A DNA stretch of 39,003 bases from Candidatus Palauibacter poriticola. Its GTDB lineage: Bacteria; Gemmatimonadota; Gemmatimonadetes; Palauibacterales; Palauibacteraceae. The first letter of the stretch is position 1. Each line of letters opens with the position of its first letter. The DNA lies in the NCBI GenBank assembly GCA_012270965.1, contig JAAXHJ010000094.1, forward strand, positions 1-39,003, given 5' to 3'. Below are positions 1 through 39,003 of the stretch, one piece after another. The notes beneath the pieces were generated by a model. The model saw only the letters and a program-made list of their open reading frames with translations, had not been told where the DNA came from and did not search any database. A program made the translations under genes and the position numbers.

Positions 1-2
1 CC

Positions 3-248
3 TTGCCCCTCGACCCCGCTTGGGAGGCGACATTGGAGGAGATCCGACTCACAGGCCCCGAAGGCGAGGTTCGCCAGGGCATTGACGAGAACCGGCCGAT
101 CACGGTCGTCACGGATCGCCGCACAGGTCGCGTCCGGGCGATTCTGCACGACGCGAACGGGCGGCTGCCCGACGCGCTGGCAGACCCCGCCATATTCGAG
201 ACATCCACGGCCCCGAACCTGCGCGGAGCGCTCAGGGGCGTTCGATAG
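3..248 (+). CDS. C-terminal end of an unrecognised protein (5'-truncated by the window)
   Basis: The reading frame is open from the first bases and ends at TAG 246-248, so this is probably the tail of a gene that begins outside the window. The visible 81 residues are soluble and mixed in charge. They contain a segment reading RRTGRVRAILHDANGRLPD and give no motif I recognise. The TTG at position 3 is merely the first possible start codon and should not be taken as the true start. It converges on the propeller gene at 400-1623. The function is unknown. Confidence 0.5.
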   Translation: MPLDPAWEATLEEIRLTGPEGEVRQGIDENRPITVVTDRRTGRVRAILHDANGRLPDALADPAIFETSTAPNLRGALRGVR

Positions 249-399
249 CGGTGGCCCCAATGCCGACAAGTCGCTCGGCAGTGCCCACCCGTGGCGGCAT
301 GAAGTTGGCATGCTTTCCCCGGAGGCCACCGTGGCGCCCGACCACGGGCGTCGCGACGACGACCGGCACGACGGAGCGTCCGACGGTCGCCACGGGCTG
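249..399. other. Convergent intergenic gap with a small hairpin
   Basis: This 151-bp gap lies between two convergent genes and holds no convincing gene. A short GC-rich inverted repeat (CGCCCG 335-340 and CGGGCG 345-350, loop ACCA) could act as a bidirectional transcription stop, but it has no T-tract. The terminator role is inference. Confidence 0.3.
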
Positions 400-1623
400 T
401 CAGGCGCCGTCCGTCGTCCCGGCGGGCAGAAGCTCGTACAGGACGAGGCTCTCCACGCCCGTCTCATCCCGGAACACGCCCAGCGCGCGGCCCTGTGCCA
501 CGTCCAGGAGCCGGACACCCCGCGGTGCCCGCACGTCCCCGAGCCAGATGCCGTCGGGAGCGAGAATCGAATAACCGGACACGCCGACGAGCTGCGCGCC
601 AATGGTATGGTGGCCCAGCCACACCCGGCCCTCTCGATCCCCAAACAGCCGGGTGAAGAGGGGGAGGGGCTCGTCCTCTTGGAGCTCATACCGGGCAAGG
701 GACCTCCGCACGAGTTCCTCGAACTCGGTCTCGGATTGGATATGCGGGTTTGCCGGACGGAGCCTGGTTCGCATCGAGGACGCGAACCGCTGCCAGTCCT
801 CCTCGTCCGGATAGGCCGGAGACGAGCGCCAGCGCGCGATCTGGCGCACCGTCCCGTCCGGATTCCGCCACGTGACCTCCGGCCGGTCGGTGCGCGCGTA
901 CACGAACCTCCCCGCGGCGGCGGTTACCGTGCCGCCCGTCTCGAATGGGTTGAACGGGCCCTCGCGGGGCGAGCGGCGCACCCAGTCGTACGCCCCGACC
1001 GTATCCACGACGCCGGCGTCGATGTCGAAGCGGACCATGTGTCCCCGCAGCCAAGCTTCCGCGAACCCGGGCATGTAGGAACTACTCGCCATCAACGGGT
1101 GCCCGTCGGCGTCGATCCCGACTAAGCCCAGGCTTCTGTTGAGGAGACGCGTATCCACCTCCCGCACGACGGCGCCGCCGGCGAAGAAGGTGAGTCGCGC
1201 GTGCCCGCGGTCGTCCACCAGGAGCGTGTCTCCGCCGAGGGAGAACACGGCCGCGGGGCGGTCAAGTTCACCGGGACCGTCTCCGCGACCCGCGAGTAGC
1301 CCCCGGAAGGTTCCGTCCGGAGCGACCAGAACGAGTTCCGCGTTCAGGGCGTCGATTACCGCCGCGCTCCCTTCCGGGAGCAGGGTGCCCCGCCAGATGC
1401 TCCGGAACGGATAGTCTTCCGGCCCGGCCCCGTATTGGTACAGGGGCTGCGACGAGAAGACGAAGGGACCCGCGCGTTCCGGCGTCGTCCCGTATTCGAC
1501 GAGGCGAATCCCGGCACTGTCCCGTACGGAGAGCGCGGAGTCCGGCACGGCATCCGGCGCGCATGCGGCCGCCGCGCAGTTCAGGATACAGGAGAGGGAA
1601 TGGACGGCGGCGCGGAACTTCAT
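400..1623 (-). CDS. Six-bladed beta-propeller protein, probable lipoprotein
   Basis: The product is a 407-residue exported protein with a hydrophobic N-terminus containing Cys residues (LNCAAAACAPD), which suggests a lipoprotein signal although the lipobox is imperfect. The body has repeated blade-like segments (for example VIDALNAELVLVAPDGTF and GRGDGPGELDRPAAVFSL). The phrase GDGPGEL followed by a short hydrophobic strand is typical of the 6-bladed propeller/NHL-like family common in Gemmatimonadota. I chose the ATG at 1623 over the upstream ATG at 1662 because a strong AAGGGAGG ribosome site lies just before it and the signal peptide then starts with MKFRAAVH. The gene is transcribed away from the asparaginase at 1875. 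The ligand and function are unknown. It is one of five related proteins in this window. Confidence 0.8.
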   Translation of the reverse strand: MKFRAAVHSLSCILNCAAAACAPDAVPDSALSVRDSAGIRLVEYGTTPERAGPFVFSSQPLYQYGAGPEDYPFRSIWRGTLLPEGSAAVIDALNAELVLVAPDGTFRGLLAGRGDGPGELDRPAAVFSLGGDTLLVDDRGHARLTFFAGGAVVREVDTRLLNRSLGLVGIDADGHPLMASSSYMPGFAEAWLRGHMVRFDIDAGVVDTVGAYDWVRRSPREGPFNPFETGGTVTAAAGRFVYARTDRPEVTWRNPDGTVRQIARWRSSPAYPDEEDWQRFASSMRTRLRPANPHIQSETEFEELVRRSLARYELQEDEPLPLFTRLFGDREGRVWLGHHTIGAQLVGVSGYSILAPDGIWLGDVRAPRGVRLLDVAQGRALGVFRDETGVESLVLYELLPAGTTDGA

Positions 1624-1874
1624 GAGGCCTCCCTTCGCGAGCGGGGCACACTTCGATCTCACCTCTCAAGGACGCTGTGACGTGCTGGTGGGTTGCACGT
1701 TGCCTCCCGAGGGTCCTCCGAGCCGGCCTGCGGGAGGCGCACCGGACTACCACCGGACGATGGGCCGGCTCCGGACCGCGGGCACCCGTGGGTTCGCAAC
1801 GGACGCTGGCGGGAGTTACCGGTGTCGCGCCAGTTTGGGGCAGGGAAGAGTCACACCAGCCAACGGGGGATGAG

Positions 1875-3074
1875 ATGTCCGAGATGAATCGTCGCGGTTT
1901 CATCGGTCGTGGTCTAAGTCTGGGCGCGGCTGCGGCCGTCGCGGGATCCGTGCCCGCGCGGGCGTCGGCCAGCGGGACGGGCCCGTCGCTGCGGTCGAGC
2001 GGGCGCGCCATGACGCCGATGATGATCACGAGCCACACGAACGACACGGGGCGGCGCGCGGCCACGGCGGCGTGGCAGGTCCTGTCGGGCGGCGGTGCGG
2101 CGATGGACGCGGTCGAGCGCGGCGCGAACATCATCGAACTTGATCCCGACGGGACGGGCGTCGGCTGGGGCGGCCTCCCCAACGCCGACGGGGTCGTGCA
2201 GCTCGACGCCTCCGTGATGGACGGGGCCACGTACAACGCCGGCTCGGTGGCCGGGATCGAGGGCATCCGCACCCCGGCCTCGGTGGCCCGCCTCGTCATG
2301 GAGCGCACCGATCACGTGATGCTCATCGGCAAGTATGCCCAGGAGTTCGCGGTCGGCTTTGGGTTCGAGGTGCAAGATCTGATGACGCCGAAATCGCGCG
2401 AGGTCTGGCTCCGTTGGCGCGAGCGTCTTTCAGACACGGACGACTGGGGGCCCCCGGACCACCTGCGGCGTCCGCGTGACGGCTCCGGCGGCGAGGGTCG
2501 TGCGGACGCCGGCTTCGGCGAAGCGGCGATCCGGCGCGAGGCGCAGGAGTGGGCCGAACTCCTCGACCTCCCCGGCCGCAGCGGCCCGGACCGGGACTAC
2601 GTTCTGGCCGAGGCGCTCATCCACCGCTACGGGACGACGAACGTGCTCGCGGTCGACGCGGAGGGGAACGTCTCCGGCATCACGACGACGAGCGGGCTCG
2701 CGTGGAAGGTTCCGGGCCGCGTGGGCGACTCGCCGATCATCGGCGCCGGCCTGTACGTGGACAACGACATCGGCGCCGCCGCCGTCACGGGGCGGGGCGA
2801 GGACGTGATCAAGTCCTGTGCCGGATACTACGTCGTCTCGCGGATGGGTGCGGGGCGCACGCCGCAGCAGGCGTGCGAGGATGCGGTCGCGATGATCCGG
2901 CACAAGTACCGGAACGTGAACCCCGAGTTCATCCCCTCCGAGAAGTTCGTCGCGATCAATAAGGCCGGGGACCACGGCTGCGCCTGGATGCCCTTCCGCG
3001 ACGCCGCGCCGCGCATGACGGTGGCGAACGCGGACGGGATCCACACGTACGAGGGCGTGAGCGTCGCCGACTGA
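1875..3074 (+). CDS. Tat-exported N4-(beta-N-acetylglucosaminyl)-L-asparaginase-like Ntn hydrolase
   Basis: This is a 399-residue Ntn-hydrolase of the glycosylasparaginase (asparaginase 2) family. The family cleaves Asn-linked amide bonds and autoprocesses at a Thr that becomes the N-terminal nucleophile. The candidate nucleophile is T254 in YGTTNVLAVD, followed by the family block GRVGDSPIIGAGLYVDN and GAAAVTGRGED at about 281-310. The usual HDT before the nucleophile reads YGT here. The N-terminus carries a twin-arginine motif (NRRGFIGRG) and an Ala-rich hydrophobic stretch, so export folded through Tat is expected. A charged insert at about 181-230 precedes the nucleophile. The start at 1875 follows a GGGGGA site; a longer open frame upstream lacks any signal-like start. 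Glycoasparagine or isoaspartyl/plain asparagine substrates are all possible. Confidence 0.85.
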   Translation: MSEMNRRGFIGRGLSLGAAAAVAGSVPARASASGTGPSLRSSGRAMTPMMITSHTNDTGRRAATAAWQVLSGGGAAMDAVERGANIIELDPDGTGVGWGGLPNADGVVQLDASVMDGATYNAGSVAGIEGIRTPASVARLVMERTDHVMLIGKYAQEFAVGFGFEVQDLMTPKSREVWLRWRERLSDTDDWGPPDHLRRPRDGSGGEGRADAGFGEAAIRREAQEWAELLDLPGRSGPDRDYVLAEALIHRYGTTNVLAVDAEGNVSGITTTSGLAWKVPGRVGDSPIIGAGLYVDNDIGAAAVTGRGEDVIKSCAGYYVVSRMGAGRTPQQACEDAVAMIRHKYRNVNPEFIPSEKFVAINKAGDHGCAWMPFRDAAPRMTVANADGIHTYEGVSVAD

Positions 3075-3105
3075 CGAGACGCCCGGCCCGGACCCCGCGT
3101 CCGCC

Positions 3106-3561
3106 GTGTCCGAAGTGACCGCGATCGTCAGGGAAGCGGGCCTCGAGGATGTCGACCGCCTCGCGCCGCTGTTCGACGGGTATCGCCAGTTCTACCGGCA
3201 ACCGGCGGATCTGGAGGGTGCCCGCCGCTTCCTGGCCGCGCGTCTCGGAGCCGGCGAGTCGCGCGTCTTCGTGGCGGAGACCGGGGACGGCTGGCCGCTG
3301 GGGTTCGTGCAGTTGTTCCCGTCCTTCTCCTCCGTCTCGATGAGACGGCTGTGGATCCTCAACGACCTCTTCGTCGCGCCGGACGCGCGCCGGTCCGGAG
3401 TCGCGCGCATCCTCATGGACCGCGCGCGGGAACTCGCGGTTGAAACCGGCGCCAAGGGCCTCATCCTAGAGACCGAGCCGCACAACGGGCCCGCCAAGCG
3501 ACTGTACGAAGACTTGGGCTGGGCGCTCGACGGCACCGACCACTACGAGCTGCTCGTGTGA
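3106..3561 (+). CDS. GNAT-family N-acetyltransferase
   Basis: The product is a 151-residue single-domain acetyltransferase. The central strand and acetyl-CoA loop are visible as LNDLFVAPDARRSGVARIL, matching the GNAT motif A pattern (R/Q-x-x-G-x-A/G), followed by NGPAKRLYEDLGW, the usual motif B. The family transfers acetyl groups from acetyl-CoA to amines; the substrate here cannot be read. The start is a GTG at 3106, 31 bp after the asparaginase stop, with no good ribosome site; a second GTG at 3115 is possible. Its stop overlaps the start of the next gene by four bases, so the two are probably translated together. Confidence 0.8.
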   Translation: MSEVTAIVREAGLEDVDRLAPLFDGYRQFYRQPADLEGARRFLAARLGAGESRVFVAETGDGWPLGFVQLFPSFSSVSMRRLWILNDLFVAPDARRSGVARILMDRARELAVETGAKGLILETEPHNGPAKRLYEDLGWALDGTDHYELLV

Positions 3562-4085
3562 ACCCCCGCGTGAACGCTCCGCCGAGCCCTCGGGTGAACA
3601 CTCCTTTGAGGCACCGGGTGAACGGTCCGTTGCGCGCGGTGGCACCGGCGGTGGTGCTGCCCGCGCTGGCGGCCTTCGCATGCGCTGCGGGCTCCGCACC
3701 GCGATCTGCGGATGAGGGATCCGACCCAGCATTGCGGCTCTCGCTCTCCACGGGCGAGGGGTCGCCGCCGGCGGGCGCGCCCGTCGTGCTCGAACTGACC
3801 GGCACGAACGACGGCCAGGCGACACTCATCCTCGATTTCCCCGACGCGCAGCGCTACGACTTCGAGGTAATCTCGGAGGATGGGGCCGTCGTCTGGCGTT
3901 GGGCGGAGGGCAGGTTCTTCGCCCAGGTGCTGGGACGCGAGACGCTGGAGCCCGGCGCCTCGCTGCGCTGGAGCGCGAGCATCGAAGCCGGGCTGCCGGC
4001 CGGCGTCTACCGCGTCCTTGCCACACTCACCACGGTGGAGCCTCGCGCCGTCGAGGCCACGCTCACCGTCCTTCCCCGGAGTTAG
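3558..4085 (+). CDS. Exported protein with a BsuPI-like (proteinase inhibitor) domain
   Basis: The product is a 175-residue secreted protein. After a signal peptide (about residues 27-45, ending near a Cys in AAFACAAGS, a poor lipobox), the domain at about 60-172 matches the BsuPI fold family by eye: a beta-strand run with FPDAQRYDFEVISEDGAVVWRW, then FFAQVLGRETLEPGASLRW and AGVYRVLATLTT. BsuPI is the Bacillus intracellular proteinase inhibitor; most homologues have unknown targets, so inhibition is inference. The first GTG overlaps the preceding TGA, and three further in-frame GTG-AAC codon pairs follow (3570, 3594, 3618), so the exact start is uncertain. A peptidase gene lies directly downstream. 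Confidence 0.7.
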   Translation: MNPRVNAPPSPRVNTPLRHRVNGPLRAVAPAVVLPALAAFACAAGSAPRSADEGSDPALRLSLSTGEGSPPAGAPVVLELTGTNDGQATLILDFPDAQRYDFEVISEDGAVVWRWAEGRFFAQVLGRETLEPGASLRWSASIEAGLPAGVYRVLATLTTVEPRAVEATLTVLPRS

Positions 4086-4102
4086 GTTCATTGAACGACA
4101 CG

Positions 4103-5884
4103 ATGCGGGCCGGGCCCGCCGCGGACCCTGACGCGCTCGAACCCGATCTCCTGCGGGCCGTCTCCTTCGACGCGGGGTGGTCGCTGCTCGAACGCTTCTC
4201 GGGCCTCGTACGAGAGTCCGGGAGCGACGACGAGCACGTCGCGGCCGAGTACATCGCCGCCGAGCTGGAGCGGTTGGGCGTGCCGTTCGAGATGCACGAG
4301 CCCGACCTCTACCTCTCCCTCCCGCGCGAGTCCTCCGTCGAGTGGCGCGGCGGGTCGATCCGTGCCAAGCCGCCGTCCTTCGCGGTGCCGACGGCGGAGG
4401 GCGGGCTCGAGGGGGAACTCGTCTACGTTCCGGCCGCGGCCGCGACGGGGCCGCGAGACCTGTTCGCCAAACGGCTCGACGGCGACCTGCCCGACGTGGC
4501 CGGCAAGATCGTGCTCAGCGAGGGATACGCGATGCCGGGCATGGTTTCCGCCTTCGAGGCGGCGGAGGCGGTGGGACAGGTCTTCATCAATCCCGGACGG
4601 AACATCCACTGGGGGATCTGCACGCCGATCTGGGGTACGCCGACGACCGGGAATCTCCCCACGAAGCCCGGGACGCCCGTGGTCGCGGTCAACCACGCCG
4701 ATGGAGAGCGGCTGAGGGAGGCCGTGGGCGACACCGTCCGGCTGGAGGTTCGGCTGGAGGAGGGCTGGTATCCGTGCAAGCTGCCCGTGGTGCACATCGC
4801 CGGCGCGACGGAGGAGTTCATGCTCGTGCATGGACACTACGACTCGTGGGGCGTCGGGATCGGCGACAACGCGGTCGGCGATGCGACGCTGCTCGAACTC
4901 GCCCGGATATTCCATGCGGAGGCCGGGCGGCTGCGGCGCTCGCTGCGCATCGCCTGGTGGCCGGCGCACTCGACGGGGCGCTACGGCGGCTCGACCTGGT
5001 ATGCCGACACGCACGCGCTGGAACTTCGCCGGCGCTGCGTGGGCGCGATCAACATCGACTCGCCGGGCTGCTGGCACGCGACGGAGTATGACGACGTGAT
5101 GTGGATGGCCGAGGCGGGGCCGCTGTGCGCGCGCGCGATCGCGGACGTGACGGGAAAGACCGCGAAACGGCTGCGGCCGCTGCGGGCCGGCGACTATTCC
5201 TTCAATCAGATCGGGCTCACCTCGTTCTACATGCTGCTCTCGAACATTCCGGCGGACGAGCGCGAGGCGCTCGGCTTCTATCCCACGGGCGGCTGCGGGG
5301 GCAACATCGCGTGGCACACCGAAGACGACGTCATGGCCGTCGCCGAACGGGAGAACCTCGAGCGCGACTTGGGCGTGTACGTCGCCTCGATCGCGCGGGT
5401 GCTCAACTCGCGCATCCTGCCGTACGACTTCCGCGAGACTGTCTCGGAGCTGGCGGGCTTCGTCGGCGGCTACGTGGAAGCGGCGGGGGATCTGCTCGAC
5501 CTCGGTCCGGTTCGTGCCGAACTCGAAGCGCTGGGAGCCGCGCTGGACGACCTGTACTCCACGGTTGGCCGGGGTCGGCTGGATGTGGCGGCGGCCGCGG
5601 CCGTGAACGAACTGTTCCTCGAGTTGTCCCGCATCTTGGTGCCGATCGGCTACGCGGCGGGAGGGCCGTTCGATCACGATCCGGCCCTGCCCCGGACGCC
5701 GATCCCGCGGTTGGCCCGGGTGGCCGAGCTGCCGGGCCTCGCGGCGGCCGGCTCCGACGTGCTGCCCTTCCTCGTGAACGAAGTGCGTCGCGAGGCGAAC
5801 CACGTGGCGAACGGGTTTCACGAGGCGGCCCGGGCGGTGGGACGCGTGCTGGCGCAGTTGACGGCCCCGGCGCCGGCGGGCTGA
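4103..5884 (+). CDS. M28-family peptidase-like protein with PA domain and altered catalytic pair
   Basis: The product is a 593-residue cytoplasmic-looking protein with no signal peptide. It resembles M28 aminopeptidases/glutamate carboxypeptidases: a PA-type insert at about 100-230 (DVAGKIVLSEGYAMPG), then the zinc-site block GHYDSWGVGIGDNAVGDA (H245, D255), D319 in INIDSPG and H405 in NIAWHTEDD. The segment where M28 enzymes carry the catalytic/ligand Glu-Glu reads WWPAHSTGRYGGSTWY, so HS (289-290) replaces EE. This may define a distinct subfamily with changed metal use or chemistry. The C-terminal ~170 residues are helical and resemble the dimerisation region of this family. The ATG at 4103 is used here; a TTG at 4091 is the alternative. 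It belongs to the packed run ending in the symporter. Confidence 0.8.
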   Translation: MRAGPAADPDALEPDLLRAVSFDAGWSLLERFSGLVRESGSDDEHVAAEYIAAELERLGVPFEMHEPDLYLSLPRESSVEWRGGSIRAKPPSFAVPTAEGGLEGELVYVPAAAATGPRDLFAKRLDGDLPDVAGKIVLSEGYAMPGMVSAFEAAEAVGQVFINPGRNIHWGICTPIWGTPTTGNLPTKPGTPVVAVNHADGERLREAVGDTVRLEVRLEEGWYPCKLPVVHIAGATEEFMLVHGHYDSWGVGIGDNAVGDATLLELARIFHAEAGRLRRSLRIAWWPAHSTGRYGGSTWYADTHALELRRRCVGAINIDSPGCWHATEYDDVMWMAEAGPLCARAIADVTGKTAKRLRPLRAGDYSFNQIGLTSFYMLLSNIPADEREALGFYPTGGCGGNIAWHTEDDVMAVAERENLERDLGVYVASIARVLNSRILPYDFRETVSELAGFVGGYVEAAGDLLDLGPVRAELEALGAALDDLYSTVGRGRLDVAAAAAVNELFLELSRILVPIGYAAGGPFDHDPALPRTPIPRLARVAELPGLAAAGSDVLPFLVNEVRREANHVANGFHEAARAVGRVLAQLTAPAPAG

Positions 5885-5889
5885 CGACG

Positions 5890-6621
5890 GTGCGGCGCCC
5901 GAGGGGAGAAGCGGCGCGAGCCTCCGCGCCGGCGGTGCGCCCACTCTCGGCGGCGCTGGCGGGCCTATCTGCGGCCGCGCTGGCGGCCCTGCCCGCGGCG
6001 GTGCCGGCGGCGGCGCAGACGACCGACACGGTGTTCGTCCGGCTGGATGCCGACGGCGCGGCCCACGTGCGACAGCGTCTCCAGCCCGATGGCGGCGCGG
6101 TGCGGGCCTTCGCCCTCCGGATCGAGCACCAGGTGCTGTCGCTGGCGGAGACGGTCGGGGACGGCGGCCTCCCGCCCGTCGCCGGTGCGGCGCTGACGAC
6201 GGTCGACGGGGCGTACCGCATCGACGCGGCCTCCGACGCGCCGGTCGTCGTGTCCTACACCGTCCGGAATCCGGTACGCGGACGGCTGGATCGGATCCCC
6301 CTCTTCGTCGCCGCCCGCGAAGCTGAGGAGACCGTCGTACGCGAGGTCACGGCGCCGTGGCTCATTCGCCTGGAGGGGGATCCGGACGTGCTCGCCGCGC
6401 TGGACCTGTCGACCAGCCTGCCGCGCTTCGTCCGGGTCGGCGATGAAGCCGTGACGGCCACCCTGTCGAGCGTGCCGGGGCTGCTCCGGCTGTCCCGCGG
6501 GGGCGCGCTCTCGTTCGCGCGCATCGCCGACCTCGCGGTCCTCGCGCTACTGCTGGCCGCCGCGATCTGGACGTGGCGGAACGCGCGAGTCGGCCGCGAA
6601 GGCGCCCGGGCCTCGCCATGA
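5890..6621 (+). CDS. Membrane-anchored exported protein of unknown function
   Basis: The product is a 243-residue protein starting with GTG at 5890, five bases after the peptidase stop. It has an Arg-rich start, an Ala/Leu signal sequence (about 18-45, cleaved near AAAQTTD), a roughly 150-residue beta-rich extracytoplasmic part, and a C-terminal membrane helix (LAVLALLLAAAIWTW) followed by a positive tail. That is the layout of a type I anchored envelope protein. I do not recognise a named domain. Its stop TGA overlaps the ATG of the next small gene (ATGA), indicating translational coupling within the symporter operon. Confidence 0.7.
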   Translation: MRRPRGEAARASAPAVRPLSAALAGLSAAALAALPAAVPAAAQTTDTVFVRLDADGAAHVRQRLQPDGGAVRAFALRIEHQVLSLAETVGDGGLPPVAGAALTTVDGAYRIDAASDAPVVVSYTVRNPVRGRLDRIPLFVAAREAEETVVREVTAPWLIRLEGDPDVLAALDLSTSLPRFVRVGDEAVTATLSSVPGLLRLSRGGALSFARIADLAVLALLLAAAIWTWRNARVGREGARASP

Positions 6622-6995
6622 CGATCATCCTGATCGCGGCGGGCTTCTTCGCCCTCGGCCTTACCGTGATCTTCCTCTTCCGGTTGAGCATCCGAGCCGA
6701 CGACGAGTTGGACCGCCGCTGGGCCGCGGTCGTCGCGCTGCGCGCCGGGCGCGGCGTCCCGCCGTCCACGCCCGCCCCGCCGTCCACGCCGTCCACACCG
6801 GCCGCGGCGTCCACACCGGCCGCGCCGTCCACGCCCGCCGAGCCGCCCGGCCTCGCCGAAGCGCCCGAACTTGCCGAAGCGCCCGAACTCGCCGAAGCGC
6901 CCGAACCCGCCGAGCCGCGCGGACCCGGCGCGACGCCCGGACCCGCTGCGGAGTCCGAACGCGCGACGACGACCGAACCCGCCAAGCCGACATGA
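6618..6995 (+). CDS. Small membrane protein with Pro/Thr/Ala-rich repeat tail, coupled to the symporter
   Basis: The product is a 125-residue protein with one N-terminal membrane helix (TIILIAAGFFALGLTVIFLF), a short charged stretch (RADDELDRRW), then a low-complexity tail built from STPAAP-type units and three copies of LAEAPE. The start overlaps the previous stop (ATGA at 6618-6621) and its stop overlaps the symporter start (ATGA at 6992-6995). Small single-helix proteins encoded next to sodium symporters are often accessory subunits, so a role in symporter assembly or stability is a reasonable inference. The tail resembles a disordered linker reaching into or across the envelope. No sequence family is recognised. 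Confidence 0.7.
   Translation: MTIILIAAGFFALGLTVIFLFRLSIRADDELDRRWAAVVALRAGRGVPPSTPAPPSTPSTPAAASTPAAPSTPAEPPGLAEAPELAEAPELAEAPEPAEPRGPGATPGPAAESERATTTEPAKPT
6851..6910 (+). repeat. In-frame 18-bp tandem repeat in the small membrane protein gene
   Basis: Three near-identical 18-base units (beginning CTCGCCGAAGCGCCCGAA) encode LAEAPE three times, directly after a region of repeated CCGTCCACG/ACACCGG units that encode STP motifs. Repeats of this type change copy number easily by slippage, altering tail length without breaking the frame. Confidence 0.8.
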
Positions 6996-8440
6996 GCAGC
7001 GTTTTTTTCGTCGTGCTCGGGGTCTACGTGGCCATCATCATGGGCATCGCGATCTGGAGCTACTTCCGGACCGAGACCGAAGTCGATTTCCTCGCCGCCG
7101 GCCGCTCGATCGGTCCCATCGTCGGCGGGGCGGTCCTCGCCGCCACGCAGATCTCTGCCGGCACCTTCGTCGGGACCGCCGGCCGCCACTACCTGGCCGG
7201 CGTCTCCTGGGTCTTCCCGTGGCTCGGTCTGTGGACGGGGTGGCTCGTGTGCGCCTTCTTCGTCGCCCCCAAACTGCGGCGTCTCGGCGCGCTCACCGTC
7301 CCCGACTACATCTCCGCCCGCTACGGGAGCCCGAAGGCCGGCGCGCTCGCGGGCGTTCTCATCGTCGTGGCCTACACGATCTACCTCGTGGCGCAGTTCC
7401 AAGCGGGCGGCGAGATTGCTGAAGTCGTGTTCGGCATCCGCCCGCTCACCGCGATGCTCATCATCGTGGCCTCGACCGCGCTCTACACGCTACTCGGCGG
7501 GGTCCGCTCCAGCTCCTACATCGACTTTCTGCAGACGCTGATCATGGTGGGGGCGCTCATCGTGGCCGTCCCCGTCCTCCTCAACCAGGTTGGCGGCGTC
7601 AGCCCGCTCGCGGCAGTCGAGCGGTCGCTCGACTTCCTCGACACGCTCGACGACCGTCTCGTGGGCTGGTACTACTCGCCGCGCGAACTCCTTGCCTTCG
7701 CGATCGCGTTCGGACTCTCGATCGCGGCGGCGCCGTACGAACTCACCCGCTTCTACTCGATGCGGGACGAGCGCACGGTGCGGAAGGCGATCTTCGTGGC
7801 CATCGGCTTCCAGGTGGTGATCGCGACCAGCATCATGTCGATCGGCATGCTCATGCGGGTGCTCTTCCCGAACCTCCCCTCCCAGGACCAGGCGACCGCC
7901 ACCATGGCGCTGCACGTGCTGCCCCCCGTGGTCGGCGCGCTGCTGCTGGTCGCCATGCTGTCGGCGATCATGTCGACCGTGAACTCGATCCTCCTCGTGA
8001 CCGGAGCGGGCGTCGCCCACGACCTGTACGGCAAGTTCATCCGGCCCGACGCGAGCCAGAAACACCTCGTGAACGCGAACCGGGTGGCGATCGTCGTCCT
8101 CGCGATCATCCCCCTCTTCTTCGCACTGCAGAAGCTGGGGGACGTCCAGGGCATCGTTCTGGAACAGGCGAAGTTCATCGCTTCCTTCTTCTTCGTCCCC
8201 ATCGTCATCGGTCTCAACTGGCGGCGGGGAACCGCGAAGGGCGCGATCGCCTCCATGATCGGGGGCTTCCTCGCCTGCCTTGTGTGGACGCTCTGGTTCC
8301 AAGAGCATTACTTCCCCCTGTACGGGATCGACTCCGTCGAACTGGGCGTCGGTGCAAGCCTCATTCTCTTCATCATGGTCTCGCTGATGACGAAACCGAA
8401 TCCCGGCCAAACGCTGGAGCCGTTCTTCGGGGACAAGTGA
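6992..8440 (+). CDS. Sodium:solute symporter family transporter (SSS)
   Basis: The product is a 482-residue polytopic inner-membrane protein with about thirteen hydrophobic helices. Early hallmarks of the SSS family are visible: FLAAGRSIGPIVGGAVLAAT, QISAGTFVGTAG, and LGALTVPDYISARYG. Later helices include ILLVTGAGVAHDLYG near residue 335, another typical SSS segment. The family couples uptake of sugars, amino acids, carboxylates or similar solutes to sodium. The substrate cannot be read from sequence; the neighbouring peptidase, cyclase and amidohydrolase genes suggest a small peptide, amide or amino-acid derivative. The start overlaps the stop of the small membrane protein upstream. Confidence 0.92.
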   Translation: MSSVFFVVLGVYVAIIMGIAIWSYFRTETEVDFLAAGRSIGPIVGGAVLAATQISAGTFVGTAGRHYLAGVSWVFPWLGLWTGWLVCAFFVAPKLRRLGALTVPDYISARYGSPKAGALAGVLIVVAYTIYLVAQFQAGGEIAEVVFGIRPLTAMLIIVASTALYTLLGGVRSSSYIDFLQTLIMVGALIVAVPVLLNQVGGVSPLAAVERSLDFLDTLDDRLVGWYYSPRELLAFAIAFGLSIAAAPYELTRFYSMRDERTVRKAIFVAIGFQVVIATSIMSIGMLMRVLFPNLPSQDQATATMALHVLPPVVGALLLVAMLSAIMSTVNSILLVTGAGVAHDLYGKFIRPDASQKHLVNANRVAIVVLAIIPLFFALQKLGDVQGIVLEQAKFIASFFFVPIVIGLNWRRGTAKGAIASMIGGFLACLVWTLWFQEHYFPLYGIDSVELGVGASLILFIMVSLMTKPNPGQTLEPFFGDK

Positions 8441-8480
8441 CCATGGACCGCAACCCCGCCCGCGGGTCCGCCAACCATAG

Positions 8481-8549
8481 GAGCCCGGGGCGAACCCCCG
8501 CGTCAGCGCCGAGAGCGGCGAGGCGCCGGGGGGCTTTCGCCACGGGCTC
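8481..8549. repeat. Dispersed hairpin repeat, copy A
   Basis: This is a 69-bp nested inverted repeat between the symporter and the cyclase. The outer arms are GAGCCCG (8481-8487) and CGGGCTC (8543-8549). Inner arms GGCGAA (8489-8494) and TTCGCC (8536-8541) flank C-runs and G-runs that also pair. The core GGCGAACCCCCGCGTCAGCGCC is shared with copies at 19624 and 27810 (the last differing in a few bases). It lies within the transcript if these genes are one operon. Confidence 0.7.
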
Positions 8550-8564
8550 AAAGGGAGACTTCGA

Positions 8565-9344
8565 ATGTCGGACGTACTGAACCGCCTCGTGGAGGAGTTG
8601 AACGCGGGCACCGTCCGGGTGGTGGATCTCACGGTCCCTCTCGGCCCCGATACCGTCGTCATCGATCTCCCTCCGATGTTCGCGCCGTCGAAGGGGATGA
8701 CGATCGAGCGGATCTCGAGGTACGACGACGACGGACCGGCCTGGTACTGGAACAACCTCACCCTCGGCGAGCACACCGGGACGCACTTCGACGCCCCGAT
8801 CCACTGGGTGACGGGGAGGGACGTACCCAACGGGACGACCGACACGATCCCGCCGCGGAAGTTCGTCGGCCCGGCATGCGTCATCGATGTGGAGGCGGAG
8901 GTGAGCGCGGATCCCGACTTTCTGCTCACGCCCGCCGGGCTCGAGGCGTGGGAGGCGGAGCACGGCCGCGTGCCCAGGGGCGCATGGGTCTTCCTGCGCA
9001 CGGGATGGAGCCGGAGGGAAGGGAAGGAGGCGTTCCTCAACGTGTCTGAAGATGGCCCGCACTCGCCGGGCTTTCACCAAGAGACGTCGGCCCTGCTGGC
9101 TCAGGATCGCGCGGTGCTCGGGGTCGGCGTGGAGACGGTCGGCACCGACGCGGGCCAGGCGGGAGGGTTCGATCCGCCCTTCCCAAACCACGGGATCATG
9201 CACGGGGCGGGGAGGTTCGGTCTCGCGAGCCTGTGCAACCTCGACCGGTTGCCCTCGACGGGCGCGGTGGCGATCGCCGCTCCGCTCAAGATCGTGGATG
9301 GGAGCGGGAGCCCCCTGCGCGTGATCGCGCTGGCCCCGGCGTAG
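8565..9344 (+). CDS. Cyclase-family (kynurenine formamidase-like) metal hydrolase
   Basis: The product is a 259-residue cytoplasmic protein of the cyclase/KynB superfamily, hydrolases that open amide or ester bonds with a metal held by an HxxxHxD motif. Here it is H70-T-G-T-H74-F-D76-A-P. The second half has VFLRTGWS and LGVGVETVGTDAG with FPNHGIMHGAG, in line with the family's conserved D/H pattern. The start ATG at 8565 follows AAGGGAGA at 8551-8558 with good spacing. Members include N-formylkynurenine formamidase and isatin hydrolase; the longer length and the absence of tryptophan-pathway neighbours argue for another amide or lactam substrate, probably one imported by the preceding symporter. 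Confidence 0.88.
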   Translation: MSDVLNRLVEELNAGTVRVVDLTVPLGPDTVVIDLPPMFAPSKGMTIERISRYDDDGPAWYWNNLTLGEHTGTHFDAPIHWVTGRDVPNGTTDTIPPRKFVGPACVIDVEAEVSADPDFLLTPAGLEAWEAEHGRVPRGAWVFLRTGWSRREGKEAFLNVSEDGPHSPGFHQETSALLAQDRAVLGVGVETVGTDAGQAGGFDPPFPNHGIMHGAGRFGLASLCNLDRLPSTGAVAIAAPLKIVDGSGSPLRVIALAPA

Positions 9345-9366
9345 CGGGCGGGAGGGGGAGCGCGGG

Positions 9367-10212
9367 ATGAACCGTACCGAGCGGCGGCGATCCGCCTACC
9401 GCAAGGTCCTGAGGGCGTTGGACGAGGCCATCTTCTGCTTGGAGCCGGAGCCCTCCGACGATCCGGAAGATCATGATGCGGAGCAGCAGGGGACCTTCCG
9501 CCTCGGAGAAGCGGGCGGGATCGCGTTTTGCGGCCACTTGGCGGGGACCGACTCCGGGGCCCTCTTCGACGATATCTCCGACGCCGCCGAGGCGGAGGAT
9601 CTGGACCGGATCCGTCAGATCCGAAGCTTGGTCGAATCGAGGTTGCGATCGCGCGAAGACGCCGCTGCCGAAGCCTCGGAGGAGGCTCGGCTCGAGTGGG
9701 ACGCGGGCTACCTGCAGTTCCTCGCCGTTCTGAACGAGTCGCGGCGGGCCCGGGCCGAGGGCGACGCTCACCGATACTGGATCATGGCGGGCTTCCTCGC
9801 CGGCCTCCTGCAGCGGGATGGGGGGCCGGGGCCACACGAGCACGGTTCCGTGCGAGACGCGGTCATCGGCGCTTGCAACGAGGGATGGGGCGAGGCCCTG
9901 TGGATGGAGTGGAAGGAGATCCGCGAAGAGTGGTTGGCCGGCGACTCGCCCGGAGCCCCGTCGGACCCGGACCTTCTCCTCAGGTGGCTCGGGCTGCGGC
10001 TGGCCGCCGCCGAATCGGTGGCCGGTTCGCTCGCTTCCGGCTCGTTCGGTGGGGAGCCCGATGATCGAGGCGTGATGGAGTCGGACGACGGGGCGCGCTT
10101 CCTGTGCTGCGAACGCTCGACCCGCCGTGCGCAGAACTTCGGTGCCAGAATCGCCCGCCGCGCCACCGACCAGGTTCCGCATCCCACCGGCCTACCGGTC
10201 GAGGTTGAATAG
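9367..10212 (+). CDS. Acidic hypothetical protein
   Basis: The predicted product is 281 residues, soluble, strongly acidic in its first half and probably mostly helical (for example WIMAGFLAGLL, WGEALWMEWKEIREEW). It has no recognised domain, signal peptide or membrane segment. The start at 9367 follows a GGGAGGGGGA stretch and lies 22 bp after the cyclase stop, so it may be the last gene of that operon. A long open frame on the other strand overlaps it, but the plus-strand frame has the more protein-like composition and the operon position. Codon use in the final 60 residues (Arg-rich) is less convincing. Confidence 0.55.
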   Translation: MNRTERRRSAYRKVLRALDEAIFCLEPEPSDDPEDHDAEQQGTFRLGEAGGIAFCGHLAGTDSGALFDDISDAAEAEDLDRIRQIRSLVESRLRSREDAAAEASEEARLEWDAGYLQFLAVLNESRRARAEGDAHRYWIMAGFLAGLLQRDGGPGPHEHGSVRDAVIGACNEGWGEALWMEWKEIREEWLAGDSPGAPSDPDLLLRWLGLRLAAAESVAGSLASGSFGGEPDDRGVMESDDGARFLCCERSTRRAQNFGARIARRATDQVPHPTGLPVEVE

Positions 10213-10367
10213 GGTACTTCGCGGAGGTACGATCGAAATGCAAAAGCGAATCGCCCTGCAACCCCAACCCACGTCGCGGTCACAAGGCGGTTTCGCTACA
10301 CTCCGGCTATTGCTCGTCGGTCATGTGGGGCTGCCGTGCGCCTCGGCGCGGCGGGGTTGTTCGGGCC
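10213..10367. other. Convergent intergenic gap
   Basis: This 155-bp gap lies between the acidic hypothetical gene and the convergent propeller gene. It is a little less GC-rich than its surroundings around 10220-10320. I see no convincing gene, RNA or terminator in it. Confidence 0.3.
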
Positions 10368-11684
10368 TCAGTCGCGTCCGGCGGTCTCCGGCAGCAGATC
10401 GTCCGCGTGACGTACCACGAGGACGCGCTGGATGTCGAGTTCGTCCCGCTCGATGTAGGCGAGCAGGCCGCCGGGCCCGAAGGCCCCCGGAATTCGCAGG
10501 CCGTCCGGCGCAATGGTGCCGAAGTAGCGTCCATCGGCACCGAGGATATCGATGGGGCCCGTGTCGCCCGGCAGGGCGGAGCGCTGGACCCAGAGACGAT
10601 CGCTCCAGTCCACGGCGAGGCTCGTGATGACCGGCATCTCCGCCGGGAAGGCGAGCGCCCGGATCTGGTCCTCCCACATCATCCTCCGCATGGCTTCGCG
10701 CATGGCCTCCGAGTTCATGGGGTTTCCGCCCGCGCCCGCCGTCCCTCTGATGCTCAGGGTCATGATGCCGCCGCCACCCCCTCCGCCGCCGGCCTCGAGG
10801 TTCGCAAGACGACGTTCGCGTTCGGCCTGCTCGATCGCCGGCGTCACGACGACCGGCGGCACCGAGCGTTCGAGCGTCGACACGACGGTCCCGGACGGAT
10901 CCAGCAGTTTGACGCGGTAGCCGATGGAGTCGGCGATGGCGACCCGTCCATCCCGCAGCACGGCCACTTGGAGCGGTAGAGGAAACGCCTCCCCGGCCTC
11001 CACTTGTATCTGAACGTTTCCCGCCTCCGCTTCATCGACGCGAGTCTCGGCCGGAAGGCCTGCCCAGGCCTCATAGAACAGGTCCCGGGTTCCATCGAGC
11101 CGGAAGCGGGTAATCGGGCGACGCTCCTCGCGCTCCATTACGCCTTCCGGGGAAAAACTCACACGGCTGGAGGCGGCGATGAGGCTGTGATCGGGCATCG
11201 CGCGCAGCGATCCGGAGGGCGTGGCCCCGTCTTGGTCGATCCGGAAGGTTTCGAGGAAGTCTCCCTCGCGGCTGAACAGCGCGACTCCCTGGTTCCCGAA
11301 ATCGCGCACCCCGACGCGACCGTCGCGAAACATTATGAGGCTGGAGGGGCGACGTAGTTCGCCGGGCCCTTCGCCCTCGCTTGAAATCGTGCGGACGAAC
11401 TCTCCCGCCGGATCGATGACGACGATGTGCCCCGCGCGGCTGTCGAGGATGAAGAGGTATCCGTCCGCGTCGAACGCGACCGACGCGATGCGGCCGAACA
11501 TCTCCCACTGCTCGCCGTCGAGCACTCCCACGGCGTACAGCGTATCGACGGCGGGCGACAGCGCCACATTCGGGCTGTCGAGCCCCCGGGCGCCGGAACC
11601 GCCGTCCCCGCCGCAGGCCGCGGCGGACAGCAAGACCGGAACGAGTGTGGCGCGGGCGGCATGACGGGCCGAGTGGAGCGCCAT
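10368..11684 (-). CDS. Six-bladed beta-propeller lipoprotein (tandem paralogue 1)
   Basis: The product is a 438-residue lipoprotein with a signal peptide ending in the lipobox LSAAAC. Propeller blades start at about residue 45: VGVLDGEQWEMFGRIASVAF, DGYLFILDSRAGHIVVID and EGEGPGELRRPSSLI. A Gly-rich linker (GGGGGGG, residue ~305) separates the propeller from a final part. The start at 11684 has a strong GAAGGAGAAGG site. The gene lies 29 bp after the stop of a close paralogue on the same strand, and the two 3' ends share a long, nearly identical DNA stretch, so they arose by tandem duplication. It is the last gene of the minus-strand operon beginning at 18055. The role is unknown; a surface-exposed binding or scaffold protein is likely. 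Confidence 0.85.
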   Translation of the reverse strand: MALHSARHAARATLVPVLLSAAACGGDGGSGARGLDSPNVALSPAVDTLYAVGVLDGEQWEMFGRIASVAFDADGYLFILDSRAGHIVVIDPAGEFVRTISSEGEGPGELRRPSSLIMFRDGRVGVRDFGNQGVALFSREGDFLETFRIDQDGATPSGSLRAMPDHSLIAASSRVSFSPEGVMEREERRPITRFRLDGTRDLFYEAWAGLPAETRVDEAEAGNVQIQVEAGEAFPLPLQVAVLRDGRVAIADSIGYRVKLLDPSGTVVSTLERSVPPVVVTPAIEQAERERRLANLEAGGGGGGGGIMTLSIRGTAGAGGNPMNSEAMREAMRRMMWEDQIRALAFPAEMPVITSLAVDWSDRLWVQRSALPGDTGPIDILGADGRYFGTIAPDGLRIPGAFGPGGLLAYIERDELDIQRVLVVRHADDLLPETAGRD

Positions 11685-11713
11685 GGCCTTCTCCTTCTGG
11701 TTAGTCCTCTTGG

Positions 11714-13108
11714 TTAGTCGTCGCCGGCGGTTTCCAGCAACGGGTTGCCCACGAGACGCACCACGCGGACGCGCTGGATGTCGAGTTCGTCCCGCTCGAT
11801 GTAGGCGAGCAGGCCGCCGGGCCCGAACGCGTTGGGGATCCGGAGGCCATCCGGCGCAATCGTGCCGAAGTACCGGCCGTTGGCGGTCAGAATATCGGTC
11901 GGACCCGTCTCTCCCGGTAGGGCGGAGCGCTGGACCCAGATCCGGTCGCTCCAGTCCACGGCGAGGTTCGCAATGACCGGGATCTCGTCCGGGAACGAGA
12001 GGTTGCGGATCCGGTCGTCGATCATGCGGCGGATCACATCGGGATCCGGGGCGCTCGGGGCTCCGCCGCTCCGCCGGGATCCTACGGCCCCCGACAGGCG
12101 ACCCATCATCGTGATCGCGTTCCCGCCCCCGCCCTCCGACTGAGCCGCGGCAAGCCGAAGCTCGCGCTCGGCCTCGCGGATCGCCTCGGTGACGGCGACC
12201 GGCGCCAAGGGCCGCTCCAGCGTGCTCGTCACGCGACCCGAAGCATCCAGCAGCTTGATGCGGTAGCCGACCGAATCCGCGACCGCGACCCGTCCATCGC
12301 GCAGCACGCCGACCGCAAGCGGGAGCGGGAAGGGTTCGGCTCCCGACATCACCATCCGAACGCCACCCGCGCGCACTTCCATCTCCTCGCCGGATGGCCG
12401 CGCCCAGGCCGCGTAGAACACGTCGTGGGTTCCATCGAGCCGGTATCGGCGAATCGGACGGCCTTCCGGCGCAGCGCCGTCTCCGCCGAGGAGGCGCGAG
12501 AGCGACCCGCCGACGAGTTCCGCCGAGAGGACCGCGCCGTCCGCCAGCGCGTGGATCGGAGCGCCGGGAGCCCCATCCGCCATACTGAACGCGGCCTCCC
12601 GGAGAAACTCGCCTTCCCGGCTGAAGAACCGGATGCCCCTCGTGAGGTCGTTCACGCCGATGCCGCCGTCGGCAAACACCGCCATGGCGATCGGCTGGTT
12701 GAGTTCGCCCGGCCCCTCGCCCTTGTTCGAAATCGTCCGCACGAACTCGCCGGACGCATCGACGACGACGATGTGGCCCGCGTCGTTGTCGAGGATGAAC
12801 AGCGTGCCATCCTCATCGAAGGCGACCCCCCGTACGCTGCCGAACATCTCCCACGGGGCGCCGTCGAGCACTCCCACGGTGTACATCTCCTCCACAGTGG
12901 GCTCGAGCGGCATGTCGGGGCTGTCGAGCCCGCCGGCCACCGGCCCGCCTCCACCACCGCACCCGGCGGTTACGAGGAGGAGAGCGACCAGTCCCGGTCG
13001 GGCGTAAAAGCTGGCCGCACCGGCCGGGTGCCCTTGGGGCGGCAGGGAGCGGCGCTGAGGTTGCCCGATGGCCGTGGCGTCCGTCTTCGCTCCGGACATC
13101 GTGCTCAT
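11714..13108 (-). CDS. Six-bladed beta-propeller lipoprotein (tandem paralogue 2)
   Basis: The product is a 464-residue paralogue of the 10368-11684 gene: VGVLDGAPWEMFGSVRGVAF, DGTLFILDNDAGHIVVVD and KGEGPGELNQPIAMAV line up almost residue for residue, as does the C-terminal AFGPGGLLAYIERDELDIQR. It has a lipobox (LLVTAGC) preceded by an unusually long 49-residue leader, so an internal start is possible. The ATG at 13108 overlaps the upstream stop by four bases (ATGA), indicating coupling to the VPS10-type gene; a second in-frame ATG lies at 13099. The open frame continues far upstream but there is no reason to extend it, since it would run antisense-style through the coupled gene. Confidence 0.82.
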   Translation of the reverse strand: MSTMSGAKTDATAIGQPQRRSLPPQGHPAGAASFYARPGLVALLLVTAGCGGGGGPVAGGLDSPDMPLEPTVEEMYTVGVLDGAPWEMFGSVRGVAFDEDGTLFILDNDAGHIVVVDASGEFVRTISNKGEGPGELNQPIAMAVFADGGIGVNDLTRGIRFFSREGEFLREAAFSMADGAPGAPIHALADGAVLSAELVGGSLSRLLGGDGAAPEGRPIRRYRLDGTHDVFYAAWARPSGEEMEVRAGGVRMVMSGAEPFPLPLAVGVLRDGRVAVADSVGYRIKLLDASGRVTSTLERPLAPVAVTEAIREAERELRLAAAQSEGGGGNAITMMGRLSGAVGSRRSGGAPSAPDPDVIRRMIDDRIRNLSFPDEIPVIANLAVDWSDRIWVQRSALPGETGPTDILTANGRYFGTIAPDGLRIPNAFGPGGLLAYIERDELDIQRVRVVRLVGNPLLETAGDD

Positions 13109-16100
13109 GACGCGGCGCTGAGGCGGCGGACGAGTGCCTGCAGTTCGGCCGCGGCCGCCCGCACCTCCTCCCGGAGTTCCTCGTGCCGCTCGTAGGCGTC
13201 CGCGCCGGGGGCTTGGTCGGCCCGCCCGGTCATGCCGGCCAGGTAGTTGAGCTGGCTCAGGAGCATGGGGCGCGGGTAGCTGCCCCCCGCGTCGTTCACG
13301 CGTGCGTCGAGTTCGTCCAGCTCCGCGGCGAGTTCGCTGAGCGTCTCGTTGCGGTCGCCGCCGACATCCGCGCGCGCCTCCGCGATGCGCTCGCGCAGGT
13401 CGCCGATGCCGTCCGCGACATCGCGCGCCTCCGCCTGCGTCTCCCGCACGGCGAGGTTGAAACGGTACTGCTCCTCGAGGTCGGCGACGGTCACCCCCTC
13501 CGCCGCCACCCGCGGGTCGATCCGCAGTTCGAGCCCGGTCTCGGCGGTCACGTCGCCCGCCGAGAGGCGCACCGTGTACTCGCCCGGCGGCATGATCGGC
13601 CCAAAGCGGCCCTCGCCCTGCGAGCGCAGATCCCAGCGCAGGCGGTGCATGCCCGGCGCCGACGAAACCCCGCGCGCGGGGCCGCCGCGCGGCGCCATGA
13701 GCTGCATCGCCGGTCCCCCAGCCCGGGCCGCGCCGCCGCCCCCGCCGCTGGTGTAGGAGCGGATCACCTCGCCGTCCGCGTCGAGGATCTCGATCCGCAC
13801 CGTCTCGTCGGATCCGAGGTCCGGCGAGACCCAGTAGCTGATGTCCGCGCCCGCGCCGGGGTAGTCCGGCCGCGCCGTATTCGAGGCCCATTCGAAGCCC
13901 GTGTTCCGTCCTGGCCGCGTGCGGTACTGCGCCCGTCCCTCGAACAGGTGCGCCCCGCCTCCCTCCCCGACCGATCCGTCCGCGCCGATCTCGTGCAACG
14001 GCGTGATGTCGTCGAGCACCCAGAACCCCCGGCCCATCGTCGAGAGCGCGAGATCCTGGCGGTACACCTCGATGTCCGTCACGGGCGTCAACGGGAGGTC
14101 GAGCTGGAACGACTGCCACGTCGCCCCGTCGTCGAAGGAGACGAAAAGCCCGAACTCCGTCCCCGCGTACAGAAGGCCCGCGCGGTCCGGATCCTCGCGC
14201 ACGACCCGCACCGGCACGTCGGCCGGTATCCCGTTCGTCCCATCGGTGAGGAGCGTCCACGTCTCCCCCGCGTCGCTCGTCCGGTAGACGTAGGGCCGGA
14301 AGTCGCCGAGCAGGAAGCGGTATCCGGCCACGTACACCTTGTCCGGATCGTGCCGGGAGATGTCGATCGAGTTGATGCGGCCCTCGGGCGGCATGTCCGC
14401 CGGCGTCACGGCCTCCCAGGACTCCGCGCCATCCAGCGTCACGTGCACCGGGCCATCGTTCGCCCCCACCCAGATCACGTCGGGGTCGTGCGGCGAGGCC
14501 TCGATCACGTAGAGCGTGGAATAGTGCTCCTCTCCCGTCGCGTCGCGCGTAATCGGCCCGCCCGACACCATCTGCCGGTTCGGGCGGAAGGCGGTCAGGT
14601 CGGGCGAGACCCTCTCCCACGTGCGGCCCCCGTCGCTGGTGCGGTGCACGTACTGCGAGCCGTGATAGACGAGGTTCGGGTCGTGCGGCGAGACCTCGAT
14701 GGGCACGACGCGCTGGAAGCGGTAGGGAAGGTTGGCGGGGTTCGTGCCGTACATGTTCACCGCGCCGACGTAGTACTGCTGCTCCTGCCCGGTGCGCTGG
14801 TTATAGACGCCGAACCGCCCCTTGCAGTTCGCGTACACGACGTCGGGGTCGCCCGGCTTCGGCACGGCGGGACCCGTCTCGCACCCGCCCGGCGAGCGCC
14901 AGTACGCGTCGGGACCGCCGGGCGCGGAGAGCGAGGGCTGCCGGCTCGGCACGGCCACCGTGTACGCATCGTCCTGCTGCCCCGCGTAGAGCCAGTACGG
15001 GAAGCGGTCGTCCACATCGACCTGGTAGAGTTCCGCCGTGGGCTGATTGTTGACGGGCGACCACGTCCGCCCGCCATCCAGCGTCACAACCCCGCCTCCG
15101 TCGCTCCCGTGCACCATGATCCGCGGGTCGTCCGGATTGATCCACAGGTCGTGGTCGTCCCCGTGTACGTTCGGGATCGTCCGGAAGATCTCCCCCCCGT
15201 CCGTCGACTTCCAAGTGGACAGATTGAGGACATAGACGACGTTCCCGTCCGTCGGATCCGCGATCACGTTCGTGAAGTAGAAGGGACGGTGCATGAGCTG
15301 ATTGCGCGGGTCGTCGTTGATCAGCTCCCACGTCTCGCCGGCGTCGTCCGAGCGGTACAGGCCCTCGATCGGCTCGGGCGCCTCCACGAGCGCGTAGACC
15401 CGGTCGGGCATGTCGGCCGAGACGGAGAAGTCGACCTTGCCGATGAGGCCGTCGGGGAGCCCCGCCGTGATCCGCCGCCACGTGTCGCCCCCGTCCGTCG
15501 TCTTCCAGATCCCGTCTTCCCCGCTCGCCCCGGAGATGATCGACCACGGACGCCGCTGCGCCCGCCACATCCCGGCGTAGATGACGTTGGGGTCCGCCGG
15601 ATGAAACTCGAGATCCACCGCCCCGACGGAATCCGAGGTGAAGAGGATGCGCTCCCAGTCGAGACCTCCGTTCGACGAACGATAGACGCCCCGCGTCTCA
15701 TTGTTGATGAACGGGTTGCCCATCGCGGCCGCATAGACGAGGTCGGGATTGTCGGGGTGGGCCTTCACGGATCCGATCTGGCCCGCGTTCTCGAGTCCGA
15801 CATGGTCCCACGTTTCTCCCGCGTCCGTCGACTTATGGATGCCCTTGCCGATGATGATGTTCGAGCGGATGCCGTCCGAGCCCGTCCCCACATAGATGGT
15901 GTTCGGGTCCGAGTCGGCCACTTCGATATGGCCGATGGAGGGAGACCGAAAGTATCCGTCGGAGATATTCTCCCACGTCATCCCGTAGTTCGTCGTCTTC
16001 CACACGCCTCCGCCGGTCGCCCCCTGGTAGAAGGTGTGGGGATGGGAGCGGTGGCCCTCGACCGCCGTGACGCGCCCGCCGCGCGAGGGGCCGACGAAGC

Positions 16101-16371
16101 GGAAGGAGAGGCCGCCGAAGAGACTCGGGTCGACGGTGTCCGCGGCCGGGGCGGAGTTCCGGACGCCGGCCGGAAGTTCATCCCCGCCCGCGCCCTCCTG
16201 CGCGGCGAGGGGCCACGCTAGGGCGGCGACGGCGGCCAGCGGCCACGCGAGGGCGGCGACCGCGGCCCGGGGCGCGAGGGCGGCCAGCGGTGCGAGGGTG
16301 GCGACGGTGGCGACGGCGGCCAGACGTGCGGGGGCGGTTCGTGTTTCGGGAATCGGGGCGGGGAATCGCAT
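13105..16371 (-). CDS. Exported Asp-box/VPS10-sortilin-type beta-propeller protein ('glycosyl hydrolase')
   Basis: The product is a 1088-residue secreted protein. The signal peptide contains a duplicated AVAALAWPLA unit. The body holds about eleven Asp-box (BNR) repeats, including KSTDAGETWDHV, KTTDGGDTWRRI, RSDDAGETWELI, RTSDGGRTWERV and RTSDAGETWTLL, arranged as in sortilin/VPS10-like or xyloglucanase-type propellers. The last ~200 residues form a separate part with a Gly-rich linker, a beta domain (PPGEYTVRL) and a helical tail. Such proteins are often labelled glycosyl hydrolases, but no catalytic residue can be confirmed by eye and many are probably binding proteins. The start at 16371 has an AGGAG site; an earlier ATG at 16470 gives a non-signal N-terminus. 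It is translationally coupled to the downstream propeller lipoprotein. Confidence 0.88.
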   Translation of the reverse strand: MRFPAPIPETRTAPARLAAVATVATLAPLAALAPRAAVAALAWPLAAVAALAWPLAAQEGAGGDELPAGVRNSAPAADTVDPSLFGGLSFRFVGPSRGGRVTAVEGHRSHPHTFYQGATGGGVWKTTNYGMTWENISDGYFRSPSIGHIEVADSDPNTIYVGTGSDGIRSNIIIGKGIHKSTDAGETWDHVGLENAGQIGSVKAHPDNPDLVYAAAMGNPFINNETRGVYRSSNGGLDWERILFTSDSVGAVDLEFHPADPNVIYAGMWRAQRRPWSIISGASGEDGIWKTTDGGDTWRRITAGLPDGLIGKVDFSVSADMPDRVYALVEAPEPIEGLYRSDDAGETWELINDDPRNQLMHRPFYFTNVIADPTDGNVVYVLNLSTWKSTDGGEIFRTIPNVHGDDHDLWINPDDPRIMVHGSDGGGVVTLDGGRTWSPVNNQPTAELYQVDVDDRFPYWLYAGQQDDAYTVAVPSRQPSLSAPGGPDAYWRSPGGCETGPAVPKPGDPDVVYANCKGRFGVYNQRTGQEQQYYVGAVNMYGTNPANLPYRFQRVVPIEVSPHDPNLVYHGSQYVHRTSDGGRTWERVSPDLTAFRPNRQMVSGGPITRDATGEEHYSTLYVIEASPHDPDVIWVGANDGPVHVTLDGAESWEAVTPADMPPEGRINSIDISRHDPDKVYVAGYRFLLGDFRPYVYRTSDAGETWTLLTDGTNGIPADVPVRVVREDPDRAGLLYAGTEFGLFVSFDDGATWQSFQLDLPLTPVTDIEVYRQDLALSTMGRGFWVLDDITPLHEIGADGSVGEGGGAHLFEGRAQYRTRPGRNTGFEWASNTARPDYPGAGADISYWVSPDLGSDETVRIEILDADGEVIRSYTSGGGGGAARAGGPAMQLMAPRGGPARGVSSAPGMHRLRWDLRSQGEGRFGPIMPPGEYTVRLSAGDVTAETGLELRIDPRVAAEGVTVADLEEQYRFNLAVRETQAEARDVADGIGDLRERIAEARADVGGDRNETLSELAAELDELDARVNDAGGSYPRPMLLSQLNYLAGMTGRADQAPGADAYERHEELREEVRAAAAELQALVRRLSAAS

Positions 16372-16396
16372 GTCCACTCCTGAAGTTGTCGCTGAG

Positions 16397-18055
16397 TTAT
16401 CGCGCCTTGACGAGCACTTCGCCGGCGAGCGCGTCCGTGAAGCGGCCCTCGTCGATCGCGAGCGTACCATTGACGAGGGAGTACTCGACCCCCTCGGCGA
16501 GACCGTGCGGGTCGTCGTAGTCGGCGGTGTCGCGGAAGCGCTCGAGGTCCACGACGACCACGTCGGCGGCCGCGCCGGGTTCGAGCACGCCGCGGCCTTC
16601 GATCCCGTACACCTGGGCCGGGAGCGCCGTCATGGCGTGAATCGCCTGTTCAAGCGTGGTGACGCCTTCCTCGAGGACGTACTTGCGGATCCGCCGCGGG
16701 AAGGCACCGAAGCCGCGCGGGTGCGGGTGTCCCTCGCCCGGCACCCAGAGCGAGCCGTCCGACGATGTCATCATCCAAGGCTGCGCCATGAAGCGCTCGA
16801 TGTCCTCGTCGTTCATGTTGAAGGAGGTGAGACCGGTACCGCCGCCCCCGCCTTCGCGGGCCTCCGCGAGGAGGGCGAGTGCGGTTTCAATCGCGTCCAT
16901 TCCGCGGTCGTCCGCCACGTCCTGCAGCGTCCGGCCCCCGTCTGGGCCGCCTTGGAGCATGAGCCGGTCCGCGCCGCCTCGGCGGTCGAGGTTCTCCCAC
17001 ATCTCCGGCACGAGCCGGGCGCGCTCGCCGGGATCCTCCATGCGCGCGTACAGGTCGCCGCCGTCGCCCGCGAGGGCCCAGCGCGGAACGAGGGCCCCGA
17101 TGATGCTGGTGCCGGAGGCTCCGTAGGGGTACTGGTCCGCGTAGACCGCGAGACCCTCCGCCCGCGCCGCCTCGATGCGGCGGACGACCTCGGCGGACTC
17201 GCCCCAGACGCGCGGACCGAGCGCCTTGATGTGCGTGACGACGCCCGTGATGCCGGAACCGCGCGAGATCTCGATGACCTCGTCCACGGCGCCGAGCAGG
17301 CCGACCGAATAGTCGGACTCGTCGCGGATGTGGCTCTGGTACACGCCTCCGTACTCGGTGGCGATCTTCGCAAGTTCGACGACCTCGCCGGTGGGGGCGT
17401 ACGACCCCGGCGAATAGTAGAGGCCCGAGGAAAGGCCGAAGGCGCCGCCGTCCATTCCATCACGGACGATCGTTTGCATGCGGCCGAGTTCCTCGGAGGT
17501 GGCCTCGCGCGCCTGCATTCCGAGTACCGCCCGGCGGACGCTGCCGTGCCCGATGAGTTGTCCGACGTTCACTCCCACGCCGGGGTCCCGAATCCGCGCG
17601 CGCTGGTCGGCGAGATCGACCGTACCGCCGCCGTCGGGGTTCGCGAATATCGTCGTGATCCCCTGCGCGAGAAGGGGGTGGGCCGTTCGCAGCTCGCCGC
17701 GCAGCAGCGCCGGCATGGCGTGGGAATGCGTGTCGATGAAGCCGGGGAAGACATGCAGGCCGTTCGCGTCGATGACCCGGTCGGCCGCAGCCGCGCCCAA
17801 GTCGCCCACGGCCGCGATCCGTCCGCCATCGATCGCCACATCGGCCGCCCGCGCCGGCACCCCGAAACCGTCAACCACCGTACCGCTCTGGATGATTAGG
17901 TCGTAGCCCTGCGCCACGACGGGACGGGCGGCGGCCATCCCGGCAACCAAGCCCGCCGCTGCGAGGAGGGTACCTGCGGCCCGCGGCGGGAGCCCGCGTC
18001 GGAGCGCCCGTCCGGCGTGGCGGCGCGGGGTCGGGGAAAGCATGTTGTCGTTCAT
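16397..18055 (-). CDS. Exported amidohydrolase, N-acyl-D-amino-acid deacylase-like
   Basis: The product is a 552-residue amidohydrolase-superfamily enzyme with a signal peptide (about 12-48, cleaved near VVAQG). Visible features are the first metal motif GFIDTHSHA, two later metal His segments (YQSHIRDES and GVVTHIKALG), the catalytic Asp in MMTSSDGSLW, and the C-terminal GVLEPGAAADVVVVD strand. The family removes acyl groups from D-amino acids or opens related amides. In classical D-aminoacylases the loop after GVTT carries a metal-binding Cys (GNCG); here it reads ANPDGGG. The ATG at 18055 has no clear ribosome site; ATG 18043 is an alternative. It heads the operon that continues with the VPS10-type gene 25 bp downstream and is divergent from the CapA gene. 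Confidence 0.85.
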   Translation of the reverse strand: MNDNMLSPTPRRHAGRALRRGLPPRAAGTLLAAAGLVAGMAAARPVVAQGYDLIIQSGTVVDGFGVPARAADVAIDGGRIAAVGDLGAAAADRVIDANGLHVFPGFIDTHSHAMPALLRGELRTAHPLLAQGITTIFANPDGGGTVDLADQRARIRDPGVGVNVGQLIGHGSVRRAVLGMQAREATSEELGRMQTIVRDGMDGGAFGLSSGLYYSPGSYAPTGEVVELAKIATEYGGVYQSHIRDESDYSVGLLGAVDEVIEISRGSGITGVVTHIKALGPRVWGESAEVVRRIEAARAEGLAVYADQYPYGASGTSIIGALVPRWALAGDGGDLYARMEDPGERARLVPEMWENLDRRGGADRLMLQGGPDGGRTLQDVADDRGMDAIETALALLAEAREGGGGGTGLTSFNMNDEDIERFMAQPWMMTSSDGSLWVPGEGHPHPRGFGAFPRRIRKYVLEEGVTTLEQAIHAMTALPAQVYGIEGRGVLEPGAAADVVVVDLERFRDTADYDDPHGLAEGVEYSLVNGTLAIDEGRFTDALAGEVLVKAR

Positions 18056-18158
18056 GTGTTCGAATCTGTCGGCTCGCACGCGACCCGCACAAGAAAGCGG
18101 CGCCCGAAGCGGGCCCGCACGGAGAAGGTTCTCGCAGACACCCTTATCGGAGGCACTC

Positions 18159-19601
18159 ATGCGCCGGTATCGTCTTCCGCTTTCGCTCCCGGCCGCGGCC
18201 GGCCTTCCGCCAGCCGGCCGCTCGCTCGCCCGCCTCTCACTCGCCGCATGCGTGGCCGCCGTCCTCCTCGCGGCCGGCTCTTCCCTCGCGAAGCCGCTCT
18301 CGCTGGAAGCGCAGGCGTTTGAGGACGCGCGCGGGAACATGTCCATCGCCCTCGCGGGCGACGCGATCATCTCCCGGAAGATGTCTCCCTACCGGGAGCC
18401 CGAGTTCCTCGCGCTGCGCGACATCATCCGGAACGCGACGACCGCGTTCGTAAACCTCGAGATCCTCTTCCACGACTACGAGGACGATGTGATCCCGGCG
18501 GCGGCGAGCGGCGGCACCTACATGCGGGCGGAGCCGGAAATCGCGCACGAACTCGCCTGGTTCGGCTTCGACATGGTAAGCCTGGCGAACAACCACACGA
18601 TGGACTTCGGCGCCGGAGGGGCGCGCCGCACGGTGGAAGCGACCGAAGCGGCGGGACTCGCGGTGGCGGGCTACGGCGAGAACCTCGCGCAGGCGCGGGC
18701 CCCGGTCTACGTGGAATCGCCCGGGGGACGGGTCGCGCTGATCTCGATCGCCTCGACCTTCGACGACGCGATGCGGGCCGGCCACCAGCGGCCGGACATG
18801 CGCGGGCGCCCGGGGCTGAGCCCGATCCGCTACGAGCGGCACGCGACCGTGACCGCGGATCAGATGGCGGGTCTCCGCGACGCGCTCTCGGCGGCGGGGC
18901 GGGGCGGCGGCTCCGGCCCGAGGCTGAACTTCGGCGGCATCACGTTCACGGTGGGCGACAAGCCGGGCATGAAGACGGTGCCTCACGCCGGAGACCTTGC
19001 CGAGGTCGTGGAGGTCGTGAGGGAGGCGCAGCGCCAGGCGGAGTGGGTCATCGTCACGAGCCACTCGCACGAGGGAGGCGACCGCCGCGACGTGCCGGCC
19101 GACTTCCTCGTGGATGTCGCGCGGGCGGTCGTCGATGCGGGTGCGGACATGTTCGTGGGCCACGGCCCCCACATCCTGCGCGCGGTCGAGCTCTACCAAG
19201 GCAAGCCGATCTTCTACTCTCTGGCGAACTTCGCCATGCAGAACGAGACCGTGGAGTTGCAGCCGCAGGACAACTACGAGGCCCAGGGACTGGGGTACGA
19301 GGACCATCCGGGCATGTTCCAAGACGTGCGGATCGAGCGCATGGGTGCCGGCTCCTTCCCCGCTGGGAAGGGTTTCTGGGAGAGCGTCGTCCCGGTCGTC
19401 GAGTACGAGGGCGGGACGTTGAAGGAGATTAGGCTCCACCCGATCACCATGGGCTGGCAGTTGCCGCGGCCGGTGCGTGGACGCCCCATGCTCGCGGACG
19501 ATGCGCTCGGGCAGGAGATCCTCGAGGGCTTGGCGAAGCTCTCCGCCGAGTTTGGGACGACGATGACGATCGAGGACGGCGTCGGCATGATCCGGCCCTG
19601 A
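18159..19601 (+). CDS. CapA-family metallophosphatase-like protein, exported
   Basis: The product is a 480-residue protein with a signal peptide (LARLSLAACVAAVLLAAG...). The CapA/PgsA-type motifs are present in order: ALAGDAIISRK, VNLEILFHD, SLANNHTMDFG, VTSHSHEGG and GHGPHILRAVELYQGKPIFYSLANF. These correspond to the metal-binding residues of a calcineurin-like phosphoesterase fold. CapA proteins are tied to poly-gamma-glutamate anchoring, but many homologues are general envelope enzymes. There are no capB or capC genes nearby, so a role in polyglutamate production is not supported here. The start at 18159 follows GGAGG at 18149-18153. Confidence 0.87.
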   Translation: MRRYRLPLSLPAAAGLPPAGRSLARLSLAACVAAVLLAAGSSLAKPLSLEAQAFEDARGNMSIALAGDAIISRKMSPYREPEFLALRDIIRNATTAFVNLEILFHDYEDDVIPAAASGGTYMRAEPEIAHELAWFGFDMVSLANNHTMDFGAGGARRTVEATEAAGLAVAGYGENLAQARAPVYVESPGGRVALISIASTFDDAMRAGHQRPDMRGRPGLSPIRYERHATVTADQMAGLRDALSAAGRGGGSGPRLNFGGITFTVGDKPGMKTVPHAGDLAEVVEVVREAQRQAEWVIVTSHSHEGGDRRDVPADFLVDVARAVVDAGADMFVGHGPHILRAVELYQGKPIFYSLANFAMQNETVELQPQDNYEAQGLGYEDHPGMFQDVRIERMGAGSFPAGKGFWESVVPVVEYEGGTLKEIRLHPITMGWQLPRPVRGRPMLADDALGQEILEGLAKLSAEFGTTMTIEDGVGMIRP

Positions 19602-19623
19602 CCCGGGGCGTTTGCCGCTGCTG

Positions 19624-19688
19624 GCAGCCCGTGGCGAACCCCGCGTCGGCGCCGCTCGGAACGCGGCGGGGCTCTTGCCGCGGGCTGC
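19624..19688. repeat. Dispersed hairpin repeat, copy B
   Basis: This is a 65-bp nested inverted repeat in the convergent gap between the CapA-family and racemase genes. The outer arms are perfect: GCAGCCCG (19624-19631) and CGGGCTGC (19681-19688). The inner arms are GGCGAACCCCGC and GCGGGGCTCTTGCC. The core GTGGCGAACCCCGCGTCGG is identical in copy C and close in copy A. Its position between two stops would suit a bidirectional terminator, though it lacks T-tracts. Confidence 0.75.
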
Positions 19689-19762
19689 TCCGTCCGCGCC
19701 GGGTCGTGTCGAATTGATGATGCCGTCACCCAAGTGACACGATTCGTGGCGGCGTCCCGGCG

Positions 19763-20497
19763 TCAGACGCGGACGGGCGAGATTTCCTTGCGCGGCGGGG
19801 GATAGGCGCGCGGGGACGGCCGCACGCCGGTGGCGGCAAACGACTCGGCCGCCTTGAGCGCCGCGAGGACGGGGTTGATGACGGGCACGCCGAGGCGCTG
19901 CGAGAGATTCCGGGCCACGTCCAGGAACCCCATCGTCATGCAGCCCAGCACGATCGTGTCGGCGCCCGCGCTCAGCGTTGCGTGCGCCTCAAGTTCGATC
20001 GTGTCGAGCACCTGATCCGCGCGCTGCCGGAGTTCGAGCACCGGGACGTCCACCGCCCGGATGTCTGCCACGAGACCTTCGAGCCCGTAGCCCCGCATCT
20101 GCCTTCGAATCGCGGGCACGACTTCGTCCACGACGGTGATGATCGCGAAACGCTGCCCCATCTGCGCCGCGGCGAGCGCCCCGGCCTGCCCGGGGCCGAT
20201 GACGGGGAAGTCGACGAGTTCACGGGCCGGCGCGAGACCGGGGTCGCCGAAACAGCCGAGGATCATCGCGTCGAACCCCTCCGCCTCGAGACGCGGCGTG
20301 GCCTCGAGGATGCCGGGCACCGAGAGATACTCCTCGGCGGATGACTCGACCGAGGCGGGGCCGTTCTCCGTCTCGCGAACGACGGCCTCCGTCCCCCGAA
20401 AGGCATGCTCGTTGAGGAAGGCCTGGCGCCGAACGAGTTCCTCCGGCCCGAGCGGGCCGCTGGACATCGGTCCGGGAAGAAAGTAGACAATGCGCAT
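19763..20497 (-). CDS. Aspartate/glutamate/hydantoin racemase-family protein
   Basis: The product is a 244-residue cytoplasmic protein of the Asp/Glu/hydantoin racemase superfamily, which racemises through two opposed cysteines. Both are present: C82 in MILGCFGDPGL and C186 in IVLGCMTMGF. The PVIGPGQAG segment at 98-106 is typical of hydantoin-racemase-like members. The start at 20497 (MRIVYFLPGP) gives the usual N-terminal strand and has a GAGGGA element nine bases upstream; a start at 20533 would add an unrelated leader. Together with the deacylase at 16397 and the M20 enzyme at 24306 it points to handling of D-amino-acid derivatives, but that link is inference. Confidence 0.85.
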   Translation of the reverse strand: MRIVYFLPGPMSSGPLGPEELVRRQAFLNEHAFRGTEAVVRETENGPASVESSAEEYLSVPGILEATPRLEAEGFDAMILGCFGDPGLAPARELVDFPVIGPGQAGALAAAQMGQRFAIITVVDEVVPAIRRQMRGYGLEGLVADIRAVDVPVLELRQRADQVLDTIELEAHATLSAGADTIVLGCMTMGFLDVARNLSQRLGVPVINPVLAALKAAESFAATGVRPSPRAYPPPRKEISPVRV

Positions 20498-20640
20498 GGT
20501 ATCCGTCCCTCGTGACCTCTCTAGGCTGTTCAACGCCTGCGGTTCGGTGTCCCGGGCGGCCGGTAGGCCATACGTTGCCCGAACGGGCGGGCCGTCACGC
20601 CGCGCACCCGTATCAACGTAGCCTGACGACCGGGAACTCG

Positions 20641-21933
20641 ATGATCAAGTCACTTCGCCTCGTCGACTTCAAGGGTTTTGCGGACGAAACCCTCGACGTC
20701 GGGCCGTTCACGGTCGTCGTGGGCGCGAACGCAAGCGGCAAGAGCAACATTCGCGACGCCTTCCGCATCCTGCACGGCATCGGGCGCGGATACAGCCTCC
20801 CCGAAATCCTCGGGGGTCGATACGGTCCGGGGGGCGAACGTCAGTGGAACCCGATTCGCGGCGCGCCCGGAGAGATCGCACGTCTTGGCCGACCGTCGTT
20901 CGCGCTGACGGTTGCGTTGTCCCTGGCGGGGCAGTCGACTGCTAAACCTGCTAAGGCCCAATACGGCATTAGAATTGCGGCGGATGGCGGAGCCACTCAG
21001 GAGTTCCACGTACTTGAGGAACGGTTGACCGTGCGGAATGCGTCGATCTATACGACTCACCCGCCCCCTTCGGATCCCGTGGCGAAGCAGGACGACGAAC
21101 CCGACCTTCTTCTCCGAATGGCGAAAACGGGAACCCAGAGAAAGTACGGGCATCGGGTTGCGGTGCGACCGAATCAACCGGCGCTGACGCAGATTCGCGA
21201 ACACAAGAAGGTGGTGCGCCGGCATAAGGATTACGCCCAGCGGGTCATCGACGTTCTCGCCAACATGCGTTTCCTCGACCTCCTTCCGGACAGGATGCGG
21301 CAGCCGGCGTTCCCCGGGCAGAGTACGCTCGGAGACCGAGGAGAGAATCTGCCTACGGTACTCAAGGAGATCTGCGAGGACCCCTCCCGCCGCGCTGCGT
21401 TGGTGTCGTGGATTCGAGAGCTTACTCCGATGGATGTGGAGGATCTTGAGTTCGTCCCGGACCGGACCACGGGCTTGATTCAGCTCGTCTTCCGTGAAGC
21501 TGACGGGAGCCGCATTTCGGCCTACTCGGCATCGGACGGGACGCTGCGTTTCCTCGCGGTTCTGGCAGCTCTTCTCGCCCAGAATCCGGTCGGCTTGCAT
21601 GTGTTCGAGGAAATTGACAACGGCATTCATCCGTCGCGTTTGCGTCTCCTGCTCGACCTGATCGAGAGTCGGGCCGAGAAGGGGCGGACGCAGGTCATAA
21701 CGACAACACATTCCCCCGGCCTGCTCTCGATGGTGGGCGACGCGACATTCGATAGTACCGGCGTCGTCGTCCGCCGACCGGATTTGAACGACGGCGTTAT
21801 CGCCTCGGTCGCGAACCTTGCCGACGCCAAGAACCTGCGGGCATCCCACGGGCTGGGCAGGTTGCTGGAATCCGGTTGGCTGGAAGATGCCGTGATTTTT
21901 TCGCTCCCCAACGACGGCGCCGACGGTTCCTGA
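20641..21933 (+). CDS. AAA/ABC-type ATPase of a two-gene ATPase-TOPRIM module
   Basis: The product is a 430-residue ATPase of the SMC/RecF/OLD-like AAA_15/AAA_21 type. Residues 1-11 (MIKSLRLVDFK) form the usual first strand. Walker A is GANASGKSN (28-36), the ABC signature region is SAYSASDGTLRFL, Walker B is HVFEEIDNGIHP (320-331) and the H-loop is TTTHSPGLL (H357). The middle is charged and would hold the coiled-coil or insertion of this family. There is no C-terminal TOPRIM domain, unlike OLD nucleases; that function appears to be supplied by the next gene. GC content is visibly lower than in flanking genes (for example 20935-21240), suggesting acquisition. The start ATG at 20641 has no clear ribosome site. 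Proteins of this type serve phage-defence pairs such as PARIS and Septu. Confidence 0.85.
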   Translation: MIKSLRLVDFKGFADETLDVGPFTVVVGANASGKSNIRDAFRILHGIGRGYSLPEILGGRYGPGGERQWNPIRGAPGEIARLGRPSFALTVALSLAGQSTAKPAKAQYGIRIAADGGATQEFHVLEERLTVRNASIYTTHPPPSDPVAKQDDEPDLLLRMAKTGTQRKYGHRVAVRPNQPALTQIREHKKVVRRHKDYAQRVIDVLANMRFLDLLPDRMRQPAFPGQSTLGDRGENLPTVLKEICEDPSRRAALVSWIRELTPMDVEDLEFVPDRTTGLIQLVFREADGSRISAYSASDGTLRFLAVLAALLAQNPVGLHVFEEIDNGIHPSRLRLLLDLIESRAEKGRTQVITTTHSPGLLSMVGDATFDSTGVVVRRPDLNDGVIASVANLADAKNLRASHGLGRLLESGWLEDAVIFSLPNDGADGS

Positions 21934-21934
21934 A

Positions 21935-22504
21935 TTGAACGTACTCATCGTCCCGGAAGACTTCCGCAAGGATCAGTACATTCTCAGGCCGCTCTTCCAG
22001 AGGCTGTTTCGGAACCTCGGGAGACCGGCCGCGAGAGTCAGGGTTTGCCAGAACCCGCTCTTGGGAGGGATCCATCAGGCACTCAACGTCGAACGCCTGT
22101 CCGAGATCGTCGACCAATACCGCGGCATGACCGACCTGTTCATCCTTTGCGTCGATTGCGATGGGCGAGCTGGTCGGCGGCACCAGCTCGACGGAATCGA
22201 ACAGCAATTCGCCGACTCGGCGGTGTTCTTTGCAGAGAACGCTTGGGAGGAGCTGGAAACGTGGGTGTTGGCTGGAGTGCAGCTTCCTAGCGATTGGAGC
22301 TGGTCGGAGGTCCGAGCCGAGGTGCAGGTCAAAGAGGTCTACTTCGACAGATTCGTCCGCCGTCGAGGCCTGGAGGATCATCCTGGCGGGGGCCGGAAGC
22401 CGCTCGGGGAGGAGGCGGCGCGACGTATGGATGCCATTCGAGCGAAGTGCCTGGAGGATTTCGATGCGCTGGCGCAACGAATAAGCGACTGGCTCTCGGA
22501 ATAA
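21935..22504 (+). CDS. Small TOPRIM-like (DUF4276-like) putative nuclease partner
   Basis: The product is a 189-residue protein starting with TTG at 21935, one base after the ATPase stop. The N-terminal strand carries an acidic residue (IVPEDF, E8), followed by a Rossmann-like core with the strand LFILCVDCDG, giving an Asp-x-Asp pair (D74, D76), and an acidic helix FFAENAWEELETW (E101-E107). An E at the first strand plus a DxD is the layout of TOPRIM metal sites, as in DUF4276 and DUF4435 partners of defence ATPases. The assignment is by pattern only. The stop is four bases before the aconitase X start. The likely role is a nuclease or effector released or controlled by the ATPase; an antitoxin or regulator role cannot be ruled out. 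Confidence 0.7.
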   Translation: MNVLIVPEDFRKDQYILRPLFQRLFRNLGRPAARVRVCQNPLLGGIHQALNVERLSEIVDQYRGMTDLFILCVDCDGRAGRRHQLDGIEQQFADSAVFFAENAWEELETWVLAGVQLPSDWSWSEVRAEVQVKEVYFDRFVRRRGLEDHPGGGRKPLGEEAARRMDAIRAKCLEDFDALAQRISDWLSE

Positions 22505-22507
22505 TCG

Positions 22508-23794
22508 GTGGACTCGACCGAATCGGGTAGCCTCCGGCTAGATGGACCGGACCTAGCCCTCCTGCGGGGAGACGAGGGAGAGGGTACGCGGCTTGCGATG
22601 GCGATCCTCGTGCGGATGGCCGAGGTAGTGGAGGCGCGGGAGTTGCTCGACATCACGGCCGCGCATATCGACTCCTCGCTCTACCAGGGGCCGGCCACGC
22701 TCGAGTTCGCGGAGCGTCTGGCGGAGGGTGGCGCGCGGGTACGGGTCCCGACGACGCTCAACGTCTCCGGGGTCGACGAACACGGCTGGCGCGAGTGGGA
22801 CGTGCCCGAATCCTGGGCGGCACCGGCGCGGCGCCAGATGGAGGCGTACGAGGCCATGGGCTGCGAGCCCACTTGGACGTGCGCGCCCTACCAGACCCAG
22901 CCGCGTCCGGGCGTCGGGGAGCAGGTCGCGTGGGGCGAGTCGAGCGCGATCGTGTTCGCGAACTCGGTGCTGGGCGCGCGCACCGAGCGCTATCCGGACC
23001 TGTTGGATATCTGCTGCGCGGTCACGGGCCGGGCCCCGGCCGCGGGGCTCCATCTTGCCGAGAATCGGGTGGGACGGGTGCTCGTCGATCTTTCCGGCCT
23101 CCCGCGGCGGCTCGCCCAGGAGCCCGCGCTCTATCCGGTGCTGGGACACTGGGTCGGCCTGCGCGTCGAAGGGCGGATCCCGGTGCTCGACGGGCTCCGG
23201 GCCCGGCCGGGAGAGGACGACCTGAAGGCGCTGGGGGCCGCCATGGCCTCCTCGGGTGCGGTGGGCCTGTTTCACTGGGTCGGCGTCACGCCGGAAGCGC
23301 CGGACACGGACGCGGCGTTTGAGGGGAGGGAGCCGGCGACTCGTCTCCGTCCGGGGCTCGCGGCGCTGCGAGCGGCGCGGGACGAACTCGGCTCGGGACT
23401 GTCCGACGCGGACGGCCTCGACCTTGTCGTGCTGGGGAGTCCGCACTTCTCGCTGTCGGAATTCGCGACCCTGGCGCGGCTCGTTGACGGCCGGCGACGC
23501 CACCCGGGGGTGCGGCTGTTGATCACGACCGGCCGCGCCGTGCGCGCGCTGGCGCGGGAGGCCGGCTACTTGGACGCCATCGAATCGTTCGGAGGAGAGC
23601 TGACCGTCGACACCTGCATCCTGACGACGCCCATGCTGCCGGGGAGCATCCGCCGACTCATGACCAACTCCGCCAAGTACGCATGGTATACGCCCGGCCT
23701 GCTCGAGCGCGCCGTCGCCTTCGGCAGCCTGGCGGACTGCGTGGAGTCGGCCGTCGCCGGTCGCGTCACGCGCGACGACGGCGCGTGGAGCTAG
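22508..23794 (+). CDS. Aconitase X large (catalytic) subunit
   Basis: The product is a 428-residue protein matching the AcnX catalytic domain: AAHIDSSLYQGPATLEFAE near 48-66, CEPTWTCAPYQTQPRPGVG, WGESSAIVFANSVLGARTERYPD, and the late segments LVVLGSPHFSLSEFATLARL and VDTCILTTPMLP. AcnX enzymes are [Fe-S]-dependent dehydratases; characterised members are cis-3-hydroxy-L-proline dehydratase and phosphomevalonate dehydratase. The GTG at 22508 comes three bases after the TOPRIM-like gene's stop and lacks a ribosome site, so translation probably depends on ribosomes finishing the upstream gene. The small subunit follows 10 bp downstream. Which substrate is used is undecided: no proline or mevalonate genes are visible here. 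Confidence 0.88.
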   Translation: MDSTESGSLRLDGPDLALLRGDEGEGTRLAMAILVRMAEVVEARELLDITAAHIDSSLYQGPATLEFAERLAEGGARVRVPTTLNVSGVDEHGWREWDVPESWAAPARRQMEAYEAMGCEPTWTCAPYQTQPRPGVGEQVAWGESSAIVFANSVLGARTERYPDLLDICCAVTGRAPAAGLHLAENRVGRVLVDLSGLPRRLAQEPALYPVLGHWVGLRVEGRIPVLDGLRARPGEDDLKALGAAMASSGAVGLFHWVGVTPEAPDTDAAFEGREPATRLRPGLAALRAARDELGSGLSDADGLDLVVLGSPHFSLSEFATLARLVDGRRRHPGVRLLITTGRAVRALAREAGYLDAIESFGGELTVDTCILTTPMLPGSIRRLMTNSAKYAWYTPGLLERAVAFGSLADCVESAVAGRVTRDDGAWS

Positions 23795-23804
23795 CGCTGA
23801 CGCG

Positions 23805-24290
23805 GTGTTTCGCAACGACCTGCGAGCCGTGAGCGATCGATCAGGCGCGGCGGGCTCCGGCCGGCTGACCGGTCGCGCGCTCGTCGAGGGCGCGGCGGAG
23901 GGCGCCGTCCTCTACTCCGCGGAGCCGCTCAGCTTCTGGGGCGGCTACGACGCGGCGACCGGGGAGATCATCGACCGGCGCCATCCGCTGGCCGGCCGCA
24001 ACGGCGCCGACCGCATCCTGGCCATTCCGGCGACCCGCGGGTCCAGCACCACGACCGCCGTCCTGCTCGAGGCCATCCGCCGCGGCACCGCACCGGCCGC
24101 ACTCGTGACCCGCGGCCCCGACACCTTCCTCGCGCTCGCCGCCATCGTCGCCGCTCAGCTCTACGGCGAGGCGCCCCCGGTCATCGCACTGGATCCCGAG
24201 GGCTTTGACGCCCTGCGGCGGATCCCCCGCGCCCGCGTCGACGCCGCGGGCGCGGTCACGCCTCTCGGAGCCGTGGATCAGCGGCGGTAG
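23805..24290 (+). CDS. Aconitase X small (swivel) subunit
   Basis: The product is a 161-residue swivel-domain partner of the preceding gene. It shows the family order GRALVEGAAEGAVLYSAEPL, SFWGGYDAATGEIIDRRHPL, GRNGADRILAIPATRGSSTTT and ALVTRGPDTFLALAAIVA. In aconitases the swivel domain closes over the active site; the S-S/T loop (TRGSSTTT) is where aconitases hold a substrate-binding Ser. The start is GTG at 23805, with another GTG at 23829 possible. Its last five codons lie in the first copy of the 28-bp tandem duplication at 24275. Having separate large and small subunits is one of the known AcnX arrangements. Confidence 0.88.
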   Translation: MFRNDLRAVSDRSGAAGSGRLTGRALVEGAAEGAVLYSAEPLSFWGGYDAATGEIIDRRHPLAGRNGADRILAIPATRGSSTTTAVLLEAIRRGTAPAALVTRGPDTFLALAAIVAAQLYGEAPPVIALDPEGFDALRRIPRARVDAAGAVTPLGAVDQRR

Positions 24291-24324
24291 TCGAGCAGCG
24301 TCGGATCAGCGGCGGTAGTCGAGC
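24275..24324. repeat. 28-bp tandem duplication across convergent stop codons
   Basis: A 22-base sequence (starting GGATCAGCGGCGGTAG) occurs at 24275-24296 and again, perfectly, at 24303-24324, a 28-bp period. The first copy contains the TAG of the AcnX small subunit gene (24288-24290) and the second contains the stop of the convergent M20 gene (TCA at 24306-24308). Each gene therefore ends in its own copy. Confidence 0.9.
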
Positions 24325-25775
24325 GGCGGCGGGCGGTCGCCCAGCAGCGCGGAATACTCGAAGTCCGCGCCGCGATGCGCCCTCAGTTCTTCCCACGCGG
24401 CGGCGATCACGTCCGGGCTCTGGAAGAGTTCGATCGTCGTCAGCGCGAGCGTCTTCGCCGCGACGATCATCCCCTTGGTCCCGATGTCGGTGCCTCCGGC
24501 CGCGACCGCCTGCCAACTGTGGGCCGAGGTCCCGGGCACCCAGGTGGCCGTCGACAGCCCCGTCGTCGGCACGACCCAACTGACGTCGCCGACATCGGTC
24601 GATCCGCCACCCGCGGGGTCGACCCCGAACTCCTCGATCTCGGCCTCGGAGCCCAGCGGCCGTCCGGAGCCGCCCACGAATGAGTCCTGGATCTGCTGGG
24701 CGAAGGCCCGCTCCGCTTCCGTGTACTCCACGCCCCCGACCTTGCGCAGGTTCGCGTCCATTACGCGCCCGAGCGCGACGTTGGGCACGAGGTCGTAGAG
24801 CCCGTGGATCACCTCGTATTCCATCCCGGTCCCGGTACCCATCGCGGCGCCCTCGGCCGCGCGCGCCACGCGCTCGAACAGCCTGAGCACGGTGGGGGCG
24901 TCGGGGTGCCGCACGTAGTAGTAGACCTCCGCGAAGTCCGGCACGACGTTGGGTGCGAAGCCGCCCTGCGTGATCACGTAGTGGATCCGCGTCTCCTGCG
25001 GAACGTGCTCGCGCATGAGGTTAACCATGTGGTTCATTGCCTCGACTCCGTCGAGCGCGCTCCGTCCCCGCTCCGGCGCGCCCGCCGCGTGCGCGGAATA
25101 GCCCCGGAAGCGGAACTTGGCGGACTTGTTGGCCAGCGACCGCCCCACCCTCGCGCTGTTCCGCGAACCCGGGTGCCAGTGCAGCGCCACGTCCACGTCA
25201 TCGAACAGGCCCGCGCGCACCATGTACACCTTCCCGGCGCCCCCTTCCTCGGCGGGCGTGCCGTAGAGCCGGATCGTCCCCTCGTGTCCCGTCTCTTCCA
25301 GCCATTCCTTGACCGCGATCGCCGCCGCCACGGAGCCCGCTCCGAACAGGTGGTGCCCGCACGCGTGGCCCGGGCCGCCGATGATGATGGGCGAGCGCAC
25401 GGGCACGGCGTCCTGAGAGATGCCCGGCAGCGCGTCGTACTCGGCCAAGATGCCGATGACCGGGCCTCCGGAGCCGTAGCTCGCCAGGAAAGCCGTGGGC
25501 ATGTCGGCGACACCGGATTCGATCGAGAACCCCGCCGCCTCGAGTTCGCCCTTCAGCAGCTCGGAACTCTTTTCCTCCTGGTAGCCGACCTCGGCCCACT
25601 CCCAGATCTGGCGCGCCACGCTCCCGTAATGGTTGCTTCGCGCGTCGATCGCCGCGATCTGCGCATCCTGAGCCGCCGCGAGGGGCAGCGGGAATACGGC
25701 CACGAAGGCGCCGGTGAGGAGTCGGCGACCGTGGAGCTTCCTGTTCATCACGGGGTGCCTGTCTGACTTGGACAT
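24306..25775 (-). CDS. M20-family amidohydrolase, AbgB-like, probably exported
   Basis: The product is a 489-residue M20D-type metallo-amidohydrolase. Metal-site features are GHACGHHLFG (C139, H141), PAEEGGAGK (E176-E177), HWHPG and TSAHSW near the C-terminus. The dimerisation lid starts near KFRFRGYSAHAAGAPERGRSA. AbgB, its best-known relative, splits p-aminobenzoyl-glutamate; others act on N-acyl amino acids or indole-acetyl conjugates. A hydrophobic stretch at about 19-34 (LLTGAFVAVFPLPLAAAQ) indicates a signal peptide. The ATG at 25775 was chosen because it places that signal near the N-terminus; ATG 25748 is equally plausible, and the open frame back to 25952 is probably untranslated. 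It is divergent from the DUF481 gene. Confidence 0.88.
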   Translation of the reverse strand: MSKSDRHPVMNRKLHGRRLLTGAFVAVFPLPLAAAQDAQIAAIDARSNHYGSVARQIWEWAEVGYQEEKSSELLKGELEAAGFSIESGVADMPTAFLASYGSGGPVIGILAEYDALPGISQDAVPVRSPIIIGGPGHACGHHLFGAGSVAAAIAVKEWLEETGHEGTIRLYGTPAEEGGAGKVYMVRAGLFDDVDVALHWHPGSRNSARVGRSLANKSAKFRFRGYSAHAAGAPERGRSALDGVEAMNHMVNLMREHVPQETRIHYVITQGGFAPNVVPDFAEVYYYVRHPDAPTVLRLFERVARAAEGAAMGTGTGMEYEVIHGLYDLVPNVALGRVMDANLRKVGGVEYTEAERAFAQQIQDSFVGGSGRPLGSEAEIEEFGVDPAGGGSTDVGDVSWVVPTTGLSTATWVPGTSAHSWQAVAAGGTDIGTKGMIVAAKTLALTTIELFQSPDVIAAAWEELRAHRGADFEYSALLGDRPPPLDYRR

Positions 25776-25899
25776 GCTCTCTGGAACTCCTCGAAGGGGG
25801 ACGGATAGAACGGTCTGAAGAAGCTGGCCCGGCAAAGCGCGTCCGGCTAGCCTTGGTCGCGGTTTCCCGTACCGATCACGGTGGTGGGGGGTGGAGAAC

Positions 25900-26805
25900 A
25901 TGAAGTCGTTCGTGAGGATGGGGGAGAGGTCGCGGGCCATCTTCCGGATCATGCTTGTCTTGGCGGCGGCGCCGGCCGCCGCCCCCGCCGCGTCGCTCCA
26001 GGAAGAATCCCGGGAAGAGGAAGAGGCGGAGATCAGTTGGTCCTACAATGCGGAGCTGAGCCTGCTCTTCACGTCGGGGAACTCCACGGTACGGACGTTC
26101 GGCCTCGGCGGCGGCGCCCGGCGCGAATGGGGCGGGGGAGAACTGTCGCTGAGCGCGGGCGGTCTCCGCACCGAGTCCGGCACGACCCGTCGCATCGCCG
26201 TCGGGACGCCGGACCGCTTCACCGTGAGGAGCGACTCCGATCCCGAGCCGACGGCCGAGAACTACTTCGCGCGGGGGGAATTCGAGCGTTCGTTCTCGGA
26301 TCACGTCCACCTCACGACCGGCGCCGGCTGGGAGCGGAACACCTTCGCCGGGTACGAGAGCAAGCTCTTCCTCGCGGGCGGCATCGGGAACACGTGGATC
26401 GACACCGAAAGCACCCGGCTCAAGAGCGACTACGGGTTCACGTTCACGGTCCAGGACGATGTCGTCGATGATCCCGGCAGAAGTCCGAGCTTCGGCGGCA
26501 TCCGCGTCTCCACCAACTTCCGGCGCCAGTTGACGGAGACGGCCAACCTCGAGAGCACGCTGACGCTGGACGAGAACCTCACGGATACGGCGGACCTCCG
26601 CGCCGACCTCGCGAACTCCCTCGCGGTCGACATCAACAGTTCCCTGGCCGTGAAGACGGGCCTCCGGCTCGCGTGGGACAACGCGCCGGCCCTAACGCGG
26701 GCACCGTTGGAAGAGCCCGGAGGGGCCCCCACCGGGGAGACCGTCCTCGTCCCGCGTCACAAGCTCGACTCCACGCTCACGATCGCGCTCGTCGCCAACT
26801 TCTAG
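25900..26805 (+). CDS. DUF481 (YdiY-like) outer-membrane beta-barrel protein
   Basis: The product is a 301-residue protein with a signal peptide (IFRIMLVLAAAPAAAPAAS) followed by an acidic stretch (EESREEEEAE) and alternating amphipathic strands typical of DUF481: SWSYNAELSLLFTSGNSTVRTFGLGGGARRE, ENYFARGEFERSFSDHVHLTTGAGWE, and a final TLTIALVANF. It ends in Phe, the usual outer-membrane insertion signal, which supports a diderm envelope. The function of DUF481 proteins is unknown. Starts at GTG 25891 and ATG 25900 are both possible; ATG is preferred here, with a G-rich stretch upstream. It is divergently transcribed from the M20 gene over about 124 bp. Confidence 0.85.
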   Translation: MKSFVRMGERSRAIFRIMLVLAAAPAAAPAASLQEESREEEEAEISWSYNAELSLLFTSGNSTVRTFGLGGGARREWGGGELSLSAGGLRTESGTTRRIAVGTPDRFTVRSDSDPEPTAENYFARGEFERSFSDHVHLTTGAGWERNTFAGYESKLFLAGGIGNTWIDTESTRLKSDYGFTFTVQDDVVDDPGRSPSFGGIRVSTNFRRQLTETANLESTLTLDENLTDTADLRADLANSLAVDINSSLAVKTGLRLAWDNAPALTRAPLEEPGGAPTGETVLVPRHKLDSTLTIALVANF

Positions 26806-26892
26806 CGGCGACGGCGGGTCGCGAAACCACGGCAGGTCGCCGAAACCACGGCGGGTCGCGGAAGTGCGACGACGCGGCGGGTCGCCAACTTC
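26791..26892. repeat. Imperfect tandem repeats after the barrel gene
   Basis: Following the stop codon, GGCGGGTCGC-type units alternate with GAAACCAC (at about 26812, 26830, 26850 and 26875). The 12-mer GTCGCCAACTTC, which encodes the last codons of the barrel gene at 26791-26802, recurs at 26881-26892. This looks like slippage-driven duplication of the gene's end. Confidence 0.65.
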
Positions 26893-26951
26893 CCGGCCAC
26901 GCTGCGGGGGCGGATGCAGCGGGGGGAGACGGCGTCCGCGCTTGGCCGGCG

Positions 26952-27692
26952 TCAGAAGAGCCCGAGCTGGTCGGGGGGCGCGTCGCCCACCCGGGGACGG
27001 TGGCGCCAGTCCGATGCTTCCCGGATCGGGGCGCTCCGCGGCTCCGCGCAGGCCGCATCGTCCGCGGCGACGCGGTTGACCCGGCGGCTCACCGCGAACA
27101 CCTCCAGCGCCTCAGCATCGAACGGTTGAAGCGGTTCCATGGTGCGCTCGGAGATGTCGAGGTCGAGCCACAACTGCGCGCCCTCGCCCTCGAGGATGAC
27201 GGGCATGCGGCCGTGCAGCGGTTCGAGCAGATCGTTCGCGCCCGTCGTGATGATCGTGCACGAGGGGATCCTGCCGTTCGGTCCCCGCCACACGTCCCAC
27301 AGGCCCGCGAGCGCCATCGGTCTCCGGTCCCGGCGGCGGACGAAGTACGGCTGCTGCAGGCCGCCCTCCCTCCGCCACTCGTAGAAGCCGTCGACGAGGA
27401 CGGCGCAGCGGCGGTCGATGACGAGGTCTCGAAACGCACGCCGGGTTTCGAGCGACTCGGAGCGGGCGTTGATCATCGTCGGGAGCGACGCGCGATCCTC
27501 CGTCCAGTTCGGGATCAACCCCCAGCGAAGGGGAACGAGTTCCCGTCCGGCGGCGCTCCGCCGCAGCGCGATGACCTCGTCCGTGGGCGCCACGTTGTAG
27601 CGGGCGAGCCATTCCTCGAGCCGCGAAGGATCGGCCTCGAAGAGTTCGGCCAGCTCCGGCACCGGGGTCTGAAGGCTGAATCGTCCGCACAT
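26952..27692 (-). CDS. yedK: SRAP-domain protein (YedK/HMCES family)
   Basis: The product is a 246-residue SOS-response-associated peptidase domain protein. The family forms a stable thiazolidine crosslink between its N-terminal Cys and abasic sites in single-stranded DNA, shielding them. All key residues are visible: MCGRF (C2, exposed after Met removal), N33 in RYNVAPT, R77 in INARSES, E105 in DGFYEW and H160 in LHGRMP. Length is typical. The start is fixed by the requirement for Cys at position 2. It lies divergent from the nitrilase gene, with hairpin-repeat copy C between them. No LexA-type operator was identified. Confidence 0.95.
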   Translation of the reverse strand: MCGRFSLQTPVPELAELFEADPSRLEEWLARYNVAPTDEVIALRRSAAGRELVPLRWGLIPNWTEDRASLPTMINARSESLETRRAFRDLVIDRRCAVLVDGFYEWRREGGLQQPYFVRRRDRRPMALAGLWDVWRGPNGRIPSCTIITTGANDLLEPLHGRMPVILEGEGAQLWLDLDISERTMEPLQPFDAEALEVFAVSRRVNRVAADDAACAEPRSAPIREASDWRHRPRVGDAPPDQLGLF

Positions 27693-27928
27693 GAGAGCAA
27701 CCTAACGAACGCCGACGCGATCCGGGGCCCGTTGCGGGTCCCGGCGTGGGCGCCGACAATCCTCCGTCCCGGCGCCGACGCGGGCCGTGTTCCCGACCCG
27801 CTGACCGAGGCGGGCCGTGGCGAACCCCGCGTCGGTGCCGCTCGAACGCAGCGGGCTGCGCCACGGTTTGCTAGGCGGGCCGTGTTTCCCGAACTGCAGA
27901 CGATCCACGCGAAGGACACAGGGGTCAG
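27693..27928. repeat. Divergent intergenic region with dispersed hairpin repeat, copy C
   Basis: The 236-bp gap holds the third copy of the hairpin repeat (about 27810-27872). Its core GTGGCGAACCCCGCGTCGG matches copy B exactly, and CGTGGCG (27816-27822) pairs with CGCCACG (27859-27865). It is framed by direct repeats of GCGGGCCGTGTT(T)CCCGA at 27780-27796 and 27875-27892, with a partial third at 27810-27819. No other gene is seen in the gap. Confidence 0.7.
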
Positions 27929-28783
27929 ATGAAGATCGCACTTGTGCAGCAGTCCGCGGGACCCGACCGCACCCGCAACCTCGAACGCGCGCTCGACGCG
28001 ATGGGGCGTGCCGCGTCGGAGGGTGCCGATCTCGTGGTGTTCCCCGAACTCGCGATCGACCGCTTCTTCCCGCAGCGGCCGGATGATCCCGGCGCCGCGG
28101 AGATCGCCGAACCGATCCCCGGTCCCACCTGCGACCGAATCGCCGCGCGCGCCGCCGAACTCGGCCTCGTCACGGTGTTCAACCAGTACGAACTGGGGCC
28201 CGACGGGCGGTGCTACGACAGCACACCCGTCTTCGACGCCGACGGCTTGCTGCTCGGCGTGACGCGGATGATGCACATCACCGAGTACGCCTGCTTCCAC
28301 GAGCAGCACTACTACGCGGAGGGCGACGCCGACGCGCTCGTCTACGACACCGCCGTGGGACGCGTGGGGGTCGCGATCTGCTACGACCGCCACTATCCCG
28401 AGTACATGCGGCGTCTGGGAGAACGGGGCGCGCAGCTCGTCGTCATCCCGCAGGCGGGCGCGGTCGGCGAGTGGCCCGAGGGGCTGTTCGAGGCCGAGGT
28501 GCGCGTGGCGGCCTTCCAGAACGGTTACTTCGCCGCGCTGGCCAACCGCGTCGGCACCGAGCCCCGACTCACCTTCGCCGGAGAGTCCTTCGTCGTCGAT
28601 CCGGAGGGCGTCGTCCTCGCGCGGGCGCCCGAGGGAGAAGAGACGATTCTCTACGCCGACGCGGACCTTTCGCGGTGTGCGGCCTCCACCGCCCGCCGGC
28701 TGTTCTGGCGCGACCGACGCCCCGACGTGTACGCGCGCTGGACCGAGCCCCTCGCCGCGGCGTCGTCCGCGCCCGGCCGCTGA
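27929..28783 (+). CDS. Carbon-nitrogen hydrolase (nitrilase superfamily), catalytic Lys replaced
   Basis: The product is a 284-residue protein with the nitrilase fold order: E40 in VVFPELAIDRF and the nucleophile C151 in VGVAICYDRHYPEY. It resembles N-carbamoylputrescine amidase/beta-ureidopropionase-type enzymes, which hydrolyse carbamoyl or amide bonds. The usual third catalytic residue is the Lys of a YRKxHL-like strand; here the equivalent strand reads VTRMMHI, placing M114 at that position. Either the alignment shifts (R113 is adjacent) or the enzyme is altered. The start ATG 27929 follows an AGGGG element. The downstream alpha/beta hydrolase begins 33 bp after its stop. Confidence 0.88.
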   Translation: MKIALVQQSAGPDRTRNLERALDAMGRAASEGADLVVFPELAIDRFFPQRPDDPGAAEIAEPIPGPTCDRIAARAAELGLVTVFNQYELGPDGRCYDSTPVFDADGLLLGVTRMMHITEYACFHEQHYYAEGDADALVYDTAVGRVGVAICYDRHYPEYMRRLGERGAQLVVIPQAGAVGEWPEGLFEAEVRVAAFQNGYFAALANRVGTEPRLTFAGESFVVDPEGVVLARAPEGEETILYADADLSRCAASTARRLFWRDRRPDVYARWTEPLAAASSAPGR

Positions 28784-28815
28784 CTCCGACCGCCCACCGC
28801 CGCCGGCCCCCGCTC

Positions 28816-29685
28816 GTGGAACTCCTCATCGTCGTGGTCGCCCTCGTCGGCCTGATGGCCGTCGTCCGTCTCCTCATGCCGAGGATCGTCCCCTTCTTCG
28901 TCTTCTATCCGGAGACGCTGCGGCCGCACGAGACCCATCCCCGATACTGGGGCTTCCCGCAGGCCGCCGAAGTCCGCATCCCGACCGAAGACGGCGTCGG
29001 ACTGCACGCGTGGTGGTTTCCCGCGGACCCGCCGGAGTCCGGGCGCGGGACCGCGATCTACTTCCACGGGAACGCCGGGCACCTGGGAGATCGAGGGGCC
29101 GTGGCGGCGGCGCTCTCGAGGCTCGGACTCGACGTCCTCCTGCCCGACTATCGAGGCTACGGGGCGAGCCAGGGGAAGCCCTCGGAGGAGGGTCTCTACG
29201 CGGACGCGAGAGCGGCGTACCGCTGGCTGGTGGACGAGCGGGGCGTCGATCCGGAGCGGCTCCTTCCCCTTGGGAACTCCCTCGGAAGCGCGGTGGCGGC
29301 GGAGCTGGCGGTGAGTCGGCCGGTGGCCGGCGTCGTTCTCCTCGGGCCGTTCACCGATACGCCGGCCATCGGGCGCCACCGCCTGTCGTGGCTCCCCGAT
29401 TGGTATCTCGACTGGGTGCAGAACCGCTTCGACACGCTGGAGCGGGCGCCGCGCATCGAGGTGCCGACGTTCGTCGCCGCCGGTGAGAAGGACCGGGTCA
29501 TTCCGCCCGGCCAGAGCCGCGAGGTCTTCGAGGCGCTGCGGGAACCCCGCCGCTGGCTCGAGATCCCGGGGGCGGGGCACAACGACATCTTCTCGCACGA
29601 AGTGCTATGGCGGGAACTCCACCGCTTCACCCGCGACGTCCTGGCAAACGGAGCCCCCGACGCGCCTCCGGAACGCAAGGGCTGA
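28816..29685 (+). CDS. Membrane-anchored alpha/beta hydrolase (BEM46/ABHD13-like)
   Basis: The product is a 289-residue serine hydrolase with one N-terminal membrane helix (ELLIVVVALVGLMAVVRLLM), so it is probably tethered with its catalytic domain on one face of the membrane. The oxyanion region is IYFHGNAGHLGDR, the nucleophile elbow LGNSLGS (S155), the acid D226 in AGEKDRVIP and the base H255 in GAGHNDIFS; all triad residues are present. The YRGYGASQGKPSEEGLY segment is typical of this subfamily. The start is GTG 28816, the only reasonable start that retains the membrane helix. The substrate is unknown. Confidence 0.85.
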   Translation: MELLIVVVALVGLMAVVRLLMPRIVPFFVFYPETLRPHETHPRYWGFPQAAEVRIPTEDGVGLHAWWFPADPPESGRGTAIYFHGNAGHLGDRGAVAAALSRLGLDVLLPDYRGYGASQGKPSEEGLYADARAAYRWLVDERGVDPERLLPLGNSLGSAVAAELAVSRPVAGVVLLGPFTDTPAIGRHRLSWLPDWYLDWVQNRFDTLERAPRIEVPTFVAAGEKDRVIPPGQSREVFEALREPRRWLEIPGAGHNDIFSHEVLWRELHRFTRDVLANGAPDAPPERKG

Positions 29686-29715
29686 ACGAGCACCGCGCAT
29701 CGACGAAGATGGGCG

Positions 29716-29940
29716 TCAATATCGGTGCCCTTCGTGAATCGTCTCCAGCAGTTCTTCTAGCGACGCCTTGTTCTTCAGGCGGCCGCGACTCTCCCGGATG
29801 CGACGAGCCCCCTCGTAAGCCCGGTTGCGCTCGTCCTCTTCCACGGGCACCAGTCGGGCGACGGGGCGGCCGTGCCTCGTGATCGTCACGCTCTCGCCGT
29901 CCATCACGCGCCGCAACCACCGGCGGAGGGGAGGAGCCAT
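29716..29940 (-). CDS. Short Phd/YefM-type antitoxin, apparently orphan
   Basis: The product is 74 residues. Residues 14-33 (MDGESVTITRHGRPVARLVP) are the hallmark of the prevent-host-death/YefM antitoxin family, followed by a charged tail ending in LEELLETIHEGHRY, the kind of segment that binds a toxin. The family's usual first strand and helix (an EAR-type motif before the LLxxV helix) is missing; MAPPLRRWLRRV starts partway in. The start at 29940 lies within the 3' end of the HAD gene on the same strand (37-base overlap) and follows a purine-rich stretch only weakly. No toxin gene is adjacent: the next gene downstream is on the opposite strand. It may be a decayed remnant. Confidence 0.6.
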   Translation of the reverse strand: MAPPLRRWLRRVMDGESVTITRHGRPVARLVPVEEDERNRAYEGARRIRESRGRLKNKASLEELLETIHEGHRY

Positions 29941-30611
29941 GCGGCGGCGGCGGCCAGGTCGGGCGCGACGTGTACCGGGTCGGCGTCGTCCGGCCGTGCT
30001 TCGCCCTTGCGGTTGACCCACAGCACGGGAACCCCGAGCGAGGTCGCGGGGACCACGTCGTGGAAGAGGCTCTGCGCCACGTGCAACCAGCGGTCGAAGC
30101 CCGCGGCCCACTCCCGCCCGCGCTCGAAGTGCGGCGCGGCCGGCTTGTAGCTGCGCAGTCGCTGGGCCGTCCCCAGCAGGCCGAACTCGACCTCGAAGTG
30201 CCTCAGCGTCCCCGCGAGGAGGTCGTCGTCGATGTTGGACAGGATGCCGAGCGCGACCCCCGCGGCCGCGAGGCGTGAGAGGGCCGGGTTCGTATCGGGG
30301 AAGGGTCGCCAGGAGGGGATGCTGGCGGGGACGCCGGCCGCCGCCTCGTCCGAAGTATCCCACCCGCTCGCGCGCGCGACTTCCACCGCGGTTTCGGTGA
30401 GCAACCGGCGGTAGGGACGGTACTCGCTCGTCTTGAGCCGGTTCTGGGCCGCGTGGAACTCGCGGAGGAGCCGCTCATCCGCCACTGCGGCCGCCTCCGC
30501 ATACGCAGTCCGGAGCGCCCCGAGAATCCCGGCCTCCCAGTCGATCAGCGTGCCGTAACAGTCGAACGTAAGGAGCGTGCCCCGTCCCGCCGTCCCCTCG
30601 AAACTGTGCAT
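29904..30611 (-). CDS. HAD-superfamily hydrolase, haloacid dehalogenase type II-like
   Basis: The product is a 235-residue HAD enzyme. The nucleophile Asp is D17 in LLTFDCYGTLIDW, motif II is ILSNIDDD, motif III Lys sits in SYKPAAPHFE, and the late segment LHVAQSLFHDVVPATSLGVPVLWVNRKG is characteristic of the (S)-2-haloacid dehalogenase branch. It may dehalogenate small acids or act as a phosphatase. The ATG at 30611 is supported by GAGGGAGAA just upstream. It is divergent from nudC with very little space between the starts; the 3' end overlaps the antitoxin frame. Confidence 0.87.
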   Translation of the reverse strand: MHSFEGTAGRGTLLTFDCYGTLIDWEAGILGALRTAYAEAAAVADERLLREFHAAQNRLKTSEYRPYRRLLTETAVEVARASGWDTSDEAAAGVPASIPSWRPFPDTNPALSRLAAAGVALGILSNIDDDLLAGTLRHFEVEFGLLGTAQRLRSYKPAAPHFERGREWAAGFDRWLHVAQSLFHDVVPATSLGVPVLWVNRKGEARPDDADPVHVAPDLAAAAAWLLPSAGGCGA

Positions 30612-30648
30612 GTTCTCCCTCGAAACTCGGAACCGCTACGTTCCCCCC

Positions 30649-31664
30649 ATGTCGGCCGGCGAGATCTTATCGGGCGTGGCGGGGGAGGGCCACCGGAGAC
30701 CGAACCCCTTCGCGGGTGGCGGCCTCGATCGCGCCACCCATCTGCGGGCCGATCCCGGGTGGATTTCCGCCCGGTTGTCCGATCCCACCTCGCGCGTCGT
30801 CCCGGTGTGGGGAGAGCGCAGCCTGGTGTCCCAAATGGCGCTGGAAGTCGCGGCGAAAGCGGACGGCATGGCCTATCGGCCGGTACTCATTCCGCCCGCG
30901 GTCGCGGCCTCCGCCTCGGAACCCCCCGAGGAGTGGATCCTTCTCGGGCTCGAGGAGGCACGGGATGGAGGCCGCGCGCTGTTCGCCGCCGCCGTGCCCG
31001 GGGAAACCGGGGAAGCCAGAGAAGCCGGGGAGGAGTCGCCCTCCGATAACCCGTTCGACGGGGCGGGGGAGTTCCTCGATCTACGCGGCGTGGGGGCGAT
31101 GCTGGGGCAGGGAGACGGCTCGCTCCTCGCCTACGCGCGGGCGATCGTCACCTGGAGTCGCCGGCACCGTTTCTGCGGAACGTGCGGCTCTCCGACCCGT
31201 CCGGAGCGGGGGGGCACGTCCGGCGGTGCGGCGACGAAACGTGCGGAGTCGAGCATTTTCCACGCACGGATCCGGCCATCATCGTCCTCGTGACCGACGG
31301 AGACCGCTGCCTCCTTGGGCGGAAGGACATCTGGCCGGAGGGCGTCTACTCCACGCTGGCGGGGTTCGTGGAGCCGGGCGAGAGCCTGTCGGAGGCCGTC
31401 GCCCGCGAAGTCAGGGAAGAGTCGGGGATTGAGGTGGGTTCGATCCGCTATCGTTCGTCGCAGCCGTGGCCCTTTCCGGCGTCGCTGATGCTCGGCTTTC
31501 GGGCCGAACGCGTGGGCGGCGAACTGACCGTCGCGCGTCAGGAACTGGTCGATGCGCGCTGGTTCGAGCGCGCCGACCTCGCCCGCCGCCGCAAGACCGG
31601 CCTCCGGCTCCCGGGTCGCGTCTCGATCTCGCGCCGCCTGATCGAGGACTGGCTGGCGGAGTAG
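30649..31664 (+). pseudogene. nudC: NAD(+) diphosphatase NudC, interrupted by one frameshift
   Basis: Two frames together encode a complete NudC of about 338 residues. The first (from ATG 30649) begins NPFAGGGLDRATHLR, the NUDIX-like N-terminal domain, and reaches the first zinc-ribbon half FCGTCGSPTR. The second starts around 31208 and continues with the other zinc half RRCGDETCGVEHFPR, the Nudix box GFVEPGESLSEAVAREVREESG and the NudC signature SQPWPFPAS. NudC hydrolyses NADH and NAD caps on RNA. The break falls in a run of seven Gs (31208-31214); eight Gs would restore one frame (ERGGHVRRC). A sequencing or assembly error is quite possible, so the gene may be intact in the organism. An earlier ATG at 30610 overlaps the HAD start and is less likely. 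Confidence 0.85.
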
Positions 31665-31786
31665 CGCCCTCCGGTCCTCGGGTCCGCGAGCGAAACACAC
31701 CCCATCGCCACGACGTATGCCGGTTAAAACCGAGCCGAAGAGGTCGATCCCCGCGTATTCGGCGAAACCGGGATTGTGGAGGTCGG

Positions 31787-33070
31787 ATGCAGCGGGCCGT
31801 CCCGCAGGCCGCACGATGTCTCATCCTGTCAGTGCCGGTACTCGCGGGGTCCGGGTGCCGGGACGCCGCTCAAGAGACGGACCGGCTCGACCATGCGGTG
31901 GATTCCCCGACCCATCCGACGACTGATTCCGCAGGCGTGAGGATGGTTCGCTTCTCCGAGTTGCAGGATCTCGACCTTCCGGAAGTGAACAGGCGGCTGC
32001 TCTACTCCACGTCGGCGGGCGTCGAGCTCCACCAGGTGGCGGGAGCGGTGTTCCTTCCGGATTCATCGCTCGCAGTCGCGAACTCGGGGTCGTCTCAGGT
32101 TCTCGTCCTAGATCGACAGGGGAACCTTCTGGAACGGGGAGGCCGCCAGGAAGAGGGGCCCGGAGAGTATGTCGACATCGCCTGGATCGGGGTCGACGCG
32201 GACGGTACTCTCACCGTATTCGACGATCGCCTGCGACGAATGACCTTCCTGGATGCGCGGGGAAGCGTGACCGGGATCCGGCGTGTCGAGGTGACCGAGG
32301 CTCTTGTCCCGCTGGCTGGCCTCGCGGGCGGGGAGTTTCTCGCGGTGGTCGAGAGGCGCTCCTTCCGCCCCCTGGGGTTGCAGCGGGGCCCGCTCTTTCT
32401 CGTGGTGGTTGACGATGCGGGCGCGGTTGTGGACACGCTGGGCCAGTGGGCCGGCAAGCAGCGCCACGTGACACCCGACCGGATGATCCCGGTCGGGTTT
32501 GCCGCCACCGCGCTCTATGCGGGACGCGGCCCCCACGCGGTACTCGCCACCACGGATTCGCTCGACGTCACCCTGTACGAAGCATCGACACCGCTGACCC
32601 GGATACGCAGTGGCCATACGCCGCGCCAGGTCACGTCCCGGGAGAAGGAGGCCTGGACCGAACTCGTGCTCGACCTCTATCCGGAGGCGGTGCGTCCGGC
32701 TCAGCGCCGAACGCTGGAGCAGTCGACGGTGCGGGACACCTATCCCGCCCTCGGCGCGCTGAAGGTGGCCGCTGATGGCGCCGTATGGATCGGAGGCTAC
32801 ACCGCACTCGACGACGCTGAGCGGAACTGGACGGTCCTCCGGCGCGACGGCGTCCCGCTCGGTCGCCTCAGCCTCCCCGTTTATCGTCCGGAGTTGCTGA
32901 AGGTCAGAGAGAGCGGCATCACTGGCTGGGCCCCGGTTGAGCTTGAGACCACGATTCCCAGTGCCAGCCACGAGCTGCTCGATGTGGCTGAGGACCGCAT
33001 CGCCGTCCTCCGCACGAGCGAACTCGGAGAAGAGTTCATCGAGGTGTACGCGATTGATCCGCCCCGGTAG
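31787..33070 (+). CDS. Six-bladed beta-propeller lipoprotein
   Basis: The product is a 427-residue lipoprotein with the signal CLILSVPVLAGSGC, a good lipobox. Blade-like repeats follow, with FLPDSSLAVANSGSSQVLVLD, GRQEEGPGEYVDIAWIGVD and DGTLTVFDDRLRRMTFLD. It is the same broad family as the genes at 400, 10368, 11714 and 36691 but clearly diverged from the tandem pair. The start at 31787 follows GGAGG at 31778-31782; the upstream open frame back to 31466 overlaps nudC and is not expected to be coding. The ligand is unknown. Confidence 0.85.
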   Translation: MQRAVPQAARCLILSVPVLAGSGCRDAAQETDRLDHAVDSPTHPTTDSAGVRMVRFSELQDLDLPEVNRRLLYSTSAGVELHQVAGAVFLPDSSLAVANSGSSQVLVLDRQGNLLERGGRQEEGPGEYVDIAWIGVDADGTLTVFDDRLRRMTFLDARGSVTGIRRVEVTEALVPLAGLAGGEFLAVVERRSFRPLGLQRGPLFLVVVDDAGAVVDTLGQWAGKQRHVTPDRMIPVGFAATALYAGRGPHAVLATTDSLDVTLYEASTPLTRIRSGHTPRQVTSREKEAWTELVLDLYPEAVRPAQRRTLEQSTVRDTYPALGALKVAADGAVWIGGYTALDDAERNWTVLRRDGVPLGRLSLPVYRPELLKVRESGITGWAPVELETTIPSASHELLDVAEDRIAVLRTSELGEEFIEVYAIDPPR

Positions 33071-33127
33071 CACGTTTCATGTATATTGCGATTCTTGGAA
33101 GAACACACACCCGGAGCCCCATGTACC

Positions 33128-33562
33128 ATGACCGGCGATTCAACTCCTCCTGATACGATCAACCGGACGATCGAGCTGGACGCCTCGCCCGCGCGCGTGT
33201 GGGTGGCGCTGGCCGACCCCGACGGGCTGGCCTCGTGGTTCCCGGATCGGGTGGAGGGACTCGCGCCCGAGGAGGGCTCGCACGGCTGGCTTGAGTGGGA
33301 CGACCACGGGCGGTACGCGATCGCCACCGAGTGGATCGAACCGGGACGGCGGCTGGTATGGCGCTGGGCCCGCAGGCCCGAGACCCCGCTCAAGGGCGGC
33401 TACAACACGACGGTCGAGTGGACGCTGACCGAACGCGAGGGCGGTGGGACGATCCTGCGCCTCGTCGAGCGCGGTTTCCGGATCGAAGCCGACCGGAAGG
33501 ACAACGTCGGCGGTTGGGAGCACGAACTCGGGGAACTCGTCGACCACTTGGCCACCGGCTGA
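33128..33562 (+). CDS. SRPBCC (AHSA1/START-like) domain protein
   Basis: The product is a 144-residue single-domain protein of the SRPBCC fold: INRTIELDASPARVWVALADPDGLASWFPD is the classic start (beta strand, then the helix with W-F-P), LEWDDHGRYAIATEWIEPGRRLVWRW the middle strands, and GGGTILRLVERGF followed by the long C-terminal helix WEHELGELVDHL the end. These proteins bind hydrophobic ligands in a cavity, or act as co-chaperone-like AHSA1 domains; a role cannot be assigned. The start ATG 33128 gives the expected length; an upstream start at 33086 is possible. It converges with the aminomethyltransferase gene. Confidence 0.85.
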   Translation: MTGDSTPPDTINRTIELDASPARVWVALADPDGLASWFPDRVEGLAPEEGSHGWLEWDDHGRYAIATEWIEPGRRLVWRWARRPETPLKGGYNTTVEWTLTEREGGGTILRLVERGFRIEADRKDNVGGWEHELGELVDHLATG

Positions 33563-33608
33563 CGCACGGCCTGCCGGCGCCGCCTCCCGCCCAGCGGACG
33601 AAGTTCGC

Positions 33609-34757
33609 CTACGACTTCGGGATCTCCTTGCCGGGATCCACGAAGGGCCGGGGCACGACCGTGGCCTCGCGCTCTCCGTCGGGGGTGGTCACGCTCAACC
33701 GCGCACCCATCTCTCCAGCGGCGGCGGGCACGAGCGCGTAGCCGATGTTTCGTTCGAGACGGGGGGAATAGACGGCGGAGGTCACGAAGCCGATCTCCTC
33801 ACCGTCCCGGCGCACCGGCCAGCGGTCCATGTTCAGATCGAGCGGAGCGCCCGAGATTTCGATTCCGGCGAGGAGCCGCCGCGGCCCCTCCTCGGCGATT
33901 CGGGCCAGCGCGTCGCGGCCGATGAAGTCGCCCTCCTGGTCGAAGTCGACCTGCCAGCCGAGCCCGACCTCGTAGGGGTTCGTGTCGAGCGTCATGTCGA
34001 TGCCGTAGTTCAGGATGCCGGCCTCGATGCGGCGGATGTCCGACGGACCGGTGGGAGAGATGCCCAGATCCCGGCCCGCCTCCAGCACGCGATCCCAGAG
34101 TTCGACGCCCCGGCTGCCGTCCCTTAGGTAGATCTCGTAGCCGACCTCGCCGCTCCACCCCGTTCGGGTCACGACCACCGGGATCCCGTCCAGCTCCGTC
34201 TCCAGGAACCAGTAGTAGCGGAGCTTGAGGACGTCCTCCCCGAAGAGCCTGCGCACGACCTCCTTCGACTTCGGGCCCTGCACCTGCATCGGCGACACAT
34301 CCGGCTCGCAGATCTCGACATCGAGGTCGGCGTTGAGCGCGATCCCCTTGGCGTACAGGAGCACGTCGCTGTCCGCCAGCGCGAGCCAGAAGTGATTCTC
34401 GCCCAAACGCAGCAGCACCGGGTCGTTCACGATCCCCCCGTCCTCGGCACCGATGAGGACGTATTTCCCTTGGCCGACGGCGCACTTCGACAGGTCCCTC
34501 GGCGTGAGCAGGTTCGTGAACTCGAAGGCGTCCGGCCCCGTGATCTCCACCTGCCGCTCGACGCTCACGTCCCACACCGTGACGCCGGAGAGGAGCTTCT
34601 CGTACTCCGCGTGCAGGTCGTCGTACCGGGTCGGGAGAAACATGTGGTTGTAGACGGTGTAGCTCCGGCAGCCGTCCCGGAGGGTCGCCTCGAAGTAGGG
34701 CGAGCGGCGGAGCCGGGCCCCGCGCTGGATCAAGGCCATGTCAAAGGTCTCGCTCAT
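33609..34757 (-). CDS. Aminomethyltransferase (GcvT) family protein, DMSP demethylase (DmdA)-like
   Basis: The product is a 382-residue folate-dependent GcvT-fold protein. Its N-terminal half matches what I recall of marine DmdA better than GcvT: VWDVSVERQVEITGPDAFEF, TPRDLSKCAVGQGKY, VNDPVLLRLGENHFW and ADSDVLLYAKGIA, then PMQVQGPKSKEV and TRTGWSGEVGYEIY. DmdA moves a methyl group from dimethylsulfoniopropionate to tetrahydrofolate. Related enzymes demethylate other methylated compounds, so the substrate is not settled. There are no other glycine-cleavage genes (gcvH, gcvP) nearby, which argues against a T-protein role. The start at 34757 has AAGGGAG upstream. It is a single-gene unit flanked by a convergent gene and a 280-bp gap. 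Confidence 0.8.
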   Translation of the reverse strand: MSETFDMALIQRGARLRRSPYFEATLRDGCRSYTVYNHMFLPTRYDDLHAEYEKLLSGVTVWDVSVERQVEITGPDAFEFTNLLTPRDLSKCAVGQGKYVLIGAEDGGIVNDPVLLRLGENHFWLALADSDVLLYAKGIALNADLDVEICEPDVSPMQVQGPKSKEVVRRLFGEDVLKLRYYWFLETELDGIPVVVTRTGWSGEVGYEIYLRDGSRGVELWDRVLEAGRDLGISPTGPSDIRRIEAGILNYGIDMTLDTNPYEVGLGWQVDFDQEGDFIGRDALARIAEEGPRRLLAGIEISGAPLDLNMDRWPVRRDGEEIGFVTSAVYSPRLERNIGYALVPAAAGEMGARLSVTTPDGEREATVVPRPFVDPGKEIPKS

Positions 34758-35037
34758 GAGATCTCCCTTCCGGTATGCCGGCCGGGTCGGTGTCGCGGCA
34801 CGGAATCGGTTCCGGCGAACGCCCTTGGGTTTACGGCACGCAAATCATATGCGCCGACGCGAAAGGGCGGCCACCCCGGGGGGAAGACTGCGAACAGGCG
34901 ACCAGGCCGCCCATCAGCGCGCCGGACGGCTACCTGAAGGCGGCCAAGCCCGAGCCGCGCTATTCTGTGGCATGGCTGGAGCCTGAGCCACAGGCCCGGC
35001 TGTCGGCCGACCTGTTCGAATAGGAGCGCCATCCGCC

Positions 35038-36190
35038 ATGAACGTCATTCATCCAACGGAAGAGATCCTCCGGCGCCTCCGGGCCGGAGAGGACGGCCGT
35101 AACGAATTCAAGCGCGTGGACATCGAGGACGGCAGGATAACTGGCCCCTCCGGCCACAACCTCGCTGCGGGATTCGTGGCCTTCACAAACGCCGAGGGCG
35201 GAATGTTCTTCCTCGGTGTGGACGACGCGGGCACGCCCATCGGAATCCCGCCGGACAGGCTGGACCATGTCGAACAATGGGTGGTGAACATCGCCAGCGA
35301 TCTCTGCGACCCTCCGATCCGTCCAATCCTGCACCGGGTCATGGTCCCCGCCGACGAAGGTGAAGCGACCATTCTGCTGGCCGAAATCAAGCGTGGCCTG
35401 TACGTGCATCGGACAGCCCGCGGCCGGTATTTTCTGCGGGTCGGCTCGACTAGGCGGGACCTGGATCCCACGGAACTCGCTCGGCTGTTCCAGGACCGGG
35501 GCCGCGAGTTCGTGTTTGACGAACGGCTCGTCTACGGCGCGAGCGCCACCGATCTCAGCCAGACCCGCTTGGAGGCGCACTTCGGAATCGGTCCGGCGAT
35601 CCCTTGGCCCGACCTCCTGCGAAACACGCGGGTCACGATTCGCGGCTCGGACGGCGTGGACCGTCCCTCGGTGGCCGGACTCTTGGCCTTCGGCCCCGAA
35701 CCTACCGAGCACATGATGTCCGCGTATGTCGAGGCCGCGTGCTACGGCGGGACAAGGATGTCCTCCGACGATCTGGTGCGCGGCGAGCGGCTGACCAGCT
35801 CCGTCGCCGATCAGATCGACGCGGGGATCGCCTTCGTCATGCACTACATGAGGCACCGGGGCCCCGATGCCGAACCCGCCTATGATGTCGACGTGATCGA
35901 CGAGGCGATCGTCAACGCCGTCGCCCACCGCGACTATTCCGTGTCCGGTTCCAAGATTCGCCTGCTCCTGTTCGCGGATCGGCTCGAGCTGTACAGTCCG
36001 GGCAAACTCCCCAACGGCATCACGATCGAGGATATGCCGTATCGGATATTCACCCGCAATCAGCTGCTGGTCGGCTTCCTGTCCAGGATGCGCAGCAAGC
36101 GGACGGGCGATTTTTTCCTGGAGTCCCGGCGGGCCGGAGGTACGGTGTGCCCTCCGCCGACGCCGCGCGCGCTCCCCGCCCGCCGGCAAG
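35038..36190 (+). CDS. AlbA_2-type DNA-binding/ATP-binding regulator with degenerate C-terminus
   Basis: The N-terminal part (about 10-125) is a Schlafen AlbA_2 domain: E-F-K-R start (RNEFKRVD), FVAFTNAEGGMFFLGVDDAG, and the RTARGRYFLRVGSTRRDLDPTELARLFQ end. The C-terminal half has the GHKL-type ATPase block DEAIVNAVAHRDYSVSGSKIRL and LELYSPGKLPNGIT, then RNQLLVGFLSRMRSKRTG. These are 'RecG-related' transcriptional or defence regulators. After LESRRAGG (about residue 368) the expected glycine-rich ATPase lid is absent and the frame runs on as a Pro/Arg-rich tail to a stop at 36390, passing through a perfect hairpin at 36188. I therefore end the reliable part near 36190. It is likely truncated or frameshifted, on the edge of the decayed mobile region. 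Confidence 0.75.
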
Positions 36191-36232
36191 CCCCGGTCGC
36201 CGGTCGGGTTCCCCTCCCGGCGACCGGGGCTT
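36188..36232. terminator. Perfect 16-bp inverted repeat, terminator-like hairpin
   Basis: AAGCCCCGGTCGCCGG (36188-36203) and its exact complement CCGGCGACCGGGGCTT (36217-36232) flank a 13-base loop. This is the strongest hairpin in the window and has the AAGCCCC/GGGGCTT ends typical of intrinsic terminators, though only a two-T tail. It lies inside the extended reading frame of the AlbA_2 gene, which is further reason to doubt that extension. Confidence 0.6.
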
Positions 36233-36656
36233 ACGTTGCACGTAGCGAAGGTTCCCGAGGGCTCTCAAACCCAATCGGAATCCACCTTAGCTTTGCCCTC
36301 GGACTGTCCAAAGAAGTAGGACGACCCCATTGTTCAACTTGCCTCCAGGAGAACCCGCGCACCCCACAGGAGGCGCGCGGCCTAACCTAACGATGACGCG
36401 AAAACTGACTCCGCCTTCGCAGCGCTACCACTTCCTGACGCAGCGCGAGTCGTACTCTTCGTCATCCGGGCATACCGAGTGCCCAACAGGTTGCAATCCA
36501 GCGCTGCACCACTCGGACCGAGGCAAACATGGGTCTTCCTCACAAGCTTGCGGTGGTGCATGCGGGCTGCATTGCGGCGGAACCTTGGCCGAGTTGAACA
36601 CTTTGGCGGATGTGCTCGATCCCGCCTCTGGACCATCTAATCCACGACAACTTGCT
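36233..36656. other. Gap without a convincing gene
   Basis: About 420 bp between the hairpin at 36188 and the terminator-like hairpin of the next minus-strand gene. It is less GC-rich than the rest. Open frames here are short and Ser/Pro/Cys-rich in a way not typical of protein. A section at about 36470-36540 superficially resembles tRNA arms, but no cloverleaf can be folded. Confidence 0.45.
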
Positions 36657-36685
36657 GGCCGGGCGGGGGACCGGCGAGCCCGGCC
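36657..36685 (-). terminator. Hairpin just after the propeller gene's stop
   Basis: GGCCGGGC (36657-36664) and GCCCGGCC (36678-36685) form a perfect 8-bp stem with a 13-base loop, starting five bases downstream of the TGA of the gene at 36691. There is no U-tract, so it may be a weak or Rho-assisted terminator. Confidence 0.4.
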
Positions 36686-36690
36686 CCGAA

Positions 36691-37950
36691 TCACCGTCCC
36701 GCAACTGATTCAAGAGAATAGATCGCCACACGCTCGACGCCGAGGGTGTCGATCACGACACCGGCCAAGCGGTCGCCGGCGACGTGCATGGGGATGAACG
36801 TGTCGGGAACCCGAAGGCTGGCTGTCACATTACCGTCCGCGTCAAAGATCGTCCACTCCCCGCCTGCGCTAGGTCGCAGTAGCACATCCCCCAGCCACAC
36901 AGAATCGACGAAGGGGTCGTAACGCCGCACCCACAGGGTTCCATTTCGTCTTCCCGTACTCTTCTTGGCTGGTAGCATGCCTCCAACCTCGGGGAACGAC
37001 TCCGGCGGAGAAATATCGTTCATGCGCTCGAGAAAGATGCTTCCGCCTTCCTTCTCAAGCGCCGCTTCCAAAGACTCCCACGTGTCCGCTATGTTGGGCG
37101 ATTCGACCCGAGGCGGGAGCATCAAGTGCTCCGAACTCAAAACCCGCTGTGGCACCAGAAGGGAGATCCGCGCCTCATATCCGTCCGCAACGAACACGGA
37201 ATCGCCCGCCACTGCCACGCGTGGTAGCGGACTGAATGGGAGCGGGAACCCTTGCAGGCGGTGCATTCCTCGTAACTCACCCAGCAGTTCCCGAAAGCTG
37301 CCGTCAGACCTGAAACGACCCAGAAACCATCGGTCGGCAACGGGATTTGGGCCAAGCGGATCTCCAAAAGCCAGCGAAGCAAGGAGCACATCACCGTTTG
37401 AAAACACGCCGAGGAACGCCTGAGGCGGACTAGGCAAACCGGAGTTGACCGGAGTCTGGACACGTTGGGTCTGGGCCGATGCGTCGAGCGGGTTAGCGCT
37501 GAAGGTGGTGATCCGCTGGCTCTCGGCGTCCCACGCCCCGATCACCTCCTCGCCTGCGGTCCACAGTCCGTCGAGGCTCTGAAATTCGCCGGGTCCGCCA
37601 CCCGGCCCTCCGAGCGTGATCAAGTGTGCGCCGTCGGATCCAAACAGGCGGATTTCCCGTGCTCCAGCGTCGGAAACGACCACCCGTCCGTCAGCGAACA
37701 ACCGTACGCCAGTGATCGATGCAAACTGGAAAGCGGGGTGCCCCTCTCGACCGATCTCCAGTAGCGGTGTCGCATCTAGGCGGAATTCAGGTACGTCCTG
37801 CGGAGCGTTGGCGGGTGCATCCAAGGCTGCGACAGTGCCCACGCCGATCGGGCACAAACCGAGCAGGATCGCGATCAGCTCTCCAGTTGGCCTCAGACTT
37901 GGTGTATCGCGTAGCCGCCGACAAATCGCGTCGAGACGCTTGAAGCGCAC
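36691..37950 (-). CDS. Six-bladed beta-propeller protein, exported
   Basis: The product is about 419 residues when started at the GTG at 37950, which gives a positively charged leader (VRFKRLDAICRRLRD), a hydrophobic signal (LIAILLGLCPIGVGTVAAL) and then the mature protein. Blades include ITGVRLFADGRVVVSDAGAR, GGPGGGPGEFQSLDGLW and LPRVAVAGDSVFVADGYEAR; the C-terminal RVPDTFIPMHVAGDRLAGV and GVERVAIYSLE parallel the other propeller proteins. An ATG at 38277 extends the frame, but the added 109 residues are not protein-like and run into relaxase remains. Codon use is less GC-biased than in the other propeller genes, in keeping with its accessory location. Confidence 0.75.
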   Translation of the reverse strand: MRFKRLDAICRRLRDTPSLRPTGELIAILLGLCPIGVGTVAALDAPANAPQDVPEFRLDATPLLEIGREGHPAFQFASITGVRLFADGRVVVSDAGAREIRLFGSDGAHLITLGGPGGGPGEFQSLDGLWTAGEEVIGAWDAESQRITTFSANPLDASAQTQRVQTPVNSGLPSPPQAFLGVFSNGDVLLASLAFGDPLGPNPVADRWFLGRFRSDGSFRELLGELRGMHRLQGFPLPFSPLPRVAVAGDSVFVADGYEARISLLVPQRVLSSEHLMLPPRVESPNIADTWESLEAALEKEGGSIFLERMNDISPPESFPEVGGMLPAKKSTGRRNGTLWVRRYDPFVDSVWLGDVLLRPSAGGEWTIFDADGNVTASLRVPDTFIPMHVAGDRLAGVVIDTLGVERVAIYSLESVAGR

Positions 37951-38190
37951 CCTACGGTTTGAGCCGCCCGGGGGCACGAAGACCCTTCCCGTCGTCGCTC
38001 GAAAGCGAATCACTGCATCCAGCTCCCAGGACAGTTCTCCTTCTGGACCGTGGCTGCGGGTGATGAGGTTGTTAAGGATGGACACGATTCCGATCTCCTC
38101 TGATGATGTGAACTCTCTCGGACGGCGGCTCCCGCCAAGCAGCGCAGAAGAAAGCACGCTCCAGTTGAACCTGTCAAGGGCCGCGTTTCC

Positions 38191-38222
38191 CGTCGGTGGC
38201 GGTTCTCGTCGGTGGCGGTTCT
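38191..38222. repeat. 16-bp perfect tandem duplication
   Basis: The unit CGTCGGTGGCGGTTCT occurs twice without a gap (38191-38206, 38207-38222). It lies in the non-coding stretch between the propeller gene and the minus-strand relaxase remains; the rest of 37951-38289 shows no gene I can support. Confidence 0.85.
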
Positions 38223-38289
38223 CGGCACTGAGCACCCAGCTTCCGGGCGTTCGCAGCGACGACCTCGATCGCGTCACCGGTACTTCGGA

Positions 38290-38557
38290 TCATCGCGACA
38301 ACCGGGACTTTCTGTTCCCAGCGTCGCCGCCTTCCCGGTCTCCGGATCGTCCCGGTTCGCGATCATGTGGGCATGGGGATGACGGGTGGTTCTCGTCTCC
38401 GACGATCAGCGGCCTCGCGCGCTTCCAGCCCCAGCGCCTCCAAGCTCCCGTCCACCTCCCGGCTCATCTCCCGTCGGTCGGGCGTCCCTCGCGTAGGCTT
38501 GAGGGAGTAGTGAAGGACCGGCTTCGCCAGCGTCCGGAAGGGGAACCGGGCCGCCGC
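38290..38557 (-). pseudogene. Remnant of a MobA/VirD2-type relaxase (first relaxase)
   Basis: Read on the minus strand, this stretch begins AKPVLHYSLK, continues REVDGSLEALGLEAREA, and then, after frame changes near 38400, gives HPHAHMIANRDDPETGKAATLG (the HxHxH triad at 38364-38381). That is the relaxase/mobilization nuclease pattern of a strand with HPHxHxxxNR preceding DPETGK. Relaxases nick one strand at an origin of transfer and pilot it into the recipient. Here the start, the C-terminal half and an unbroken frame are all missing, so it cannot be functional. It is oriented away from the second remnant. Confidence 0.7.
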
Positions 38558-38567
38558 CGTCGCGGGC

Positions 38568-38950
38568 CAACCTTTTCGGCTGGCGCACGGAACCGGATCG
38601 GCCCGCAAGGCATCCAACTACCTCCCCGGCGAGCTTGACGCGGCCGGGAAGCCGCGTGAAGGCGTCGAGGTGCTCGGGGGAGATCCCCACCAGGTGGCCG
38701 CCGTGGCCGATGCGCTTCCCTTCGAGCACAGGTACACGTCCGGCGTGATCGCGTGGGCGCCGGAGGACCAACCGACCGACAAGTAGATCGAGGCGGTGGT
38801 GGACGCCTTCGAGAAGACGGCCTGGGCGGGGCTGGATTTCGACCGCTACGCGTGGACGGCCGTGCTGCACCGTGAGGAGGGCGGCGGCACCCATGTCCAC
38901 GTCCTCGCGGCGCGCTGCGACTTGGAGACCGGGCGGCTTGAACAGCATGT
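38568..38950 (+). pseudogene. Remnant of a second relaxase, with an in-frame stop
   Basis: One frame on the plus strand reads RLAHGTGSARKASNYLPGEL, then GVEVLGGDPHQVAAVADALP, FEHRYTSGVIAWAPEDQPTD, a TAG stop at 38784-38786, and IEAVVDAFEKTAWAGLDFDR, YAWTAVLHREEGGGTHVHVL, AARCDLETGR. This is the N-terminal domain of a plasmid/ICE-type relaxase with the HVHVL metal motif (His codons at 38892 and 38898). The stop replaces what is probably a Gln codon (CAG to TAG). The normal start (Met-Leu-Ile-Arg type) is absent, and after ETGR at about 38936 the sequence turns abruptly AT-richer and unrelated. It is therefore a broken gene copy, continuing or ending beyond the window. Confidence 0.75.
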
Positions 38951-39003
38951 GCCCGTGAATATGCATGTTGTTGTGAACGTGGAACTTGGGAGTTTCGGTG
39001 GCT
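38937..39003. other. Composition break at the window end
   Basis: From about 38937 the sequence becomes clearly less GC-rich (ATGCATGTTGTTGTGAACG-like) and no longer matches a relaxase. It may mark a junction with another inserted element or the edge of a deletion. Too short to identify. Confidence 0.35.

Follow-up and report, generated by a model that had tools for sequence, protein, structure and literature searches.

The window analysed here, a 39,003-nucleotide stretch of Candidatus Palauibacter poriticola DNA, contains two adjacent genes, A and B, of which A encodes an OLD/AAA_21-type ABC ATPase and B a small Toprim-like protein (Table 1). Their neighbours are a divergently transcribed Asp/Glu racemase gene, a gene for a PGA_cap protein, and the gene for aconitase X (AcnX) with its swivel gene. 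The initial annotation of this DNA had seen no metabolic context for the pair, which does not hold, as its immediate neighbours are the racemase and aconitase X genes. The frame of a 189-residue second protein, one base after A (21935-22504), was confirmed, and its TTG start at 21935 is supported by the aligned B homologues, which begin at or near the same residue.

Table 1. Features of the A-B locus (window coordinates) and of the viral copy of the pair (coordinates of contig L085).
Feature	Position	Strand	Remarks
Gene A, OLD/AAA_21-type ABC ATPase	20641..21933	+	430 aa (430 codons; ATG at 20641, stop at 21933); Pfam AAA_21 2.9e-30
A, Walker A GANASGKS, residues 28-35	20722..20745	+	G33, K34, S35 invariant in 25 aligned proteins
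A, ABC signature-like SASDGT, 296-301	21526..21543	+	S298-D299-G300-T301 invariant in 25 aligned proteins
A, Walker B / D-loop VFEEIDNGIH, 321-330	21601..21630	+	F322-E323-E324 invariant in 25 aligned proteins
A, H-loop TTTHSP, 354-359	21700..21717	+	H357 invariant in 25 aligned proteins
Gene B, Toprim-like, putative remote DUF4276 relative	21935..22504	+	189 aa; TTG start, 1 base past the A stop
B, motif 1 E8-D9-F-R-K-D13, predicted metal ligands	21956..21973	+	After strand 1 (model strand 2-7)
B, motif 2 D74-x-D76, predicted metal A ligands	22154..22162	+	End of strand 68-74 (model); 82/82 loci
B, motif 3, residues 101-110 (E101 to W110)	22235..22264	+	W104, E106, E108 in 82/82 loci
B, K133	22331..22333	+	82/82 loci
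Interval between racemase and AcnX genes	20501..22507	.	Occupied in the window and 1/14 relatives fetched; empty in 13/14
A-B pair in L085	4875-6703		Between tape-measure gene and other structural genes

The Walker A, signature, Walker B and H-loop motifs proposed for A were all located (Walker A at residues 28-35), and their presence in one AAA_21/AAA_15 protein identifies A as an OLD-type ABC ATPase, a type reportedly treated in a classification paper on ABC ATPases. In agreement with the proposed lack of a nuclease domain, Pfam returned no nuclease family for A at E up to 1, nor was any further Pfam domain found beside AAA_21. With matches judged by E value, not by PADLOC's own cut-offs, four PDC-M07A models matched A (4.8e-67 to 6.2e-62), followed by HEC-01A (2e-40), AriA (2.2e-31), mad3 (3e-23), AbiLi (1.1e-22) and NsnB (3.5e-15).

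For the B protein of the window, Pfam yields no match at E up to 1. Its structural model (pLDDT 94) displays an alpha/beta fold, 158 residues of which align to the OLD Toprim domain (6nk8). The structural matches are middling, with OLD tied with other Rossmann-like folds, and fold searches with an earlier, shallower model gave no significant match; Foldseek of that model retrieved a viral RloB-like protein with a probability of 0.87 (E 0.047), and hhalign of B against RloB, the partner protein in RloAB/AbiL, represented by three sequences only, gave 0.2. The residues follow the Toprim pattern, namely a glutamate near strand 1, a later D-x-D and a further acidic ligand, which are positioned at or just after the ends of model strands. 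Conservation was counted over 82 loci (80 genome loci, the viral contig L085 and the window), because L027, the one locus that has G instead of E8/D9, lies outside the 95-row B set; E8/D9 are present in 81 of them and D13 in all. By analogy with OLD nucleases, E106 and E108 are predicted to correspond to the metal B ligands, and K133 is a candidate for the transition-state Lys/Arg. Of the acidic residues initially listed, E8, D74 and D76 stand, and the helix given as E101-E107 is to be replaced by the set E101, E105, E106 and E108. The model, the structural alignment and the conserved residues thus support the proposed Toprim-like second protein; a Toprim fold is likely, and B is quite probably a nuclease of the Toprim type.

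In database searches B had 2,011 relatives; for A, 7,998 candidates were scored, of which 4,233 proved to be relatives. The best 120 were listed for each. By a pattern scan, 134 loci encoding relatives of B were located in species genomes, and in the best 80 of these the pairing that had been expected across genomes is conserved throughout: A is located directly upstream of B in 79, and in the 80th (L077), whose contig starts inside A, a recognisable C-terminal end of A just precedes B. The two genes overlap by four bases in 72 of the 80 loci measured (79 in genomes and one in a viral contig). In the reverse direction, with samples from Gemmatimonadota, Chloroflexota and Cyanobacteriota and with the search centres and the window left out, B was present in nine of ten loci found by A, the exception being L174. 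Four loci carry a broken or shortened B next to a recognisable A, as if B were costly to its host, although these may be sequencing errors: an in-frame stop is found in L039 and L083 (= L161), which were chosen for B, and among the loci found by A, B is interrupted in L168 and internally shortened in L169.

Trees of A and B were built from 75 of the 80 genome loci plus the window, leaving out L085 and loci with a short or interrupted A or B. Eleven phyla (NCBI ranks) are represented among the 75 of 76 tree rows with a named phylum. The distances in both trees correlate (r 0.72, with none of 999 permutations as high), and the B and A trees need 20 and 22 phylum changes, respectively, against a possible minimum of 10, which suggests transfer. 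The pair was also found in named, non-metagenomic genomes, those of Pleomorphomonas sp. JP5 and Iningainema tapete and on a Brasilonema plasmid, and in none of the E. coli genomes searched. A and B form a unit of conserved pairing that probably moves horizontally.

Within the genus, the pair occupies two of 15 racemase/AcnX sites, those of the window and of G010 at the same place, while in 13 of the 14 regions fetched from other genomes the racemase gene adjoins AcnX without it. B is present in two of 17 genus genomes, the window's included (two of 40 genomes of the whole search), and AcnX in 16 of the 17. On a broader scale, at E 1e-60 the A profile matched nothing in 295 of the 301 Chloroflexota and in 288 of the 292 Cyanobacteriota sampled. 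As initially noted, codon use is less GC-biased than in the surroundings, with a GC3 of 0.735 for A and B compared to 0.869, 0.874 and 0.892 in three neighbouring genes. When the window is compared with G010, dS is 0.35-0.42 for three flanking genes, whereas A has a dS of 1.46 and the synonymous sites of B are saturated; the dN/dS of 0.09 for A indicates purifying selection. The pair has therefore diverged more than its flanks, which makes it likely that it arrived independently or was replaced at a hotspot, and disfavours a single ancestral insertion in the genus. In the IMG/VR contig L085, which belongs to a contractile-tail phage or prophage, the pair is adjacent to a tape-measure gene; of ten ORFs tested there, eight have matches in structural families of PHROGs (baseplate, tail, tape measure, sheath, neck, major head, head protease and portal). 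One of 72,556 plasmids has the pair (Brasilonema pBOCT1, with an integrase gene approximately 2 kb upstream of A), none of 50,697 phage records has it, and two additional viral scans gave no further contig with B. An accessory, mobile distribution is borne out by the two positive genomes in 17, the 13 empty sites in 14, the low GC3 and the copy in a phage region.

Several further observations concern the surroundings of the pair. In the window, AcnX starts with GTG three bases after the B stop codon, and the seven or eight residues at its N-terminus (within 22505-22580) do not align with AcnX of most pair-free relatives; the pair, on arriving, may have replaced the start region of AcnX and joined it to the A-B transcript. 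The spacing between the PGA_cap and racemase genes is around 1.3 kb in six genus genomes (L146-L149, L154 and L158) and around 160 bases in the window, and there may be a second variable spot next to the racemase/AcnX site. In five Caldilineaceae loci (L017, L032, L044, L057 and L076, at about 10636-11646) an ORF of approximately 337 codons lies just downstream of B. Five proteins encoded near the pair match a methionine-synthase domain and perhaps correspond to these ORFs.

The expected enrichment in defence islands was not found. ORFs within two positions of the pair (120 scanned of 292) matched 73 PADLOC models at 1e-10, as compared to 151 for ORFs at least 6.5 kb away (120 of 191), and in neither set was any PADLOC family matched by two or more proteins; the neighbour ORFs came from a crude script and the counts are per family, not per defence protein, so that small effects would be missed. 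The 25 commonest Pfam families give the near neighbours a metabolic appearance. The usual guilt-by-association argument for defence consequently fails for this pair.

The relationship of the pair to named candidate systems was scrutinized for both proteins. B does not match the PDC-M07B models, either for the window protein (E up to 10) or for 32 B proteins (E up to 1). Five loci of the same phylum with PDC-M07A (L091-L095) encode ATPases 27-29% identical to A, and their downstream partner matches PDC-M07B in L091 (4.5e-54) and L092 (1.3e-35). This partner is PIN-like, with PF13638 matching one of them at 0.001; L093 and L095 show a partial match to it and L094 none, which gives a PIN-like partner in four of the five loci, two of them partial. 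The label PIN was set for all five in the trees by ATPase match, including L094 with its differing partner. The 264-aa protein of L094 (2766-3560), which follows the PDC-M07A-type ATPase with a four-base overlap and matches neither a PADLOC nor a Pfam family at E 0.01, is possibly a third partner type. Plain membership in PDC-M07 was rejected for the pair, since B is not the PIN-like PDC-M07B.

The PADLOC model nearest to B is HEC-01B (Hma-embedded candidate 01), at 0.02 for the window protein, and among 32 B proteins, 11 have a weak match to one HEC-01B model, PDLC04210, at best 3.1e-4. Similar to the pair, HEC-01 combines an ATPase, whose model ranks second for A, with a small partner, but the match on the B side is thus marginal. 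DUF4276 (PF14103) is likewise encoded beside AAA_21 ATPases: an ATPase ORF lies within the same 4-6.6 kb in 19 of 20 Gemmatimonadota DUF4276 regions fetched (of 42 matches), the E-x-E-x-W motif of B recurs in 13 of 24 DUF4276 proteins, and hhalign of B against the pooled DUF4276 set gave a probability of 90.3 (E 1.5e-6; B proteins shorter than 180 or longer than 205 residues left out), compared to 1.4-21.9 for separate subgroups and 0.1-1.9 for controls. B nevertheless remains below the Pfam gathering score (at E up to 1, seven of 32 B proteins match, with 0.0012 as the best value), and its ATPases form a clade of their own. From these profile comparisons, B appears to be a remote relative of DUF4276. 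Pfam DUF4276 proteins also occur beside different ATPases in G002 and G011 (L103/L180 and L101/L178), so that the genus holds several modules of an ATPase and a DUF4276-like protein.

In a first ATPase tree, with 11 of the 19 DUF4276-linked ATPases, the B-linked ATPases form one clade (100/99) and the PDC-M07A ones another (100/100). A second tree, with 16 of the 19 and an RloB-linked outgroup, recovers both clades (97/91 and 100/100), and the B-, PDC-M07A- and DUF4276-linked ATPases form a comb without branching order. An effector swap of known direction was accordingly rejected, as the RloB-rooted comb gives no order of events. The claim that the pair is not covered by current names stands in part: its ATPase is caught by PADLOC as PDC-M07A and B weakly as HEC-01B, and the combination of A and B does not fit PDC-M07. 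No paper was found in the literature searched for DUF4276, PDC-M07 (with PADLOC) or HEC-01, and the pair is unnamed as far as this literature and the model libraries searched extend. PDCs and HECs are described in parts of two sources as candidate systems, most PDCs being untested (PMC12988326, PMC11811056), and a passage of PMC12409345 reports no measurable defence for two further PADLOC candidates tested in their native host.

Among characterised systems, the pair is similar to PARIS in comprising two genes, an ATPase without a nuclease domain and a separate Toprim or Toprim-like effector. The Toprim domain of AriB is DUF4435. In contrast, B matches neither the PADLOC AriB models (E up to 10) nor Pfam DUF4435 (E up to 1), searches in which the HMMER filters discard most weak matches, and the AriA score of A is far below its PDC-M07A score. 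With OLD nucleases of classes 1 and 2 the pair shares the ATPase type, the order of the Toprim metal-site residues and the 6nk8 alignment, but its ATPase and Toprim are separate proteins. That OLD-type ATPases are paired with Toprim, HNH, PD-(D/E)XK or PIN nucleases has already been published (a passage of PMC12839542). The OLD-ABC ATPases near BREX described there are of the same type and have exchangeable nuclease partners, whereas the present pair is a lone cassette, and the B family is not named in that passage. PARIS itself has been proposed as OLD class 4 (PMC10568477, in part). We conclude that the pair is best read as an OLD-type ABC ATPase combined with a Toprim effector, PARIS-like in organization and placed outside both PARIS and PDC-M07 by its partner.

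According to the part of PMC12409363 consulted, AriA of PARIS senses a phage protein, upon which AriB dimers are released, are probably activated and nick tRNAs. With a probability of roughly 0.58, we propose, by analogy with AriA/AriB and OLD, that A and B constitute a horizontally moving, PARIS-like defence module. A would assemble and keep the small Toprim-like B inactive; when a phage or another mobile element is sensed, A would release B or switch it on; and B would then cut nucleic acid by two-metal catalysis, which would stop the infected cell through abortive infection. An action against phages or other mobile elements seems somewhat probable, supported by the analogy to OLD-type ATPase and Toprim systems, the strict pairing, the patchiness, the hotspot behaviour and the one phage-borne copy. 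AriB acts on tRNA and OLD on DNA, and either could be the substrate of B; RNA is weakly favoured, since A has no further Pfam domain and B, like AriB, is separate and small.

Two other readings keep a minor but appreciable share. The pair may be a toxin-antitoxin-like addiction or anti-plasmid unit in which A restrains a toxic nuclease B, with any phage defence a mere side effect; such a role would suit an overlapping two-gene operon found on a plasmid, in a phage region and as lone insertions away from defence-rich regions, as well as the four loci that keep A with a damaged B (sequencing errors permitting). Against it stands that only one plasmid and one viral contig of very large sets carry the pair. 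About equally improbable is that the pair is in fact HEC-01 or PDC-M07 and differs only through incomplete models. PDC-M07A is the best match of A, PDLC04210 grazes B proteins, and PDC-M07A partners vary, as L094 illustrates; against this, four of the five same-phylum PDC-M07A partners are PIN-like (two partially), their ATPases share under a third of their residues with A, and the B-linked ATPases branch apart from them as one clade.

A much smaller share falls to B being a Rossmann-like nucleic-acid binder, similar to the end-binding Argonaute MID domain, in a pair that senses or marks nucleic-acid ends. The MID-like matches span approximately 115 of the 189 residues, compared to 158 for OLD and 170 for PH0156, and the conserved E8/D9/D13, D74-x-D76 and E106/E108 fit a metal site, which to our knowledge MID domains do not have. 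Least probable is a function in DNA repair or chromosome maintenance, with a RecF/SMC-like ATPase and a RecR- or primase-type Toprim partner. SMC heads and one OLD protein are the closest solved sequence relatives of A, and Toprim domains are known in RecR and DnaG, where they were reportedly described by Aravind in 1998; yet B is missing from 15 of the 17 genus genomes, the A profile had no match at E 1e-60 in nearly all Chloroflexota and Cyanobacteriota sampled, and GC3 and synonymous divergence look foreign. A housekeeping repair role was rejected on this patchiness, and no homologue assigned to a housekeeping function was found.

Beyond the proposed PARIS-like defence module, a wider reading remains tentative and on balance doubtful: an immune system in at least eleven phyla, in which a PDC-M07-type sensor bears a minimal Toprim nuclease of 189 aa in place of PIN, and which enters chromosomal hotspots and phage genomes as a lone cassette, a habit outside defence islands by which guilt-by-association searches would have overlooked it. 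The role of Toprim nucleases in defence systems is called largely unknown in a passage of PMC12409363, and a stand-alone Toprim effector of 189 aa would offer a compact model for such nucleases. If the interpretation of the pair is right, the effector borne by related ATPase sensors can be PIN-like or Toprim-like, and immune modules can occur as lone cassettes next to metabolic genes, in places that searches based on islands pass over.
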